Assembly (NCBI GenBank): GCA_910575545.1
Contig: CAJTFH010000001.1
Span: 124,001-188,000, forward strand
Direction: 5' to 3'
Length of the DNA: 64,000 nucleotides
Source of the DNA: Bacteroidales bacterium
Lineage (GTDB): Bacteria > Bacteroidota > Bacteroidia > Bacteroidales > Muribaculaceae
Every line of letters begins with the position of its first letter. Positions within the stretch are counted from its first letter, which is position 1. Positions 1-64,000 of this stretch are shown here, one piece after another. The notes under the pieces are model-generated. The model was not told the origin of the DNA. It searched no databases and worked only from the letters and a program-made list of their open reading frames with translations. Position numbers and translations under genes: made by a program.

Positions 1-1979
1 ACAGCCTCTTGTATGGCGGCGCATTTCTCATTGACACGCTGCATCACGGCTTCAACACTGTGGTCTTTACCTTTGCGCTGATTCCATGGCTTGAGCATCA
101 CAAACATCGAGCCAAGGTTGCTTCCTGCGCCACCTGCAAGAAATGAGAAGCCCGACATTTCGATTACATCTTGAACCTCCGGCATCTCTCCGATAATACC
201 GGCTACCTGGGCCACGACTTTATCGGTGCGTTCCAATGATGCGCCGGTGGGGAGTTGAACGGAGGTCATAAAATATCCCATATCTTCTTGTGGCACATAA
301 CTGGTGGGCCATTTCAGAAATCCCCAGAATGCGATGGCGCAGGTTATAAGATAGCAGCCGATGGCCATAGCCGGATGTTTTAGCAAGCGTCCGATTGAGG
401 ATGCATATACCCCGACAGTCTTCGCCCATCCGGCATTGAACCACCGATATAGAAAAAATCTGACGGGTTTTCTTTTTCTGAGGAACAACGCGCACATGGC
501 TGGTGTGAAAGTCAAGGCATTGAATCCGGAGAATGCCGTTGATACTGCGATTGTGAGTGCGAATTGTTTGTATAACTCGCCGGTAATGCCTGATATGAAT
601 GCTGTTGGGATGAACACCGAAAGCAATACAAGCACTTCGCCGACAACCGGCCCTTGCAGTTCAATCATGGCTTTTTGAGCCGCCTGTCGTGGCGACATCT
701 TCCCTTCGTCGACGATTCGCGCACAATCTTCCACCACCACAATCGCATCGTCGACTACAATTGCAATGGCCAGTACGAGGCCGAACAACGTGAGAGTGTT
801 GAGGGTGAACCCCATTAGCTTCATTACTGCGAATGTGGCGATTAATGATACGGGAATGGTTATCATTGGTATGATTACCGCTCTCCAGCTTTGGAGGAAC
901 AGCAGAATCACAAGCATGACGATAAAGGTGGTCTCTACAAAAGTCACAAGAACTTCGTCGATTGAAGCAGTGACGAAGTCGGTAGTATTCATCAGAATGC
1001 GGTAGTGCACTCCGGGAGGGAGATACGGTGCAAGATTCTCAAGCTCTTTCTCCACTTCTTTAGCAACAGAAAGGGCGTTGGCGTCGGATCGTTGGTATAT
1101 TCCAATCAGCCCGGCTTCCTTGCCTGAAACGCGTGAAATGTTACCGTAGCTTTCACTGCCGAGTTCGACTTTTGCCACATCTTTTAGCCTCAATATGTTG
1201 CCTTTGGTGTCTGTGCGTAAAACAATTTCTCCGAATTGCTGTGCTGTCACCAGTCGTCCCGGTGATGACAATGTTATCTGGAATGATGCCGGAGTGGAAA
1301 CTGGCGCGCCTCCGACAGCCCCAGCTGAAACTTCCATATTCTGCGCCTCGATTGCCGCGCGTATGTCGGCCGGGGTGACTCCGCGTATGTTCATAAGTTC
1401 TGGATTCATCCATATTCGCATACTATAGTCGCCTGCGCCAAAAGCGCTTGCACCACCCACTCCTTCCAGGCGTGAAAGTGCGTCGACCATGTGAAGCTGG
1501 GCGTAGTTGGTGAGATACAAAGCGTCATAACGTTGGGGGTCATCACTTTCCAACGCTACAAACAGCAGTATATTAGTGGATTCTGAGTTTACGCTTATTC
1601 CCTGCTCAGTGACGGCTGACGGCAGACGAGGAGTGGCCCGGTTTACGAGGTTCTGAACTTTGACCGTTGCATCATCGAGGTCGATACCGTTTCGGAATGT
1701 GATTGTGAGGTTATATGAGCCGTCTGAGCCGGAATTCGAGCTCATATACAGCATTCCCTCAACTCCATTGACGCATTGTTCAATGGGCACGCCTATGGCT
1801 TCGGCAACAGTTTTCGCATTGGCTCCGGGATATGATGCCGAGACCTGTACGGTTGGTGGAGAAATATTGGGGTATTGGGCAATCGGGAGAGTGCTCACCG
1901 TGACAATCCCTATAAGAATCATCAATATCGCCAGAACAGTGGCGAATATCGGTCTGTCGATAAAGAATCTTGAGAACAT
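1..1979 (-). CDS. RND (AcrB/MexB, HAE1 family) efflux permease, partial
   Basis: Inner-membrane proton-driven pump subunit of a tripartite drug/solute exporter. About 659 N-terminal residues are present and the C-terminus lies beyond base 1. It starts MFSRFFIDRPIFATVLAI, the classic RND first transmembrane helix, followed by a periplasmic porter region with the LPIAQYPNISPP signature. Further on, ITIPVSLIATFAVM and LAIAIVVDDAIVVVED mark TM4 with the paired Asp of the proton relay. It begins 12 bp after the adaptor stop on the same strand, so it is the third gene of an outer-membrane channel, adaptor, permease operon. Family assignment is firm; the substrate cannot be read from sequence. Confidence 0.95.
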   Translation of the reverse strand, partial: MFSRFFIDRPIFATVLAILMILIGIVTVSTLPIAQYPNISPPTVQVSASYPGANAKTVAEAIGVPIEQCVNGVEGMLYMSSNSGSDGSYNLTITFRNGIDLDDATVKVQNLVNRATPRLPSAVTEQGISVNSESTNILLFVALESDDPQRYDALYLTNYAQLHMVDALSRLEGVGGASAFGAGDYSMRIWMNPELMNIRGVTPADIRAAIEAQNMEVSAGAVGGAPVSTPASFQITLSSPGRLVTAQQFGEIVLRTDTKGNILRLKDVAKVELGSESYGNISRVSGKEAGLIGIYQRSDANALSVAKEVEKELENLAPYLPPGVHYRILMNTTDFVTASIDEVLVTFVETTFIVMLVILLFLQSWRAVIIPMITIPVSLIATFAVMKLMGFTLNTLTLFGLVLAIAIVVDDAIVVVEDCARIVDEGKMSPRQAAQKAMIELQGPVVGEVLVLLSVFIPTAFISGITGELYKQFALTIAVSTAFSGFNALTFTPAMCALFLRKRKPVRFFLYRWFNAGWAKTVGVYASSIGRLLKHPAMAIGCYLITCAIAFWGFLKWPTSYVPQEDMGYFMTSVQLPTGASLERTDKVVAQVAGIIGEMPEVQDVIEMSGFSFLAGGAGSNLGSMFVMLKPWNQRKGKDHSVEAVMQRVNEKCAAIQEA

Positions 1980-1991
1980 TGTGGAATGGGG

Positions 1992-3143
1992 TTAACGGGT
2001 TGTCGGTTTGGAGCTTTTTGAGCCGGTGGTTGTAATAACCGGTTTTACTGTCATGCCATCGCGCACCTTCATAAGGGCTTGTGTTACATATCTGTCTGTT
2101 GGCTTTAATCCGCTCGACACAATCCTGAGGGTGTCGTGGTAGAGTTCTCCGGTCTGGATAGGGGTGTAGACTACTTTATCAGAATCATTTACGACATAGA
2201 CGTATTTTCCCAGCTGGTCGGTGCCTATAGATGCATCTTTGATTACAATGGCTTTAGGGTCAACGGCATATGGTAGGTTTACGCTTGCGAACATGCCGCT
2301 CTTCAGTTCATTTTTAGGGTTATCGATAACGATACGCAGAGTTACAGTGCCCGTAGATTTGTCAACATCAGGTGCTTCATAATTGATTTTGCCGTAATAT
2401 ACCGGTGTTATGGAGTCGTTGAAACTTACGGGAATATGGTTGAGGTCAACGGATTGACCGGCTTTCGTCTGTTTCAAGGCAAGGAACGCATCGTTTTCGA
2501 TAGAGAAATGGACGAACACCTGAGAATTGTCATAGACTTTGACAAGTGTGACAGGAGAGGCCTCTCCTGACACGTAGTCACTGACGGCAGCTATGGCTTT
2601 GGCCGGGTAACAGTCATATGGGGCTCGGGTGGTGCAATAGCTAAGCATGGTGCGCGCACTGTTGAGTTGCGCCCGTGCGTTCTTAATTGCGGCTTCGCTT
2701 TCGCGGAGGTTGCTTTCGGCCTGGTTGACATCCATTTTTGACACGGCGTCGCTTTCAAGAGCCTTCTTCATCGCCTCGTATTGTTTTGCGGCATATTCAT
2801 GCGATGCGATGGCGGATTGTAATTCGGCTTCTGCTTTTTCAACCTGGTCGCGATAGGATGTTGACTCGATGATAAACATGGGATGCCCCTTTTTGACAAA
2901 TTCGCCGTCGGTGAATTCCTTGCCCACGATGAAGCCGTTGACCCGTGCTACGATGTCGGTTTCATCAATGGCGGTCACATAGGCCGGATATGATTTGTGG
3001 AGTACCAATGAGTCAATTTCGGGATATGCCACAGTTACCGGCATGGCATTGTCGGTTATATTTTCCTCTTTTTTTGAACCGCAACCGGTAACGGCTGTGG
3101 CGGCAAATGTGAGTGCCAGCAAATGGATATATTTCATACTCAT
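1992..3143 (-). CDS. RND efflux periplasmic adaptor (membrane fusion) lipoprotein
   Basis: Periplasmic adaptor linking the RND permease to its outer-membrane channel. The N-terminus MSMKYIHLLALTFAATAVTGC is a signal peptide with a VTGC lipobox, so the protein is probably lipid-anchored. A lipoyl/barrel-sandwich half (VNGFIVGKEFTDGEFVKKGHPMF) comes next, then an alpha-helical hairpin (about residues 100-165, rich in Ala, Glu and Lys). The second lipoyl half and a beta-barrel domain (KSGMFASVNLPY) follow. At 383 aa it has the usual length of AcrA/MexA proteins. It sits between the channel (28 bp upstream) and the permease (12 bp downstream), which supports a single transcript. Confidence 0.94.
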   Translation of the reverse strand: MSMKYIHLLALTFAATAVTGCGSKKEENITDNAMPVTVAYPEIDSLVLHKSYPAYVTAIDETDIVARVNGFIVGKEFTDGEFVKKGHPMFIIESTSYRDQVEKAEAELQSAIASHEYAAKQYEAMKKALESDAVSKMDVNQAESNLRESEAAIKNARAQLNSARTMLSYCTTRAPYDCYPAKAIAAVSDYVSGEASPVTLVKVYDNSQVFVHFSIENDAFLALKQTKAGQSVDLNHIPVSFNDSITPVYYGKINYEAPDVDKSTGTVTLRIVIDNPKNELKSGMFASVNLPYAVDPKAIVIKDASIGTDQLGKYVYVVNDSDKVVYTPIQTGELYHDTLRIVSSGLKPTDRYVTQALMKVRDGMTVKPVITTTGSKSSKPTTR

Positions 3144-3170
3144 GTTTTTTATTCAATTATGGTTTGCTCA

Positions 3171-4598
3171 TCATTTTGAGATGCTGTTTATGTCGAATCC
3201 ACCACCTAATGCCTCATATAGGCTGATTAATGCAGAAAGGGCACCACCTTTGGCGGTTATAAGCTCATTTTCAGCTGCAAGGGAGTGCAGCTGTGCGGTC
3301 ACGACATCGCTCATGGGGCTTAATGAATTTTTATAACGGTCGACTGCCAGGCGCAATTCTTCGTCGGTCTGCTCTATAACCTTTCCGATAGCATCGACAT
3401 AATGGAGGTTGGAATAGTAGGTTGAGATGGCATTGTCAGTTTCCTGCACAGCGTTCAATATGGTCAGATTATAGTTGTCAATACCGACCATCATGGTTTC
3501 GCGTGCATTTGCCAGCTCATAACGTCGGTTTAAGCCGTCGAATATTGTCCAGCTTAATGCCGGGGCAACGGAATAGGTCAATGTCTGTTTGCCGAACATC
3601 CCGTCTATGCGATGGGCTGATGTGCCTATGCTGCCCTCTATGGTCAGTGTAGGCAGGAAATCTTTTTTTGCAATTCCAATTTCGGCGGCATAAGCGGCGA
3701 GTTCCATTTCTGCCCGGGCTATATCGGGACGTCGCCGCAGCAAATTGGTTGGAACGCCGGTGTTGATCAATTGCAGATATTCAGGGAGTGTTGCCGGGAC
3801 TGATAGCGTAGCATCGATTTCGGTGAAAGGGATTCCGGTCAATACGGCCAATGCATTTATGGTTGTGTGTATTGAATTTTCCAGCATAGGGATTGATGCA
3901 GTGGTTGAATAATAAACTTCCAAAGCCTGCGCCACATCCAATTTTGAGGCCAGCGTGGTCTCAAATCTTGCTTTGGCAATATCTACAATCTTCATCTGGT
4001 TTTCAGAGTGTCTGTTTGCTACAGCAAGCTGTTCCTGCAGCATACGCAGTTTTATATATGTAGAGGCAATCTGCGCGCATACAGAAACCATCGTACCCGC
4101 ATACTCAGCCTTGCTTGCCATATACCCCGATTTTTTTGCTTTTACGGCAGATGCGATTTTTCCAAAAAGGTCAATCTCCCAACTGGCAGATAACCCGGCC
4201 GAAAAATAGCTTGTTGAAGATGGATTATGATATGGCCGGGCAATCCTTCCGCTTTCTTGCGATGCAGACCATCCGGCCGAAGCACTTATCACAGGCATCC
4301 ATCCGCTTGCTGTCTGGCGTATCGAGTTTCGGGCAATCTCTGCGCGACGTATCGCCATGGCCACGTCGTAGTTGTTGCTTATACCGGCGGCGACAAGAGA
4401 GTCAAGAATGGAATCGCCAAACGACTGCCACCAGGCATCAGTCGCTTCAGGTGCGTCCATCGGTATTTCCGGAGAATAGCTCCATCTTTGCGGCAGAGTG
4501 CCGTTGAGATATTCTGCCATACCATCTTTTTCTGCCCCTGACATTGCGGCCACTGCCGCCAGACCGATACCAACAACACAAATAAACCGTTGAAACAT
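3171..4598 (-). CDS. TolC/OprM-type outer-membrane efflux channel (OMF)
   Basis: Outer-membrane channel of the tripartite RND pump and first gene of the operon. The N-terminus MFQRFICVVGIGLAAVAAMSGA is a signal peptide; the Cys after the hydrophobic core that NodT-type lipoprotein channels carry is absent. The body shows the two-fold OEP repeat: a first half with DVAMAIRRAEIARNSIRQ and a second with NLLRRRPDIARAEMELAAYAAEIGIAKKDFLP, the latter highly typical of the NodT/OprM group. At 475 aa it is normal in length. I found no clear TAnnTTTG element in the 170 bp upstream, so its promoter is unassigned. Confidence 0.93.
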   Translation of the reverse strand: MFQRFICVVGIGLAAVAAMSGAEKDGMAEYLNGTLPQRWSYSPEIPMDAPEATDAWWQSFGDSILDSLVAAGISNNYDVAMAIRRAEIARNSIRQTASGWMPVISASAGWSASQESGRIARPYHNPSSTSYFSAGLSASWEIDLFGKIASAVKAKKSGYMASKAEYAGTMVSVCAQIASTYIKLRMLQEQLAVANRHSENQMKIVDIAKARFETTLASKLDVAQALEVYYSTTASIPMLENSIHTTINALAVLTGIPFTEIDATLSVPATLPEYLQLINTGVPTNLLRRRPDIARAEMELAAYAAEIGIAKKDFLPTLTIEGSIGTSAHRIDGMFGKQTLTYSVAPALSWTIFDGLNRRYELANARETMMVGIDNYNLTILNAVQETDNAISTYYSNLHYVDAIGKVIEQTDEELRLAVDRYKNSLSPMSDVVTAQLHSLAAENELITAKGGALSALISLYEALGGGFDINSISK

Positions 4599-4734
4599 TG
4601 CGTCAATTATATTAACTTGTTAATAAAACCATAACAATACGAAATCTCCTCCCGTTTATCACCCTCAACCCGAATTAAATTTTTTTTACAATGTATAATT
4701 ACCATGCAACTTAAAAATTTGGCAGGATTATGCG

Positions 4735-4742
4735 TATCTTTG
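4735..4742 (+). promoter_or_regulatory. Bacteroidota -7 promoter element (TATCTTTG) for the restriction-modification operon
   Basis: TATCTTTG matches TAnnTTTG exactly and lies 29 nt before the nuclease ATG, predicting a leader of about 20-25 nt. A TTTG at 4718-4721 is closer than the usual 19-21 nt spacing, so the -33 box is uncertain. Confidence 0.55.
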
Positions 4743-4771
4743 TAACTGGTTAAATGAAATAATCATTAGCA

Positions 4772-5488
4772 ATGACAGCAGAACAAAAATTGAGTATAAT
4801 TGAAAGCGGTAAAGAGTATTTCCGTAAGATAATAATACCCAGTCATATTCGTAATTTGGAGACTTTAAGACTCAGAGATTTCAAAATCAATCCTTTTTTA
4901 GTGAATTACTTGGCTGCGTTTTTGTGCGGCGATAACGAGCCTCTGTCATTGGCAAAAGCGTTAGTATATCCACGGATTTTAGGCACAAGCATTAATACAA
5001 GTTTTGGCCAAAATATCCAAATTTTTATTTCCAGGCTCGCTCACATTGCAGGGAATGCATCTGGTATTGACGGAATCGATATAGAGTTTATTGATGCCAT
5101 TGATGGCCGGAAAAAGTATTGCCAGTGTAAGGCTGGGCCTCAGACAATCAATAAAGATGATGTAGCAACAATTTTAGGGCATTTTACACATTTGCAAAAC
5201 AAAGCCAGGTTGGATAGATTGCCTATACAGATTGATGATATGATTGTGGGTGTCCTGTATGGAGAGCCGGATGAACTATCGGGGAATTATAAGAATATTG
5301 ATAAAACGTGTCCGGTTTATTGCGGTGCGGAATTTTGGCGGCATTTAACTGGCGATGTTGATTTTTATAATCGATTGGCAAAAGCATTCGGTGAGGTCGT
5401 AGAGGAAGACAATATTGACGGTAGTAAGATGATTGCACTGAAGATTAATGAAATTGCTACAGAAATAGAAAATAAAGGAGGTTTTTAA
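4772..5488 (+). CDS. Type II restriction endonuclease, PmeII/EcoO109I-like
   Basis: Predicted DNA-cleaving subunit of a type II restriction-modification system. I recognise the EcoO109I/PmeII pattern: an N-terminal INPFL block, ALVYPRILGTSINTSFG, a PD-(D/E)xK-like core GIDGIDIEFIDAIDG followed by YCQCKAG (Asp103, then Gln118-x-Lys120, a QxK variant), then MIVGVLYGEPDELSG and YCGAEFWRHLTGD. At 238 aa it is slightly shorter than EcoO109I as I recall it. The stop TAA shares one base with the methylase start (TAATG), so the two are translationally coupled. Base composition is more AT-rich than in the flanking genes, hinting at transfer. EcoO109I cuts RGGNCCY, but the specificity here is not established. 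Confidence 0.8.
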   Translation: MTAEQKLSIIESGKEYFRKIIIPSHIRNLETLRLRDFKINPFLVNYLAAFLCGDNEPLSLAKALVYPRILGTSINTSFGQNIQIFISRLAHIAGNASGIDGIDIEFIDAIDGRKKYCQCKAGPQTINKDDVATILGHFTHLQNKARLDRLPIQIDDMIVGVLYGEPDELSGNYKNIDKTCPVYCGAEFWRHLTGDVDFYNRLAKAFGEVVEEDNIDGSKMIALKINEIATEIENKGGF

Positions 5489-6798
5489 TGGCGACTTTTA
5501 TTTCTGCGAATAATTTAGCCGATTTACTTGGGGTCTCGATTTCGACGGTAAAAAAATGGAGCGAAAAGGGCGTCTATACAGGTATAAAAAACACAGATGG
5601 CAAGCATGGATTTTATATGGAAGAATTGAAAGATATTGTTCCTGTAAGGCAGATGCTTGAAACAAAATGGGATGAAGAGGCCTTTGTTACGCCTCGACGT
5701 GCGTTCTCGTCTGTGGAACTTTTTGCCGGGGCTGGAGGCTTGGCATTAGGTATGCAAATGGCCGGATTCCGTCATGTGCTGCTAAATGAGGTGGACTCAA
5801 TGGCTTGTAAAACCCTGAAATATAACAGACCAGATTGGAATGTTATAGAGGAAGATATACATAATATTGATTTCAAGCCATTGCATGGAATGGTCGATTT
5901 CTTGTCAGGCGGGTTTCCATGTCAGGCATTTTCATATGCAGGGAAAAAAGGGGGATTGAATGATACACGTGGCACATTGTTTTTTGAACTTGCCAGAGCC
6001 GTCAATGAAATCCGGCCGAAAGTGTTTATGTGTGAGAATGTTAAAGGGCTTATGTCGCATGATGGTGGTAACACAATGAATGTTATAAGAGGCGCTATAG
6101 ACGAATTGGGGTATACACTGGTCGAGCCAAAGGTATTGAAAGCGATTATGTACAAAGTTCCGCAAAAACGGGAGCGGTTGATATTCGTGGCCATCCGTGA
6201 CGACCTTGCTCCTCATGTGGAGTTTCATTGGCCGGATCCCTACAAAAGGGTTATGACGTTGCGTGACGCCTTTTTTAGAGGTGATTTATATTCCGATAAA
6301 GTGCCGGATTCGGATGGCCAATCATATCCGGAAAAAAAAGCCCGTGTGATGGCTATGGTTCCTGAGGGTGGAGATTGGCGGAGTCTGCCGATTGAGGAAC
6401 AGAAGCGATATATGGGTGGCAGTTTTTATCTGGGAGGAGGCAAAACGGGGATGGCCCGGAGACTATCTATGGATGAGCCATCATTGACGTTGACTTGCGC
6501 TCCAGCGCAGAAACAGACAGAGAGATGTCATCCTGTCGAAACCCGGCCATTGACAGTAAGGGAATACGCACGGATTCAGACATTTCCTGACAGTTGGATA
6601 TTTCATGGCAATATCACAGCAAAATATAAACAAATCGGCAATGCTGTCCCGGTTAATTTAGCATATGCGGTCGGACGCTCTTTGATACGGTTATTCAATG
6701 ATATAGATAGATTCCACCAAGAAGACAGTCAGTTTGATAAGGCAAATGAAACTGTTCGGGGGATGAATACAAAGCAATTGGAAATAACCGGATTATAA
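5488..6798 (+). CDS. DNA (cytosine-5) methyltransferase with N-terminal helix-turn-helix
   Basis: Protective methylase of the cassette. The catalytic C5-MTase motifs are in order: motif I ELFAGAGGLALG (77-88), motif IV GGFPCQAFS with catalytic Cys145, motif VI ENVKGL (from Glu183), motif VIII QKRERL (226-231), a target-recognition stretch around 260-345, and motif X KQIGNAVPVNLAYAVG near the C-terminus. Ahead of the catalytic part, residues 5-50 (ISANNLADLLGVSISTVKKW) read as a MerR/excisionase-like HTH, which could let the methylase bind its own promoter; that role is inferred from other HTH-bearing methylases. It overlaps the nuclease stop by one base. dnaG begins 42 bp downstream. Confidence 0.93.
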   Translation: MATFISANNLADLLGVSISTVKKWSEKGVYTGIKNTDGKHGFYMEELKDIVPVRQMLETKWDEEAFVTPRRAFSSVELFAGAGGLALGMQMAGFRHVLLNEVDSMACKTLKYNRPDWNVIEEDIHNIDFKPLHGMVDFLSGGFPCQAFSYAGKKGGLNDTRGTLFFELARAVNEIRPKVFMCENVKGLMSHDGGNTMNVIRGAIDELGYTLVEPKVLKAIMYKVPQKRERLIFVAIRDDLAPHVEFHWPDPYKRVMTLRDAFFRGDLYSDKVPDSDGQSYPEKKARVMAMVPEGGDWRSLPIEEQKRYMGGSFYLGGGKTGMARRLSMDEPSLTLTCAPAQKQTERCHPVETRPLTVREYARIQTFPDSWIFHGNITAKYKQIGNAVPVNLAYAVGRSLIRLFNDIDRFHQEDSQFDKANETVRGMNTKQLEITGL

Positions 6799-6840
6799 TA
6801 TAGGCAGACAGGTAGTCATTTTCATTGTCAGAATAATTAC

Positions 6841-9156
6841 ATGAAGAAGATTGACAGGGAGACTGTGCAGAGGATTATCGACACCGCCGACATTGTTGAG
6901 GTGGTGAGCGATTTTGTGCACCTGCGGCGCAGCGGGTCGGGTTTTGTCGGTTTGTGTCCTTTCCATAATGAACGCACGCCGTCGTTCCATGTGTCGAAAT
7001 CGAAGGGGATATGCAAGTGTTTCAGCTGCGGCAAAGGTGGTAGTCCTGTCAATTTCATAATGGAGCATGAGCAGCTCAATTATTGGGAAGCCCTACGTTA
7101 TCTCGCCAATAAATACCACATAGAGATTCAGGAGCATGAGGTGAGCGACGCCGAGCGTCAGGAAATGAATGAGCGTCAGGCCATGATGGCGGTCAATGAT
7201 TTTGCGATGAAGCATTTCGAGCATAATCTGACCGACACAGCTGACGGACAGAATATCGGACTGACCTATTTCCGTGAGCGTGGCATAAATGACTGGGCTG
7301 TTAAACGTTTCCATCTCGGTTATGCACTTGACAAGCGGGATGATTTTTTGTCGGCGGCAAAATCAGCCGGTTATAATGAAAAGTATCTTGTTGATACAGG
7401 TCTGTGTGGAAAGAGCGAGCGTGGAACTTTATATGACCGCTTCAAGGCACGTGTCATATATCCGGTTTTTACTATCTCCGGGAAGGTTGTGGCTTTCGGG
7501 GGGCGCACGCTCAGTTCTTCTAAGGAGATTGCGAAATATATCAACTCTCCGGAATCGCTGATTTATTCCAAAAGCCGCGAACTTTATGGATTGTATCAGG
7601 CGAAGCAGTCGATTGTCAAAAAAGATAAATGTATCCTTGTTGAGGGGTATATGGATGTAATATCCATGCATCAACAGGGGATAGAGAATGTTGTCGCTTC
7701 ATCGGGGACTTCGTTGACACAGGGCCAGATAAGGCTGATACACCGGTTTACGGAGAATGTCACGGTTATTTATGATAGTGACCCTGCCGGGATTAAGGCG
7801 TCGTTGAGAGGAATAGATCTGTTGCTTGCCGAAGGATTGAACATAAAGGTGCTGTTGCTTCCTGAAGGTGACGATCCTGATTCATTCGCACAGTCGCATT
7901 CGTCAGCTGAAGTGGAGGATTATCTGGCCGCGCATGAGGTTGATTTTATCAAGTTTAAAATCGACATGCTGTTGAACGACTGCGAGGGGGATCCCGTGAA
8001 ACGGTCGAAAGTTGTTGCAAGCATTCTTCAGTCTATCGCCAATATTCCCGATGAGATAACGCGCTCGCTTTATGTTAAAGAGTGCAGCCTGACATTCGGC
8101 ATTGACGAGAAAGTTTTGCTTCGTCAGATTAAGGTGTTTATTGCACAGCTTCGGGAAAATGCTGCACGGGCCAATGCCCGCCAGTCATCCGTTGCATCAA
8201 TAGACCGTCAGCCGGATAGCGGGTCGGCTGATACAGACCGTAGGATTGAGCAACGACAAGTGTCGCCGGCCGGGGAGACATCAGATGCAGATGCTCAGAC
8301 TCAGAATGGATCGTTACCCGGAAACGATGATGTTGAATCGGATATACCGGTGTCTGCCGGATTGACTGAGGCTGTTGCGACAGCGGAAGATTCTCATGTC
8401 AAGGTGTTGGCTCCGCAGGAGAGGGCGCTGCTCAGGCTTATTCTTAAATTCGGTATGATGGCATTGGGAGAGGATTTCGGGAGCGATGAGGGGGGTGCCC
8501 CAATTAAAGTTATTGATTTTGTGCGTGACGATCTATCGGTCGACAATATGCATTTTTCAAATCCGGTTTATCAACGGATATATGAAGAGGCTTTGGCTCT
8601 CAGAGAATCATCGTGGGATAATGATTTGAAGGTGCGGATTGAAAAGGCTTCAATCCAGCAGGAAGCCATTCTGAAAGAGGGTCGTGATGAAATCGGGAAA
8701 AGCGCACGCACGATGGAGGAAATCAACATTGCAGAAAAGAAACTTCAAGAGAAGGCGACTGTTGTTTTCAATGAATCGATAACGGCTTTTGCCCAGGGGT
8801 ATTTTGAAAGACATCTTATGTCGCACCCTGATGATGCCGTGCGTTCAGTTGTTACAGATTTGGTGGTAGATAAACATCGGTTGAGCAAGATATATTTCAA
8901 GAACACAAAAGTCGACACGGAAATAGACCGTCTTGACGACCTTGTTCCACGGGCGCTTATCGCATTGAAATATGATATGGCAAGGTGTTTCTCGGAGGAT
9001 TTGCACCAACAGATTCAAGATATCACAAAGACACCGGGATATGATTTGCCACAGGTGTTGTCGTTGATGTCACAGCGAAAGAAATGGCAGGAATTCTGTG
9101 CGTCATTGGCATTGCAGATAGGTGAGCGCGTTTATGAACCATTGCGGCGCACTTGA
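6841..9156 (+). CDS. dnaG: DNA primase
   Basis: Synthesises RNA primers at the replication fork. The N-terminal zinc-binding domain has the CHC2 pattern Cys39-x2-His42-x17-Cys60-x2-Cys63. The RNA polymerase domain includes the Toprim fold with EGYMDVISMHQ (about residue 267) and VIYDSDPAGIKA, the metal-binding DxD-type loop. Residues about 440-525 form a polar, acidic, low-complexity linker (many Ser, Asp, Gln), after which APQERALLRLIL opens the C-terminal DnaB-helicase-binding domain. At 771 aa it is longer than E. coli DnaG, mainly through that linker. No clear promoter is visible in the 42 bp after the methylase, so it may be read from within or through the restriction cassette. Confidence 0.96.
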   Translation: MKKIDRETVQRIIDTADIVEVVSDFVHLRRSGSGFVGLCPFHNERTPSFHVSKSKGICKCFSCGKGGSPVNFIMEHEQLNYWEALRYLANKYHIEIQEHEVSDAERQEMNERQAMMAVNDFAMKHFEHNLTDTADGQNIGLTYFRERGINDWAVKRFHLGYALDKRDDFLSAAKSAGYNEKYLVDTGLCGKSERGTLYDRFKARVIYPVFTISGKVVAFGGRTLSSSKEIAKYINSPESLIYSKSRELYGLYQAKQSIVKKDKCILVEGYMDVISMHQQGIENVVASSGTSLTQGQIRLIHRFTENVTVIYDSDPAGIKASLRGIDLLLAEGLNIKVLLLPEGDDPDSFAQSHSSAEVEDYLAAHEVDFIKFKIDMLLNDCEGDPVKRSKVVASILQSIANIPDEITRSLYVKECSLTFGIDEKVLLRQIKVFIAQLRENAARANARQSSVASIDRQPDSGSADTDRRIEQRQVSPAGETSDADAQTQNGSLPGNDDVESDIPVSAGLTEAVATAEDSHVKVLAPQERALLRLILKFGMMALGEDFGSDEGGAPIKVIDFVRDDLSVDNMHFSNPVYQRIYEEALALRESSWDNDLKVRIEKASIQQEAILKEGRDEIGKSARTMEEINIAEKKLQEKATVVFNESITAFAQGYFERHLMSHPDDAVRSVVTDLVVDKHRLSKIYFKNTKVDTEIDRLDDLVPRALIALKYDMARCFSEDLHQQIQDITKTPGYDLPQVLSLMSQRKKWQEFCASLALQIGERVYEPLRRT

Positions 9157-9222
9157 TTTCAGAGAGGGCTTTCTTGTTGGTAATATAAACAGTGTTGTCA
9201 TGTCAAAAAAAATCTGTTAAAA

Positions 9223-9254
9223 TGTGGCGATTACATTATTAATTTGTAAATTTG
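9223..9254 (+). promoter_or_regulatory. Promoter of mutAB (TGTG-N20-TAAATTTG)
   Basis: TAAATTTG at 9247-9254 is an exact TAnnTTTG -7 element, and TGTG at 9223-9226 sits exactly 20 nt upstream, one mismatch from the TTTG -33 consensus. Transcription should begin near 9260, giving a leader of about 78 nt. Confidence 0.6.
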
Positions 9255-9258
9255 CCCA

Positions 9259-9291
9259 TGCAAGGTGGTGTTATGCACCCGTAGGATTGCA
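9259..9291 (+). other. Possible 5'-terminal hairpin in the mutA leader
   Basis: Nested inverted repeats: TGCAA (9259-9263) pairs with TTGCA (9287-9291), and inside it GGTG (9267-9270) pairs with CACC (9276-9279) around a five-base loop. It would sit at the very 5' end of the predicted transcript, where it could protect the mRNA or have a regulatory part. It is far too small to be a canonical cobalamin riboswitch. Seen in sequence; function is inference. Confidence 0.3.
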
Positions 9292-9337
9292 GCTAATAAC
9301 CATGTAAAATATAACCCAAACTATTTTTTATCATATC

Positions 9338-11212
9338 ATGGCAGAAAATAAAGAAAAACTGTTCACTCAGTTTCCGCCTGTAAGCTATGAGACATGGCGT
9401 GCGAAGGTTGACGCTGACCTTAAAGGCGTGCCCTTCGACAAGAAACTCGTGTGGCGTACGAATGAGGGCTTCAATGTGCAGCCGATGTATCAGCGAGGTG
9501 ACATAGCCGGCCTCAAGACCACCGACTCGCTTCCAGGCGAATATCCGTATGTTCGCGGCACTCGCGATAACAACAACTGGCTGACACGTCAGGAAATACT
9601 GCCGACCGATGCCGCAGAGGCCAATGCCGTGGCAATCGATGTGTTGCAGAAAGGTGTCACTTCACTCGGGTTCAATATCAAGGAGGTGTCGGAAGAAATT
9701 ATTGCGACAGCTCTGAAGGGGATCGACCTTGAAAAGGTGGAAATCAACTTCAACAGTTGCCCGCGCAAGGCGGTTGAACTCGCCAATGCGCTGGTTGCAT
9801 ATATAAAGAGCGTAGGCGCTGAAAAGACGTTCCATGGTTCAATAGATTATAACCCCTATAAACGTGCGTTCCGTCATGGGGCGGATGTTGATGCCGCTGC
9901 GATTGTGGCTGATGCGAAGAATCTGCTGGAAGCAGTGAAAGATGTGCCCGGATTGCGTTGCTTGAGCGTTGACTCGGTTATGTTTAATAACTCAGGTGCA
10001 TATATCTTCCAGGAACTCGGTTATGCATTGTCGTGGGGCGCTGAATGGCTTACATTGCTGACTGAAGCCGGCGTTGCTGTTGATGAAGTGGCATCGCGGG
10101 TGAAGTTCAATATGGGCATCTCGTCGAACTATTTCATGGAACTGGCCAAATTCCGTGCCGCCCGCATGATGTGGGCGCAGATTGTGGCTCAATATAAACC
10201 AGCGTCGGAAGATGTGTGCAAAATGATGGCTCATGCCGTTACATCACGGTTTAATCAGACGATTTATGATGCACACGTGAATCTGCTCCGCAGCCAGACC
10301 GAGGCTATGTCGGCCGCTTTGGCAGGTGTGGATTCAATAACCGTAACCCCGTTTGATGTTCCATACAAGACTCCGGATGAATTCTCAGAACGTATTGCCC
10401 GCAACCAGCAGCTGCTTCTGAAAGAGGAAAGCCATCTCGACAAAGTCGTTGACCCTGCCGGCGGTTCGTATTATGTTGAGAAACTGACTGTTTCCTTGGC
10501 TGAAGAAGCCTGGAAATTGTTCCTTGACATAGAGGAAAAAGGAGGATTCGCTGCGTGTGTCAACGCTGGCGAGATTCAAAAAGCTGTCAACGAGTCGTCG
10601 GTAAAACGTCATCAGGATATGGCGCGCCGTAAAGAAATCCTTCTCGGCACCAACCAGTTCCCCAACTTCAACGAAATGGCAGCCGGAAAAATCGAGAACG
10701 GTGGTGGATGTTGCTCCAAGGATGCGGCATCGAGCTGCGGATGCGCCAAAGATGGCGATGAGACCAAGGCTCTTCATACAAGCCGTCAGGCAAGCGATTT
10801 CGAGGCTCTCCGTCTTGCCACCGAACATGCGTCGAACCGTCCGAAAGCGTTTATGCTTACAATCGGAAATCTGGCAATGCGTCTGGCTCGTGCACAGTTC
10901 TCATCGAACTTCTTCGGATGTGCCGGTTATGAAATTCTCGACAACATCGGCTTCGGCTCGGTTGAGGAAGGCATCAATGCCGCAATGGAGAAGGAAGCTG
11001 ACATAGTTGTGCTTTGCTCTTCTGATGACGAGTATGCACAGTTCGCACCTGAGGCCTTCAAGATGCTCGCCGGCCGTGCGGAATTTGTGGTGGCCGGAGC
11101 TCCGGCATGTGCCGACGACCTCAAATCTCTCGGTATAGAGAACTTCATTCATGTGCGCAGCAATGTGCTCGAGACACTTCAGGAATTCAACAAACGTCTT
11201 CTTAAAAAGTAA
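9338..11212 (+). CDS. mutA: Methylmalonyl-CoA mutase small (beta) subunit
   Basis: Non-catalytic partner of the AdoCbl-dependent mutase that interconverts succinyl-CoA and (R)-methylmalonyl-CoA, a step of propionate formation in Bacteroidales. It has the TIM-barrel of the family (residues about 10-430, with FPPVSYETWRAKVDADLKG at the start and VVDPAGGSYYVEKLT late in the barrel). A flavodoxin-like C-terminal domain (about 490-620) lacks the DxHxxG cobalamin motif, as expected for the small subunit. Between them lies a Cys-rich linker (about residues 455-470, GGGCCSKDAASSCGC). mutB starts 3 bp after the stop, so the two are co-translated. Confidence 0.95.
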   Translation: MAENKEKLFTQFPPVSYETWRAKVDADLKGVPFDKKLVWRTNEGFNVQPMYQRGDIAGLKTTDSLPGEYPYVRGTRDNNNWLTRQEILPTDAAEANAVAIDVLQKGVTSLGFNIKEVSEEIIATALKGIDLEKVEINFNSCPRKAVELANALVAYIKSVGAEKTFHGSIDYNPYKRAFRHGADVDAAAIVADAKNLLEAVKDVPGLRCLSVDSVMFNNSGAYIFQELGYALSWGAEWLTLLTEAGVAVDEVASRVKFNMGISSNYFMELAKFRAARMMWAQIVAQYKPASEDVCKMMAHAVTSRFNQTIYDAHVNLLRSQTEAMSAALAGVDSITVTPFDVPYKTPDEFSERIARNQQLLLKEESHLDKVVDPAGGSYYVEKLTVSLAEEAWKLFLDIEEKGGFAACVNAGEIQKAVNESSVKRHQDMARRKEILLGTNQFPNFNEMAAGKIENGGGCCSKDAASSCGCAKDGDETKALHTSRQASDFEALRLATEHASNRPKAFMLTIGNLAMRLARAQFSSNFFGCAGYEILDNIGFGSVEEGINAAMEKEADIVVLCSSDDEYAQFAPEAFKMLAGRAEFVVAGAPACADDLKSLGIENFIHVRSNVLETLQEFNKRLLKK

Positions 11213-11215
11213 GCC

Positions 11216-13351
11216 ATGAAACCCGATTTCAAGAATATCAACATTATAGCCGACGCTTTCGGCGCGCCTGCAGCTGTCCCCGCAGCAGGGGAAGAGTGGC
11301 TCACTCCGGAGCTGATTCCAGTTAAACCGATTTATACGAAAAACGACCTCGAGGGGATGGAGCACCTCGACTATGTGGCAGGTCTTCCACCTTTCCTCCG
11401 TGGCCCGTATAGCGGCATGTATGCAATCCGTCCGTGGACTATCCGCCAGTATGCCGGATTCTCAACTGCCGCCGAGTCAAACGCATTCTACCGCCGCAAT
11501 CTGGCTTCAGGTCAGAAAGGGCTTTCAGTAGCGTTTGACCTTGCCACACACCGTGGTTATGATGCAGACCATCCCCGCGTTGTAGGCGACGTAGGTAAGG
11601 CCGGTGTGTCAATCTGCTCGATTGAAGACATGAAGGTGCTGTTTGATGGAATCCCATTGAATAAGATGTCAGTGTCTATGACCATGAACGGCGCTGTTCT
11701 GCCGGTGCTCGCGTTCTATATCAATGCCGGGCTGGAACAGGGTGCGAAGCTCGAAGAGATGGCCGGAACGATTCAGAATGACATTCTGAAAGAGTTCATG
11801 GTGCGTAACACATATATCTACCCGCCCGAATTCTCGATGCGTATAATTGCTGATATTTTCGAATACACATCGCAGAATATGCCTAAATTCAACTCGATTT
11901 CAATTTCGGGTTATCATATGCAGGAAGCAGGAGCAACCTGTGATATCGAGCTGGCGTATACACTTGCAGACGGTCTGGAATATCTCCGTGCCGGTGTTAA
12001 CGCAGGTATGGACATCGATTCTTTTGCTCCGCGTCTGTCGTTCTTCTGGGCTATCGGCATGAACTTTTTCATGGAGATTGCAAAGATGCGTGCCGCCCGT
12101 ATGTTGTGGGCTAAGATTGTCAGCCAGTTCAATCCCAAAAATCCCAAATCACTTGCACTGCGTACTCACTCACAGACCTCAGGATGGTCACTTACTGAAC
12201 AAGACCCGTTCAATAACGTCGGCCGTACATGTATCGAGGCTATGGGCGCAGCTTTGGGACATACCCAGTCGCTCCACACCAATGCCCTTGATGAAGCAAT
12301 CGCCTTGCCTACGGATTTCTCTGCCCGTATTGCCCGCAATACACAGATTTATATCCAGGAGGAGACATATGTGTGCAAGGAAATCGACCCGTGGGCAGGT
12401 TCATATTACGTTGAAACCCTGACCAACGAAATCGCACACCGAGCTTGGGAGCATATCCAGGAAATCGAGAAACTCGGCGGCATGGCCAAAGCAATCGAGA
12501 CCGGTCTGCCTAAGCTCCGCATTGAGGAAGCTGCAGCCCGCACCCAGGCTCGCATTGACTCAGGCCGCCAGACAATCGTTGGTATCAACAAATACCGTCT
12601 GGCCCATGAGGATCCTATCGATATCTTGGAAATCGACAACACTGAAGTGCGCAACGAGCAGTGTGAACGTTTGCAGGAACTTCGAGGTGCGCGCGACGAA
12701 GAGGCCGTTAAAAAGGCTCTTGCCGACATAACAGAATGTGTGCGTACTAAGCAAGGCAACCTTCTTGACCTTGCTGTGAAGGCCGCCGGTCTTCGTGCTT
12801 CACTCGGAGAAATCTCTGATGCGTGTGAGGAAGTTGTAGGCCGTTATAAAGCAGTAATCAGAACAATTTCAGGCGTGTATTCAAGCGAAACAAAGAATGA
12901 TCCCGACTTCCTCAAGGCTCGTGCCATGACTGAGGAATTTGCGAAACGAGAGGGTCGCCAGCCCCGTATAATGATTGCCAAAATGGGGCAGGACGGTCAT
13001 GACCGCGGTGCGAAAGTGGTTGCTACCGGCTATGCCGACTGTGGTTTTGATGTCGATATGGGGCCGTTGTTCCAGACTCCGGCAGAGGCTGCACGGCAGG
13101 CTGTTGAGAACGACGTACATGTGCTTGGTGTTTCATCATTGGCTGCCGGTCACAAAACTTTGGTGCCCCAGGTAATCGAAGAATTGAAAAAACTCGGCCG
13201 TGAGGATATAATCGTTATCGCCGGTGGTGTTATTCCCGCCCAGGATTACGACTTCCTCTATAAGGCTGGTGTAGCTGCGATTTTCGGACCTGGAACCCGT
13301 ATCCCCGAAGCTGCAATACGTATGCTTGAGATACTGAAAGGTGAAGAATAA
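11216..13351 (+). CDS. mutB: Methylmalonyl-CoA mutase large (alpha) subunit
   Basis: Catalytic subunit of the AdoCbl mutase. The N-terminal (beta/alpha)8 barrel holds the CoA- and substrate-binding regions ([21 protein letters not shown], then [18 protein letters not shown] and [10 protein letters not shown]). The C-terminal B12 domain carries [19 protein letters not shown], that is DxHxxG with the axial-ligand His (about residue 595). The later glycine-rich strand [19 protein letters not shown] completes the cobalamin pocket. At 711 aa it has the standard length. It ends about 40 bp before a strong hairpin. Together with mutA it would give a working mutase; epimerase, decarboxylase and MeaB-type genes are not in this window. 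Confidence 0.97.
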
Positions 13352-13389
13352 ATTGCCTACATATGATGATTTAAGTAATCAAATTTCCT

Positions 13390-13433
13390 GAAACAGCGGT
13401 GCCGCATGGATTTCCATGCGGCACCGCTGTTTC
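13390..13433 (+). terminator. Perfect 21-bp inverted repeat after mutB
   Basis: Arms 13390-13410 and 13413-13433 are exact reverse complements with only two bases between them; the core is GCGGTGCCGCATGG. It lies 38 bp after the mutB stop. The following T-run is just TTTC, so this may be a terminator with a weak tail or a stabilising 3' hairpin. Confidence 0.65.
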
Positions 13434-13646
13434 AAATGGTAAGTAACTCTTCAAAATTATCACGTAATATGAATACCACGACTTTATGTTATCGGTGGTT
13501 CTTTCTAATATCTGCATCCTGGCCATTATTGAAACCATACTATGGATTAATAGTGTGTAATGATGGCTCCCGTGTGGCTGGTTGAGAGATTCTTTGCTAA
13601 GGCAAAGTGCTTCGCACTCACTGACTCTCCCCATCCGGATACAAAA

Positions 13647-13676
13647 AGGTGCTGTGTTCAGTTTGACACAGCACCT
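13647..13676 (-). terminator. Hairpin terminator downstream of the 13697-14128 lipoprotein gene
   Basis: AGGTGCTGTGT (13647-13657) and ACACAGCACCT (13666-13676) pair perfectly around eight bases. On the minus strand the stem is followed by TTTTTGT, giving a U5 tail, and it lies 20 bp after the stop of the minus-strand gene. Confidence 0.75.
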
Positions 13677-13696
13677 ATGGCTTATTCCTTGAGTTT

Positions 13697-14128
13697 TTAT
13701 GGGTTAGAAGGTGTCATGGTGGACTTATCGAATTCTTTCGGTTCTATCTTGACTGTTACGGTTATGACTTTTGTTGAGCTGACCGTGAATCTAGAAGAAC
13801 CATACATGCGGGTCTCTTTATTTCCGTTTTCCTTAACCGGAGGTGATATGATTTGTAAATCATAGTCGCCGATTTCAATCTCCAATGGGTTTTCAAATTC
13901 AGAATAGTCGAAACTATAACCCCATCCTGTGCTGACAGATGTCAGCGCCCATGAATATTTTTCTTTTTCAGGAAGTGTTATGCTGGGGTAATCTTCGGCT
14001 TCAGGAAATTCAAATACGATATTGAATTTACCTCTCGGCATACTTTCCAGTTCGTCGGGGTTTAAATTGCAAGAGGGGAGAGAAATTAGCAGTAGTAGGA
14101 ATGTTATAAAACTTATGGCTTTTGTCAT
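13697..14128 (-). CDS. Small predicted lipoprotein of unknown function
   Basis: The 143-residue product begins MTKAISFITFLLLLISLPSC, a signal peptide ending in an LPSC lipobox, so it should be lipidated and anchored in the envelope. The mature part is short, acidic and predicted to be beta-rich (KFNIVFEFPEAEDYPSITLP; NPLEIEIGDYDLQII; SSRFTVSSTKVITVTVKIEPKEF). It resembles the immunoglobulin-like front domains of Bacteroidales surface lipoproteins (such as DUF4493 or fimbrillin-associated types), but I cannot assign a family. It has its own promoter at 14307-14338 and terminator at 13647-13676, so it is monocistronic, with a leader of about 170 nt. Confidence 0.75.
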   Translation of the reverse strand: MTKAISFITFLLLLISLPSCNLNPDELESMPRGKFNIVFEFPEAEDYPSITLPEKEKYSWALTSVSTGWGYSFDYSEFENPLEIEIGDYDLQIISPPVKENGNKETRMYGSSRFTVSSTKVITVTVKIEPKEFDKSTMTPSNP

Positions 14129-14306
14129 AATAGGTTAATGAGATTTTGAAGTTATCTTGATTTTGATATGCTTTTTGTCGGAATTTTTGCTTGTTTGCCT
14201 CCATCTTCGGTCATTATGCCCGCATCGTTTCCTCAGATTCAGTCAAAAATGACCTAAAAACATCTCAAAAATTCTCTTGGAGAAAACGGCAAGATGACTG
14301 CTTTGA

Positions 14307-14338
14307 CAAATTTAGCCCTAAAAATTATATCTGGCAAA
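14307..14338 (-). promoter_or_regulatory. Promoter (TTTG-N20-TAAATTTG) of the 13697-14128 lipoprotein gene
   Basis: On the minus strand TTTG (14338-14335) is followed after exactly 20 nt by TAAATTTG (14314-14307), a full match to the Bacteroidota -33/-7 consensus. Start near 14300 leaves a leader of about 170 nt. Confidence 0.75.
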
Positions 14339-14415
14339 TGGCAGGAGTTAAATTTTATGAGTGCAACAGGTTATCATAGAGCTTGGGAGATTCAGAATGT
14401 GAATGTCTTCCGGAC

Positions 14416-14461
14416 AAAGGAAAAGTGCCATGCCGAATATTCGACATGGCGCTTTTCCTTT
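14416..14461 (-). terminator. Terminator of the S9 peptidase gene
   Basis: 17-bp arms (14416-14432 and 14445-14461) with one wobble position; arm cores GCCATG/CATGGC flanked by AAAGGAAAAG/CTTTTCCTTT. It lies about 70 bp after the minus-strand stop at 14533. Confidence 0.7.
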
Positions 14462-14532
14462 CTTAATGAGTTGCTTATGTGGAGAATGCTTCAAAGGTCT
14501 CCAGGATTCTGCAGCCTCTTCCTGGGAAACGG

Positions 14533-16713
14533 TCAGGCTTCGGATGCGGCGACTTCTGCCGATGTGTCAGAATCGTGGGCTGCGATGTCGGCTGCTACGG
14601 GTGAATTCTCATTGGTCTTCTCACATCCGGGCTTGAGCCAACGGTCGAGCCAACGGAAGAAGACCCTTTGCCATAGGATTGCATTCTGAGGTTTGAGAAT
14701 CCAGTGGTTTTCGTCAGGGAAAATCACCATTTCGGCAGGTATGCCACGGAGCACTGCCGCATTGAAAGCCATCTCGCCTTGCGATGATAGGATGCGGTAG
14801 TCATATTCGCCATGGGTTACGAGTATGGGGGTGTTCCAACGGTCAACGAAACGGTGGGGTGAGTTGGCGAATGTTCGTTGGGCAACTGCGTTGTTTTTAT
14901 CCCAGAACGGGCCGCCGAGATCCCAGTTGGCAAACCACATTTCTTCGGTTTCTAAATATTGCGCTTCTGAGTTGAAAATCCCGGCATGGGCAATAAGTGC
15001 TGCAAGGCGGTTCTCATGTATTCCGGCGAGCATGTAGACCGAGAAACCTCCGTAGCTTGCACCGACAGCTCCGATATGGTCGCCGTCGATAAACGGTTTC
15101 TGTTTCATGTGGTCAATTGCAGACAGGTAGTCGCGCATGTTCTGTCCAGGGTAGTCGCCTGAAATCTGTGCGTTCCATTCTGTGCCGAATCCCGGGAGAC
15201 CGCGGCGGTTGGGAGCTATGACTACGTAGCCATTGGATGCCATAAGCATAAGATTCCAGCGATAGCTCCAGAACTGGCTGACGGCTTGCTGGGGGCCTCC
15301 CTGGCAGTAGAGGATAGCGGGATACTTTTTGTTGGGGTCGAAATTTGGAGGGAGTACTACCCATGTTGTCATTTCCTTGCCGTCGGTTGTGGGAACCATC
15401 TCTTTTATGAGACCAGGCGCTGTTATCTGACAGAGGATGTCGTTGTTTACGTTTGTCAGAGAGGTTGCTTTGCGATCGGTAACGGCGAAAATTTCGTTGG
15501 GGTAGAGCATTGAATGGCGCATGGTGACGATGGTTTTTCCGTCAACCGGAGCCAGGGCGGCATAGTCGCAGATGTCGCTACCGGAGGTAATCATTTCCAC
15601 TTTTTTGGATTCAGTGTTTACGCTGAATATCGGCGTCACACCTTGATATGGAGCAAGGAAATAGATTGATTTGCCGTCGGGGTTCCATGCGATTGCGTCG
15701 GCTGTGTAATCCCAGTTTTCTGTCAGGTCGGTTTTTTTGCCGTTTTGCATATCCATTATGAACACACGGTTTTTATCGCTCTCATATCCGTCGTGTTCCA
15801 TCGAAAGCCATGCCAGTTTAGACCCGTCGGGAGAGAAGGCCGGATTGGTGTCGTAGCCCATCATCCCTTCCGTCAGGTTGCGCGTTGACGCTGTGGCGAG
15901 GTCGTAAAGATATAGGTCGGAGTTTGTGGAAACGGCATATTCCTTGCCTGTTTTTTTACGGCTTGTGTAGACAAGCTGTTTGCTGTCGGGTGACCATGCG
16001 AATGATTCGACACCTCCGAAAGGTTTCATCGGAGATTCGTATGGCTCATCTTGCATTATGTCTTTTATGTTGGTTACGCGGTAGCCGTCAAAATCGGCCA
16101 GGAATGGATGGGGTATATCGGTTACCCATTCATCCCAATGCTTATACATCAGGTCATCGATTATGCGTGCGTTGGCTTTAGGCAGGTCGGGATATACGTC
16201 GGCGGCAGTGCGGGCAAATTTCACTGTGGAGATGAGAACCACTTTGGTGCCGTCGGGCGAAACCACAAATCCGCCAACTCCGTTCTCCATTCGTGTGACC
16301 ACATGGCGGTTGGAGCCGTCGGCATTCATTACCCACATCTGCGGCTTGCCATCTTTTTCGGCTATAAATGCTATGCGACGTCCGCCGTCGATCCATACCG
16401 CATCATTCTCGGACATAGGAGTGGTTGTGAGCCGTTTTTGGCCGGAACCATCGATGTTCATCACGTATAGCTCGTTGTTTGATTTGTTCTGCTCAACGCT
16501 TTCATAGCTGATGCCATAGAGAATTTTTGTGCCGTCGGGCGATACTTTCGGGTTGCTGACGCGGCCGAGAGCCTCGAGAGCCTCGATGTTGAAGATGCCA
16601 TCGGTAGATGTGAATTCCGGTTTGTCGATTAGCTGTTGCGATTGGTCGCAGCATCCGGTCGATGTGGCAAGTAGCGTTGCTGACATTGCTAACGGGATAA
16701 TGAATTTGTTCAT
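14533..16713 (-). CDS. S9 family (prolyl oligopeptidase/acylaminoacyl-peptidase-like) serine peptidase
   Basis: Exported serine peptidase that probably trims peptides in the periplasm or at the cell surface. The N-terminus MNKFIIPLAMSATLLATSTGCC is a signal peptide with a possible lipobox (STGC). Residues about 40-430 form a WD40/TolB-like beta-propeller with repeated SPDG-type motifs (VSPDGTKILYGIS, FSPDGSKLAWLS, WNPDGKSIYFL). The C-terminal alpha/beta-hydrolase domain carries the nucleophile elbow GASYGGFS, a downstream Asp in THGEYDYRI and the catalytic His in PDENHWI. At 726 aa the length fits. Its own promoter (16749-16780) and terminator indicate a single-gene unit. Exact peptide specificity is unknown. 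Confidence 0.92.
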   Translation of the reverse strand: MNKFIIPLAMSATLLATSTGCCDQSQQLIDKPEFTSTDGIFNIEALEALGRVSNPKVSPDGTKILYGISYESVEQNKSNNELYVMNIDGSGQKRLTTTPMSENDAVWIDGGRRIAFIAEKDGKPQMWVMNADGSNRHVVTRMENGVGGFVVSPDGTKVVLISTVKFARTAADVYPDLPKANARIIDDLMYKHWDEWVTDIPHPFLADFDGYRVTNIKDIMQDEPYESPMKPFGGVESFAWSPDSKQLVYTSRKKTGKEYAVSTNSDLYLYDLATASTRNLTEGMMGYDTNPAFSPDGSKLAWLSMEHDGYESDKNRVFIMDMQNGKKTDLTENWDYTADAIAWNPDGKSIYFLAPYQGVTPIFSVNTESKKVEMITSGSDICDYAALAPVDGKTIVTMRHSMLYPNEIFAVTDRKATSLTNVNNDILCQITAPGLIKEMVPTTDGKEMTTWVVLPPNFDPNKKYPAILYCQGGPQQAVSQFWSYRWNLMLMASNGYVVIAPNRRGLPGFGTEWNAQISGDYPGQNMRDYLSAIDHMKQKPFIDGDHIGAVGASYGGFSVYMLAGIHENRLAALIAHAGIFNSEAQYLETEEMWFANWDLGGPFWDKNNAVAQRTFANSPHRFVDRWNTPILVTHGEYDYRILSSQGEMAFNAAVLRGIPAEMVIFPDENHWILKPQNAILWQRVFFRWLDRWLKPGCEKTNENSPVAADIAAHDSDTSAEVAASEA

Positions 16714-16748
16714 TTAATTTTATGTTTTGGTGTTGTTTTCAAGGTCTA

Positions 16749-16780
16749 CAAAAATAATGAAATATTTGCATTTGCCCAAT
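16749..16780 (-). promoter_or_regulatory. Promoter (ATTG-N20-TATTTTTG) of the S9 peptidase
   Basis: On the minus strand TATTTTTG (16756-16749) matches TAnnTTTG, and ATTG (16780-16777) lies exactly 20 nt upstream, one mismatch from TTTG. The predicted leader is about 30 nt. Confidence 0.6.
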
Positions 16781-16861
16781 CATTCCGGTGAATGCTTTTG
16801 TAATAGCCGGTTTATAATTGATTGCGGGATTTTTAAGGGACGACAATTCGCGAAAATTTCG

Positions 16862-16869
16862 TAATTTTG
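16862..16869 (+). promoter_or_regulatory. -7 promoter element (TAATTTTG) of valS
   Basis: Exact TAnnTTTG match about 88 nt before the valS ATG. No convincing -33 box at the expected distance. Confidence 0.5.
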
Positions 16870-16956
16870 CAATTTCAAACGGGATGCCTCTCTGCCTGAT
16901 GCGGTGTCTTGTCGGAATAATGAATAATTTGTTGAATTGTTAAATAGATAAAAAGC

Positions 16957-19587
16957 ATGTTGGCAACAAAGTATAATCCTGCAGAAGTTGAGGATAAATG
17001 GTATGCCTATTGGATGGAACACAATCTGTTTCATTCAGAGCCTGACGGTCGAGAACCATATACGATAGTTATTCCTCCGCCAAATGTGACCGGTGTGTTG
17101 CATATGGGGCATATGCTCAATGAGACTATTCAGGATATACTTGTGCGCCGGGCACGTATGGAAGGGAAAAATGCCTGCTGGGTGCCTGGCACCGACCATG
17201 CTTCGATTGCCACTGAGGCGAAAGTTGTTGCCAAGCTTGCTGCCCAGGGAATTAAAAAAACAGACCTGAGCCGTGAGGAGTTTCTGCGCCATGCATGGGA
17301 CTGGACTGAGCATCATGGAGGTATCATTCTGAAGCAGCTAAGGAAACTTGGTGCTTCGTGTGACTGGGACAGAACGTCGTTTACGATGGATGATATCCGC
17401 TCGCGAAGTGTAATCAGGGTTTTCTGTGACCTTTATAAGAAGGGGTATATCTATCGTGGTGTAAGGATGGTAAACTGGGATCCCGCGGCTCTTACGGCAC
17501 TCTCCGATGAGGAGGTTATCTATAAAGACGAACATTCAAAACTGTTTCATCTGAAATATTACGTTGAGGGAGAAGACCGGTATATCGTTGTTGCCACAAC
17601 CCGTCCGGAGACTATCCTGGGTGACACGGCAGTTTGTGTGAATCCTAACGACGAGCGTTACCAATGGCTGAAAGGGAAACGGGTGATTGTGCCTTTGGTT
17701 GGGCGCTCTGTGCCTATCATCATGGATGATTATGTTGAGATGGAATTCGGCACGGGCTGTCTGAAAGTCACTCCTGCCCATGATGTGAACGACTATATGC
17801 TCGGTGAGAAATATAATCTGCCGATAATTGATATATTCAACCCTGACGGAACGATTTCGGAGGCAGGTGGAATGTATATCGGGCATGACAGGTTTGATGT
17901 GCGCAAGGAGATTATCGAAGATCTGCAGGAGAAAGGCCTTGTTGAGAAAATAGAGGATTATGACAACAAGGTGGGCTATTCCGAGCGTACAAAGGTGGTT
18001 ATTGAACCGAAGCTGTCGATGCAGTGGTTCTTGAAGATGGGTGAGCTGACCAAACCAGCTCTTGCCGCCGTGATGGATGATGACATACGCTTTTATCCGC
18101 CGAAATTCAAGAATACCTACCGCCACTGGATGACAGACACTAAAGACTGGTGTATAAGCCGTCAGCTGTGGTGGGGCCACCGTATTCCGGCTTATTTCCT
18201 GCCGGAGGGTGGATATGTGGTTGCTGAAACTCCTGAAGAGGCTTTGCTTCAAGCACGGGAGAAGACCGGCAATGATGCGTTGACAATTGATGACCTGCGC
18301 CCCGACGAGGATTGCCTCGATACGTGGTTCAGTTCATGGCTTTGGCCAATATCTTTGTTTAACGGCATTCTTGAGCCAGGAAATGAGGAGATAAAATATT
18401 ATTATCCGACGTCAGACCTTGTGACAGGTCCGGATATTATATTTTTCTGGGTGGCGCGCATGATTATCGCCGGATATGAGTTTGAAGGGAAGATGCCGTT
18501 CAAGAATGTGTATTTCACAGGTATAGTGCGTGACAAGCTGGGTCGCAAGATGAGCAAATCTCTTGGCAATTCGCCCGATCCTCTTGATTTGATTGCCTCT
18601 TACGGTGCCGACGGTGTGCGCATGGGGCTTATGCTTGCCGCTCCGGCCGGTAACGATATCCTTTTTGATGACAAACTGTGTGAAACTGGCCGTAACTTCT
18701 GCAATAAGGTGTGGAATGCATTCCGCCTTGTCAAGGGTTGGGAAGTTGATGAGGCATCAAACGTCATGCCGGCGGAAAGCGGAGTTGCAATCCGTTGGTT
18801 CGAAGCAAAACTGAAGGCTACTGTTGCAGAGGTTAATGAGCTGATGGGTAAGTTCCGTCTGTCGGAGGCGCTGATGGCGATATACCGTCTGTTCTGGGAT
18901 GAGTTCTCGTCGTGGTATCTTGAAATGGTTAAACCAGCCTATGGACAGCCTGTGGGCAAGAGGGTTTATGATGCAACTTTGGGATTCTTTGATTCGTTGC
19001 TGAAGCTGATGCATCCGTTTATGCCGTTTATCACAGAGGAACTTTGGCAGAACCTGGAAATGCGTCGTGACGGAGAGTCAATCATGTATGCCGCACTTCC
19101 TGATGGCGGGAACAGTGGGAATGAGGCTGGGATTATGACCGAGATGGATTGTGCCAAAGAGATTATAGTCGGCGTGCGGTCTGTACGTGCCCAGAAGAAT
19201 CTGCCAAACAAGGAACGTCTGACGCTTAATGTGGTTGATGGCGCGGCTCCGTCGGCCGATATGCAGGCTCTGATTTCAAAGATGGCTAATCTTGAAGCTA
19301 TCAACGCTGGTGCTGCAAAAGATGCTGCAGCGGCTTCGTTCATGGTCGGCACGCAACAATATGATGTTCCGTTGCAGGGTAATATCGATGTTGAGGCTGA
19401 GAAAGAACGTATCAAGAAGGATATAGACTACTACGAAGGTTTCCTGGCATCAGTGATGAAAAAACTTTCAAACGAGCGTTTCGTGTCGAAGGCTCCTGCC
19501 GCAGTCATCGAGGGTGAACGGCGTAAACAGGCCGATGCAGAATCGAAACTCGAAACACTCCGAGCTGCGTTGGCTGCATTGTCGTGA
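16957..19587 (+). CDS. valS: Valyl-tRNA synthetase
   Basis: Class I aminoacyl-tRNA synthetase charging tRNA-Val. The HIGH-type signature is [12 protein letters not shown] (about residues 41-52) and the KMSKS loop is [10 protein letters not shown] (about residue 530). The connective editing domain lies between ([29 protein letters not shown]). The anticodon-binding domain ([11 protein letters not shown]) and a C-terminal coiled-coil arm (about 805-876, [21 protein letters not shown]) complete the usual 876-residue form. It has its own upstream -7 element and a U-tailed hairpin about 80 bp after the stop. Confidence 0.98.
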
Positions 19588-19608
19588 GAGATTAAGGGGC
19601 TTTAGCAG

Positions 19609-19643
19609 TTAATAGCCCTAATAGCTTTAATGGCCCTAATAGG
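19609..19643 (+). repeat. Two-copy tandem repeat after valS
   Basis: TTAATAGCCCTAATAGC (19609-19625) is repeated as TTAATGGCCCTAATAGG (19627-19643), 15 of 17 bases identical at an 18-base period. It lies just after the stop codon. No function is apparent. Confidence 0.5.
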
Positions 19644-19665
19644 CGTTATCGCACAAAAAGATTTC

Positions 19666-19698
19666 TAAGAGCCGTGGCTTGCTGCGGCTCTTATTTTT
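19666..19698 (+). terminator. Intrinsic terminator of valS
   Basis: TAAGAGCCG (19666-19674) pairs with CGGCTCTTA (19685-19693) around a ten-base loop and is followed by TTTTT. This is a standard U-tailed hairpin. Confidence 0.8.
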
Positions 19699-19888
19699 AG
19701 ACAATCTCTTATAATAATGCCAATAGAAGGAGCAGAAGATTGAGGAGAAAGATGAGCATCCGGCTCCAGAAAGATGATGCCAGAAAAACCGGAGTTGATG
19801 ATACGGATAGGGTGAAAACGAATGGCTCCATATGGTCAAGGATGCCGGTTCTGCAATCTCCTATGAACCGGAACTGAAGTAGATATAT

Positions 19889-20192
19889 AAAAAAGGTGTG
19901 GAGATTGCATTCGTCACATCTCTCATTCAGGTCTTGGCGAAACCTTTTAAGCTCGATGTGACAACAGCTCCACACCGAATATGTCTGATAGCCCGCTGTC
20001 TACAGCAGGCTAATGACATTCAGTGCAGATGCGATTGTCGACTATCTTCAGCTTAAAATTCTAACCGCCAAGTTTGAATGAGGAAGATAATTTCCAATAA
20101 CACCTTTTCATACCGCCACAAATAATTGTGGCGATAGTTAATAAGAAATCAATCCGCACATTGCAACTCTATGCATATATAGTGCGGATTAG
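19889..20192 (-). ncRNA. Candidate structured non-coding RNA, about 300 nt, unknown class
   Basis: Read on the minus strand from a TACTTTTG promoter element. Helices in order: (1) 20190-20182 with 20159-20151, nine bp plus a closing U.G; (2) 20136-20126 with 20121-20111, 11 bp with one U.G and a four-base loop; (3) 20012-20002 with 19999-19989, 11 bp with one U.G; (4) a long terminal stem, 19976-19968 with 19903-19895 (GGUGUGGAG/CUCCACACC), enclosing 19962-19955 with 19920-19913 (GUCACAUC/GAUGUGAC) and an apical six-bp stem at 19945-19929 with one U.G. The RNA ends in UUUUUU directly after helix 4. Each wobble becomes a C.A mismatch on the plus strand, which fixes the strand. I do not see the conserved cores of RNase P RNA, tmRNA or SRP RNA. 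6S RNA or a novel class remain open. Confidence 0.55.
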
Positions 20193-20197
20193 GAATA

Positions 20198-20205
20198 CAA
20201 AAGTA
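20198..20205 (-). promoter_or_regulatory. -7 promoter element (TACTTTTG) for the candidate RNA
   Basis: Exact TAnnTTTG on the minus strand, placed so that transcription would start within a few bases of the first helix. No good -33 TTTG at 20 nt spacing; the nearest TTG is about 28 nt away. Confidence 0.45.
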
Positions 20206-20273
20206 CGGAAAATATCGGAATATTCTGCTTATTCCAATCACATCTATAATCTATAGGTGATTACGGGCGGTGA

Positions 20274-21092
20274 TTACGGGCGTTTTGCAGAGGTGGGAGT
20301 GTTTAGGTTGTGATGGATTTCTGAAAGCCAGGCATTCAGGGTGTCGCGGAGCATGGAATCGCGCGGAGCGAGCGCCCAACCCTGGAACTGGTTGAAGGAT
20401 ATTTCCAATGAAGCATCGAGATTCGGGTATTGTTTCAGCAGTGGTGCTGCCGTGCCGGCATTGACAACCACGTTGTCAGCTTCTCCGATTGCTGTCAGTA
20501 TAATCAGTTGTTCAGAGGAATATGATGAGTCCTGGTGAATGTAGATAGTGTCACCTATTTCCCTGGCGAGGTTATGCAGACGGGTGATGAACGGCGAGCC
20601 TTTGGGGAGTGTGATTTTTTGTTTTGCAAGGTCGAACTGGCTTGAAATAGGGGTATGCCCCGAGCTGTCGCGACGTTGGACGAGCACTTGTCGGTCAAGT
20701 CCTATGGGATTTATGAATATATAGTGTGATTTCATGTGGGCCGTTGCGGGAATATCGCTGACAACGAGCTGGTATTTCCCTTTGTCAAGGCCTTCCAATG
20801 CGGTTTCGAGTTGAGTGAAAGGATGGAATCTTACGGGGCGGTTGTGTTGTGAGCAAATTTGTCGGACAATGTTATAGTATGTGCCGCTCAAAGTGTCGGC
20901 ATCCATTGTTACACCCACAGGTGAGATTTCAATTGCAACATTCAAGGTGTCGCCTGAGGCCACGGCTTCATTGCGCGGGGGAAGTGTTTCTGCGGAGCAT
21001 TCTTTAAGCATCAACATTATGCCTACTGCCGCTGCCAGCAGTAACAGATAGAGTGATGCCGAACCTTTCTTATGCTGTAGCTTTTCAAACAT
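20274..21092 (-). CDS. Periplasmic transporter-substrate-binding domain protein (SBP_bac_3/MltF-N-like)
   Basis: The 272-residue product starts with a Lys-rich cytoplasmic tip and one hydrophobic helix (LYLLLLAAAVGIMLML), so it is either anchored in the inner membrane or cleaved. Residues about 48-265 resemble a type 2 periplasmic binding fold (DTLNVAIEISPVGVTMDADTLSGTYYNIVRQI near the start; GKYQLVVSDIPATAHMKSHYIFINPI; DNVVVNAGTAAPLLKQYPNLDASLEISF). This is the architecture of amino-acid binding proteins and of the regulatory half of MltF, but no lytic transglycosylase domain follows. It lies 38 bp after the porin-like gene, probably in one transcript. The ligand is unknown. Confidence 0.7.
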   Translation of the reverse strand: MFEKLQHKKGSASLYLLLLAAAVGIMLMLKECSAETLPPRNEAVASGDTLNVAIEISPVGVTMDADTLSGTYYNIVRQICSQHNRPVRFHPFTQLETALEGLDKGKYQLVVSDIPATAHMKSHYIFINPIGLDRQVLVQRRDSSGHTPISSQFDLAKQKITLPKGSPFITRLHNLAREIGDTIYIHQDSSYSSEQLIILTAIGEADNVVVNAGTAAPLLKQYPNLDASLEISFNQFQGWALAPRDSMLRDTLNAWLSEIHHNLNTPTSAKRP

Positions 21093-21130
21093 ACGTTTCA
21101 GGTATCAAATATTTTCAGTGATAATACCGG

Positions 21131-23095
21131 TCAGTTTGCGAAGTCGATGCTCAGACCGAGTTGAAAACGGCGGGGGTTCATAGGATAGTGTGGCATGGAG
21201 AAATAGTTGGTGCCTGTCAGGCCTTGGTTCACATGCGACATCATAAGATAGAACCTCGTTTTCGACAGCTTGAAGTTGAGGTAGGCATTGATGAAAGGGT
21301 AGTTGCCTATGTCGACAGTGTTCTGGTTATAGAAACTCATCGTTGCCGGTTGGAAATCCACTCCTTTATACCGGGTGAAATAGTCGCAGTCGAGACCGAG
21401 TTGCACATGAAGAGTGGCTATGCGGAATATGACATACATGTTAGTGTTCAACGCCAACTGTGGCATTGGTATGACATCCTGCCGGCTTGAGGTTTGGTAT
21501 GTTACCAGATTATCCCAATGGAAGACCCCGAATTTGAAGTTTTGGGATAATGTGGCGCTGAATATCTGCGCACTCCCTCCATATTGCGACGGGAGCCCGT
21601 TGCTGTTGAAGTATAGCTGATTCTGCACATTTTCAACGGCTACATTCAGGCGTGTACGTGTCCATGGAATGGCAATTTCACCGCCCAACCGGATGGAGCG
21701 GGTTTTACCAAAGTCGTTTTCCCACACGAAATGGTTTGAGCGGTAATGCTGCATCAACCATGGTGCGGAAAGGTTGGTGAAATGTCCGAAGGCACGCAAC
21801 GGCACTGTGTCGCCGAATAAAGGGATGCGTGTGGTTATGCCACCCTTCACTCTGATTTCACCCGCAGCAGGCCCGACTAATCCGATTTCGCCGGTAACAT
21901 CGTAATTCAATATGCGCCCTTGCTGCTTGGTTAGCTGTGCACCAATCCACAGAAGTTGTTCTGTGGCCTTTGTTTTCATATCGGGGTATGGGTCATCGGT
22001 CATGGATTCGAGCTGTTCTTCAGTCGGTTCCGCCGATTCGGTAACCATATTGTAGTGGCGTGCTTCATGGGTGATGTAAGCTGCCAGTCCGGCTTTAGCG
22101 TATTTGTTGAAACCTTCGAGGAGGGAAATGCCGACAGTGTTTCGCAGCTGCCAGTGGTTTTGAAAGTCGTTGGTCAATTGAGGATTGAAATATGTCTTTT
22201 CCCAAAATGAGAGATTCTGCTCGGCATTTCGGCTGATGAAACGATGGCTGCCGTCGTTGTATTTAAGTGTCCAGATTATGCTTGTGACCGGCACCAATGT
22301 GCGTTTGACTGTGGTGTCGTTTATCTGTTCTTCTTTCCAGAATCCGAGTTTGTAGCGGTTATTGAGATATAGTTCAGAGCCTTTCACCCTGTTATGCGCA
22401 TCTGTCAGGTTGACAGGAATCTCTTTCGCATTCACAGAGGTGTTTCCTCCCTGTACCTGTGCCGGATCGGTTATGTAGCGGTCGTCGGTTATTCCGCCGT
22501 TTTCTTTGGCCACAAGGTTGAAGTGGAAATAATAACCCTGGAATTCGTAGCGTTCTCCTATATAGGAGCCGGATAATCCCCAGGTCAGGTCTTTTGCAGC
22601 CTGGTAGTCGTAGCTTCCTTTGGAATAGAGATAATCGAGCATCGCGCCTACCTGCAAGCGGGAGTTGGCGTTAGCAGAGAATATGACGCCTAAAGCGTCT
22701 TGACCATCTTGTTTCCCGCCTCCGAAGTTATATGACAATAGGGTCATGGGGATACGGGTGTTGTAGAATTTCATTTTCGACTCGGATGGCAGCCAATGGC
22801 TGACCGCGTCGCGAAAATGGAAATCGCTCATAGTGGCCCGCTGCATGAAAAGCATGTTGTGGCCTTCGGCACAATAGTTCCCCGTTGCTGCATAAGCATA
22901 GCTTACTCCCTGGGGTATGTAGTTCAGGGAATAATTCTGAAACAGGGTGTCGATGGTCGACGGTTCACGCAACCCCAAAGGGGGCGTGATTTTCCAGGCA
23001 TATGATGGCTCAAGCCTTTTTTTCTTGCCTTGTGTTGTTTCTGGCAGAAACAGCAGGAAACAGAGTATTATGAAAAGTAGTGATTTTCTTGTCAT
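21131..23095 (-). CDS. Putative outer-membrane beta-barrel porin (Porin_10-like)
   Basis: Predicted outer-membrane barrel. From the chosen start the protein begins MTRKSLLFIILCFLLFLPET, a good signal peptide. An upstream in-frame ATG at 23140 is rejected because the -7 element at 23105-23112 lies downstream of it. The mature part has the alternating aromatic strands of a barrel throughout (AATGNYCAEGHNMLFMQRA; LNNRYKLGFWKEEQINDT; TFSLRQ-like amphipathic runs) and ends in a barrel-type strand (RRFQLGLSIDFAN). It resembles the putative porin family PF14121 common in Bacteroidota. It precedes the binding-protein gene by 38 bp. The transported solute is unknown. Confidence 0.78.
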   Translation of the reverse strand: MTRKSLLFIILCFLLFLPETTQGKKKRLEPSYAWKITPPLGLREPSTIDTLFQNYSLNYIPQGVSYAYAATGNYCAEGHNMLFMQRATMSDFHFRDAVSHWLPSESKMKFYNTRIPMTLLSYNFGGGKQDGQDALGVIFSANANSRLQVGAMLDYLYSKGSYDYQAAKDLTWGLSGSYIGERYEFQGYYFHFNLVAKENGGITDDRYITDPAQVQGGNTSVNAKEIPVNLTDAHNRVKGSELYLNNRYKLGFWKEEQINDTTVKRTLVPVTSIIWTLKYNDGSHRFISRNAEQNLSFWEKTYFNPQLTNDFQNHWQLRNTVGISLLEGFNKYAKAGLAAYITHEARHYNMVTESAEPTEEQLESMTDDPYPDMKTKATEQLLWIGAQLTKQQGRILNYDVTGEIGLVGPAAGEIRVKGGITTRIPLFGDTVPLRAFGHFTNLSAPWLMQHYRSNHFVWENDFGKTRSIRLGGEIAIPWTRTRLNVAVENVQNQLYFNSNGLPSQYGGSAQIFSATLSQNFKFGVFHWDNLVTYQTSSRQDVIPMPQLALNTNMYVIFRIATLHVQLGLDCDYFTRYKGVDFQPATMSFYNQNTVDIGNYPFINAYLNFKLSKTRFYLMMSHVNQGLTGTNYFSMPHYPMNPRRFQLGLSIDFAN

Positions 23096-23104
23096 AGTCA
23101 GCCG

Positions 23105-23112
23105 CAAAGATA
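23105..23112 (-). promoter_or_regulatory. -7 element (TATCTTTG) immediately upstream of the porin-like gene
   Basis: Exact TAnnTTTG ending only 10 nt before the ATG at 23095, so the mRNA would have a leader of only a few bases. A TTTG lies about 25 nt upstream (23141-23138), slightly longer than usual. Confidence 0.55.
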
Positions 23113-23191
23113 CGCAGAATTTCTGACTTATGCAGTTCAAAACAGGGATTTATGCAACAGCGTGAGGGGGGATGGAGGTTGTTGTGGGCGC

Positions 23192-24204
23192 TCAATGTTT
23201 GCCGGTTTCTTGGAAATCGGGATTGACCGCCTTGAGATATCGGTCGAGCACAAGGAGGGATATGAGTTTTTCACGCTTCTGATTGCGGAACCGGTTTACA
23301 AACCGGTGGGCGTTTTCGATGATTTCACGTGCTTCAGCCTGGTGGGATGAATAATAGTCGATTTTTTCTTCTACGTCGGAGAAATCATCGGCGACTTCAA
23401 TATAGTGTTCACCGCCTTTCAATAACCCTTCCATGAACCAGGTTTCATATTTCATGCGGGGTGTCACTGCTATGCTGTTTGAGGACATGACCCATTTCAG
23501 GTTTGACGCTACGTCGTTGCCTTCGAGTGCCATTATATAACGGTTGCGCAGTTGTTGTGACAGGGTGAGCTTTTCTCCTTTCCATTCCTTTCGCGGCGCA
23601 TCTATGGTGGCTAGATGAAAGCGTGGATTCCCCCAGAATCTGTTCATAAACATAATCCGGTTTGGTTTGCCGCAGGCTTTGCCACGGAAAAGGGCACGGT
23701 CGTCTTTTTCTTCAAAACCACGTTTATCATTATAAAAAATGAAATGGCGCACTTTGTCGAGATTCAACAGCACCGCATTTGCATTGGCGCCGGCTATCGG
23801 ACGGCTTTTCACTATAGATGGGAACGGGGGTATTATAGTGTTATCGCCACCTTTCAGAAGGAGTTTAAGGCGTGGATTGAAATATCGCGCGTATTCCATC
23901 GTGTCGAGATAATACACTTTTTGCGAACCGGGACGCATGTCGGATATGGATGGCATGTCGGCCGGATATGTATATCTTACCCCCCCGATTGAATTAATTC
24001 GCTGATATTCAATTTGTTATAATATTCTGCGCGTTTGTGTATCTCTTCCCTGTCGGGTCGGCTTTCTATTTCATCGAGCAGCCGTTGAAGGCGCTGATGT
24101 AACCAGGATGATGGAATCGCCAAACGTGAGAAGGCTTTGAGATAGTAGGGGAATTTGGCATTTTTGCCGTTGTTAAAAAGGTAGGTCAGACGGTTGGCGT
24201 TCAT
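23192..24204 (-). pseudogene. GT90 (CAP10/LPS A-type) glycosyltransferase, frameshifted at a G7 tract
   Basis: Two adjacent frames together make one GT90-family enzyme of the kind that adds sugars to LPS. The N-terminal piece (24204-23977, MNANRLTYLFNNGKNAK to NISELIQSGG) stops at a TAA directly after seven G (23986-23980). The remainder continues in another frame (VRYTYPADMPSISDMRP onward to 23192). It contains the family block IVKSRPIAGANANAVLLNLD, then VRHFIFYND, ALFRGKACGKPNRIMFMNRF and ALEGNDVASNLKWVMSSNSI. One extra G restores a 337-residue protein, about the size expected for the family. Phase variation, programmed frameshifting, true mutation and sequencing error are all possible. It lies between DUF6155 and the porin gene. 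Confidence 0.75.
23980..23986 (-). repeat. Homopolymeric G7 tract at the GT90 frame break
   Basis: Seven consecutive G on the coding strand, ending immediately before the TAA that truncates the upstream frame. Eight or five G would give an open gene, so length change of this tract would switch it on or off. Confidence 0.8.
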
Positions 24205-24217
24205 TGTGTGCGGTGGA

Positions 24218-24733
24218 TTAGGATGGTTGGAAATCGTTTAAGGAGTTGCGTAGGAAACGGCGGAAATATTTGCTGCCCGCATGTTCATCATCAAGCATTG
24301 TTGTGAGTCTTTCAAGGGTCTTGTCGGCAACAAAATTGCGGTCGGCCAGTTCTACCGTCCGGGTCATAATCAGAGCAATGCCGTTGATGAGCGTGTCGCT
24401 GAAATAAAACGAGGCTTCTGAGAGAAGGGCGAAAGTAACAGTGTAGTGTAACAGCTCGAGCTGAGCCTCAAATCCGGGCTGAAAGGCCTGGAATTCTTTG
24501 ATTAGTTTTTTGATGATTGAGATACGGGCTTTGCAATATCCACGTTTGTTACGTGCGAACTCTCTCGATATGGCCACTTTGAATTTTTCTGTCAGTTTCT
24601 CTACATCGGGGTTGACATAGAAATCAAAGTATTCTTTTATTTCTTTCTTGGCATCATAAGCGTCGAGAATCATCTGCTCAAGCTGATTGCGTGTGAGGTC
24701 TTTGATTTCCTTTTTAAGAAGAAGTTTTGACAT
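24218..24733 (-). CDS. DUF6155 family protein
   Basis: The 171-residue, all-helical cytoplasmic protein begins MSKLLLKKEIKDLTRNQLEQMILDAYDAKKEIKEYFDFYVNPD, which I recognise as the conserved opening of DUF6155 (the Lys/Glu-rich helix followed by YxxxKEIKEYF). No signal peptide or membrane segment is visible, and the function of the family is unknown. It starts 36 bp after the TonB-receptor stop and ends 13 bp before the GT90 gene, so the three are probably co-transcribed, though nothing in the sequence links their roles. Confidence 0.75.
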   Translation of the reverse strand: MSKLLLKKEIKDLTRNQLEQMILDAYDAKKEIKEYFDFYVNPDVEKLTEKFKVAISREFARNKRGYCKARISIIKKLIKEFQAFQPGFEAQLELLHYTVTFALLSEASFYFSDTLINGIALIMTRTVELADRNFVADKTLERLTTMLDDEHAGSKYFRRFLRNSLNDFQPS

Positions 24734-24769
24734 GGCTCGCTATTGAGTTGTTCAGTTACGAGGTTGGAT

Positions 24770-27199
24770 TCAGAAGTCGATGCTGAGGCGTACGTTAAAT
24801 TGACGTCGTGTCAGATAGTTCGGTACGGCATACTGGATGCTGTTGACGTCGGTGACCCAATAGTAGCTCGAAACATTGGATATGTCGAGCAGATTGAATA
24901 CGTCAATACCGAGCCAGATGCTTTTCAGCCACCGGTGTAACCCGCTGGGTGGGTGTCCTTCCTTCAAGGGGGATAAAAGGGCATAGTTGAGTCCTATATC
25001 AACACGTTTATAGGCCGGTGCACGGAAGTAGCCTTTGTCGCGTGATGAATGGGGGGCCGTTGTGGGCAGTCCGTCGGAAAATATGCCGCGCAGAGAGAAT
25101 TTCAGTTTCGGAAACTTGGGGAAATAATCGGTGAAAAACACAGCGAGTGAGTAACGCTGGTCTGTAGGTCGCGGCACAGTGACACCGTTGAGGTTTTCTG
25201 CCGTTTTCATAACCGAGAAACTGATCCAGGAGTCGGTGCCTGGTACGAATTGTCCGAACAGTTTCAGGTCGAGGCCTGTTGTGTAGCCGTTGGTCGAGTT
25301 AACCCCTTGATACACGATTTTCAGATTGTCGATTTCGTATGGTATCAGACGGTCGAGCTTTTTGTAGTAGCCCTCGGCTGAAAGTTTAAATGGCCGGTCG
25401 AACATGCGGAATGTGTAGTCTCCGCCTAATATGAAATGAAGGCTTTGTTGCGATTTGACCGAGCTGTTCAGAAGGATGGATGTGTTGCCATACTCGTCTT
25501 CAACCGGTCGCCGGAATTCTTTATAAAACGGCTGCTGGTAATATAACCCTGTAGCGAAACGGAATGTCATCGCGTTGTAGCGTTCAGGCACGAACGCTAC
25601 ATTCAGGCGCGGTGATACGAGGAACTCTCTGTTGAAATCCCAATAGGAGAAACGTAATCCGCCATTGAAGGCGAAATACCCTGCGGAGGTTTTCAACCTG
25701 TAGGAGTCGGCGGCATAGAAGGCGAGACGGTTGGTAGATAGGTCGTGACGCGATGAAAGGTTGTATATCATGCGGATATGCTGCCCGTCGGATGGAAGGG
25801 TGTAGCCGGCAGAGTCGCGCAGTTCCCATTCGCGGCTACGTTCCATGATTGTCTGATGTTTGAATTCCACACCGTATGTGAGATTATGGTTGTTGATTGA
25901 GGTGTGGCCTTTCAAGCCCAGGGAAAATACTGATATTTTCAGGCGGTTGCGGGCGTGCTCGTGATAGCGGCCCACACCGAGTTCCCCGCCGACAGCGTTG
26001 TCGGGGTTGCCCCCACCGGTTGTTCCTGCCTGGTCGAGCCAATATTCTCCTGAGATGTCGTAGGCAACAAGTTCGTTTGTCAGATAACCGGAAGCAAGAA
26101 GGGTGAAAGCGGTGCTTTTAGAATGTATATAGTCGAGGTTAAGGGCACCGAAATAAGTTTCGAACCGGTCTTTTTCCTGTCCGTCGAAATAGACTTTGAA
26201 TTGCTTGGCATCGGATGATGTACCGAAATTGGTTTCGCGGTTTAACGGTATGAATTTATAGTTGTTGACGGCGATATTGCCTAAAAACGAGGCTTTCCAT
26301 TTACGGCCGATTTTCAGCGACAACAGGGTCTGGTAGTCGAAGAAATTCGGGTCGTATTCCCCTTTGGTTTCTAACGAACTGAGCAGGGATGAGTTGCGTT
26401 TATAACGGACTCCGTGGAGCTGGGAGAATGTTTTGGAGCTTTGTCCGATAGAGAGTGTCGCTCCCATTAGGCTCCCAGAGACCGCCCCCTCGAATGATTC
26501 AGGTTCGCGGTAGGTTATGTCGAGAGCCGACGACATTTTGTCGCCGTACTCAACCCCGAAGCCTCCGGTTGAGAAGCCGATTGACCCGACCATGTCGGGG
26601 TTGATTATGCTGAGCCCTTCCTGCTGCCCGGAAGAAATAAGTTGCGGACGATAAACTTCGATGCCGTTGATATATACGGAGTTTTCGTCGTATGTGCCTC
26701 CGCGCACGGAATACTGGCTCGACATTTCGTTGCTGGAGTTTACCCCCGCCATTGTTGTCAGCAAAGATTCAACGCTTCCTCCGGTTGCGTCGGCAGCCAG
26801 GCGATATGAATCTTTGTCGAGGTTCTGCATCTGAGTGGTCTGCTTACGGAAATCGGTCACCATGATTTCTTGCAGTTCATGGTTTTTTAAACGCATCCTC
26901 ACGTTTAGCGCCAAATCTCCTTTAGGATTTATCAGTTTACGCCTCAGTTCTTCGTAGCCGATGCATGAAAACACCACGGTCAGAGTGTCGTTGGCAGGGG
27001 CAGATAGTTTGAATGTGCCGTCAATGCCGGTATTCGTTCCGATTGCGGTGCCGTCGATGCGAACCGTGACGAATTCCAACGGCGCATCGTCAACGTCAAT
27101 GACTTTCCCATGGATTTTTACCTGGGAAAAAGCCTGAAGGCAGCTAACAATCAGAATTATATATGTCAGGATGAATTTCTGTCGGATATTTATCATCAA
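24770..27199 (-). CDS. TonB-dependent outer-membrane receptor with carboxypeptidase-D-like regulatory domain
   Basis: Outer-membrane active transporter energised by TonB. A signal peptide (MMINIRQKFILTYIILIVSCLQAFSQ) precedes a CarboxypepD_reg-like domain (VKIHGKVIDVDDAPLEFVTVRIDG, about residues 27-115). Then come the plug (DSYRLAADATGGSVESLLTTMAGVNSSNEMSSQYSVRGG, with the RGGTYDENSVYINGIEVYRP block) and a 22-strand-type barrel to residue 809, closing on RRQFNVRLSIDF. No SusD partner is adjacent, which argues against a glycan-importing SusC and for an iron, B12 or other small ligand. The ligand is not readable from sequence. It is probably the first gene of a minus-strand operon with DUF6155 and GT90. 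Confidence 0.9.
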   Translation of the reverse strand: MMINIRQKFILTYIILIVSCLQAFSQVKIHGKVIDVDDAPLEFVTVRIDGTAIGTNTGIDGTFKLSAPANDTLTVVFSCIGYEELRRKLINPKGDLALNVRMRLKNHELQEIMVTDFRKQTTQMQNLDKDSYRLAADATGGSVESLLTTMAGVNSSNEMSSQYSVRGGTYDENSVYINGIEVYRPQLISSGQQEGLSIINPDMVGSIGFSTGGFGVEYGDKMSSALDITYREPESFEGAVSGSLMGATLSIGQSSKTFSQLHGVRYKRNSSLLSSLETKGEYDPNFFDYQTLLSLKIGRKWKASFLGNIAVNNYKFIPLNRETNFGTSSDAKQFKVYFDGQEKDRFETYFGALNLDYIHSKSTAFTLLASGYLTNELVAYDISGEYWLDQAGTTGGGNPDNAVGGELGVGRYHEHARNRLKISVFSLGLKGHTSINNHNLTYGVEFKHQTIMERSREWELRDSAGYTLPSDGQHIRMIYNLSSRHDLSTNRLAFYAADSYRLKTSAGYFAFNGGLRFSYWDFNREFLVSPRLNVAFVPERYNAMTFRFATGLYYQQPFYKEFRRPVEDEYGNTSILLNSSVKSQQSLHFILGGDYTFRMFDRPFKLSAEGYYKKLDRLIPYEIDNLKIVYQGVNSTNGYTTGLDLKLFGQFVPGTDSWISFSVMKTAENLNGVTVPRPTDQRYSLAVFFTDYFPKFPKLKFSLRGIFSDGLPTTAPHSSRDKGYFRAPAYKRVDIGLNYALLSPLKEGHPPSGLHRWLKSIWLGIDVFNLLDISNVSSYYWVTDVNSIQYAVPNYLTRRQFNVRLSIDF

Positions 27200-27602
27200 T
27201 AGCGGTTCTTATGTGTGACGGCATGAGATCAAACACATATTAATACTCATTATTAACGTGAAATTACCGGGATAATTATGTATTGTATAATAAAAACGAG
27301 ATTGAGTTTTTTGTCGGTATCTTCAGTATCTTGGGGGATTGATTTGTTGAATTAACAAAAAAATGCATATTTGGTGCTTAAAAAGTTTAATATATGGGGC
27401 TTTTACATTTTTTAGATTATTTCTTGTGATATTATAGCCATATTATGGTTACTTTTGCGACCAATTTTAGATATTCCCTAAGGATACATGTAAGAGATTG
27501 CCTAAAGATTTTTCCAAAAGATTTCATACAATCTATAAGAATTGCCGGGCGCATCATAAGAAAAACCGGCTTATAAGGTTTCTATTTTTAGTTTTAAGGT
27601 AA
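27200..27602. other. 403-bp divergent intergenic region
   Basis: AT-rich spacer between the divergent TonB receptor and NhaC genes. It holds the NhaC promoter (27424-27457) and a leader of about 140 nt with a weak hairpin (GCCGG 27544-27548 with CCGGC 27566-27570) that competes with ATAAG/CTTAT pairing. I could not place the promoter of the TonB receptor. Confidence 0.45.
27424..27457 (+). promoter_or_regulatory. Promoter of the NhaC-family antiporter (TTG-N23-TACTTTTG)
   Basis: TACTTTTG (27450-27457) is an exact -7 match; TTG at 27424-27426 is a possible -33 box at slightly long spacing. Confidence 0.5.
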
Positions 27603-29042
27603 ATGAATAATCCACAGATGCAGAAAACTTTGAAAAATCCTCCGCTTTGGGCTTCGATACTCCCTATAGCGGTTTTGTTGATTTCTCTTGTGGCTCTGAT
27701 TATCATAGAGGGGGCTCATGCGGTGTCGGAGTATAGCCAGATTGTGCTGCTCGGCACATCGTTTTTAGCCTTTTTGCTTGCCATGGCTACAGGAGCATTC
27801 AGTCTGCGAGGCCTTAAAGTTGGCTTTGCACGGAGCGCCAGGCAGATATTGCCAGCTGTGCCGATGCTGGTGTTTATTGCGATGGTGGCCACCACATGGA
27901 TGGCAGCCGGAGTTGTTCCAACTATGATCAAATATGGATTGGGATTGCTCGACCCTACATTGTTCTTGGTGACAACATGCGCGATTTGTGCTGTCATATC
28001 GGTTATGACAGGTAGCTCGTGGACTACAATCGCAACAATCGGGGTCGCATTCATGGGCATCGGGACTGTCATGGGGTTTCATCCCGGATGGGTGGCCGGT
28101 GCAATCATCTCAGGGGCATATTTTGGCGATAAAGTGTCGCCATTGAGCGATACGACGGTTGTGGCCTCATCGACCTGTGGTGTTGATTTGTTCACACATA
28201 TCCGTTATCTGATGATTACGGCTATCCCGGCCATGTCTGTGGCTCTGATAATCTACCTTATTGCCGGCATATATACTGACACTGTCAGCGTTAAGGAAGC
28301 GATGCAGTTTGCCGGAGAACTTGAAGATTATTTCCGTTTGTCGCCATTTATATTATTTATTCCGGCTGTCACCCTGGTGTTGATAGCATTCCGTGTGCCT
28401 ACTTTGATTACGCTGTTTTCGGCGTCAGCGTTAGGTTTTGCGGGTATGTTTGTTTTTCAATCGCATGAAGGGTTTTCGGTAATCGACGGATTGATGGCCT
28501 TGTGGAAAGGTTTTGCACCTTCGACAGGTGATTCATCGCTCGACAGCCTGGTTACAACCGGCGGTATCTCCGGCATGATGTCTACGATTACGCTGGTGCT
28601 GAGCGCCATAGTTTTTGGTTGCGCAATGATTGGAACAGGCATGTTATCTGTTATCGCAAACGCGTTTACCCGCAGATTGCGTAGACGAGGGTCTATAGTC
28701 AGCACCACAGTGGGAAGCGGGCTGTTTATAAATGCGTGTACCGCCGATCAGTATCTTTCGTTGATCATAACAGGCAATATGTATCGCACACTTTATCAGA
28801 AATTCAGGCTTGAGCCCCGTCTTCTGAGCCGGACAATAGAGGATTCGGTGTCTGTCACATCTGTGCTGATTCCGTGGAATTCATGCGGGATAACCCAATC
28901 GACGGTGCTCGGAGTGTCGACGTTGGTCTACTTCCCGTTCTGTATTTTTAATATACTTTCGCCATGCATGAGCATTCTTATGGCATGGACGGGATATAAA
29001 ATCAGGTCGGTCACATTAAAGAGGGCTGCGGCGTCGGCTTGA
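27603..29042 (+). CDS. NhaC-family Na+/H+ antiporter
   Basis: Integral inner-membrane protein of 479 aa with about 11-12 hydrophobic helices, predicted to exchange Na+ (or an organic ion) for H+. The NhaC signature region is clear: VISVMTGSSWTTIATIGVAF followed by IISGAYFGDKVSPLSDTTVVASSTCGVDLFTHIRYL, holding the conserved Gly-Asp-Lys-x-Ser-Pro-x-Ser-Asp. The second half has INACTADQYLSLIITGNMY and LIPWNSCGITQSTVLGV. The gene has its own promoter and a leader of about 140 nt. Some relatives exchange malate/lactate, so the substrate is uncertain. No adjacent partner gene. Confidence 0.9.
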   Translation: MNNPQMQKTLKNPPLWASILPIAVLLISLVALIIIEGAHAVSEYSQIVLLGTSFLAFLLAMATGAFSLRGLKVGFARSARQILPAVPMLVFIAMVATTWMAAGVVPTMIKYGLGLLDPTLFLVTTCAICAVISVMTGSSWTTIATIGVAFMGIGTVMGFHPGWVAGAIISGAYFGDKVSPLSDTTVVASSTCGVDLFTHIRYLMITAIPAMSVALIIYLIAGIYTDTVSVKEAMQFAGELEDYFRLSPFILFIPAVTLVLIAFRVPTLITLFSASALGFAGMFVFQSHEGFSVIDGLMALWKGFAPSTGDSSLDSLVTTGGISGMMSTITLVLSAIVFGCAMIGTGMLSVIANAFTRRLRRRGSIVSTTVGSGLFINACTADQYLSLIITGNMYRTLYQKFRLEPRLLSRTIEDSVSVTSVLIPWNSCGITQSTVLGVSTLVYFPFCIFNILSPCMSILMAWTGYKIRSVTLKRAAASA

Positions 29043-29073
29043 TTTTTGTATCCGCCGTTTCGTTGGATTTTCG

Positions 29074-29081
29074 TAACTTTG
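29074..29081 (+). promoter_or_regulatory. -7 element (TAACTTTG) of the DegT aminotransferase
   Basis: Exact TAnnTTTG match 48 nt before the ATG. A TTTG lies at 29045-29048 (25-nt gap), longer than the usual spacing. Confidence 0.5.
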
Positions 29082-29128
29082 CCATTGGTGTTTACATCAA
29101 TGGTTAAATATTTACTACTACATCAGGT

Positions 29129-30256
29129 ATGATAAAACTGTCGATTCCCCATTTGGCTGGCAACGAGAAGAAATATGTTGATGAAGCGGTAGAATCCACG
29201 TGGATTGTGCCGCTCGGTCCGTTTGTGGATGAGTTTGAATATCGTCTTGGCGATTATCTGCATCATAAGGATGTTGTGGCTCTGTCGGCAGGTACGGCGG
29301 CGATACACCTGGGGTTGGTGATGGCCGGGGTTAAGGCCGGAGATGAGGTCATATGCCAGTCTCTGACGTTTTCGGCCAGTTGCAATCCGATTGTATATCT
29401 GGGGGCATCGCCGGTGTTGGTTGATAGTGAACCTGAGACCTGGAATATGTCGCCATCGTTTCTTGAGGAGGCTATTATATCCCGGAAAAAAGCCACTGGC
29501 CGCTATCCTGCAGCAATCGTTGTCGTGCATCTTTATGGTATGCCTGCCAGGATGGATGAAATAATGGCCATCGCTTCACGCTACGGGATTGCTGTGGTTG
29601 AGGATGCCGCCGAGGCTCTTGGGTCGGAATTTGACGGGAAAAAGTGTGGCACGATAGGCGATTACGGGGTTCTTAGTTTTAATGGCAATAAGATTATAAC
29701 CACATCTGGTGGAGGCGCTCTTATATGTCCTGACAAAACGGCTGCCGAGCGTGTTAAATTCCTTTCTACTCAAGCCCGTGAAAACCGGCCTTATTATTAT
29801 CATACTACCATTGGTTATAATTACAGGCTGAGCAATGTGTCGGCTGCTATCGGCTGTGCACAGATTGAAGAACTGCCTGACAGGGTCAAGCGCCGGCGGT
29901 GTATCCATGGCTTATATTCCGAATTGCTTGCAGGTGCAGAGTGGGTGACAGTCCATGACGAGCCGTCGCAACGGTTCAGGTCAAACTTCTGGCTTTCGAC
30001 AGTCAGCTTTGATAAATCGGTTGTCGGCCGAACTCCCGATGAAATCAGGATGTTGTTATTGGAGAGGGGTATCGAGACCCGTCTGATATGGCGTCCGATG
30101 CATATGCAGCCGGTTTTTGCCGATGCTCCATATTACGGAGGAGGGTGTTCCGATGGGATTTTTGAAAACGGTTTGTGCCTGCCCAGTGGGACAACTTTGT
30201 CGGATGATGATATTGCCCAGGTGGCAGAGGCATTGAAAGAGTGCCTGGCCAAATAG
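29129..30256 (+). CDS. DegT/DnrJ/EryC1/StrS family sugar aminotransferase
   Basis: PLP-dependent enzyme that transfers an amino group to a nucleotide-linked keto-sugar for surface polysaccharide or LPS synthesis. It opens IKLSIPHLAGNEKKYVDEAVESTWIVPLGPFVDEFE, the classic family start. It then has ALSAGTAAIHLGLVMAGVKAGDEVICQSLTF, the PLP phosphate region VEDAAEALGSEFDGKKCGTIGDYGVLSFNGNKIITTSGGG with the Schiff-base Lys at about residue 188, and NYRLSNVSAAIGCAQIEELPDR. At 375 aa it is full length. No other sugar-nucleotide genes are adjacent. The HAD hydrolase follows after 49 bp, plausibly on the same transcript. Confidence 0.92.
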   Translation: MIKLSIPHLAGNEKKYVDEAVESTWIVPLGPFVDEFEYRLGDYLHHKDVVALSAGTAAIHLGLVMAGVKAGDEVICQSLTFSASCNPIVYLGASPVLVDSEPETWNMSPSFLEEAIISRKKATGRYPAAIVVVHLYGMPARMDEIMAIASRYGIAVVEDAAEALGSEFDGKKCGTIGDYGVLSFNGNKIITTSGGGALICPDKTAAERVKFLSTQARENRPYYYHTTIGYNYRLSNVSAAIGCAQIEELPDRVKRRRCIHGLYSELLAGAEWVTVHDEPSQRFRSNFWLSTVSFDKSVVGRTPDEIRMLLLERGIETRLIWRPMHMQPVFADAPYYGGGCSDGIFENGLCLPSGTTLSDDDIAQVAEALKECLAK

Positions 30257-30305
30257 GAATGTGGCATGACGACCTACTCATTTTGAATCCGTTAATGATT
30301 GGGCA

Positions 30306-30983
30306 ATGTTTGTTACTGATCTTGATGACACGCTCTACCGGGAGGTCGATTATGTTTATTCCGGTTATAAGGCGATAGGTAAAATCCTTGAAGAGGATGG
30401 TATTATGCCACAGACTGATGTTGTTGATTTTTTGCAATCTTCGGAAAACACGGCCCGTGGTTTTGATGACTTAGCCGCACGTTTATGGTTGGCGCATCCC
30501 GGTTGCCGTTTCACGGCAGACTGGATGGTTGAGGTCTATCGATATCATATGCCATCAATTGCCCCATTGCCCGATGTAATCCCGACATTGGAGCGGTTGA
30601 AAGCAGTCGGCATCACCATAGGGATAATAACCGACGGACGCTCCGTTACCCAACGCTCTAAAATAAAGGCTTTGGGTCTTGGCGAATTTGTGGCGCCGCA
30701 GAATATAATAATATCGGAAGAGGTAGGGGCTGACAAAACAACTTCTGCGCCATTTGAGACATTGGCGTCGCGCAATATAGGAGAGGAGAAATTTCTGTAT
30801 ATAGGTGATAATCCGGCCAAGGATTTCCATTGGCCCAATATGATGGGTTGGACTACGGTTGAATTGCGGGATTGTCAGAAAACCAATATCCATTCGCAGG
30901 ATATTGCAGTTGCCGATGAGTTCCGGCCTCAGCATATTATAGATTCTTTCGGGATGATTTTGAAATACCTTCAATATTGCTAA
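30306..30983 (+). CDS. HAD-superfamily hydrolase
   Basis: Cytosolic phosphatase-like enzyme of 225 aa. Motif I is DLDDTLY (the first Asp is the nucleophile, residues 5-11). An alpha-helical cap (about 15-90) follows. Motif II is ITDGRS (TIGIITDGRSVTQRSKIKALGL), the motif III Lys lies in EEVGADKTTSAPF, and motif IV is YIGDNPAKDFHWPNMMGW with the acidic pair. This arrangement fits the HAD_2 group (5'-nucleotidase, phosphoglycolate or haloacid-type). The position after a sugar aminotransferase suggests a sugar-phosphate substrate, but that is inference. It ends just before a convergent terminator shared with prs. Confidence 0.88.
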   Translation: MFVTDLDDTLYREVDYVYSGYKAIGKILEEDGIMPQTDVVDFLQSSENTARGFDDLAARLWLAHPGCRFTADWMVEVYRYHMPSIAPLPDVIPTLERLKAVGITIGIITDGRSVTQRSKIKALGLGEFVAPQNIIISEEVGADKTTSAPFETLASRNIGEEKFLYIGDNPAKDFHWPNMMGWTTVELRDCQKTNIHSQDIAVADEFRPQHIIDSFGMILKYLQYC

Positions 30984-31027
30984 GCTGGATTATTGCTAAC
31001 AGAGGCATTATAGCGGATACGTATGAA

Positions 31028-31060
31028 AACGGCGCAAAGAACAAAGTCCTCTGCGCCGTT
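31028..31060. terminator. Hairpin between the convergent HAD hydrolase and prs genes
   Basis: AACGGCGCA (31028-31036) pairs perfectly with TGCGCCGTT (31052-31060) around 15 bases, between the HAD stop (30983) and the prs stop (31082). A likely bidirectional terminator; the U-tracts are weak on both sides. Confidence 0.6.
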
Positions 31061-31081
31061 GCCTATAATAGATTGAAATCG

Positions 31082-32026
31082 CTATTTTATGAGATATTGC
31101 GAAGATATGGATTCGTTGTTGTGAACCCTACGGATGGTGTCTGCAAACAGTTTCGCAACAGAGATGATATGGGCTTTTTTGCAGTCTTTCTCAAATGGGA
31201 TGGAGTTGGTGAATATCATTTCTGTCAGACCGCAGTTGTCAATCCGTTCTGATGCAGGATCGCTCATTATGGCGTGTGAGCATAGCGCCCTGACTGATTT
31301 AGCACCTTCTGCAAGCATGAGGTCGGCAGCTTTGGTTATTGTTCCGGCTGTATCTACCATGTCGTCGACCAAAACGACATTTTTATCTTTCACATCTCCG
31401 ATTACAGTCATTGTTGCCACGACGTTGGCTTTGGCTCTCTGTTTATGGCAAAGCACCAGGGGCACATTGAGGTATTTGGCATAGTTGTTGGCTCGTTTAG
31501 CCCCTCCTACGTCTGGAGTAGCTATGACAAGATTGTCGAGATTTAATGACTGGATGTAGGGTAGGAACACAGACGACGCGTAGAGATGGTCGACAGGCAC
31601 ATTGAAAAATCCTTGAATCTGGTCGGCGTGAAGATCCATGGTTATAACGCGGTCGGCACCAGCGGTGACCAAAAGGTCTGAAACCAGTTTTGCAGCAATC
31701 GAGACGCGGGGTTTGTCTTTTCGGTCCTGACGCGCCCACCCGAAATAAGGAATAACAGCAATGACCGATTTGGCAGAAGCTCGTTTCGCCGCATCGATCA
31801 TCAGCAATAATTCCATCAGGTTGTCGCAGTTAGGAAAGGTTGACTGCACAAGGTAGACTTCACAGCCACGAATCGATTCCTCAAACGATACTTCAAACTC
31901 ACCGTCGGCAAAATGCTGAATGTTCATTTTGCCAAGTTCAATGCCAAGATTTTCACAGATTTCTTCGGCCATGTAGCGCGACTTGGTTCCGGCAAAAACC
32001 TTGATAGGGGGTAACATGGAATTCAT
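31082..32026 (-). CDS. prs: Ribose-phosphate pyrophosphokinase (PRPP synthetase)
   Basis: Makes PRPP from ribose 5-phosphate and ATP for purine, pyrimidine, His, Trp and NAD synthesis. It shows the family opening PPIKVFAGTKSRYMAEEI, then FADGEFEVSFEESIRGCEVYLVQS, the ATP-loop IPYFGWARQDRKDKPR, MDLHADQIQGFF, and the PRPP-binding loop NVVLVDDMVDTAGTITKAADLM. I start at MNSMLPPIKVF (32026), about 314 aa, rather than an upstream ATG at 32056, because the -7 element (32054-32061) overlaps that upstream codon; MLPPIKVF (32017) is equally possible. The gene is convergent with the HAD hydrolase and monocistronic by its flanking signals. Confidence 0.96.
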   Translation of the reverse strand: MNSMLPPIKVFAGTKSRYMAEEICENLGIELGKMNIQHFADGEFEVSFEESIRGCEVYLVQSTFPNCDNLMELLLMIDAAKRASAKSVIAVIPYFGWARQDRKDKPRVSIAAKLVSDLLVTAGADRVITMDLHADQIQGFFNVPVDHLYASSVFLPYIQSLNLDNLVIATPDVGGAKRANNYAKYLNVPLVLCHKQRAKANVVATMTVIGDVKDKNVVLVDDMVDTAGTITKAADLMLAEGAKSVRALCSHAIMSDPASERIDNCGLTEMIFTNSIPFEKDCKKAHIISVAKLFADTIRRVHNNESISSQYLIK

Positions 32027-32053
32027 AAAAGAGGTTTGGATGAATTGGTGATG

Positions 32054-32061
32054 CAAAATTA
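32054..32061 (-). promoter_or_regulatory. -7 element (TAATTTTG) of prs
   Basis: Exact TAnnTTTG on the minus strand, 28 nt before the chosen ATG. It overlaps the longest possible start codon at 32056 and so rules that start out. The -33 box is unclear. Confidence 0.6.
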
Positions 32062-32179
32062 GGCATTATTCTTCAATAAACCTCTCTGTGGAACAAAGAA
32101 ATTTTTGGGCGGTTGTTTATTGTTTTTCCAAAGTCTGATTTACTGCACTATTCATGTATAGGTGTAAAAAAGGCGACAT

Positions 32180-32243
32180 GCCATATGTGAAGTGCACCCC
32201 AAAAGTATTCTGTCTGACATTTGGGGTGCACTTCACATATGGC
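32180..32243. repeat. Perfect 24-bp inverted repeat (terminator or insertion-sequence-end remnant)
   Basis: Arms 32180-32203 and 32220-32243 are exact reverse complements around a 16-base loop; the arm core is GAAGTGCACCCCAAA. It sits 45 bp after the amylase stop. On the minus strand it is followed by CGCCTTTTTTAC and on the plus strand by TTTTTTAT, so it can act as a bidirectional terminator. The GTGCACCCCAAAAG core also resembles the terminal repeats of IS3/IS150-type elements I recall from Bacteroidales, so it may be a pair of fused IS ends; that reading is tentative. Confidence 0.6.
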
Positions 32244-32287
32244 TTAATGTTTTTTATATTAATATGGCTCGGATGCTATCTGTCGAT

Positions 32288-34066
32288 TTATTGCAGTCCG
32301 ACCCCGGATGCTTTTATTTTCCACACAACTGCACCCCATGGTGCAATTCCGGTGTGGAATGGCTCTGTTGCTGAAAGGATTTTGTTTTTGCGCCGTTTGC
32401 TGATTAATTCGGTGGCCATATATTTTCCTTCTTTGATTCCGAACATGTCTATTGCCAACTGAGGAATGTTGATTTCCAGCTCTGCAGCTTTGTCTGAGAA
32501 ATTAGCGGCAATCAATAGCGTGGTGTCTCCACAGTGGCGCAGGAATGCATAATGTGAATGCGGAGAGAAATGCGGGTTGTCGAAGTTGACATACATTAGA
32601 TCGAAAAAACCGCCTCGGTATAAGGCATCTTCGCTGTTAAGCAACCGCAGAACTGTGCGGTAGATGTTCCGCAGCCCTTTTTCTTCATTTGAAAGACCTC
32701 CGCCATCAGCTTTCCCGCCGTTATACCATCTGCGTATGGTGGGTATAGACCAGTAATCGAAGATGGTAGTGCGCCCGTCGTGTCCGCTGAATCCTTCGGC
32801 ATCTTCAGCCTTTTCTCCCAATTCCTGTCCGGCATAAATCATAAATGGTGCGTTAGACATCATTGAGCTAACGACAAGCGATGATAGTACTTTTGCGCTG
32901 TCGCCTGCATATTGGGCGGATGCGAACCTTTGCTCATCATGGTTTTCAAGGAAATTAAGCATACGGTCGCCGATGCCATCGATACGTTGCCAACAGTCAG
33001 TCAGTGTTGCCGCAGAATGATTGTAGCATTGCACCGCACGCAGACTGTCGTAGAGGTTTACTTTGTCATAAAGGTAGTCGAATTGACCACGGAAAAGGAA
33101 ATCCCGGTAAAGGTTGATGTCGTAGATTTCGGCTATGAACAGCAGGTCGGGGAAAGTTGCCTTGACTTGTGGTATCGCCCATTCCCAAAATTCCAGCGGC
33201 ACCATAAACACCATGTCGCATCGGAATGCATCAATCCCTTTGGCCGCCCAATACCTCAGTATGTGCAGCATTTTAAACCAGGTAGGGGGGATAGGGGAGA
33301 AATGGCGGCTGCCGTCGCCGTAGTCAACACCATAGTTGAGTTTTACGGTCTCATACCAGTCGTTGCGGGTTGGGAATGCATTGAAACAGTCGTTGCCTGA
33401 TGCTTTGGCGGGGAATTCGTTGTAGTCTCCTTGCGGGAACTGCGGCTGGAACATCTGGCGTGGTATGTAGTAGAAGTTGTTCTGCGGTGAAAAGAATTTT
33501 GTTACGTCGTCACATTGTCCGAGGTCCTCGATTCCATTAGGGGCAACATCTGAATGGTAACGGCGCGCCACATGGTTTGGCACGAAGTCCATCACTACTT
33601 TAAGCCCGGCGCGGTGGGTGCGTTCCACCAGGGCTTCGAATTCTTTCATGCGTTCTGGAACCGATACGGCCACATCGGGGTCTATGTCGTAGTAGTCTTT
33701 TATCGCATAGGGTGACCCGGCTTTGCCTTTCACAATCATAGGGTTGTCGGGTTCTATGCCGAATGCGGAATAATCTGTGGCATGGGCGTGTTCGATAATG
33801 CCGGTATACCAGACATGGGTGATGCCCAGATCTTTTATTTCGCCGAGCACGCGGTCTGTGATGCCGTTAAGTTTGCCACACCCGTTTTGTGTGATGTCGC
33901 CGTTTGGCACACATGTCTCACATGTGTTCGAGAACAGCCTTGGAAGCATCTGATAGATTACCGGTTTCAGGGTCTTGGTTTGTTTATGTGCTGCAGGTTT
34001 CTTTTGAGGCGCTTTATTTGAAATGGCGGCTTGTTCGCCGCTTTTATCAGGTTGCTTTATATTCAT
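32288..34066 (-). CDS. Alpha-amylase family (GH13) glycoside hydrolase
   Basis: Predicted cytosolic alpha-glucan or malto-oligosaccharide enzyme, 592 aa. The N-terminal 35 residues are Lys/Gln/Pro-rich and lack a signal peptide. The GH13 barrel shows conserved region I (VVMDFVPNHVAR), region II with the nucleophile Asp in DAFRCDMVF (about 285), region III with the acid/base Glu in LLFIAEIYD (about 311), and region IV NFLENHDEQRFAS with the transition-state Asp (about 375). A C-terminal beta-sandwich follows (TTLLIAANFSDKAAELEIN). It starts 57 bp after the patatin gene on the same strand. Hydrolase and transferase activity cannot be told apart here. Confidence 0.92.
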   Translation of the reverse strand: MNIKQPDKSGEQAAISNKAPQKKPAAHKQTKTLKPVIYQMLPRLFSNTCETCVPNGDITQNGCGKLNGITDRVLGEIKDLGITHVWYTGIIEHAHATDYSAFGIEPDNPMIVKGKAGSPYAIKDYYDIDPDVAVSVPERMKEFEALVERTHRAGLKVVMDFVPNHVARRYHSDVAPNGIEDLGQCDDVTKFFSPQNNFYYIPRQMFQPQFPQGDYNEFPAKASGNDCFNAFPTRNDWYETVKLNYGVDYGDGSRHFSPIPPTWFKMLHILRYWAAKGIDAFRCDMVFMVPLEFWEWAIPQVKATFPDLLFIAEIYDINLYRDFLFRGQFDYLYDKVNLYDSLRAVQCYNHSAATLTDCWQRIDGIGDRMLNFLENHDEQRFASAQYAGDSAKVLSSLVVSSMMSNAPFMIYAGQELGEKAEDAEGFSGHDGRTTIFDYWSIPTIRRWYNGGKADGGGLSNEEKGLRNIYRTVLRLLNSEDALYRGGFFDLMYVNFDNPHFSPHSHYAFLRHCGDTTLLIAANFSDKAAELEINIPQLAIDMFGIKEGKYMATELISKRRKNKILSATEPFHTGIAPWGAVVWKIKASGVGLQ

Positions 34067-34123
34067 ATTTAAAGTTCAATAATCGTTTGTTCGCAAAGTG
34101 TGATATTAACCGCAGAGAAGCGT

Positions 34124-34912
34124 TTACGGTTGGTGATTCTGCCAATCTTTGATGGCTCGGTGCGCGGCAGCGTATCCACTAAGGTAAACCTTGTTGATAT
34201 CTTTGAGATTGAACACCTGGTATCCGGCTAAATCGGGGGTTATTATTACCTTGTCGCACATTTTCATGTCTTCAAGCTGGTTGGCTTTGGCCATGAGGTT
34301 ATATGTGCGCATTGCAATTTCAAAGAAAGATTTCTTGTAGCGGAACTTTGTCAGTGGTGAGCAGTTGATTCCAATCAGCTTCTCGCATTTATCGCGTATA
34401 ATCCATGCCGGAAGATTTCGCAGCACGCCTCCGTCAACGTAATAAGTGCCGTTGATTCTGACTGGTTTGAACACCAAAGGAATGCTGCATGATGCCATGA
34501 CACGTTCTCCCAGCAGTCCGTCATGGAATTCAGCCGGGGTGCCGTGGTCAAGGTCTGTCACACCTACATATGTTGGTATCGACAGGTTTTCAAGTCTGTC
34601 GACTCCGGTTGCTTTTACGATGAAGTTCTTGAACTTGGCCATAGAAAACATTCCTTCTCCGTTTTTTATGGAGAATGAGCAGAAGTCGGAGAATTTCATT
34701 GAGGCGAACAATTGCATGATTTCGTCAGCCGGAACGGCCGCCGCATAAAGTGTGGCCGCAACGGATCCGGCAGAAACACCGGCTATGACATCAGGTTTAA
34801 AACCGGCCTCGTCGAGGGCTTTGAGAGCTCCGATGTGGGCGAAGCCGCGCGCACCGCCCCCGCTTAGGGCTATGCCGAGTTTATATGGCTTATGTTCGAT
34901 TGTCTGCGTCAT
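34124..34912 (-). CDS. Patatin-like phospholipase (RssA/NTE type)
   Basis: Predicted lipid acyl hydrolase of 262 aa. It has the oxyanion-hole block LSGGGARGFAHIGALKALDEAG (about 15-36), the nucleophile elbow GVSAGSVAA (Ser in GxSxG, about residue 46) and the dyad Asp in YYVDGGVLRNLP. No signal peptide or membrane helix is visible, so it probably acts in the cytoplasm or at the inner leaflet. A minus-strand -7 element lies 20 bp upstream of the start. The amylase gene follows after 57 bp, so they could share a transcript, though no functional link is evident. Confidence 0.92.
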   Translation of the reverse strand: MTQTIEHKPYKLGIALSGGGARGFAHIGALKALDEAGFKPDVIAGVSAGSVAATLYAAAVPADEIMQLFASMKFSDFCSFSIKNGEGMFSMAKFKNFIVKATGVDRLENLSIPTYVGVTDLDHGTPAEFHDGLLGERVMASCSIPLVFKPVRINGTYYVDGGVLRNLPAWIIRDKCEKLIGINCSPLTKFRYKKSFFEIAMRTYNLMAKANQLEDMKMCDKVIITPDLAGYQVFNLKDINKVYLSGYAAAHRAIKDWQNHQP

Positions 34913-34931
34913 CGTGTGGTAATCAAAAACG

Positions 34932-34939
34932 CAAATTTA
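34932..34939 (-). promoter_or_regulatory. -7 element (TAAATTTG) of the patatin gene
   Basis: Exact TAnnTTTG on the minus strand, 19 nt before the ATG; -33 box not evident. Confidence 0.5.
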
Positions 34940-35011
34940 CACAGAAAAAACGAAATATTTGGCTGGTTGGGGGAAAGTTTCTTAACTTCGCGTGGGATTG
35001 ATTCAGATTAG

Positions 35012-35019
35012 TAATTTTG
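35012..35019 (+). promoter_or_regulatory. -7 element (TAATTTTG) of the PBP4-type peptidase
   Basis: Exact TAnnTTTG match on the plus strand, 23 nt before the ATG at 35043. It is divergent from the patatin promoter. Confidence 0.5.
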
Positions 35020-35042
35020 ACGACTTATTTTAAGGAATAACA

Positions 35043-36257
35043 TTGAAACGTATATATAAACAATGGAGCTGCTGCCGGTATGTGGCATTTTCGATAATGG
35101 TAGTGTCGTTTTTGTGTATTGAGGCGTCGCATCTTACATTTCCTCGTATCGGCAGTGCATCAGTGGGCATTATTGTCAGAAATCTGGCCACTGGCAAAGA
35201 TGAGGTGGTGGAAAATGCCGATAAACTTATGACCCCGGCGAGTATCCTCAAGTGTGTCACTGCTGCTGCGACCTTGATGAATAATGGCTCTGACAAGAGT
35301 TTTTTAACAGAAACGGTTGTTGACGGCAGTTGTGATTCAGACGGGGTTCTTCATGGCAATATTGTTGTGAAAGGTGTGGCTGACCCTACGCTTTGCAGTG
35401 ATAATTTCCCGGATTATTCAGGCCTGGCAGATTCTATCGCATCGCATTTGCGTATGTCGGGCATAACCGGCATCGCCGGGAAAATTATCGTTGATTCATC
35501 TCATCTGCAAGAACCCGGCCCGGGGCGTGGATGGGAGTATTCCGATTTATGTTATAGTTATGGCGCCGGATTATATGCGCTTAATTTCCGCGATAATGCC
35601 AATCGAGACATGGCGATGCGTAATCCTCAGGGTGAATTCATCACTGATGTTAAAAAGGCTCTTGATTCCGTGGGGATTCATATGCTGCCAGACTCTGGTG
35701 AAATGGGCGGTTCTTTTGAGTCATCGTTATATGTCCATGCGTCACCGCTTTATGGAGAGATTGTGGATGTGATGATGGAACAAAGCCAGAATCTTTATGC
35801 TGAGGGGCTGCTGAGAGCTCTCGTGCCGGGTGGCACAACCGACGAGGCGTTGGCCAGGGAGACCGAATTAATAGAGACCCTTGGACTTGACACCTCATAT
35901 TTGAAGGCTTATGATGGAAGTGGATTATCGCGGCAGAATTCCGTTTCGCCACGTTTTATGGCTGATCTGCTTGAAGCAATGACCCTTACCGACCGGGGCG
36001 AGGAATATGTGGCGGTTTTCCCGAAAGCCGGAATAGAAGGTACGGTTAAACGTTTTCTTAATGATACGCGTCTTGAAGGCCGTCTGGCATTGAAAAGCGG
36101 GAGTATGCGTGGTGTTCAGACGTTTGCAGGATATAAACTCAATAGTGAAGGCAAACCTACCCATGTAGTTGTCATAATGGTGAATCAATTCACATGTAAA
36201 CGGTCTGCCGTAAGGAACGCCATGACTAATTTCCTTCTGAGGCAGTTCAGAGGGTGA
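35043..36257 (+). CDS. dacB: D-alanyl-D-alanine carboxypeptidase/endopeptidase (PBP4, peptidase S13)
   Basis: Periplasmic low-molecular-mass penicillin-binding protein that trims or opens peptidoglycan cross-links. An N-terminal hydrophobic signal segment (YVAFSIMVVSFLCI) is present. The active-site SxxK is in LMTPASILKCVTAAA (about residue 67), the second motif SxN is SQN in MMEQSQNLYAEGLLRAL, and the KTG-box is KSG in LALKSGSMRGVQTFAGY (about 351). At 404 aa it is shorter than E. coli DacB because the inserted domains are reduced. The next gene (36324) starts after 66 bp. Confidence 0.9.
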   Translation: MKRIYKQWSCCRYVAFSIMVVSFLCIEASHLTFPRIGSASVGIIVRNLATGKDEVVENADKLMTPASILKCVTAAATLMNNGSDKSFLTETVVDGSCDSDGVLHGNIVVKGVADPTLCSDNFPDYSGLADSIASHLRMSGITGIAGKIIVDSSHLQEPGPGRGWEYSDLCYSYGAGLYALNFRDNANRDMAMRNPQGEFITDVKKALDSVGIHMLPDSGEMGGSFESSLYVHASPLYGEIVDVMMEQSQNLYAEGLLRALVPGGTTDEALARETELIETLGLDTSYLKAYDGSGLSRQNSVSPRFMADLLEAMTLTDRGEEYVAVFPKAGIEGTVKRFLNDTRLEGRLALKSGSMRGVQTFAGYKLNSEGKPTHVVVIMVNQFTCKRSAVRNAMTNFLLRQFRG

Positions 36258-36323
36258 ACCGGTTTATTTTCCAATGCACGGTCTGTGTGTTTGGATATGA
36301 TTAATTACTCAACTAAATGATAT

Positions 36324-36968
36324 ATGCAACCTTACATAGATGAAATGCTTGGCTTGACGGCCGATATTGCTGAGGAGCTGTTATGCCTTAAAGATACAGG
36401 GGGCAGGGTTTCGGATTTGTTGGCTGAAAAGATAAATCGCCTTGCAACCCTGGCAATCGAAGATGCGGCACTGATTGACACTGTTTCCGGCTCAAATGAT
36501 TACGAATCAGGTTCTGATGTGTCTGACGAGAGGGAAGATACGGATAGTTGCATCTGTGATGCTGAACCGGATTCTGTAACAAAGAATGATGGGGTTGCCG
36601 ATGACGTAGCCGAAGTGGAAAGTGGAGAATCACCGGCGGAAGAAATTTACGATAATCCGGAATCAGAATATAATCCAGAACCTACCGATGGTCTGCCGGA
36701 GATGCAAGAGCTGCCAAACAAGGAGGTTGTAGGAAATAGCGTGGCACTTAAACGAGCTTTCTCTCTTAACGATATGTTTCTATATAGACGATTGTTGTTT
36801 AACGGGTCGTCGCAGGATTTCAATGATGTTTTGGAAATAGTTCCTTCCCTTCAGTCGCCAGACGAAGTTTGCCGGTTGCTTTCAGATCGCTATGACGTTG
36901 ATTTGCAATCTGATGAGGCTAAAACGTTTATTGAAATCCTTATATCTTATATAAATCGTTCGAATTAA
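36324..36968 (+). CDS. Hypothetical acidic protein, Bacteroidales-type
   Basis: The 214-residue product has no signal peptide. It begins with a helical segment (MQPYIDEMLGLTADIAEELLCLKDTGG). A long acidic, probably disordered stretch follows (about 55-140, rich in Asp, Glu, Ser and Pro). It ends with a compact helical domain (about 145-214) containing AFSLNDMFLYRRLLFNGSSQDFNDVLEIVPSL. That Phe-Ser-Leu-Asn-Asp-x-Phe-x-Tyr-Arg-Arg-x-Leu-Phe block looks conserved and may be the functional part, but I do not recognise a named family. It lies 66 bp after dacB and 28 bp before rsmI, so it is probably co-transcribed with them. Confidence 0.7.
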   Translation: MQPYIDEMLGLTADIAEELLCLKDTGGRVSDLLAEKINRLATLAIEDAALIDTVSGSNDYESGSDVSDEREDTDSCICDAEPDSVTKNDGVADDVAEVESGESPAEEIYDNPESEYNPEPTDGLPEMQELPNKEVVGNSVALKRAFSLNDMFLYRRLLFNGSSQDFNDVLEIVPSLQSPDEVCRLLSDRYDVDLQSDEAKTFIEILISYINRSN

Positions 36969-36996
36969 TTTTGGTGATTAACGTAATTAGTGATAT

Positions 36997-37743
36997 ATGG
37001 CTGGTAAATTATATGTCGTGCCGACTCCGGTAGGGAATCTGTCTGATATGGCACCCCGAAGCGTGGAAATCCTGAAGACGTGCGATCTGATTCTGGCAGA
37101 AGATACACGCACAAGCAGCGTTGTGACACGCCATTTCGGCATAACCACTCCAATGCAGTCTCATCATAAGTTTAATGAACACGCTGCAGTGGCTCCTGTT
37201 GTGGAGAGGTTGAAAGGAGGTGACACAATCGCATTGATTTCAGATGCCGGTACCCCTGCAATATCGGATCCGGGGTTCATGCTTACCAGAGCCTGTAGGC
37301 AGAACGGGGTTGAGGTTGAAACCATACCAGGCCCTACGGCCTTCGTACCAGCCCTTGTCAATTCAGGGCTGCCGTGTGAGCGGTTTGTGTTTGAAGGGTT
37401 TCTGCCGCAGAAAAAGGGGAGGTCCACACGATTACAGGAGCTTGCGCAGGAGGCGCGCACAATAATCATTTATGAATCGCCAATGAGGTTGGCAAAAACT
37501 TTGCGTGAGTTGGCCGACGTTGTCGGAGAGGACAGGGAGGCATCTGTGTCGCGAGAGATTTCAAAACTTCATAACAGCACTCATAACGGTAGGGTGGGTG
37601 AACTTGCTGAATATTTCGCTTTGAACAATCCAAAAGGTGAGATTGTTATTGTATTATCGGGAAAACGGTCAGACAAAAGCGCTCCGAAGGTGCATCGCAA
37701 CAAGTTCAGGCCTAATCCCGGAGAGAATGGGGATGAGGATTGA
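36997..37743 (+). CDS. rsmI: 16S rRNA (cytidine(1402)-2'-O)-methyltransferase
   Basis: Methylates the 2'-OH of C1402 in the decoding centre of 16S rRNA using SAM. The protein (248 aa) opens GKLYVVPTPVGNLSDMAPRSVEILKTCDLILAEDTRTS, diagnostic for RsmI of the tetrapyrrole-methylase fold. It continues with IALISDAGTPAISDPGF (SAM-binding), VETIPGPTAFVPALVNSGLP and FEGFLPQKKGRS. The C-terminal part is short, with a basic tail (KRSDKSAPKVHRNKFRP). Length and motif order are standard. It lies 28 bp after the acidic hypothetical gene and 47 bp before a lipoprotein gene. Confidence 0.96.
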   Translation: MAGKLYVVPTPVGNLSDMAPRSVEILKTCDLILAEDTRTSSVVTRHFGITTPMQSHHKFNEHAAVAPVVERLKGGDTIALISDAGTPAISDPGFMLTRACRQNGVEVETIPGPTAFVPALVNSGLPCERFVFEGFLPQKKGRSTRLQELAQEARTIIIYESPMRLAKTLRELADVVGEDREASVSREISKLHNSTHNGRVGELAEYFALNNPKGEIVIVLSGKRSDKSAPKVHRNKFRPNPGENGDED

Positions 37744-37790
37744 TTACAGATAGACTATTCAACTTTTTATTTATCATTACATTCTAAGTT

Positions 37791-38654
37791 ATGAAAAAAT
37801 TGACTTCACTCCTCATGGTAGGAGCGCTTGCGTTGACAGCTTGCCATACGCGTACAGAGCAGACAACTGATAACGGGATGCCTACAGCCAGCGATTCACT
37901 CCGCATGGCATTGGCAGACCAGGACAGCCTGCTGTCATTGATGAATGATGTGGCTGACGGGATGAACCAGATCAAGCAGATGGAGAACATTCTCAATTCA
38001 ACAGGAGACCTTTCTGCCGAATCGAAAGATAAACGCCAACAAATACGTAATGACATGCTTGTCATACAGCAGACATTGAAGATGCGACGCGATAAACTGG
38101 AGGAACTTGAAAAGAAGCTCCAGAACAGCTCCGCAAATAACGCCACCCTTCAAAAATCGATACAGACACTTAAAACCCAGATCGCAGACCAGGAGGGTAC
38201 AATCGAGACATTGCGTAAGGATTTGTCGGCTGCCAATATACATATTGAAAGACTGACAGCCAATGTTGATTCTCTGAATTCGGCAATGGAATCGGTCAAT
38301 GCTGCCAAGGAAGTTGTTGAGCAGGAAGCCACATCTCTGTCGAATGAGCTTAATGAATGTTATTATGCTGTGGGTAGTAAGACGGAACTCCGTGAGCATA
38401 AACTTATTGAATCCGGTTTCTTGCGTAAGACAAAGATTATGCCTGCTGATTTTGAGCAGAATTATTTCACTAAAGCCGACAAACGTAGCATGTCGACCCT
38501 TGATCTGCACTCACGCAAAGCCAAAGTGCTTACCAACCAACCTGCAGATTCCTATGAGATTGTTGAAGCTCCGAATGGTAGCAAAGTGCTTAAGATTACA
38601 AATCCTGACCGGTTCTGGAATGTGTCGAACTTCCTGATTGTGCAGATTGATTGA
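37791..38654 (+). CDS. Coiled-coil lipoprotein of unknown function
   Basis: The 287-residue product begins MKKLTSLLMVGALALTACHT, a signal peptide with a LTAC lipobox. Residues about 50-190 form a long heptad-like coiled coil (KDKRQQIRNDMLVIQQTLKMRRDKLEELEKKLQN; IQTLKTQIADQEGTIETLRKDLSAANIHIERL). A C-terminal globular part of about 100 residues follows (NECYYAVGSKTELREHKLIESGFLRKTKIMPADFEQNYF). The architecture suggests a periplasmic scaffold or stress-type envelope lipoprotein, but no named domain is recognised. A strong hairpin (38692-38727) ends the unit. Confidence 0.8.
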   Translation: MKKLTSLLMVGALALTACHTRTEQTTDNGMPTASDSLRMALADQDSLLSLMNDVADGMNQIKQMENILNSTGDLSAESKDKRQQIRNDMLVIQQTLKMRRDKLEELEKKLQNSSANNATLQKSIQTLKTQIADQEGTIETLRKDLSAANIHIERLTANVDSLNSAMESVNAAKEVVEQEATSLSNELNECYYAVGSKTELREHKLIESGFLRKTKIMPADFEQNYFTKADKRSMSTLDLHSRKAKVLTNQPADSYEIVEAPNGSKVLKITNPDRFWNVSNFLIVQID

Positions 38655-38691
38655 TATTCGGGGCTAATATATCACCTCTGAGAGGTCACAC

Positions 38692-38727
38692 CACATCCCC
38701 GCCTGGCATTCGCAAGGCGGGGATGTG
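38692..38727 (+). terminator. GC-rich hairpin terminator after the coiled-coil lipoprotein gene
   Basis: CACATCCCCGCCT (38692-38704) pairs perfectly with AGGCGGGGATGTG (38715-38727) around ten bases; followed by TTTGG. The TTTG also serves as the -33 box of ftsY, so the two signals abut. Confidence 0.75.
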
Positions 38728-38759
38728 TTTGGATATGTGGCTCGATTTGTGTAATTTTG
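38728..38759 (+). promoter_or_regulatory. Promoter of ftsY (TTTG-N20-TAATTTTG)
   Basis: TTTG (38728-38731) and TAATTTTG (38752-38759) are separated by exactly 20 nt, a full consensus match. It overlaps an in-frame upstream ATG at 38757, so translation must start later, at 38784. Confidence 0.8.
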
Positions 38760-38783
38760 CAAAGAATAACCGAACCGAACAGA

Positions 38784-39752
38784 ATGGGATTTTTCAACAA
38801 ATTCTTCTCGAAAGAGAAAAAAGAAACGCTCGACAACGGGCTTGAACGAACAAAGCAGGGCATATTCAGTAAAATCACCCGGGCTGTTGCCGGAAAGTCG
38901 AAAATCGACGATGATGTGCTCGACAATCTTGAAGAGGTTTTCATAACATCTGATGTCGGGGTAGACACCACGTTGAAAATCATCGACAGGATTGAGAAGC
39001 GTGTGGCGAAGGATAAATATGTCGGGTCTTCTGAACTTAACAGGTTGCTGTGTGAGGAAATATGCGAGCTGTTGGCCGAAAACAACAACGAATCGACAGA
39101 TGATGATTTCTCGGTTCCGGCCGGACATTCCCCTCATGTTATAATGGTTGTAGGTGTTAACGGAGTTGGCAAGACCACCACGATAGGCAAGCTCGCCGCG
39201 CAGTTTAAAGCGGCGGGTAATAAAGTTATGCTCGGTGCTGCAGATACATTCCGTGCGGCTGCAGTCGAGCAGCTCGACATATGGGGAGAACGGGCAGGAG
39301 TGCCTGTTGTCAAGCAAAAGCTCGGCAGTGATCCCGCAGCTGTGGCATTCGACACACTTCAGTCGGCAAAAGCAAACGGTGTTGATGTGGTAATCATCGA
39401 TACTGCCGGACGCCTCCACAATAAAAAGGGGTTGATGGATGAATTGTCGAAAATAAAGAATGTGATGCAGAAAGTCGTGCCTGATGCTCCCCATGAGGTA
39501 TTGTTGGTTCTCGATGGCTCAACCGGACAGAATGCATTTGAACAGGCCCGTCAATTCGTTGCCGCTACCAATGTTAACGAGCTTGCTATTACCAAACTCG
39601 ACGGCACGGCCAAAGGCGGGGTTGTAATCGGGATATCAGACCAGTTCAAAATCCCTGTGAAATATATAGGATTGGGCGAAGGAATCAACGACCTGCAGGT
39701 TTTTCACAAAAAGGAATTTGTAGAGTCTCTTTTCGGCAGTGAAATAAATTGA
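38784..39752 (+). CDS. ftsY: Signal recognition particle receptor FtsY
   Basis: SRP-receptor GTPase that docks ribosome-SRP complexes at the inner membrane. From the chosen start (MGFFNKFFSKEKKETLDNG) it has a short amphipathic membrane-binding N-terminus and lacks the long acidic A-domain of E. coli. The NG domain shows G1 VVGVNGVGKTTTIGKLAAQF, the insertion-box region GAADTFRAAAVEQLDIWGER, G3 VIIDTAGRLHNKKGLMDEL, G4 AITKLDGTAKGG and the closing VKYIGLGEGINDLQVF. The product is 322 aa. A consensus promoter lies 24 nt upstream. rimO starts eight nt after the stop, suggesting an ftsY-rimO-menF transcript. Confidence 0.97.
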   Translation: MGFFNKFFSKEKKETLDNGLERTKQGIFSKITRAVAGKSKIDDDVLDNLEEVFITSDVGVDTTLKIIDRIEKRVAKDKYVGSSELNRLLCEEICELLAENNNESTDDDFSVPAGHSPHVIMVVGVNGVGKTTTIGKLAAQFKAAGNKVMLGAADTFRAAAVEQLDIWGERAGVPVVKQKLGSDPAAVAFDTLQSAKANGVDVVIIDTAGRLHNKKGLMDELSKIKNVMQKVVPDAPHEVLLVLDGSTGQNAFEQARQFVAATNVNELAITKLDGTAKGGVVIGISDQFKIPVKYIGLGEGINDLQVFHKKEFVESLFGSEIN

Positions 39753-39760
39753 GGAGCGGA

Positions 39761-41050
39761 ATGCACACAGTGAAAGTAGTTACGCTCGGATGCTCAAAAA
39801 ACCTTGTTGATTCCGAGCGTGTGCTCAAAATGCTCTCAAATGCCGGCCTGGATGCTGTGCATGAGGGTGATGGGTATGCCAACATAGTGATAATCAACAC
39901 GTGTGGATTTATTGGAGATGCCAAAGAGGAATCTGTCAATACAATTTTGGAATATGCCGAGGCCAAGAACAATGGCAAAATTGAAGAATTGTATGTGATG
40001 GGATGCCTGTCGGAGCGGTATCGTGATGAACTGCAGAAAGAGATTCATGAAGTTGACAGGTTTTACGGAAAGTTCGACTGGACGACTATAGCCGATGACT
40101 TGAGCCGGAAACACGGCCATCCATCATTGTGCTATGACCGCACGATAACTACACCGTCGCACCATGCATATCTCAAAATTGCAGAAGGGTGTAACCGGTT
40201 CTGTGCATTCTGTGCGATTCCGCTGATAACAGGCCGCTATAAATCACGCCCGATAGAGGAGATTGAAGATGAAGTTCGGATGTTGGTCGGACGTGGCGTC
40301 AAAGAATTTAACGTTATAGCCCAGGATTTGTCAGGCTATGGGCAAGACCTTTATGGCGTTCAGAAACTGCCGGAACTTGTTGACCGGCTGTCGCGCATAG
40401 AAGGTGTCAAATGGATCAGGCTTCATTATGCATATCCTGCGCAATTCCCGATGGAAGTTATGGATGTCATGGCCAATCGTCCCAATGTATGCGCGTATCT
40501 CGACATAGCATTGCAGCATATTTCAGACAAGGTGCTGTTGAATATGCGCCGGCATATTACTGCAGATGAAACCCGGGCGCTCCTGGCGGAGATGCGTCGC
40601 CGTGTTCCGGGTCTGCATATACGCACAACTTTGATGACCGGCTTCCCCGGGGAGACTGAGGAGGATTTTGAAGAATTGCTCCGGTTTGTTGAAGAGCAGC
40701 GTTTCGAGCGGATGGGAGCATTTGCATACTGCGAAGAAGAGGGCACATATGGAGCGGAGAATTACGACGATTCGATACCGGAAGATGTCAAACAAAAACG
40801 GCTCGACCGGCTTATGGATTTGCAAGAGCGCATTTCGATGGAATTGCAGCAGCAGAAAATAGGCCATCGGCTTGAGGTGGTGATTGACCGTGAAGAGGAG
40901 GAGTTTTATGTAGGCCGCACACAATGGGACTCTCCGGAAGTTGACCCGGAAGTGCTTGTGAAAAAAGACCGGACACTGATGATTGGCGGATTCTATGAGG
41001 TTGAAGTAAAGGAGGCACTCCCGTTTGAGCTTATTGCGGTGGTCGTATGA
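39761..41050 (+). CDS. rimO: Ribosomal protein S12 methylthiotransferase
   Basis: Radical-SAM enzyme that adds a methylthio group to the conserved Asp of ribosomal protein S12. The N-terminal UPF0004 domain has the three Fe-S Cys (VVTLGCSKNLVDSERV, NTCGFI, VMGCLSERY). The radical-SAM core has the Cx3Cx2C cluster in EGCNRFCAFCAIPLITGRYKSR, and a C-terminal TRAM domain follows (RLEVVIDREEEEFYVGRTQWDSPEVD). I use the ATG at 39761 (MHTVKVVTLG, preceded by GAGGAG) rather than an in-frame TTG 12 nt earlier. The product is 429 aa. It sits eight nt after ftsY and three bp before the isochorismate synthase. Confidence 0.97.
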   Translation: MHTVKVVTLGCSKNLVDSERVLKMLSNAGLDAVHEGDGYANIVIINTCGFIGDAKEESVNTILEYAEAKNNGKIEELYVMGCLSERYRDELQKEIHEVDRFYGKFDWTTIADDLSRKHGHPSLCYDRTITTPSHHAYLKIAEGCNRFCAFCAIPLITGRYKSRPIEEIEDEVRMLVGRGVKEFNVIAQDLSGYGQDLYGVQKLPELVDRLSRIEGVKWIRLHYAYPAQFPMEVMDVMANRPNVCAYLDIALQHISDKVLLNMRRHITADETRALLAEMRRRVPGLHIRTTLMTGFPGETEEDFEELLRFVEEQRFERMGAFAYCEEEGTYGAENYDDSIPEDVKQKRLDRLMDLQERISMELQQQKIGHRLEVVIDREEEEFYVGRTQWDSPEVDPEVLVKKDRTLMIGGFYEVEVKEALPFELIAVVV

Positions 41051-41053
41051 GTT

Positions 41054-42088
41054 ATGGATTGGAATAGTATTCAATGCCATATTAATGCGTTGTTGGATGG
41101 CGGAAACCCTTTTGCTGTATTCATGCTCCCCGGCGACAGCTCTGTTATGCTGGCCGACGGAAAGCGTCAGGATTTCACATTCGGAATTGTGCCATGGCTT
41201 GGCAGCCATGCTGATGCGGTGTGTATTCCAACGCTGATGCCGAAAGCCGGGGTTATGCCGGTGGAACGCCATTCCACGACCCGGGAAGATTATTTGTATG
41301 GGGTTGGAAAAGTTATTGAAAGCTGTCAGTGCCGTCATGGGAAAACGGTCTATTCACGCATTATATGCGCTGACATAAAAAATGGAGAGAGGATAGACTG
41401 GGGGATGACTGCCATTAAACTGTTTATGTCGCATAACCACTGCTTCCGTTTTCTATATTTCACACCGCAGACAGGTGCATGGCTTGGGGCGACGCCCGAA
41501 CTGTTGCTGGATTTCTGTCATTCGACCGGGAGGCTGTCGACTGTAGCTTTGGCTGGCACACGCAGGCGGGGGATTCCCGGCGAATGGGATGAAAAGAATC
41601 TTAGGGAGAACAGATTCGTTTCAGATTATATAGTCGGGCAGTTGGATAATTTGGGCATCAAAGCTGAAGTGGCTCCGCTTGGAGAAGTTGGATATGGCAA
41701 TATAAGCCATCTTTGTGCGGAGATTTCTGCGAGTTCCACATCGGATATGATTCCGACGATATTAGACGCTATTAGCCCGACTCCCGCATTGTGCGGGTTC
41801 CCCAAGGCCGATGCCATCAACGACATATGCAATTATGAAAAACACGACAGGGGGTGTTATGGCGGATACCTTGCTATAACCACCAGGGAGAGGTTCATGG
41901 CATATGTCAATCTGAGATGTGTCCATTTCGACAAGCATGGATATTGCGTTTTCGGAGGGGGAGGGATAACCGAGCAATCAGATGCGGAAACCGAATATGC
42001 GGAAACTGACGATAAGACGCGCCCTCTCATCAAGCTTATTGAATCGTGTCGCATGCAGGATGATAAATGGCAGAATCGATTCAACTGA
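41054..42088 (+). CDS. menF: Isochorismate synthase (MenF-like chorismate-binding enzyme)
   Basis: Converts chorismate to isochorismate, the entry step of menaquinone synthesis. The chorismate-binding fold is clear in the C-terminal 250 residues: GAWLGATPELLLDF, TVALAGTRRRG (the ALAGTR block), EKNLRENRFVSDYIVGQL, ISHLCAEISA, LDAISPTPALCGFPKADA and CYGGYLAI. This arrangement fits isochorismate synthases; anthranilate and aminodeoxychorismate synthases share the fold but normally sit by trp or pab genes. At 344 aa it is shorter than E. coli MenF, with a reduced N-terminal region. It follows rimO after three bp. The remaining men genes are not in this window. Confidence 0.86.
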   Translation: MDWNSIQCHINALLDGGNPFAVFMLPGDSSVMLADGKRQDFTFGIVPWLGSHADAVCIPTLMPKAGVMPVERHSTTREDYLYGVGKVIESCQCRHGKTVYSRIICADIKNGERIDWGMTAIKLFMSHNHCFRFLYFTPQTGAWLGATPELLLDFCHSTGRLSTVALAGTRRRGIPGEWDEKNLRENRFVSDYIVGQLDNLGIKAEVAPLGEVGYGNISHLCAEISASSTSDMIPTILDAISPTPALCGFPKADAINDICNYEKHDRGCYGGYLAITTRERFMAYVNLRCVHFDKHGYCVFGGGGITEQSDAETEYAETDDKTRPLIKLIESCRMQDDKWQNRFN

Positions 42089-42187
42089 ATTGTTTCACCT
42101 TGGGTTCTGCGGCTGAACCGATTCGCATTTAACGGTTAAAGAGTGTCAGTTTCAACCTTGGCGGGTGGTTATATGGTATTTTTTTTG

Positions 42188-42195
42188 TAATTTCG
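42188..42195 (+). promoter_or_regulatory. Possible -7 element (TAATTTCG) of the TetR gene
   Basis: One mismatch from TAnnTTTG and only nine nt before the ATG, which would give a nearly leaderless mRNA. Weak. Confidence 0.3.
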
Positions 42196-42204
42196 CATGT
42201 TGAA

Positions 42205-42837
42205 ATGGCAAGTACTACCCGTGATATATTGATTGACGTTGCCCGTCAGCTCTTCGCCTTGAAGGGGGTGGAGAAAACCACTATGCTCGATATAGCCGAG
42301 GCTTCGGAAAAAGGGCGGCGCACAATTTATACATATTTCAAGAATAAACGGGAAATACACCAGGCGGTGATTGAGAAAGAGAGCGAACAGATTGTTAGCC
42401 GTCACCGAATGATTCAGAAAAGCGCGTTACCCCCGTCGCAGAAACTGGAGATGTATATCCGTGCGAGGTTCGATTTGCAGATTATGGCAAGCCGGCGTTT
42501 CTATGATGTGGATAGCCTGCAGAATTTTCTTGCAGGAGGCCGTGGCGATAAAACCAGGCGTGCGGCCGCATTGAAGCAGGTTGAGATTTTCCATGAGATT
42601 CTGCGCGAAGGTGTTGAGAAAGGGGAGTTCGATGCTGATCAGGCGCGTCGTCTGGCACCATTGGTTGTCATGCTAATGCAAGGAGTTGATAACCCTGCCA
42701 AAGGGGCACACCTTGAGTTTCTCGGCGTTAAACTTGAAGAGGCTTGCGACCGGTTGATAGAATTTATCCTTGAGGGGATTAAGCCTAAACAGACCCCAAA
42801 CGATAAAATGCCCATTTTTGAGACAGAAGACAAATAA
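42205..42837 (+). CDS. TetR/AcrR-family transcriptional regulator
   Basis: DNA-binding repressor of 210 aa. The N-terminal HTH is typical: RDILIDVARQLFALKGVEKTTMLDIAEASEKGRRTIYTYFKNKREI (about 5-50), with the usual TxxDIA-xxxGxxxxTxYxxFxxK pattern. The C-terminal ligand-binding half is helical and unassigned. The adjacent gene (27 bp downstream, same strand) is a FabG-type reductase, so the regulator may control fatty-acid or reductase expression, or itself, but nothing in the sequence proves the target. Confidence 0.9.
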   Translation: MASTTRDILIDVARQLFALKGVEKTTMLDIAEASEKGRRTIYTYFKNKREIHQAVIEKESEQIVSRHRMIQKSALPPSQKLEMYIRARFDLQIMASRRFYDVDSLQNFLAGGRGDKTRRAAALKQVEIFHEILREGVEKGEFDADQARRLAPLVVMLMQGVDNPAKGAHLEFLGVKLEEACDRLIEFILEGIKPKQTPNDKMPIFETEDK

Positions 42838-42863
42838 AACCAACAATTAAAAATATTTTCTCA

Positions 42864-43610
42864 ATGAAATTACTCGAAGGAAAAACAGCGGTTATTACCG
42901 GAGCTGCCCGTGGCATCGGAAAAGAAATCGCTTTGCGTTTTGCCCGTGAGGGCGCAAATATCGCTTTCACCGACCTCGTAATTGATGAAAACGGTAAAAA
43001 AACCGAAGAAGAGATTGCTTCACTTGGAGTGAAAGTGAAAGGTTATGCATCTAATGCAGCCGATTTCGCCCAGACCGAAGAGGTGGTTAAAGAGATACAT
43101 AAAGATTTCGGCAGCATAGATATTTTGGTAAATAATGCAGGTATCACAAAAGACGGACTTATGATGCGCATGACAGAAGCGCAGTGGGATGCCGTTATAG
43201 CTGTTAACCTGAAAAGCGCGTTCAACTTCATTCATGCGGTTCTACCCATAATGATGCGTCAGCGTAGTGGCTCGATTATCAATATGGCATCTGTGGTCGG
43301 TGTTCACGGCAATGCAGGCCAGTGCAATTATGCAGCTTCTAAAGCAGGCCTTATCGCACTTGCGAAAAGCATCGCCCAGGAAGTCGGTTCACGTGGAATC
43401 CGTGCAAACGCTATAGCCCCGGGATTTATAGAGACAGCCATGACGGCCGCTTTGCCTGAGGATGTCCGTGCGGAATGGTGCAAGAAAATTCCTTTGCGCA
43501 GAGGTGGCCAGGTCGACGATATCGCCAGCGTTGCCACATTCCTTGCCTCAGACATGTCGAGCTATGTTACCGGCCAGGTTATCCAGGTCGACGGTGGCAT
43601 GAACATGTGA
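42864..43610 (+). CDS. fabG: 3-oxoacyl-ACP reductase (short-chain dehydrogenase)
   Basis: NADPH-dependent reductase of fatty-acid elongation. The protein (248 aa) has the Rossmann glycine motif TGAARGIGKEIA, the NNAG motif (LVNNAGITKDGLMMRMTEAQWDAVIAVNLKS), the catalytic Ser in IINMASVVGVHGNAGQ and the YxxxK pair in YAASKAGLIALAKSIAQE (Tyr about 155). The VRANAIAPGFIETAMT-like region and the closing YVTGQVIQVDGGMNM are standard for FabG. Genomic linkage is to a TetR regulator, not to fabD/fabF, so it may be a paralogue. It ends before a clear terminator. Confidence 0.93.
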   Translation: MKLLEGKTAVITGAARGIGKEIALRFAREGANIAFTDLVIDENGKKTEEEIASLGVKVKGYASNAADFAQTEEVVKEIHKDFGSIDILVNNAGITKDGLMMRMTEAQWDAVIAVNLKSAFNFIHAVLPIMMRQRSGSIINMASVVGVHGNAGQCNYAASKAGLIALAKSIAQEVGSRGIRANAIAPGFIETAMTAALPEDVRAEWCKKIPLRRGGQVDDIASVATFLASDMSSYVTGQVIQVDGGMNM

Positions 43611-43629
43611 TATTTGTTCTGACACATTC

Positions 43630-43672
43630 AGGCGTCGCGGTAAAAAGGCGCTTCTTTTCCGCGACGCCTTTC
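43630..43672 (+). terminator. Intrinsic terminator of fabG
   Basis: AGGCGTCGCGG (43630-43640) pairs with CCGCGACGCCT (43659-43669), with extra AAAA/TTTT pairing inside, followed by a short T-rich run. Confidence 0.75.
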
Positions 43673-43691
43673 ATCTTTCATACTAACCAGA

Positions 43692-44282
43692 ATGCTAAAT
43701 TATAACACCAGGCTTAAACAGCTTGTGTTGCCGGAATACGGCCGCAATATACAGCGTATGGTCGATTACTGCCTGACGATTGAAGACCGGCAGGAAAGGA
43801 ATACGTGTGCCAATGCTATCGTAAGATCAATGGGAAACCTTTTCCCGGAGCTCCGTGCACCGGAAAACGAACATAAGCTATGGGATCATCTGATGATTAT
43901 GTCAGATTTCCAGCTTGATATCGATTTCCCTTGTGAGGTTATTTCTGCAACTGACCTGTCTACCAAGCCAGAAAAGGTGGCATATTCCCAAAGCTCGATG
44001 CGCTATCGTCACTATGGCAGAATCATACAGTCGATGATTGACAAAGCCGCTGCCATGGAAGAGGGAGAAGAACGACAGCAGGTTATTCTTCTGTTGGCCA
44101 ACCATATGAAGAAACAGATGCTGGCAGTTAATTCCGACGGGGTTGATGACCAAAAGATATTCAAAGACCTCGCTGAATTGTCGCATGGTGCAATCCGCCT
44201 TGAATCCGCCACAACACGTCTGCATGAGTTTAAAGAGTTGCCCGTTCCGGCTTCAGGGAAAAAGAAGAAGAAAAAAGGCTGA
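43692..44282 (+). CDS. DUF4290 domain-containing protein
   Basis: The 196-residue cytoplasmic protein is a clear member of DUF4290, a Bacteroidota family of unknown role. It begins MLNYNTRLKQLVLPEYGRNIQRMVDYC and continues RMGNLFPEL-type and ENEHKLWDHLMIMSDFQLDIDFPCEV blocks, then MRYRHYGRIIQSMI. The C-terminus is Lys-rich (GKKKKKKG). No membrane or signal segment is visible. It heads a run with rimM (32 bp downstream) and a small hypothetical gene. No promoter element could be placed between it and the fabG terminator. Confidence 0.85.
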   Translation: MLNYNTRLKQLVLPEYGRNIQRMVDYCLTIEDRQERNTCANAIVRSMGNLFPELRAPENEHKLWDHLMIMSDFQLDIDFPCEVISATDLSTKPEKVAYSQSSMRYRHYGRIIQSMIDKAAAMEEGEERQQVILLLANHMKKQMLAVNSDGVDDQKIFKDLAELSHGAIRLESATTRLHEFKELPVPASGKKKKKKG

Positions 44283-44314
44283 TAACTGACTGTCGTCAAT
44301 AAGTTTATGAAAAT

Positions 44315-44836
44315 ATGATTTCCCGGCAGGAACTGCAAAAAGTAGGGCGCCTATTGAAACCGCATGGCATAAACGGGGAGATTGTGGCGTTGCTTACCGA
44401 AGAGGTGGATTTGTCTGAGATGTCGTGTATAGTGCTTGACATAGATGGGATTTATGTGCCTTTTTTCCTATCATCGATAAGGCAGAAGAGTTCAGAGACT
44501 GATTTGCTGACTATTGACGGCATTGGCGATGAAACCGCGGCAGCCGGTTTATGCGGCCGCGACCTGTATGTCAAACTTGATGAAGTGCAATCAGATTCCG
44601 GTGAACAGGATGGGTTCTATGCCGATGACCTTGTGGGCTATGAAGCATATGCGGATGGCGTTTTTTTAGGAAAAATAGCCGGTGTCAACGACTCGACAGC
44701 AAATTATTTGTTTATAATAGAGAAGGCCGGAGGTGAGGAATGTCTCGTGCCTGTGGCAGATGAGTTTATTTCGCTGCTTGATCCAGCGAATAAGCGCATA
44801 GAATTTTCGCTTCCCGAAGGGTTGCTTGAATTATAA
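44315..44836 (+). CDS. rimM: Ribosome maturation factor RimM
   Basis: Assists late assembly of the 30S head by binding S19 and 16S rRNA. The N-terminal reductase-like domain begins VGRLLKPHGINGEIVALLTEEVD, matching the RimM opening (G-R-hydrophobic-x-K-P-H-G-hydrophobic-x-G-E). The C-terminal PRC-barrel is seen in DDLVGYEAYADGVFLGKIAGVNDSTANYLFII and ECLVPVADEFISLLDPANKRIEFSLPEGLLEL. At 173 aa the length is normal. It sits between DUF4290 and a small acidic hypothetical gene, on the same strand with short gaps. Confidence 0.93.
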   Translation: MISRQELQKVGRLLKPHGINGEIVALLTEEVDLSEMSCIVLDIDGIYVPFFLSSIRQKSSETDLLTIDGIGDETAAAGLCGRDLYVKLDEVQSDSGEQDGFYADDLVGYEAYADGVFLGKIAGVNDSTANYLFIIEKAGGEECLVPVADEFISLLDPANKRIEFSLPEGLLEL

Positions 44837-44887
44837 CCCGTAGGAATTATCGGGATTATCCAGTAATGTTAAACGATATATCGAATT

Positions 44888-45187
44888 ATGGAATTTGACG
44901 AATTGAAAGCGGTTGAATTTATCAACACCAGCCTTAAGCAGCACGGACGTTCTCCCTATGATGAAGACGAGGTCCTGAATGTCATAGACATGATTTGGGA
45001 CTACTACGAGGAAAACGGATTGCTTGACATAGAGGCAGAACCTGATGAAGATGCAGATGATGTTGAGTCGGAAGTTGTTGATTATGTGACGCGTATGTTG
45101 AAGAAAGACAAACATGCCGTTATATCGGCCGAAGATGTGCCACTGATGGTAAAAGCCGAGATGGAATATGAAGACTCTGTGATTTGA
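44888..45187 (+). CDS. Small acidic conserved-looking hypothetical protein
   Basis: A 99-residue, highly acidic protein (MEFDELKAVEFINTSLKQHGRSPYDEDEVLNVIDMIWDYYEENGLL). It appears mostly helical, with an Asp/Glu-rich middle (EAEPDEDADD) and a second helical part (VVDYVTRMLKKDKHAVISAEDVPLMVKAEMEYE). The HGRSPYDEDEVLNVIDMIWDYYEENG block is well organised and reads as a genuine coding sequence. I do not recognise a named family. It follows rimM after 51 bp. Cytosolic by lack of a signal peptide. Confidence 0.7.
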   Translation: MEFDELKAVEFINTSLKQHGRSPYDEDEVLNVIDMIWDYYEENGLLDIEAEPDEDADDVESEVVDYVTRMLKKDKHAVISAEDVPLMVKAEMEYEDSVI

Positions 45188-45251
45188 CTACGTCGGATGT
45201 GAGCCATAGGCGCATATGACTTTTTGAGAAGTAAAACCAAATATGCATTAG

Positions 45252-45896
45252 ATGATGATAGGTAGGATAATAAAACTGACATTGCCGGTGATTTTCTTGG
45301 TTTTATGTTTCGGAGTGTCACCCGCGCAGAAAAAAGATAACGCACAAGAGGCTTTGGTTGATTTGTCGGAGCTTTCTCTTGATGAAACGCTCATGCTACC
45401 GGATGTTCCAGACAAGCAGGCCTCCTACATAAAAAGCTATATGCGGCGGGAAGCACAGGCTCTTCAGAAAATGGGGTATAAAGTGGAAACGACCCGTAAT
45501 GGTGAGGTTGTCATTGCAACAATACCGGCAGATGAGCTGTTTGCGCCAAACGATACAGTGTTGCGTCCTACGGCTGCAGACCGGTTGAAGGCGTTTCTGC
45601 CGTATTTCCGCACCCATGGTAAATTCAAGGTGATTTTAGCCATGCACTCAGATGATACCGGTTCCGGCAATTATCTTTATGGCTTGACAGAGAAAAGGAT
45701 TCTGGCGTTATACGATTACTTCGACCGGCACGCGGCCCAGACCGACATGCTGCAAGGTTACCCGATGGCCGATAGTGATCCTTTGAAAAATACCCCGAAT
45801 ACAACCGCCGACGGACGCCGGACAAACCGCCGCCTTGAGATATTCATAGTGCCCGGGCCTATGCTTATAATGGATGCTAAATCCAAGAAAATTTAG
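45252..45896 (+). CDS. OmpA-family protein (C-terminal peptidoglycan-binding domain)
   Basis: The 214-residue protein begins with a signal peptide (MMIGRIIKLTLPVIFLVLCFGVSPAQ). A short linker and the region from about 95 to 210 resemble an OmpA C-terminal domain (LRPTAADRLKAFLPYFRTHGKFKVILAMHSDDTGSGNYLYGLTEKRILALYDYF), ending in the typical NRRLEIFIVPG strand. It should tether peptidoglycan in the periplasm. The barrel or lipobox that usually accompanies the domain is absent, so it is a soluble or loosely anchored form. The TAACTTTG element of proS abuts its stop codon. Confidence 0.82.
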   Translation: MMIGRIIKLTLPVIFLVLCFGVSPAQKKDNAQEALVDLSELSLDETLMLPDVPDKQASYIKSYMRREAQALQKMGYKVETTRNGEVVIATIPADELFAPNDTVLRPTAADRLKAFLPYFRTHGKFKVILAMHSDDTGSGNYLYGLTEKRILALYDYFDRHAAQTDMLQGYPMADSDPLKNTPNTTADGRRTNRRLEIFIVPGPMLIMDAKSKKI

Positions 45897-45904
45897 TAAC
45901 TTTG
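45897..45904 (+). promoter_or_regulatory. -7 element (TAACTTTG) of proS
   Basis: Exact TAnnTTTG directly after the stop of the OmpA-like gene, 109 nt before the proS ATG; -33 box unclear. Confidence 0.5.
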
Positions 45905-46012
45905 CGTTATATATATCAATAGGGATTGCAACGGTGGTGTCAGGCTACATCTGGCAAATGATTGCGGCAATTCCAGTCGAAAGAAAACCAAGCTATAAAA
46001 CAATAATTTGCA

Positions 46013-47494
46013 ATGGCAAAAGAACTCAAGGATTTAACCAAACGCAGCGAGAATTATTCTCAATGGTATAATGATTTGGTAATCAAGGCTGACCTGGCCG
46101 AACAGTCGGCTGTGCGCGGCTGCATGGTAATCAAACCTTACGGTTATGCGATATGGGAGAAAATGCAGCATGAACTTGACCGTATGTTCAAGGAAACAGG
46201 GCACCAGAACGCCTATTTTCCGCTGCTTATCCCGAAATCTTTTCTCAGCCGCGAAGCAGAGCATGTTGAAGGTTTCGCAAAAGAATGTGCCGTTGTTACC
46301 CACCATCGTCTTAAACAAAATCCGGAAGGCACAGGTGTGGTTGTCGACCCTGATGCAAAGCTCGAAGAGGAACTAATAATCCGACCGACTTCAGAAACAA
46401 TCATATGGAACACTTACCGCAACTGGATAACATCCTACCGCGATCTGCCCATATTGATTAACCAGTGGGCAAATGTGATGCGTTGGGAGATGCGTACGCG
46501 TCTTTTCCTCCGTACGGCAGAGTTCCTATGGCAGGAAGGCCATACAGCCCATGCTACCCGTGAAGAAGCAGAGGCTGAGGCAATCAAGATGCTGAACGTG
46601 TATAATGATTTTGCACATAACTTTATGGCAGTGCCGGTTATAAAAGGTGTGAAATCAGCTAATGAACGTTTTGCCGGCGCATTGGAAACTTATACCATTG
46701 AGGCCATGATGCAAGACGGGAAAGCACTCCAGTCCGGCACAAGCCACTTCCTGGGGCAGAATTTCGCTAAGGCATTCGATGTTACATTTATCAATAAGGA
46801 TAACAAACCCGAACTTGTGTGGGCTACTTCATGGGGTGTGTCGACACGTCTGATGGGTGCGCTGATAATGTCGCATTCCGATGATAACGGGCTGGTTCTT
46901 CCTCCGCATCTTGCCCCGATACAGTGCGTAATCGTGCCGATTTATAAAAACAACGAGCAGCTTGCCGAAATTTCAAAACATGTTGAGCCTATAGTGAAGG
47001 AACTCCGTGCGTTAGGAGTGAGTGTGAAATACGATGATGCCGATAACCGCCGCCCTGGCTTCAAATTCGCTGATTATGAGCTTAAGGGTGTGCCTGTGCG
47101 TCTCGCTATCGGTGCTCGTGATATTGAGAACGGTACGGTTGAACTCATGCGTCGTGATACGCTTGAAAAACAGGTTGAACCGATTGAAGGAATCGCCCGC
47201 TTTGTAAAAGACTTGCTTGAAGATATTCAACAGAATATTTATCAGAAGGCTCTCCGCCACCGCGAAGAGATGACCCGCGAGGTCAACTCATATGAAGAAT
47301 TCAAAGTGGAGATAGAAAAAGGTGGATTCCTGCTCTGCCATTGGGACGGGACACCGGAGACCGAGGAGAAAATCAAAGCTGAGACAAAAGCCACAATCCG
47401 TTGCATACCTCTGGAGGGTGATAAGACTCCCGGTTTCTGCATGGTGACCGGCAAGCCGTCGAAGCAGAGGGTGATTTTCGCCAGAAACTATTGA
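46013..47494 (+). CDS. proS: Prolyl-tRNA synthetase (eukaryote/archaeon-like class)
   Basis: Class II synthetase charging tRNA-Pro. At 493 aa it is the short form without the bacterial INS editing domain. It shows motif 1 ([43 protein letters not shown]), motif 2 ([28 protein letters not shown]), motif 3 in [34 protein letters not shown], and the anticodon-binding domain ([30 protein letters not shown]). The C-terminus ends in a Tyr (FARNY), as in the ProS3/eukaryotic-like group. This class is common in Bacteroidota. Confidence 0.96.
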
Positions 47495-47563
47495 TTTCCA
47501 CCGGCAACTGTTGAGGTGGGGCAGATGCCGCCACTATTAACTTACCGGGAAAAAGATTCCGAT

Positions 47564-48520
47564 ATGAATCGACATCCAATTATTGCCATAGTAGTGCCTT
47601 GCTTCAATGAGGAGCAGGCACTACCTGTTTCTGTACCTAAGATGTTAGGGGTTCTCGATGGTTTGGTCGCTGAGGGAATTGCCTCAGATGAAAGCTATGT
47701 CTTGCTATGTAATGATGGCAGCACGGACAACACATGGGCTGTCATAGAAAGTATGCATAATGATGATTCCAGGATAAAAGGAATTTCGCTGGCCCACAAT
47801 CGCGGGCATCAGAATGTGTTGCTTGCCGGACTTATGACGGTGCGTGACCGCTGCGATGCTGCAATATCTATCGACGCTGATATGCAAGATGATCCTGCGG
47901 CAATCGAAGCTATGGTGCGGAAATTTAACGAGGGGACAGAAATCGTGTATGGTGTGCGCTCTTCCCGCGACAGCGATACATGGTTTAAGCGCACAACGGC
48001 TCATGCTTTTTATAAGTTCCAGAAGGTTATGGGGCTTGAAACCGTGTTTGACCATGCCGACTATCGCCTTATGAGCAACAGAGCCTTGAATCTACTGGGC
48101 GAATATGGCGAGTCAAATCTGTTTTTGCGGGGCATAATCCCGCAGATAGGGTTGAAAAACGATGTGGTCACTTACGCCCGGTATGAACGTGTTGCAGGGG
48201 AATCGAAGTATCCTCTGGCCAAGATGCTCAGTTTTTCAATTGATGGCATAACTTCGTTTTCTGCGCGTCCGATGAGGTGGATATTCTTAACAGGGCTGAC
48301 ATTGCTGCTCATCGACATACTGGTGGCAATATATGTTTTCGTGTCTTTGATGGTAAGCGACCATATCAGCGCCGGATGGGCATCGCTGATGTTGTCGGTG
48401 TGGGCTCTCGGCAGTTTGATTCTGATGGCTATCGGAATAGTAGGTGAATATATCGGCAAAATCTTCAATGAGGTCAAACACCGGCCGCGTTATGCGGTTG
48501 CAGATATATTGTGGGAATAA
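47564..48520 (+). CDS. GT2-family polyprenyl-phosphate glycosyltransferase (GtrB/DPM-like)
   Basis: Membrane-bound enzyme that probably transfers a sugar from a nucleotide to a polyprenyl phosphate. From MNRHPIIAIVVPCFNEEQALPVS it has the GT-A fold: LCNDGSTDNTW, GISLAHNRGHQNVLLAGLMT, SIDADMQDDPAAIEAM (DxD-type) and VYGVRSSRDSDTWFKRTTAHAFYK. Two C-terminal hydrophobic helices (WIFLTGLTLLLIDILVAIYVF; LMLSVWALGSLILMAIGIVGEYIGKIF) anchor it, as in GtrB. An upstream ATG at 47516 is disfavoured because the fold starts at 47564. The product is 318 aa. It ends at a large inverted repeat. Confidence 0.88.
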   Translation: MNRHPIIAIVVPCFNEEQALPVSVPKMLGVLDGLVAEGIASDESYVLLCNDGSTDNTWAVIESMHNDDSRIKGISLAHNRGHQNVLLAGLMTVRDRCDAAISIDADMQDDPAAIEAMVRKFNEGTEIVYGVRSSRDSDTWFKRTTAHAFYKFQKVMGLETVFDHADYRLMSNRALNLLGEYGESNLFLRGIIPQIGLKNDVVTYARYERVAGESKYPLAKMLSFSIDGITSFSARPMRWIFLTGLTLLLIDILVAIYVFVSLMVSDHISAGWASLMLSVWALGSLILMAIGIVGEYIGKIFNEVKHRPRYAVADILWE

Positions 48521-48609
48521 GAAGTAAGAAATAAACCGGAGGGGTAAATAAGAAGCAAGAAGTTGACAGGCATATGCCATAAACTTCTTGCTTCTTGTTT
48601 CTTACTTCT
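48520..48609. terminator. Nested inverted repeat between convergent genes (bidirectional terminator)
   Basis: Inner arms AAGAAGCAAGAAGTT (48550-48564) and AACTTCTTGCTTCTT (48582-48596) are perfect complements; outer arms AGAAGTAAGAAA (48520-48531) and TTTCTTACTTCT (48598-48609) pair too. The loop holds the palindrome GGCATATGCC. It separates the GT2 gene from the convergent DUF5723 gene. Confidence 0.75.
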
Positions 48610-48630
48610 GATGTCTTCCTTCTTTGCGTT

Positions 48631-50073
48631 TTATTTACGTGCTCCGAATGTGATGTTCATTCCGAGGGTGAGCTGCGCTGATGCATGACCAACAGGAACG
48701 AATTGAGGGGTTACCTTGAAAAGCTGGTGGTCACTTCCGATGAAGAAGTTGAATCCGCAAGGATGGAAGTTTATCATCCAGCCGAATGACGAACCGTAGG
48801 TAGAGGCGCCGTAGTTGATTGATGCGTCGAACCATTTCGTGGGTTTCACATTGGCATAGAAGCGGCCCTCGGTCCATGAGAAGCATCCGGCAAAACGCTG
48901 CGTAAAGAGAAAGCCTCCGGTCAGGTTTTTATAGAACGGCATTTTATATTCCGCACCAATCGACAAGGTAGCGGCTAAAGCAGTGGTGTTTGAGCCTTTG
49001 CCGTCAACGCGCTCGAAGTTTGTGCAATCTTCCAGGCCGTCCCACATGTCGTCGAGCTGGTCTTCGAGGTTCTTGTATTCAGGTTCCTGGTCTTCCATGA
49101 GCGCCACATCTTTGAACCCGTCGAACTCCCAGGTCGTTTCGGGTGTGCGGGCTTTGATGTTATTGTTCCATCCAATCCATCCGAGGTCGGTCAATGCTGC
49201 CGAGAGGGTCAGCCCATCAACAAAACGGCTCATATCGTAGGTCGCACCAAGGTCGAAGGCCATACCGAAACCGGCGAGTCCGAAATTGTTATATTCGATG
49301 CCATCGTAGTCAATCTGGTTCCACTTAGAGGGATCGTCAAGGTCTTTTCCTGACTCTTTATTGGTCGGTACGTTGAGACCGCTGCCGGCTCCGATATTCA
49401 TCTCACCTTGCGCACGCACTGCCCATTTGTCGTGACCGAGGGTTACATCCATTGTCTTGATGTGGGCGTCAACGTGGGCAAGCCCCAGGAGGAATTTCAC
49501 TTTGGCACCGGCAGACAGTTCGTTGGTGATTTTGCGCTGGTGTCCCAAGGCGACCTCTGCATAACCTTGCACTTTCAGTCTGACGTTCTTGAAGTCGTAT
49601 TGTGTGTTGGGGCCTGTCTGACCGAGTTTCATGAATGAGAACAGGTCTTTCGGCAGGTTTACGCCCGCGTTCACGCGAGTGCCGATGTTGATGGTGTTGT
49701 AACCACCAAATGCTCGGAATCCTGCTGAAATGATGTTCAGGTTTAGGTTGGCGTTGACCTTGTTGTTGGTGCCGAGTTTCCCGAGGAATTCATCGGCGCT
49801 TACGCTCTGATTGAGGAAAGTGGTAAGTTGCCCGCTCGGTGTCTTATATATGAAAGTGCTAACACCTACATTCGACATGGCGCTTACTCCGAAGTTGCCA
49901 AGTACGGGAATAGACACATAGTTGCGCTCGGGGGCAAAAGCCGGGTTGATTGCATGGCGGAAAGTATAACCGTCGAGGAAGTAGCCAGAACGGTTTGCCT
50001 CCTGTGCATTAACGCCAAGGAGCGCTCCGGCGGCCACTGCGCCTGCGAGCATATATCGTTTGATTGTTTTCAT
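48631..50073 (-). CDS. DUF5723 family outer-membrane protein
   Basis: Predicted outer-membrane barrel or surface protein. From MKTIKRYMLAGAVAAGALLGVNAQ it has a signal peptide, then the family opening NRSGYFLDGYTFRHAINPAFAPERNYVSIPVLGNFGVSAMSNVGVSTFIYKTPSGQLTTFLN. The middle and end show alternating hydrophobic strands (INIGTRVNAGVNLPKDLFSFMKLG; SIGAEYKMPFYKNLTGGFLFTQRF), closing on SAQLTLGMNITFGARK. An in-frame ATG at 50100 would put the signal peptide inside a longer tail, so I start at 50073. It lies 47 bp after the lipoprotein gene at 50121-51920, probably in the same transcript. Role unknown. Confidence 0.85.
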   Translation of the reverse strand: MKTIKRYMLAGAVAAGALLGVNAQEANRSGYFLDGYTFRHAINPAFAPERNYVSIPVLGNFGVSAMSNVGVSTFIYKTPSGQLTTFLNQSVSADEFLGKLGTNNKVNANLNLNIISAGFRAFGGYNTINIGTRVNAGVNLPKDLFSFMKLGQTGPNTQYDFKNVRLKVQGYAEVALGHQRKITNELSAGAKVKFLLGLAHVDAHIKTMDVTLGHDKWAVRAQGEMNIGAGSGLNVPTNKESGKDLDDPSKWNQIDYDGIEYNNFGLAGFGMAFDLGATYDMSRFVDGLTLSAALTDLGWIGWNNNIKARTPETTWEFDGFKDVALMEDQEPEYKNLEDQLDDMWDGLEDCTNFERVDGKGSNTTALAATLSIGAEYKMPFYKNLTGGFLFTQRFAGCFSWTEGRFYANVKPTKWFDASINYGASTYGSSFGWMINFHPCGFNFFIGSDHQLFKVTPQFVPVGHASAQLTLGMNITFGARK

Positions 50074-50120
50074 CGGTTGATAATGAATTGGATTTTTCAA
50101 TGAATTGGATTTGACATGGT

Positions 50121-51920
50121 TTAAAGCTCATTGAGGTCAACGGTGATGCCACCTTTGATTGAAACCTTTATGTTGTTGAGTTTCAACGACTGGTTTGCAT
50201 TCAGAGTTTTGCCTTTGCCTTCGGCGCCGGTTTTTGCGGTGAAGTTGATTTGCACACCGGCCATTTTGCCCAAATTATTTCCGTTTGATTTCAGTTCGGC
50301 TGAAATCGACGAGGTTGAATTGGCTTTAATGGCGTTGTCTTTGGGAGTGAATGTGCATGTCACATCGTTGATTTCTTTACCATCCTTATCGAGTGCGATA
50401 ATCTCCGGGGTCATGCCAAGCGGTGTTGTGTTGACAACGTCCATCGACAGCACCACTGAACCGAAGTTATAGCTGTCGAGGTCGGTATCCCAGTTGTCCT
50501 CGGTGGTATTGTAGTGGATTACCATATCCGGACCGAACTGGAAGGGGACTACAGCCTCGTAGGCGGTTTCAAAATGGTATTTGTCACCGAGGGTAATAGT
50601 TACTTCCTTAGTGGTATTTGCTTTGACATTGATGTCGCTTACTTCGAGTTTTTCAGGGATGGTCTTAAGCAGCGAACTGAGTTCAGGAACGACTACTGGA
50701 GTGTATCCCGATTCAACATCTCCTGTTTGGGTGAGACAAAGTTTGGTCAATCCATCGCCGTTTATTTTGATGGGTGCTTTTTTATATTCGTCGCCGATAG
50801 TAACCTCCATTGGCTGCTTCTCTGAGTCGGCCGGATATGTAGCAACAATTTTGGCGCTGATGAAAGCCTCTACCGGCGATGCGTTAGTCACGTCGATCTT
50901 AATCTGGGGGTTGAGAATGTCGAGATTGTTGTCTTTGTCTGCGAGGAAATCAGGGATGTCTTTAATCTCAACCGATGTGGGGTCGACATCAATGGTAGGA
51001 TTGACCTTACCGGTGACTGTGCGGAGAACCGCGCTTTCAACACTTGTTGCTGTGTTGAGGCGTATTGTGGCGAATTCCCCGGGTCGGGTTTCCTCGTTCT
51101 GGATTTCCATATGGCCTTCAAACTCAACTGCCGATTCCATGTCGAAATGCCCAGGAGCATATAGTCCCTCCCCTTTATTGCTGCCGAGTTCAAATTTAAC
51201 TACATTGATTACTAGTGTGAAACCTGCACTCTGGCCGCCATGGAACTCTTTGTCTTGGGTAAACAGCACGGTGTGGTCGTCTTCAATGCGGGCATACGAC
51301 ATTGTCTCCGGATCTGTAATCGAAAGGAACCAACGGTCGCTGAATTTCGCTTTTGTGCCGGTTTTGATTGATGCGATGCCATGATAGTCTTCTGACGAGA
51401 AGGTGACTTTCACATTCAATACCACCTCTGTCGTTGCTTCGGAAATTGACAGAAGTTGCGGGTCAACATTGTCATCTTTGATGTTCAACTGGGTTGTAAT
51501 AGGCTTGGTAGGCATTTCCACCGCGCCCATATCTACCAAGGGGAATTCAATAACAGATTCTGACTCCGAACCGCTGAGACCGCTTTCGTCAATGTCGACC
51601 AATGCAATCTCTACATCGGTTTTCGTGGGTTCTCCATCGGGACCTTGAACCAGCACATAATCACCTGCATGAAGGCCGTATTCACCCTCTTTCGCTTCTT
51701 TGATAGAGCTGTCATCTTCGTTGAGATCGAGAATGTCTTTCATTGTCAGGGCAGCTGTTGAGCTGACCGGCAGATTGAGTTCCTGACCACCGATGGTGGC
51801 GTTTAAGTCCATATCCTTACTGAGGTCGTAGCTGTTATCGACACATCCTACAAGGAAGGTGGAACCGAAAGCCGTTGCCGCAATGGCATAGACGGTCTTT
51901 CGTAGTGTTTTGTTTACCAT
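50121..51920 (-). CDS. Large beta-rich lipoprotein of unknown function, upstream of DUF5723
   Basis: The 599-residue product starts MVNKTLRKTVYAIAATAFGSTFLVGCVDN, with a lipobox LVGC; an in-frame ATG at 51995 is upstream of that signal peptide and is not used. The mature protein is acidic and predicted beta-sandwich-rich. It has two or more LEA/WHy-like strand blocks (VTNASPVEAFISAKIVATYPADS and VVNTTPLGMTPEIIALDKDGKEI) and many Thr/Asp-rich strands. I recognise no catalytic domain. The downstream DUF5723 gene (47 bp) makes a plausible lipoprotein and barrel pair at the outer membrane; that pairing is inference. Confidence 0.75.
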   Translation of the reverse strand: MVNKTLRKTVYAIAATAFGSTFLVGCVDNSYDLSKDMDLNATIGGQELNLPVSSTAALTMKDILDLNEDDSSIKEAKEGEYGLHAGDYVLVQGPDGEPTKTDVEIALVDIDESGLSGSESESVIEFPLVDMGAVEMPTKPITTQLNIKDDNVDPQLLSISEATTEVVLNVKVTFSSEDYHGIASIKTGTKAKFSDRWFLSITDPETMSYARIEDDHTVLFTQDKEFHGGQSAGFTLVINVVKFELGSNKGEGLYAPGHFDMESAVEFEGHMEIQNEETRPGEFATIRLNTATSVESAVLRTVTGKVNPTIDVDPTSVEIKDIPDFLADKDNNLDILNPQIKIDVTNASPVEAFISAKIVATYPADSEKQPMEVTIGDEYKKAPIKINGDGLTKLCLTQTGDVESGYTPVVVPELSSLLKTIPEKLEVSDINVKANTTKEVTITLGDKYHFETAYEAVVPFQFGPDMVIHYNTTEDNWDTDLDSYNFGSVVLSMDVVNTTPLGMTPEIIALDKDGKEINDVTCTFTPKDNAIKANSTSSISAELKSNGNNLGKMAGVQINFTAKTGAEGKGKTLNANQSLKLNNIKVSIKGGITVDLNEL

Positions 51921-52219
51921 AAGAGATAAAGATGTTATAATTACTGTATTGTTGTTATCATGATAGCAAATGTCGCAGAATATCACATAACGCAACCATA
52001 TGGAGTGGATATGGAAGTAACCTGTGTGGGAGTGCGTTTTTCATATAGAAAAACATTTGGTCGGTGTTAGGTCGTGAACATCCGGCAATTGGTTATACAA
52101 CTGCAAATTTACAAATAATTGTTGTATAATTACTAATTTTAATGCTGAATACATTGGACTGTTCAGTCGAATTACTCAGTAATTATCTATAAAGCATCAT
52201 TTTAGCTGTTTGTGGCGGT
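51921..52219. other. 299-bp intergenic region upstream of the 50121 lipoprotein
   Basis: AT-rich. It holds a minus-strand -7 element (52104-52111, listed separately) and short leader sequence. No gene or strong hairpin is seen. Confidence 0.45.
52104..52111 (-). promoter_or_regulatory. Possible -7 element (TAAATTTG) for the lipoprotein-DUF5723 unit
   Basis: Exact TAnnTTTG on the minus strand, predicting a leader of about 180 nt to the ATG at 51920. No -33 box at the usual distance. Confidence 0.4.
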
Positions 52220-52720
52220 TTAATCGTCATCATGCCATATGGTGATATGTTTCCGGTCGGAATGTGTCACATCGATTAGACGTTGGTTTGCTGAGCCTCG
52301 GAAACGGAGTGATGTGTCGCGCAAGTCACTCACAAATGGCCCGTCGACAATAACGTTGATAAGATTGAGGAATGTGTCTATGCCATCAATGTCAAGCAAC
52401 TCCTCAAAACTGAAGCCTGTGTAGCACCAGATATTGTAGCCACGCTTGTGCAATTCGTAGGCAAGGGGTATCAAGGCGTTTAATTGATAGATTGGATCAC
52501 CTCCGGAGAATGTAACGTTGAATCCGTTTTCTTCTACAATGGCGATTATTTCATCAATAGCCATCTCTTCCCCTCCGTTCATATCCCACGATTGGGGATT
52601 GTGGCATCCCGCACAGCAGTGTGAGCATCCTGCGAAGTATATGGATGTTCGGAGTCCCGGGCCATCGACTGATGTGCCCGGGACTATGTCGAGGATTCTC
52701 AGGGTAGCTGATGATGTCAT
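52220..52720 (-). CDS. nrdG: Anaerobic ribonucleoside-triphosphate reductase activating protein
   Basis: Radical-SAM activase that forms the glycyl radical on NrdD. The 166-residue protein has the Fe-S site as Cys32-x3-Cys36-x2-Cys39 in YFAGCSHCCAGCHNPQSWD. Further SAM-binding strands are NVTFSGGDPIYQLNALIPLA (the GGDP motif) and NIWCYTGFSFEELLDI, and LNVIVDGPFVSDLRD follows. The length is standard. It starts three bp after the nrdD stop, so the two genes form a tight operon, and their products are expected to form a complex. Confidence 0.96.
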   Translation of the reverse strand: MTSSATLRILDIVPGTSVDGPGLRTSIYFAGCSHCCAGCHNPQSWDMNGGEEMAIDEIIAIVEENGFNVTFSGGDPIYQLNALIPLAYELHKRGYNIWCYTGFSFEELLDIDGIDTFLNLINVIVDGPFVSDLRDTSLRFRGSANQRLIDVTHSDRKHITIWHDDD

Positions 52721-52723
52721 GGC

Positions 52724-54931
52724 TTATTTGTGGACGACGCGGTCTGATAACTCGGCCAGTTTTGCTGAATTCCAGCGGTCGGTTGTGCCTACGAGATATC
52801 CTGTGATTCTTTGAAGTTTGTCTATTTCATGGCCTCCGCATTTCGGACATTCAGTGAGCTTTTCACTGGCATCTTCATAACCGCATTTCATGCACCGGTT
52901 CCGGTTGTGGTTAACAGAGCAGTAGCCAATGTTGTTTGAATCCATCAGGTCGACTATATCGGCTATCGCTTGTGGATTGTGTGTGGCATCGCCGTCGATT
53001 TCAACATAGAATATATGGCCTCCGCGAGTGAGTTCGTGGTAGGGGCCTTCTATTTTAGCTTTGTGGCGTGGCGAGCATTTGTAATAGACGGGCACATGAT
53101 TCGAGTTGGTGTAGTATATCTTGTCGGTTATGCCGGGAATCTCACCAAAGGTTTTACGGTCTTTAGCCGTGAATTTCCCTGATAAGCCTTCGGCTGGAGT
53201 TGCCAAAACAGAGAAATTATGCTGGTATCGCTCGGAAAACTCGTTGACGCGCGATCTCATATGGCTGACAATTCTCAGTCCCAGCTGCTGGGCCTCGTCG
53301 CTTTCTCCGTGGTGTTTGCCAACGAGGGCTACCAGGCATTCGGCAAGTCCGATAAAGCCGATTCCAAGCGTGCCTTGGTTTATGACCTGTTCTATGGTTG
53401 CATCAGGCGACAGCTTCTCTGCCCCTGTCCACAGGCGCGACATAAGCAACGGAAACTGTTTGACAAGAGCTGTTTTCTGGAAATTATATCTGTCGCATAA
53501 TTGTCGGGCTGTGATTTCCAGCACTTCGTCGAGTTTGCTGAAAAATCTTTCGATGCGTTCATCCTTATCAACGATAGACATGCATTCAATGGCTATCCTG
53601 ACGATGTTTATGGTGGAGAAACTGATGTTGCCGCGCCCTATAGATGTTTTATCGCCATATCTGTTTTCAAATACCCTGGTCCGGCATCCCATTGTGGCAA
53701 CCTCATGGCGGAACCGCTGGGGGTCGTCGGCTTTCCAAAGTTCGTGGTGGTTGAATGTGGCGTCGAGGTTGACGAAATTAGGGAAGAACCTTCGTGCGGT
53801 CACTTTGCAGGCAAGACGGTAAAGGTCATAATTCGGGTCTTCGGGCATATAGTTGACCCCTTTTTTCTTTTTCCATATCTGAATAGGGAATATGGCCGTT
53901 GCCCCGTTGCCTACACCTTCATAGGTTGATTTTAAGAGTTCCCTGATTACGCACCTGCCCTCAGCCGATGTGTCGGTTCCGTAGTTTATGGAGCTGAACA
54001 CCACCTGGTTGCCACCACGCGAATGAATGGTGTTCATATTGTGGATGAATGCCTCCATCGATTGGTGAACACGGCTGACTGTGCAGTTTACGGCATGTTG
54101 TATGGCACGTTGGCGGCCCTTGAGGCCATCGAGAGTTTTCTTCTCGTAATCTTTTATTTCCTGATTATATATGTCTGACAGGTCTTCTCCGGTGACTTCC
54201 TCCATTTTCTTTAGTTCTTCGATGAAAGAGGAGCGTACGAATGGGGCAAGATAAAAATCGAATGCGGGGATGGCCTGTCCGCCATGCATTTCGTTTTGGG
54301 CGGTTTCTAATGAGATACATGCTATCACGCTTGCCGTTTCAATCCGTTTGGCAGGTCTGGATTCACCATGACCTGCGATGAAACCGTGACGCAGTATGTT
54401 GTCGAGAGGATGCTGAACGCATGTGAGGCTCTTGGTGGGGTAGTAATCTTTATCGTGGATATGGAGATAGCCATGTCTGACCGCATCTCGGGCTTCAGCG
54501 GTCAGGAGATAGTCGTCGACAAATGGTTTGGTTGTTTCCGAAGCGAATTTCATCATCATCCCTGCCGGAGAATCTGTGTTCATGTTGGCATTCTCACGGG
54601 TAATGTCGTTGTTTTTCGCTTCGATGATTTCCAGGAATATATCGCGGGTTTTTGCCCGGCGGGCAATGCTCCGCTGGTCGCGGTATGCGATGTAGCGTTT
54701 GGCCACCTCTTTCCGCGGGGATTTCATCAGCTCTACCTCAACGCGGTCTTGAATCTCCTCTACCGTCATCTGTTCGCGACCGGTCACTCCTATTCTGTCG
54801 GTGATTTTCTGAATTAGGGTTTCATCTTCACCGAGTGGAGTCTGAAGCATGGCTTTGCGGATTGCAGCTTTGATTTTTTCTTCGTTATAACCAACAACGC
54901 GGCCATCGCGTTTTAAAACGGTCTGAATCAT
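52724..54931 (-). CDS. nrdD: Anaerobic (class III) ribonucleoside-triphosphate reductase
   Basis: Makes dNTPs under strict anoxia using a glycyl radical. The N-terminal ATP-cone is MIQTVLKRDGRVVGYNEEKIKAAIRKAM. The catalytic 10-stranded barrel includes CVQHPLDNILRHGFIAGHG and HSRGGNQVVFSSINYGTDTS. A C-terminal zinc site (CMKCGYEDASEKLTECPKCGG) precedes the glycyl-radical loop RITGYLVGT, with the radical Gly at residue 711 of 735. The length and order are standard. Its minus-strand promoter element lies at 55018-55025. nrdG follows after three bp. Confidence 0.97.
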   Translation of the reverse strand: MIQTVLKRDGRVVGYNEEKIKAAIRKAMLQTPLGEDETLIQKITDRIGVTGREQMTVEEIQDRVEVELMKSPRKEVAKRYIAYRDQRSIARRAKTRDIFLEIIEAKNNDITRENANMNTDSPAGMMMKFASETTKPFVDDYLLTAEARDAVRHGYLHIHDKDYYPTKSLTCVQHPLDNILRHGFIAGHGESRPAKRIETASVIACISLETAQNEMHGGQAIPAFDFYLAPFVRSSFIEELKKMEEVTGEDLSDIYNQEIKDYEKKTLDGLKGRQRAIQHAVNCTVSRVHQSMEAFIHNMNTIHSRGGNQVVFSSINYGTDTSAEGRCVIRELLKSTYEGVGNGATAIFPIQIWKKKKGVNYMPEDPNYDLYRLACKVTARRFFPNFVNLDATFNHHELWKADDPQRFRHEVATMGCRTRVFENRYGDKTSIGRGNISFSTINIVRIAIECMSIVDKDERIERFFSKLDEVLEITARQLCDRYNFQKTALVKQFPLLMSRLWTGAEKLSPDATIEQVINQGTLGIGFIGLAECLVALVGKHHGESDEAQQLGLRIVSHMRSRVNEFSERYQHNFSVLATPAEGLSGKFTAKDRKTFGEIPGITDKIYYTNSNHVPVYYKCSPRHKAKIEGPYHELTRGGHIFYVEIDGDATHNPQAIADIVDLMDSNNIGYCSVNHNRNRCMKCGYEDASEKLTECPKCGGHEIDKLQRITGYLVGTTDRWNSAKLAELSDRVVHK

Positions 54932-55004
54932 TTTTTAGGAGTGTTAGGATGGTGTGTAGTCAATGGTTGGCAAAGAGTGGCCAAGGCATAGAAAAACCAC
55001 GCAC

Positions 55005-55025
55005 AACTTTGCTTCGACAAAGTTA
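55005..55025 (-). promoter_or_regulatory. nrdD promoter -7 element with overlapping palindrome
   Basis: TAACTTTG on the minus strand (55025-55018) matches TAnnTTTG, about 87 nt before the nrdD ATG. It is one half of a perfect inverted repeat, AACTTTG (55005-55011) and CAAAGTT (55018-55024), six bases apart. The overlap could be an operator for the reductase operon; that is inference. Confidence 0.45.
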
Positions 55026-55202
55026 GGAAAACTATTTTCCTCTCGCAATAGCTGAAGCCATTATTGTTCCTGTGTTTCCCAAAAATGGAAACTTTTATCG
55101 ATTGTCATTTTTATAATCTGCTGTTTATCAGAAGTTAATCTTTTAAAGCGGGAAACTTGCCGCATGGCGATGTCTTGTCGAGTGTTTTAATATCGATAAC
55201 TG

Positions 55203-56903
55203 TCAGAGGCCTATCATCTTGCTTAATATTTCTTTGTCAGCATTTTTAAGCCCGGATTCCATAAGAGGCACTGCAACGTTCAGATCGGTCAGATAGCGGG
55301 GCTTTTCATATGCGTAATCTCTGCTTGCAACGGATCGTGTCGGAATTAGCCTCGGGGTTGAGACTCCCGCCAAGTGGATGGCAGTATTGAACATTGATTT
55401 CTGAGGAGACACGCATCTGTCGGCATTTGCTTTCATGCTGCGCAAAAATTGCGGATGTTCTTGCGCCATTGCGTCGGATAGCCATGTGAACATGGCCACA
55501 TGGAGCTGGTAATATGTCGGTATCGGCGAAGCATGGAGAAAACGTTCCCTTTCATCGTCGTAGATATCCTCTCCATGATCGGCGCTATAAAGCATTGCGC
55601 ATTTAGCACCTGTGGCATCAAGGTCGTTTATGATTGTGGCGAGTATCTCATCGGTATATCGCACGGCATTGTCGTAGGCGTTAATCAGAACCTGGCGGGC
55701 GGCCGGAGTGGCATCGGTGATGCAATCAGGTTGGAAATATGCCCTGTCGGCCGGATAACGGTCGTTATATAGGAAATGGGCACCATAAGTGTGGAGCACG
55801 ATAAACTGTTTACGGTGGATGGTATCTGCCAGGGCTTTTCTGACCATCGGCACCAGCTCACCATCGCACGGATGGGGGATGGCTGAATAATCGGTATAAT
55901 TGACATCGTCGGCTTCTTCACCGAAAAACTGGATGAACGACCCGTTGGGAGCCTGGTTAGAGTAGAACCGGGTATAGAACCCGGCCTCTTTCATCGCGGT
56001 TATGATGCTTTTATAGCAGTTGATAGAGTCGAAATTTTCGGCACAGGCAAAACTCATCAGCATAGGCACGCTTTTGTGGGTGGTGTTTGATTCTGATATC
56101 GCTTTGTTGAAGAATACCAGGTTTTTGATGGCTTTAAGGCGAGGGTTGGTAGGGCGGTCGTATCCGGCCAGTTCCCAATTTATGGCTCTTGAAGTCTCAC
56201 CGATGACATACAGGTATATCTCCCTTTCGCCATTGTCAGGCCGTGTTGGGTGTGAACCATACGAGAACCCTTGTGATGTTTCGGGGTAAAGACGCGTTTT
56301 ATGATATCTGCTGCGTGCCACAAACATATTATCGACCACATTTACCGGAAATATTTCTCGTGTGAAGCTTTCCGATGCATCCATGCAGATGTTAACCGCG
56401 CTCATCAGCAGGCCGGCCAATGCCAATCCGATGCCCCATAGGCGCATTCCTTTGCGAAAGCCTGCCGGAAGGAATATATGTTGGAAAACAGCGATTCCTG
56501 CCCAGATTAGTAACGGGAGGTAGAGAAGCACAACAGCGAAAATGGCAATCAACAGATTCGACAACAACTCTGTTGCCTCTGACATGGTTGTGGTCACAAC
56601 GTTTAAAAACATGTCTACGGCAATTATAGATTCCCCATAAAGATAGAGCAATACCAGTTGAAATGCGCCGAGGAGCATGATGGGGAGGAACAGGATAGTT
56701 GTAACGCCGATGCGCTTCCACAGAGAAATCAGAATCAGATAGATTCCGAGTGGTAGCGCCAGATTGACGAGTTTCATCACACCGTTGTAGTTTTCGGTGA
56801 TATTAAGTGCTAAGTTCGGCACTATCAATGCCATCACTAACCATAATGCCAGTATGCGTGCATCGCTTGTCAATGTTTTGACAACATCTCTTATCTGTCT
56901 CAT
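55203..56903 (-). CDS. Phosphoethanolamine transferase (EptA-like, sulfatase fold)
   Basis: Inner-membrane enzyme that probably adds phosphoethanolamine to lipid A or another surface glycan. Five N-terminal transmembrane segments span about residues 15-190. The periplasmic alkaline-phosphatase-like domain has YVIGETSRAINWELAGYDRPTNPRL (first metal-site Glu), the catalytic-Thr region SESNTTHKSVPMLMSF, and the later metal-site block CAMLYSADHGEDIYDD with AspHis. This is the EptA/CptA arrangement. At 566 aa the length is normal. The Omp85-like gene at 57024-58181 is upstream on the same strand with a 120-bp gap. The exact acceptor is unknown. Confidence 0.9.
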   Translation of the reverse strand: MRQIRDVVKTLTSDARILALWLVMALIVPNLALNITENYNGVMKLVNLALPLGIYLILISLWKRIGVTTILFLPIMLLGAFQLVLLYLYGESIIAVDMFLNVVTTTMSEATELLSNLLIAIFAVVLLYLPLLIWAGIAVFQHIFLPAGFRKGMRLWGIGLALAGLLMSAVNICMDASESFTREIFPVNVVDNMFVARSRYHKTRLYPETSQGFSYGSHPTRPDNGEREIYLYVIGETSRAINWELAGYDRPTNPRLKAIKNLVFFNKAISESNTTHKSVPMLMSFACAENFDSINCYKSIITAMKEAGFYTRFYSNQAPNGSFIQFFGEEADDVNYTDYSAIPHPCDGELVPMVRKALADTIHRKQFIVLHTYGAHFLYNDRYPADRAYFQPDCITDATPAARQVLINAYDNAVRYTDEILATIINDLDATGAKCAMLYSADHGEDIYDDERERFLHASPIPTYYQLHVAMFTWLSDAMAQEHPQFLRSMKANADRCVSPQKSMFNTAIHLAGVSTPRLIPTRSVASRDYAYEKPRYLTDLNVAVPLMESGLKNADKEILSKMIGL

Positions 56904-57023
56904 AAATACTTCAATTTATCCCGCCGGTCTTAGGCCGGCCATTCATATCCCTGTTATAATCTGTTCCCGCAGTGTCAAAAAGTCTCGTATCTTAAAGTGC
57001 GGGTATATATATGTGCCGGTTCA

Positions 57024-58181
57024 TCAGAATGTCTCGTGCATTCCTAAAGCAAATCCGGTAGAGTGTTTTCCTATGCCGAAATCAACCCGTAGATTGACAT
57101 TCTTTTTCAGTTCCCATCTGACACCTATGCCATAAGATGGAAGCAGTGTGTGGATATTGATTTCTTTCGGATGGTTAAAAACCGTTCCTACTCCTCCCCA
57201 CACCACAATGCCGGTGCGTTTCCATATGTGCTGGCGTAGCTCTACAACAATATCTGCTTCATTCTTATTTCGGTAACGGCCTTCATAGTAACCTCTTATC
57301 GCTTTCGAACTATTCACCGTAGGCATCATGCACCATGGCGTGTCGCCATATGTGCTCCAGCCATGGGCCTGAAACGCCCATATCCCCGATTTCCAAAAAC
57401 GCTTATACCACCCGACTGTAAGTTCTGTGGAGGAAAATGAGTAGCGGTTACCAATGAACCGGGGGAAGAATTTCTGCGCCAGTTGCACATTCCATCCGCG
57501 AGAAGCGTTGGTAACATAGTCGCGGGTGTCGTATGACACAACGAAACCTGCTCCGTAGTTGAATATATCCAGATGTTGTCCGTGCCATAATTCGGGCCGT
57601 TTTACTTTGGTGGCCTTGGAGTAATGGAGGTTTACAGTAGGGCCGATGAAAACGTCGCCAGGCAACCGCCATGTGAATTCAGCCCAAAAGTCAGACCGGA
57701 GTTCGGTGTATTTTGTTTCGTTGCTTTTGATATGTTCGTCGTCATAGCCTATTCCCCAGAATTTAAGTGGGAAATGGGCAAAATCCGCATCATATGTTAT
57801 TCTGAATCGGTCGTTAGGAGAGTAGTGGTTGCCGGAGATGCCCACACGATAGAATCCGGTGAATGATGCCTGGGCAAATACGGAAGCCTCCGAGGCCGGT
57901 GTTACTGAGTCGCGGCTGGTGTGGTAAATGCCGGCAGCCATTACGGCCAGATATACGCTTGTGGCATCGGAATAGCTGGGACCACCAAGAAAGGTGACGT
58001 CAAACTTTTTATCGGGTTTATCACGGTTAGACTCTCCGAAGTAATTGATAATCCGTTTGATGAATCCGGGTTTTTCAGCAACAGTGTCGGCCAGCTCAAC
58101 AGGCCCGCTATCTGAAGCATTGGTTGTGAGCGGCATGAACGCCATAAGCATTAATGTTGCAAAAAAACTACGGTATGACAT
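57024..58181 (-). CDS. Omp85/BamA-like outer-membrane barrel without POTRA domains
   Basis: The 385-residue product starts MSYRSFFATLMLMAFMPLTTNA, a signal peptide; the ATG at 58331 is upstream of it and not used. After a short linker with FIKRIINYFGESN and KKFDVTFLGGPSYSDATSVYLAVMAAG, the rest reads as a surface-antigen (D15) barrel: FSSTELTVGWYKRF, GAGFVVSYDTRDYVTNASRGWNVQLAQKFF, and a late strand VRWELKKNVNLRVDFGIGKHSTGFALGM. POTRA repeats are not seen, so it is not a full BamA/TamA assembly factor. It could be an orphan barrel, porin or patatin-linked FplA-type relative. Function open. Confidence 0.78.
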   Translation of the reverse strand: MSYRSFFATLMLMAFMPLTTNASDSGPVELADTVAEKPGFIKRIINYFGESNRDKPDKKFDVTFLGGPSYSDATSVYLAVMAAGIYHTSRDSVTPASEASVFAQASFTGFYRVGISGNHYSPNDRFRITYDADFAHFPLKFWGIGYDDEHIKSNETKYTELRSDFWAEFTWRLPGDVFIGPTVNLHYSKATKVKRPELWHGQHLDIFNYGAGFVVSYDTRDYVTNASRGWNVQLAQKFFPRFIGNRYSFSSTELTVGWYKRFWKSGIWAFQAHGWSTYGDTPWCMMPTVNSSKAIRGYYEGRYRNKNEADIVVELRQHIWKRTGIVVWGGVGTVFNHPKEINIHTLLPSYGIGVRWELKKNVNLRVDFGIGKHSTGFALGMHETF

Positions 58182-58395
58182 TTTAAAATTTATGATGAAT
58201 ACTACAAATAGTTGAATCGTTTCTGAAAGATGGGAGGCACATTCATGCGGAATGAATCTGTAACCCATTTGTAATATAACAATTTTCGACCTGCAAATTT
58301 CACATATGGGTATAAAAAATGTGGATTGCAATGATTTTTTGCACCCACATTTAGATTTTATATCAGCCGGTTATGAAAGCCGGTTCTTTGCATAT

Positions 58396-59094
58396 TCATC
58401 CGAATTTGGAGATTTTACGCAATTGATTCTCGTTTAATATACATATACGGCGGCCGTCGACAGTTATCAGTTTTTCCGATACGAATCCAGACAGGGTGCG
58501 TATAGCATTAGATGTTGTCATGTTAGACAGATTGGCGAGATCCTCACGGGCCATATAGATTTTAAGCGTCATATTATCGTCTTCAAAGCCGTAATGGTCG
58601 CGTAGCACAATGAGGGCTTCGGCCAGGCGTCCCCTGATATGCTTTTGGGTGAGATTCACGATTTTGGTGTCGGAACCGCCAAGATTACGAGAAAGCTCAT
58701 GTATAAAAAACCACGCCAGTTTGGGATTCTTGTTAATCATGTCTTCAACCAAAGTCATAGGCAGCGTGCCAACAACCGATTGTTCGAAAGCCGCAGCTGA
58801 GGAATTATATGGTTCCTTTGCGAAATAAGCCCTGTAGCCGAAATATTGCACTGATCTGATTAAGCGTAGAATCTGCACCCGGCCTCCAACTCCGTCTTTA
58901 AATTTCTTGACCTTTCCCTGTAACAGACACCAAAGGAATTCGGGTTCTTCACCTTCGGCATAAATCATCTGGTTCTTTTTGAAATTATGTATTTCAAAAG
59001 CGTCGATGATGCGCCGCTTTTCCTCACTGTCCAATACAGTCCAAATCTCCGAAAGGTCTTCGCTCATAACCTTTTCAAGTGTTCGCTTAATCAT
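58396..59094 (-). CDS. Crp/Fnr-family transcriptional regulator
   Basis: The 232-residue protein has an N-terminal cyclic-nucleotide-binding-like jelly roll (IYAEGEEPEFLWCLLQGKVKKFKDGVGGRVQILRLI, about 39-75). A long dimerisation helix follows (about 125-150). The C-terminal winged HTH is LKIYMAREDLANLSNMTTSNAIRTLSGFVSEKLITVDGRRICIL, the Crp pattern with REDLAxLxxxTxxxxxRxLxxF. The four-Cys Fe-S cluster of Fnr is absent, so it is not a direct oxygen sensor of that type. It has its own promoter with a leader of about 110 nt. Its targets are unknown. Confidence 0.92.
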   Translation of the reverse strand: MIKRTLEKVMSEDLSEIWTVLDSEEKRRIIDAFEIHNFKKNQMIYAEGEEPEFLWCLLQGKVKKFKDGVGGRVQILRLIRSVQYFGYRAYFAKEPYNSSAAAFEQSVVGTLPMTLVEDMINKNPKLAWFFIHELSRNLGGSDTKIVNLTQKHIRGRLAEALIVLRDHYGFEDDNMTLKIYMAREDLANLSNMTTSNAIRTLSGFVSEKLITVDGRRICILNENQLRKISKFG

Positions 59095-59211
59095 GTTTTT
59101 TGCTGGTGCTTGAAAGAATCCTTGCTTAAAATCTTTGGTTCGGTTAAAAACATAGAGGGGCTTTCGAGAGGGGTACTCAACAAAATAGTTCCCCGTTTAT
59201 GTTTTACAACA

Positions 59212-59219
59212 CAAAGCTA
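59212..59219 (-). promoter_or_regulatory. -7 element (TAGCTTTG) of the Crp/Fnr regulator
   Basis: Exact TAnnTTTG on the minus strand, about 117 nt before the ATG. No -33 TTTG at 20 nt. Confidence 0.5.
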
Positions 59220-59280
59220 CAACTTTTTTTCCAAATAGTTTGCTAATTCAATGAAAATTTGATTTGTGAAGAAATTATTG

Positions 59281-59325
59281 CCGCCACAGGGATTGTGGCG
59301 CATATGGCTACAACCCCTGTGGCGG
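59281..59325 (-). terminator. Hairpin terminator of the export operon
   Basis: CCGCCACAGGG (59281-59291) pairs with CCCTGTGGCGG (59315-59325); pairing extends inward to 16 bp through a position that is G.U on the minus strand but A.C on the plus strand, favouring minus-strand transcription. It lies about 135 bp after the TolC stop at 59460. The U-tail is weak. Confidence 0.65.
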
Positions 59326-59338
59326 TTTCTATCTATAT

Positions 59339-59362
59339 CACAGTTGCTCTTGAGCAACTGTG
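59339..59362. repeat. Near-perfect palindrome (11-bp arms, two-base centre)
   Basis: CACAGTTGCTC (59339-59349) and GAGCAACTGTG (59352-59362) are exact complements separated by TT. It may be an operator or a second small hairpin after the export operon. Confidence 0.5.
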
Positions 59363-59459
59363 AAGGATAATTCCGGCCTTTTACACAGAATACTGATGTA
59401 GTTACAATGGAAGTTGAATCACTGGTTATGATTGTATCCGACGATGGCTCCGGTTTTCA

Positions 59460-60776
59460 TCATAATCTGTTCGACTGGTAAAAGATCAGTATACGGTGGC
59501 GTAGAAGGTATTCATAATGTGATTGTATCGAGCTGATTTCGATTCTGAAGAGGTTATTTTTGGCTTGCTCGAATTCAGCCGGAGTTGCACGCCCGAGATT
59601 GTATTTTTCTTGAGTTGCCGCAAACGAGCGACGTGTTTTTTCGAGTGTGGACAATGATGCGAGATATTTCTCACGGGCGCCGCACGCTTGGTAATAAGCC
59701 AGTTGTATCGTTTTGTAGAGATCCGTTGACTGTTGGTCGAGCTGCAGCTGTGCGGAAAGGTGCTGGAGTTTTGCCTGTCTGACAGAGTTGCGGGTGGAAA
59801 ACGCATCAAAAATCGGTATCGACAGGCTAACCCCTACGTATGTTGAGAAATTGTGCTTCATCTGAGCACTGAATGGGTCGTTTACATAACCGCCTACGGT
59901 ATAGTATGATGACCCGATTCCGGCATTGAAACTCAGTCGTGGTATATATCCTGATTTAGCAAGTGAAATATTGTGTTCGGCGGTTTTAATGCTTTGGCTG
60001 GCAGCCAGGATGGAATTATTGTGCATCATTGCTGCATTGAACACAGATTCGGCCGTCGGAATTATAGGCTCGTCTTCCGGAATCGGAGCAATATCGAAAT
60101 TCCCGACATCAGGCAATTGCAGAAGGTTGGCCAGCTCAACGAGCGAGACTTTTATGTCGTTTTCAGAGGTGACAACCTGCAGTTCATCTTGTGCCTTCTG
60201 AGACTCTGCATCAAGCAAATCGGCTTCCGGCACTTTCCCGGCCTCAAGCAAGGCTTTCTGACGCCCGACTTCATAGGTCGTCTGGCTAAGCTGGCTAAGT
60301 GCGCTTGCATGGACCTCTTTTGCATATAGCACCTGGAGATATTGGCTTATGATATTCAATGTGACATTGTCTTTAGCGGCCTCATGCTCATAGAGCAACT
60401 GCTGCAGGTTTGATTTCGCCACTTTGATTTGCCGGTATTCCGACAGACCCTGGAACAGTGGTAACTGGAGAGAAGCTCCCCATTGGAAATTGGTTGTGTT
60501 GCGGTCGGCATATGTGTTGTTTGCCGTCAGTCCACGTCCGAAGTTCAGGCTTTCTCCGGCAGACGCGTTTAAAGATGGAAGAAATCGGTCTTTTGCTTCC
60601 GTAAGTTGAAGTTGACCGCTTTCTATATTGAGCTGTCTGGCTTTGACCGAAAGATTGTGGGTCAATGCATATGAAACACAGTTTTCAAGTGTCCATGTCT
60701 CCGCCCTCATGTCAACATGGGGTGTGGTAAGCATTGCTATAGCCAGGATAGCGGTTTGTTTCAGATTCGTCATCAT
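59460..60776 (-). CDS. TolC-family outer-membrane efflux protein
   Basis: Outer-membrane duct of an ABC-type export system. It begins MMTNLKQTAILAIAMLTTPHVDMRAE (a signal peptide; Met1 or Met2 may be the start). Next is the TolC opening TWTLENCVSYALTHNLSVKARQLNIESGQLQLTEAKDRFLPSL. A central hairpin with HASALSQLSQTTYEVGRQKALLEAGKVPEADLLDAESQ and the second repeat AEHNISLAKSGYIPRLSFNAGIGSSYY follow. At 438 aa it is full length. It is the last gene of the permease, permease, adaptor, TolC run on the minus strand, 26 bp after the adaptor. Confidence 0.92.
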   Translation of the reverse strand: MMTNLKQTAILAIAMLTTPHVDMRAETWTLENCVSYALTHNLSVKARQLNIESGQLQLTEAKDRFLPSLNASAGESLNFGRGLTANNTYADRNTTNFQWGASLQLPLFQGLSEYRQIKVAKSNLQQLLYEHEAAKDNVTLNIISQYLQVLYAKEVHASALSQLSQTTYEVGRQKALLEAGKVPEADLLDAESQKAQDELQVVTSENDIKVSLVELANLLQLPDVGNFDIAPIPEDEPIIPTAESVFNAAMMHNNSILAASQSIKTAEHNISLAKSGYIPRLSFNAGIGSSYYTVGGYVNDPFSAQMKHNFSTYVGVSLSIPIFDAFSTRNSVRQAKLQHLSAQLQLDQQSTDLYKTIQLAYYQACGAREKYLASLSTLEKTRRSFAATQEKYNLGRATPAEFEQAKNNLFRIEISSIQSHYEYLLRHRILIFYQSNRL

Positions 60777-60802
60777 TGTAGGTTGGTTAGATGTTGACGT
60801 GT

Positions 60803-61900
60803 TCAGTTCTGTTGATAGCCACGCAGGCGGCTGTCTATATCGATTCCGTTGTTTTTGATTTCAACGTTGATGCCGTCGGTTATACCTGTTGTGATTGGCA
60901 TTTTATTGAACTGCTGTTTCGGTTGCTCGGATGTGAGCACATAGACGAATGCGCTATCGCCGGTGTATTCCACAACACGTTCCGGCACAGCCAGCACACT
61001 GTCGGCCTTTTCGAGAATAACTGTGGCGTTAGCGCTATATCCGGCACGCAGTTTAGACAGTTCCTGTGATGTCAGGGCAGCCTTTACCTCAAATGTGTTT
61101 GTTCCGTTGTCTTCAGTGGCCATAGGTGCGATTTTTTCAATGACAGCTTCATAGTTGGAACCGTTTACGGCTCCTACTGCTATTTTCACATTCATCCCTT
61201 CGCTTATCAGGTCAACTTCGGTTTCATCTATTTTCCCTTTAAAAATCAGGTCGGTCATATCAGCGACTTTGGCAATTGTTGTGCCGTCGTTGAAAGTGTT
61301 GGCCTGTATCACTGATGTCCCGACTTTTACCGGCACTTCAAGCACTATACCTGTTACGGTTGAACGAACAAGGGTGTTGGAACCTTGGGCATTGCTTGAC
61401 GAGACTCCGTCGCGCACGATTGCAAGCTGGTCTTGAGCCTGGGCAAGCTCCTCTTTCGACCTGCGCCATGCAGCTTCATCAGATTCGTATTTTTCACGGC
61501 TCTCAAATTTCTTGTCGTAAAGAGCCTTTGTGCGCTCGTATGTTTTTTGAGCCTCTTCAAGAGATATTTGTGCGATTTTAACACGGTTCTCGGCTGAAGA
61601 TAGCTGGTTTTCCTCAGGAATGACTTTGATTTTTGCAATAATGTCGCCAGCATTGACATGGTCACCTGCCTCAACCATGACTTCATTGATTATACCTGAA
61701 ATCTGAGGTTTGATTTCAATCTCATCTCGTGGTTCGATTTTACCGGTCAGCACTGTTGTGCGCTCTATGGTTTCGGTGGATGGATTAACCAGTTCATAGA
61801 CAATATCCTTCTGTTTTGAATTAAGATAGAGATAAACGAATGTGCCTATGAATACCGCTGCGACTAAAGTCCATAGCAGGATTCTGAAAAACTTTTTCAT
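60803..61900 (-). CDS. MacA-like periplasmic adaptor of an ABC exporter
   Basis: Membrane-fusion protein coupling MacB-type permeases to TolC. From MKKFFRILLWTLVAAVFIGTFVYLYLNSKQ it has one N-terminal membrane anchor; the ATG at 61969 would overlap the preceding permease and is not used. The body has the lipoyl half IKPQISGIINEVMVEAGDHVNAGDIIAKI, a coiled-coil hairpin (about 85-145, ENRVKIAQISLEEAQKTYERTKALYDKKFE), a second lipoyl half (STVTGIVLEVPVKVGTSV) and a barrel domain (KLRAGYSANATVILEK). The 365-residue length fits MacA/HlyD. It lies between the permeases and TolC. Confidence 0.9.
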   Translation of the reverse strand: MKKFFRILLWTLVAAVFIGTFVYLYLNSKQKDIVYELVNPSTETIERTTVLTGKIEPRDEIEIKPQISGIINEVMVEAGDHVNAGDIIAKIKVIPEENQLSSAENRVKIAQISLEEAQKTYERTKALYDKKFESREKYESDEAAWRRSKEELAQAQDQLAIVRDGVSSSNAQGSNTLVRSTVTGIVLEVPVKVGTSVIQANTFNDGTTIAKVADMTDLIFKGKIDETEVDLISEGMNVKIAVGAVNGSNYEAVIEKIAPMATEDNGTNTFEVKAALTSQELSKLRAGYSANATVILEKADSVLAVPERVVEYTGDSAFVYVLTSEQPKQQFNKMPITTGITDGINVEIKNNGIDIDSRLRGYQQN

Positions 61901-61946
61901 TATAATTGTGGTTGTTGGTTTATATTTTAAGCATGGGGTATGACGA

Positions 61947-63197
61947 CTATTTGTCGTTGAGGGCTTCAATAGGTTTGATTCTCATCGCTTTGATTGACGG
62001 AATCATTCCAGCCATGGTGCCGAGTATTATGAAGGTTGCCATGATTGTCGCAGCCTGCCAAAGATTCATCTGAAAATGTGGCGTTCCGACTTCATTGGTC
62101 GTAAGCACCTGTGTGACGCCAAGGACTAATGCAGCGAAACATATTCCGGCAACGCCGGCGACAGAAGTCAACATCATGCCCTCGGAAAGAATCTGCACAA
62201 TTATATCACGTGGCTTGGCACCGATGGCTCTTCGTATACCGATTTCTTGAGTGCGTTCTTTAACGATTACCCACATTATGTTTCCTATTCCTATTATTCC
62301 GGCAAGCAAGGTGCTCATTCCTATGAACATCGCTAACAATGAAACACCCCTGAACAGATTGTTTACCATCTCGAAACTCTCAGATATGTCGAAAATCCAC
62401 ATGGCTCCCTCATCTGTGGGTGAAATGGCATGTCGGGTATATATGACATGACGTAGCCTGCTCTTCAAATCAGAGATTTTGTATCCATCTTTGGCAACGA
62501 ACATTATAACATCAACATTGTCACCACGATGGAAAGCCCTTCGGAATGCGGTGGCGGATATCAGCACCGATTCGTCAACACGACCATTCATATTGACTTC
62601 ACTATTCTGCCCTGCGACGCCTACAATATTGTAATAAACCCCGTTGATTTTCATTTTTTCTCCAATGGGATTGTGATTGTCTGGATATAGTTCATTAGCC
62701 ACTTTTTTACCTATTACAGCCACCTTCCGATCAAGGCTCATGTCGGCATTGTTTATAAAACGTCCGTTGAAAATGACAGGAGTCATAACTTTTGCGAAAT
62801 CAGGCGACACGCCCATCACAGTTCCTGAATAGCTGTATTTCTGACTTTCAAAACGGCCGTTCCCACTTGAAAGCTGTTCTGTGACTGTTTCAAATTCAGG
62901 AAAATTTTCTTGAATTCGTTTAACGTCGGTTACGTCTAAATCCCACCATCGTCCTTTCTGATGGCCTTTATACGGTTCGGAAGTGCGACCGGCAAAAACC
63001 GCTCCGCTATTGGTTGCGAATCCGTCGAAGTTGCGCATAAGCATATCTTTTGCTCCTCGTGCTCCTCCGAGCAATATGGCAAGCATGGCAGTGCCCCAGA
63101 AAATCCCGAATCCGGTCAGAAAGGTGCGGGTTTTATTACGTGCCAGTGTTGCCCCGATTTCTTTCCAGTTTTCTATGTCAAAAATGGTAAGTCTCAT
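61947..63197 (-). CDS. MacB-type ABC transporter permease
   Basis: Permease subunit of 416 aa with the MacB/FtsX layout. A first transmembrane helix (TRTFLTGFGIFWGTAMLAILLGGARG) is followed by a large periplasmic domain (about 50-280; VMGVSPDFAKVMTPVIFNGRFIN, KVAVIGKKVANELYPDNHNPIGEKMKINGVYYNIVGVAG). Three C-terminal helices follow, with the MacB signature ERTQEIGIRRAIGAKPRDIIVQILSE. No ATP-binding domain is fused, so the ATPase must be a separate protein, probably encoded upstream beyond the window. It overlaps nothing and lies 28 bp after the next permease. Confidence 0.93.
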   Translation of the reverse strand: MRLTIFDIENWKEIGATLARNKTRTFLTGFGIFWGTAMLAILLGGARGAKDMLMRNFDGFATNSGAVFAGRTSEPYKGHQKGRWWDLDVTDVKRIQENFPEFETVTEQLSSGNGRFESQKYSYSGTVMGVSPDFAKVMTPVIFNGRFINNADMSLDRKVAVIGKKVANELYPDNHNPIGEKMKINGVYYNIVGVAGQNSEVNMNGRVDESVLISATAFRRAFHRGDNVDVIMFVAKDGYKISDLKSRLRHVIYTRHAISPTDEGAMWIFDISESFEMVNNLFRGVSLLAMFIGMSTLLAGIIGIGNIMWVIVKERTQEIGIRRAIGAKPRDIIVQILSEGMMLTSVAGVAGICFAALVLGVTQVLTTNEVGTPHFQMNLWQAATIMATFIILGTMAGMIPSIKAMRIKPIEALNDK

Positions 63198-63225
63198 ATT
63201 GATGCTGATTAATGCTTGATGGCGG

Positions 63226-64000
63226 TTATTCGTCGCGTAGGGCTTCTACTGGTTTAACTTTCAGGGCTTTCAATGCCGGGAATAATCCGGCCATGGCACC
63301 GGCTATTATCAGCACTATTGTAACCTCAACTGCAATATTGAGACTTACTGAAGCGTTTTTTATTATTTCGGCATCCTGAAACAGATAGTTAAGTAGCTGT
63401 GTGGTGAGGATACCGGTAACTATGCCGATATATCCGAACAGGGTTGTTATGGCAACACTTTCCGCTATGACCTGGGTGAGAATCGAGCGGGGTTTAGCCC
63501 CGATAGCCCGTCGTATGCCGATTTCATGTGTCCGCTCTTTTACTGAAACAAACATTATGTTGCTGATGCCTACAATTCCGCTCAATAGGGTAAGTAGCCC
63601 GAGAATCCATATGGAGGCATTAAGGATATTAATTGCATGCAAACCTTTCAATCCTTGTGAGAATTGGTTCCATGTCCATACTGCGCTTTCATCTTCGGGG
63701 TTGAAGTCATGGCGCCCGGCGAGAGTTGCACGTATGCTTTTCTCTGCCTCCTCTCCATCCTTTTCCGTTTCAAGATTCTTCAGCATTATGCTCATGTCGC
63801 TTAAATCGTCGGTATTGCCATGAATCATTTTTGCTGTTGTAAAAGGAATATAGATATTCCGGTTCCAGGGGGCATCGTAAATGCCGACCACTTTCCATGA
63901 CAATCCGCTAATGCCGACACGCTTCCCCAATGCATTCCCGTCGGGAGGGAATAACTGTTTGGCATATGTTTGCGGTAAGATTACCACTTTCGCTTTAGCA
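63226..64000 (-). CDS. MacB-type ABC transporter permease, partial (N-terminus outside window)
   Basis: C-terminal 257 or so residues of a second MacB-like permease; the reading frame continues through base 64000, so the start is missing. The periplasmic part (VVILPQTYAKQLFPPDGNALGKRVGISGLSWKVVGIYD) and the helix block with VKERTHEIGIRRAIGAKPRSILTQVIAESVA match the neighbour closely. Tandem permeases of this type commonly form a heterodimeric exporter with an ATPase, adaptor and TolC; that is inferred from gene order here. Confidence 0.9.
   Translation of the reverse strand, partial: AKAKVVILPQTYAKQLFPPDGNALGKRVGISGLSWKVVGIYDAPWNRNIYIPFTTAKMIHGNTDDLSDMSIMLKNLETEKDGEEAEKSIRATLAGRHDFNPEDESAVWTWNQFSQGLKGLHAINILNASIWILGLLTLLSGIVGISNIMFVSVKERTHEIGIRRAIGAKPRSILTQVIAESVAITTLFGYIGIVTGILTTQLLNYLFQDAEIIKNASVSLNIAVEVTIVLIIAGAMAGLFPALKALKVKPVEALRDE

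Follow-up and report, generated by a model that had tools for sequence, protein, structure and literature searches.

The trp attenuator lies in a leader position and consists of four strands, in which hairpins 1.2 and 3.4 (the latter being the stem before the U-tract) stand against the pairing 2.3. Put RNA, EAR and the targets of LoaP are processive antitermination leaders, structured near their 5' ends. The RNA element described here, found downstream of valS in a Muribaculaceae genome, resembles trp-type attenuators in its four strands, in the opposition of 1.2 and 3.4 to 2.3 and in its leader position, but its strands are long, its apical loops can pair with each other, and many unrelated genes are found downstream. 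With put RNA, EAR and LoaP targets it shares a structured leader close to the 5' end and, as part of it, a conserved-loop hairpin, whereas these systems are not known to have the four-strand exchange. It is also similar to FopS and GibS, small RNAs of Bacteroides, in forming a multi-copy RNA family in Bacteroidales genomes; according to PMC11697453, however, FopS transcripts are ~65–70 nt long and act in trans, while core lengths across the present family are 150–280 nt and most cores precede a gene. 6S-flavo, Flavo-1 and DUF805 RNA from Rfam are likewise structured Bacteroidota RNAs, none of which matches an element.

The copy after valS was located in a 64,000-nt stretch of genomic DNA, referred to hereafter as the window, in which an earlier note had proposed a structured RNA of about 300 nt on the minus strand. 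The gene-free stretch 19885–20210 folds on that strand with a minimum free energy (MFE) of −129.5 kcal/mol, against a shuffle mean of −77.1 (sd 5.1; z −10.26), and on the plus strand with an MFE of −110.5 (z −7.05); 0/100 shuffles were as low in either case. Both the fold and the wobble pairs agree with the proposal, U.G on the minus strand being visible by eye at the closing pair of helix 1, in helix 2 and in helix 3. The hairpins that had been named, the GGUGUGGAG/CUCCACACC stem, the U6 run and the TACTTTTG element are all present in the letters, and the last of these is a Bacteroidota-type -7 element whose consensus, TAnnTTTG, recurs before other copies. Across 41 aligned copies, G-U cells outnumber A-C cells 177 to 17 in the local helices (112 to 17 when two columns that are mostly G-U are set aside) and 83 to 25 in the rod-only helices, with no such bias in the loop-loop helices (24 versus 22). 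The excess in the local and rod-only helices indicates that the predicted RNA strand of the element is the minus strand of the window.

The earlier description of four successive hairpins captures one view of the molecule, but two alternative folds exist, and it leaves out the 5' half of the core (~20028–20104), which is able to pair with itself or with what was called helix 4. The last compound stem is present and represents the local, terminator-like half of the switch proposed below, and helix 2 lies outside the family core. The parts of the window's copy are listed in Table 1. Where letters are present on both sides, 38/40 local, 20/22 loop-loop and 19/22 rod-only pairs are standard, so the copy can be regarded as intact.

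Table 1. Parts of the element downstream of valS and adjoining frames (window coordinates)
Feature	Position	Strand	Basis or remark
-7 promoter element TACTTTTG (TAnnTTTG)	20198..20205	-	sequence; recurrence in copies
5' hairpin H0, AGAG loop (loop 20167-20170)	20150..20191	-	sequence, fold
Extra hairpin (helix 2 of the earlier note), outside family core	20111..20136	-	fold; upstream of model match
Family core	19891..20106	-	R1 160.7 bits, R2 100.9 bits
Strand 1 (a 20095-20104, b 20083-20091)	20083..20104	-	sequence compared with alignment A1
Apical loop 1 (A 20076-20082, B 20066-20072, C 20050-20058)	20050..20082	-	sequence, A1
Strand 2 (b' 20042-20049, a' 20028-20037)	20028..20049	-	sequence, A1
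Variable hairpin P4 (helix 3 of the earlier note)	19989..20012	-	fold; P4 pairs 81-84% paired in A1
Strand 3 (c 19962-19976, d 19955-19961)	19955..19976	-	sequence, A1
Apical loop 2 (C' 19945-19953, B' 19933-19939, A' 19922-19928)	19922..19953	-	complementary to loop 1; beats swapped partners
Strand 4 (d' 19913-19920, c' 19895-19908)	19895..19920	-	sequence, A1
U-tract	19889..19894	-	sequence; run of at least 4 T there in 102/109 copies
Post-U hairpin	19845..19871	-	loop 19853-19861 complementary to c' at 19900-19908 (P8)
40-codon ATG frame, doubtful gene	19709..19831	-	starts 59 nt after core
67-codon TTG frame	19636-19839	-	overlaps the 40-codon ATG frame in another register

By sequence comparison, the valS-downstream RNA is one copy of a dispersed, conserved, multi-copy element. 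A blastn search of its own genome returned two further copies with 66–68% identity over most of the core, plus one short match, and 23 of 61 genomes (its own and 60 relatives) matched the stretch at E≤0.1, the weakest matches being short. An alignment of 41 rows (A1), drawn from 43 script-found copies from which L009, L015, L019 and L057 were left out by choice and to which the window's copy and L020 were added, served as the basis of the covariance model R1. This model matched 144/297 genomes of the window's family at E≤0.001 (covariance-model E-values are rough throughout), representing 25 of its 30 genera, with up to at least 6 matches per genome, as well as 34/295 genomes of the order at E≤0.01, 32 of them in other families. 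A further model, R2, built on 44 matches nearly all from the order's other families, matched 28/247 genomes of the class at E≤1e-4 (22 in other orders) and 15/247 genomes of the phylum at E≤1e-5 (three in other classes). The window's own genome holds at least 10 covariance-model matches at E≤0.01; since the searches scored the best candidates per genome, all such counts are minima. R2 was also run against 49 kb of E. coli K-12 as a small control and found nothing at E≤0.1. Weak matches on the opposite strand (20–32 bits), which can be attributed to the nearly palindromic core, do occur and were not counted as copies.

Scanning named genomes for an exact pattern yielded 30 stretches under the labels Muribaculaceae, Porphyromonadaceae, Bacteroidales, Bacteroides, Duncaniella, Muribaculum or Barnesiella, and two with Firmicutes MAG labels. 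We considered a phage or plasmid element and rejected it: copy L016 had no match in 50,697 phage records, one exact pattern had none in viral contigs, and the one plasmid-labelled record carrying the element (Phocaeicola massiliensis OY725995.1, 124.2 bits with R1) has neighbouring frames that look chromosomal by eye.

The core contains two hairpins with arms that nearly repeat one another, and it has two possible arrangements. In the local fold, strands 1 (a, b) and 2 (b', a') form one stem and strands 3 (c, d) and 4 (d', c') the other; in the alternative, a rod, strand 1 is joined to 4 and strand 2 to 3, while the apical loops, A-B-C and C'-B'-A', are paired throughout. The predicted local and rod pairings share strands and are mutually exclusive, and both show compensatory change. 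In A1, 93.8% of the cells of the local and loop-loop helices are paired and 39/65 pairs changed on both sides, compared to a shuffle mean of 24.6; for the rod helices the values are 93.3% and 27/48, compared to 19.6. Sliding the helices by 1–3 columns lowers pairing to 38–52%. Counting further pair types in A1 gave no excess over shuffles for the rod (241/500). A structure with all helices formed at once was judged geometrically impossible.

Because the helices had been picked by eye from the same sequences, a comparison of each strand's own partner with partners swapped in from other copies is the fairer test. This took 98 of 99 copies, strand c not being located in one, and ~10 of the 98 are expected in the top tenth without coupling. 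Loop 1 with loop 2 ranked in the top tenth in 98/98 copies (mean −36.3 for own versus −15.8 for swapped partners). Top-tenth counts for the remaining pairings were 81 for b' x d, 52 for b x d', 39 for P8, 33 for a x a', 32 for b x b', 30 for c x c', 26 for a' x c and 25 for d x d', while the control pairing of d with the region after the core gave 5/98, with the own partner better in 43/98. The 1.4 stem (a x c') reached 12/98, hardly above chance, and is therefore hardly supported. When the Muribaculaceae-type set is taken by itself, near-chance values result for a x a', c x c' and a' x c (6, 5 and 5 of 44), because these helices vary little there; a second control, c with upstream sequence, is usable in this set only (own better in 20/44), its energies being meaningless for the 'all' and 'order+class+own' sets, where some loci have too little upstream DNA. 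Another round of the test covered 55/70 Muribaculaceae-type and 39/41 order copies, near-identical ones having been removed, and there too the loops' own pairing came out ahead of swapped partners. In six further copies from the phylum search the own loops pair well, and five of these, L218 being the exception, beat all 98 swapped partners. In L219 and L220, which belong to other classes, the GC-rich strands changed together, and by eye all four pairings are still possible.

Read 5' to 3', copies present a promoter, often an AGAG- or AGCG-loop hairpin, the core, the U-tract, a small hairpin and, usually, a start codon. TAnnTTTG is found 45–110 nt before the core in 70/91 copies, compared to 9, 4 and 2 out of 91 for three control windows. 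Stems of at least 4 pairs capped by an AGAG loop occur in 21/91 copies (0/91 in each of two control windows), and an AGCG loop in 10/91. The distance from core to start codon has a median of 58 nt, with 55/88 falling at 40–75 nt, and by eye the bases immediately ahead of the start codon are rich in A and lie outside the core. A frame of at least 60 codons starts within 185 nt in 98/109 copies (a count that takes in the window's doubtful TTG frame) versus 47/100 in the reverse direction, and is missing or nearly so behind the window's copy and 11/109 others. Rather than being a lone RNA gene, the element belongs to a multi-copy leader family that normally precedes a gene.

The downstream genes are unrelated to each other and include lipoproteins, BspA repeats and TerB. 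Among 78 downstream proteins (from 94 non-redundant copies, with a frame start within 180 nt, each cut at 300 residues), Pfam assigned BspA-type repeats to 13 and TerB to 6, other families having one to nine members, mostly one. Pfam pointed to no pathway common to the 78, and hence no riboswitch ligand is suggested. By a crude test, 61/78 have a hydrophobic N-terminus; the share among other long frames of these loci is 46/106, but the comparison is loose, as such control frames need not be genes. No conserved protein frame runs through the element's own bases: all three forward frames are stopped in 97 of 109 non-redundant copies and one is open in 12, on which ground a protein-coding element was rejected.

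The comparison of valS-downstream regions suggested in the earlier note did not reveal conservation at this site. In the closest relative (G009, valS 88% identical), the same next gene follows valS after ~125 nt with no element between them, and at least one R1 match is present elsewhere in the genome. We conclude that the element was gained or lost here. In the fetched valS loci of the other 12 congeners, some of them cut by contig ends, there was no such neighbour gene and no blastn similarity to the element. Behind the window's copy there is no long frame and no convincing downstream gene; a conserved small protein encoded by the 40-codon ATG frame was considered and dismissed, as none of the 81 genomes searched, its own aside, contains a match to the frame. 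The window's copy may therefore be an orphan. Just after valS, at 19609–19644 (+), lie three 18-nt direct repeats of the TTAATAGCCCTAATAGC type with 9-nt spacing. By eye, the stretch at 19700–19722 (+) and another just before the L028 element both resemble TTTAGACAATCTCTNATA, a possible insertion-sequence end.

Able to adopt two exclusive folds, the element is probably a gene switch. We tentatively favour, at somewhat short of an even chance, a leader RNA that acts in cis as a transcription attenuator and follows the four-strand logic of the trp leader. Once RNA polymerase has left the TAnnTTTG promoter, the 5' hairpin would form first and hairpin 1.2 next. Should 1.2 be held, closure of strands 3 and 4 into the stem before the U-tract would stop transcription. 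If it is not, strand 2 would take strand 3, the apical loops would pair and the RNA would zip into a long rod, in which strand 4 is kept only by the weak 1.4 stem, so that polymerase would read on into the gene; in read-through transcripts the post-U hairpin (P8) could act as a lock on the freed part of strand 4. Termination at the U-tract, the rod as the ON form and a shared factor holding 1.2, perhaps at the AGAG hairpin, a candidate protein site, are inferences.

Folding calculations bear on this scheme in two ways. With each fold imposed on 41 copies, the rod was lower in 36/41 by a mean difference of ~7 kcal/mol (mean MFE −72.4 for the rod, −65.7 for the local fold), and by thermodynamics the rod is the predicted default. 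The unconstrained mean of −83.0 lies below both, which means that the two-fold picture is simplified. In growing transcripts, modelled as prefixes of seven copies, the probability of stem 1.2 was near 1.0 at 100–130 nt in four, 0.37–0.53 in the window's copy and ≤0.17 in two short copies (the a' window is possibly misfitted for two short copies), loop pairing took over from ~130 nt in short and ~186 nt in long copies, and P8 reached at most 0.27 in the ensemble. Pairing of 3 with 4 had a probability of 0.0 at every prefix length in seven out of seven copies, and we rate attenuation lower for this reason; the 3.4 terminator form would need kinetic trapping or a factor holding 1.2. Compensation is seen in both sets of the mutually exclusive helices expected of an attenuator, the GC-rich 3.4 stem directly before the U-tract among them, yet 3.4 is absent from the equilibrium ensembles. 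A terminator scan did not flag the U-tract site, its loop limit of 8 excluding a site of this kind.

The absence of the 3.4 hairpin at equilibrium is in keeping with a cis-acting leader working after or throughout transcription, through mRNA stability, translation or a termination-resistant polymerase as with put and EAR RNAs. Such a leader would occupy the same position at the same constant spacing to the gene; the conserved-loop hairpin near the presumed 5' end resembles those read by LoaP, and P8 could presumably form only after the U-tract has been passed. We nevertheless regard this as rather unlikely, given that compensation keeps a GC-rich 3.4 stem before the U-tract that would be superfluous in such models, and that the A-rich sequence preceding the start codon lies outside the core. 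That some copies have little or no frame behind them, and that the window's copy keeps its pairs nonetheless (loop-loop pairs included), could be interpreted as a trans-acting small RNA of ~300 nt, with the gene behind being incidental or reached by read-through. The frequency of downstream frames over the reverse direction, the peak in gene spacing and the pairing of the loops inside the same molecule all argue against this, making it improbable.

Absence from the same site in the closest relative, unrelated genes behind different copies and imperfect inverted ends would also be seen with a mobile or recombination DNA element, MITE-like or an attC-type folded single strand, carrying a promoter. 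Two compensated alternative structures and the promoter-to-start layout point to RNA instead, as does the one-strand G-U excess, though G-T in DNA is compatible with the latter; the low identity of the blastn copies in the own genome indicates no recent burst, and the phage and viral-contig searches described above were negative. We consider a DNA element very improbable.

A broader reading would be a Bacteroidota-wide layer of RNA control governing accessory genes whose acquisition was probably horizontal and whose products are often exposed at the surface, with one generic leader architecture, one common factor and a copy-specific loop-loop code that avoids cross-pairing in one cell; this extension is speculative and on balance unlikely. 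If the element is an attenuator, it would be a switch acting on a whole regulon, one that takes in surface lipoproteins, BspA-repeat proteins and further accessory genes in gut bacteria, and the covariance models and compensatory pairs make it directly testable by mutation.

The suggestion of a 6S-like RNA was not borne out, as the Rfam 6S models, including RF01685 (6S-flavo), had no match in the window or loci. In the window and 20 order loci, no element reached the gathering threshold of any Rfam 15 family, and with E-value limits (window 19600–20300; 15 and 12 loci) there was no meaningful match overlapping it; the sole weak overlap was the ylbH leader in L200 (26.4 bits, gathering 50, E 0.11). 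We therefore set aside a known RNA, and the element is apparently undescribed, another option offered by the note. None of the passages covered in PMC8040213, PMC7366714, PMC11697453 and PMC2864571 describes it, and an earlier unnamed prediction may exist. A structured RNA of this size, with at least ten matches in one genome, reaching other orders and classes and having no Rfam family, represents a large gap.

Several loci carry a second RNA. In L118, DUF805 RNA (RF03081) matches separately at 1091–1156 (+), ~130 nt downstream of a short-type element, and is therefore not the same thing; in L133 a GAGTAGG stretch similar to DUF805 RNA also follows the element. These are 2/94 copies, in which the two RNAs may be used as leaders in tandem. 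Flavo-1 RNA (RF01705) lies ~380 nt upstream of the element in L197 (1048–1123, +), again as a separate match. Two elements ~350 nt apart, one short (3327–3485, +) and one long (3834–4055, +), are found in L057, and L129 has two elements in one locus as well.
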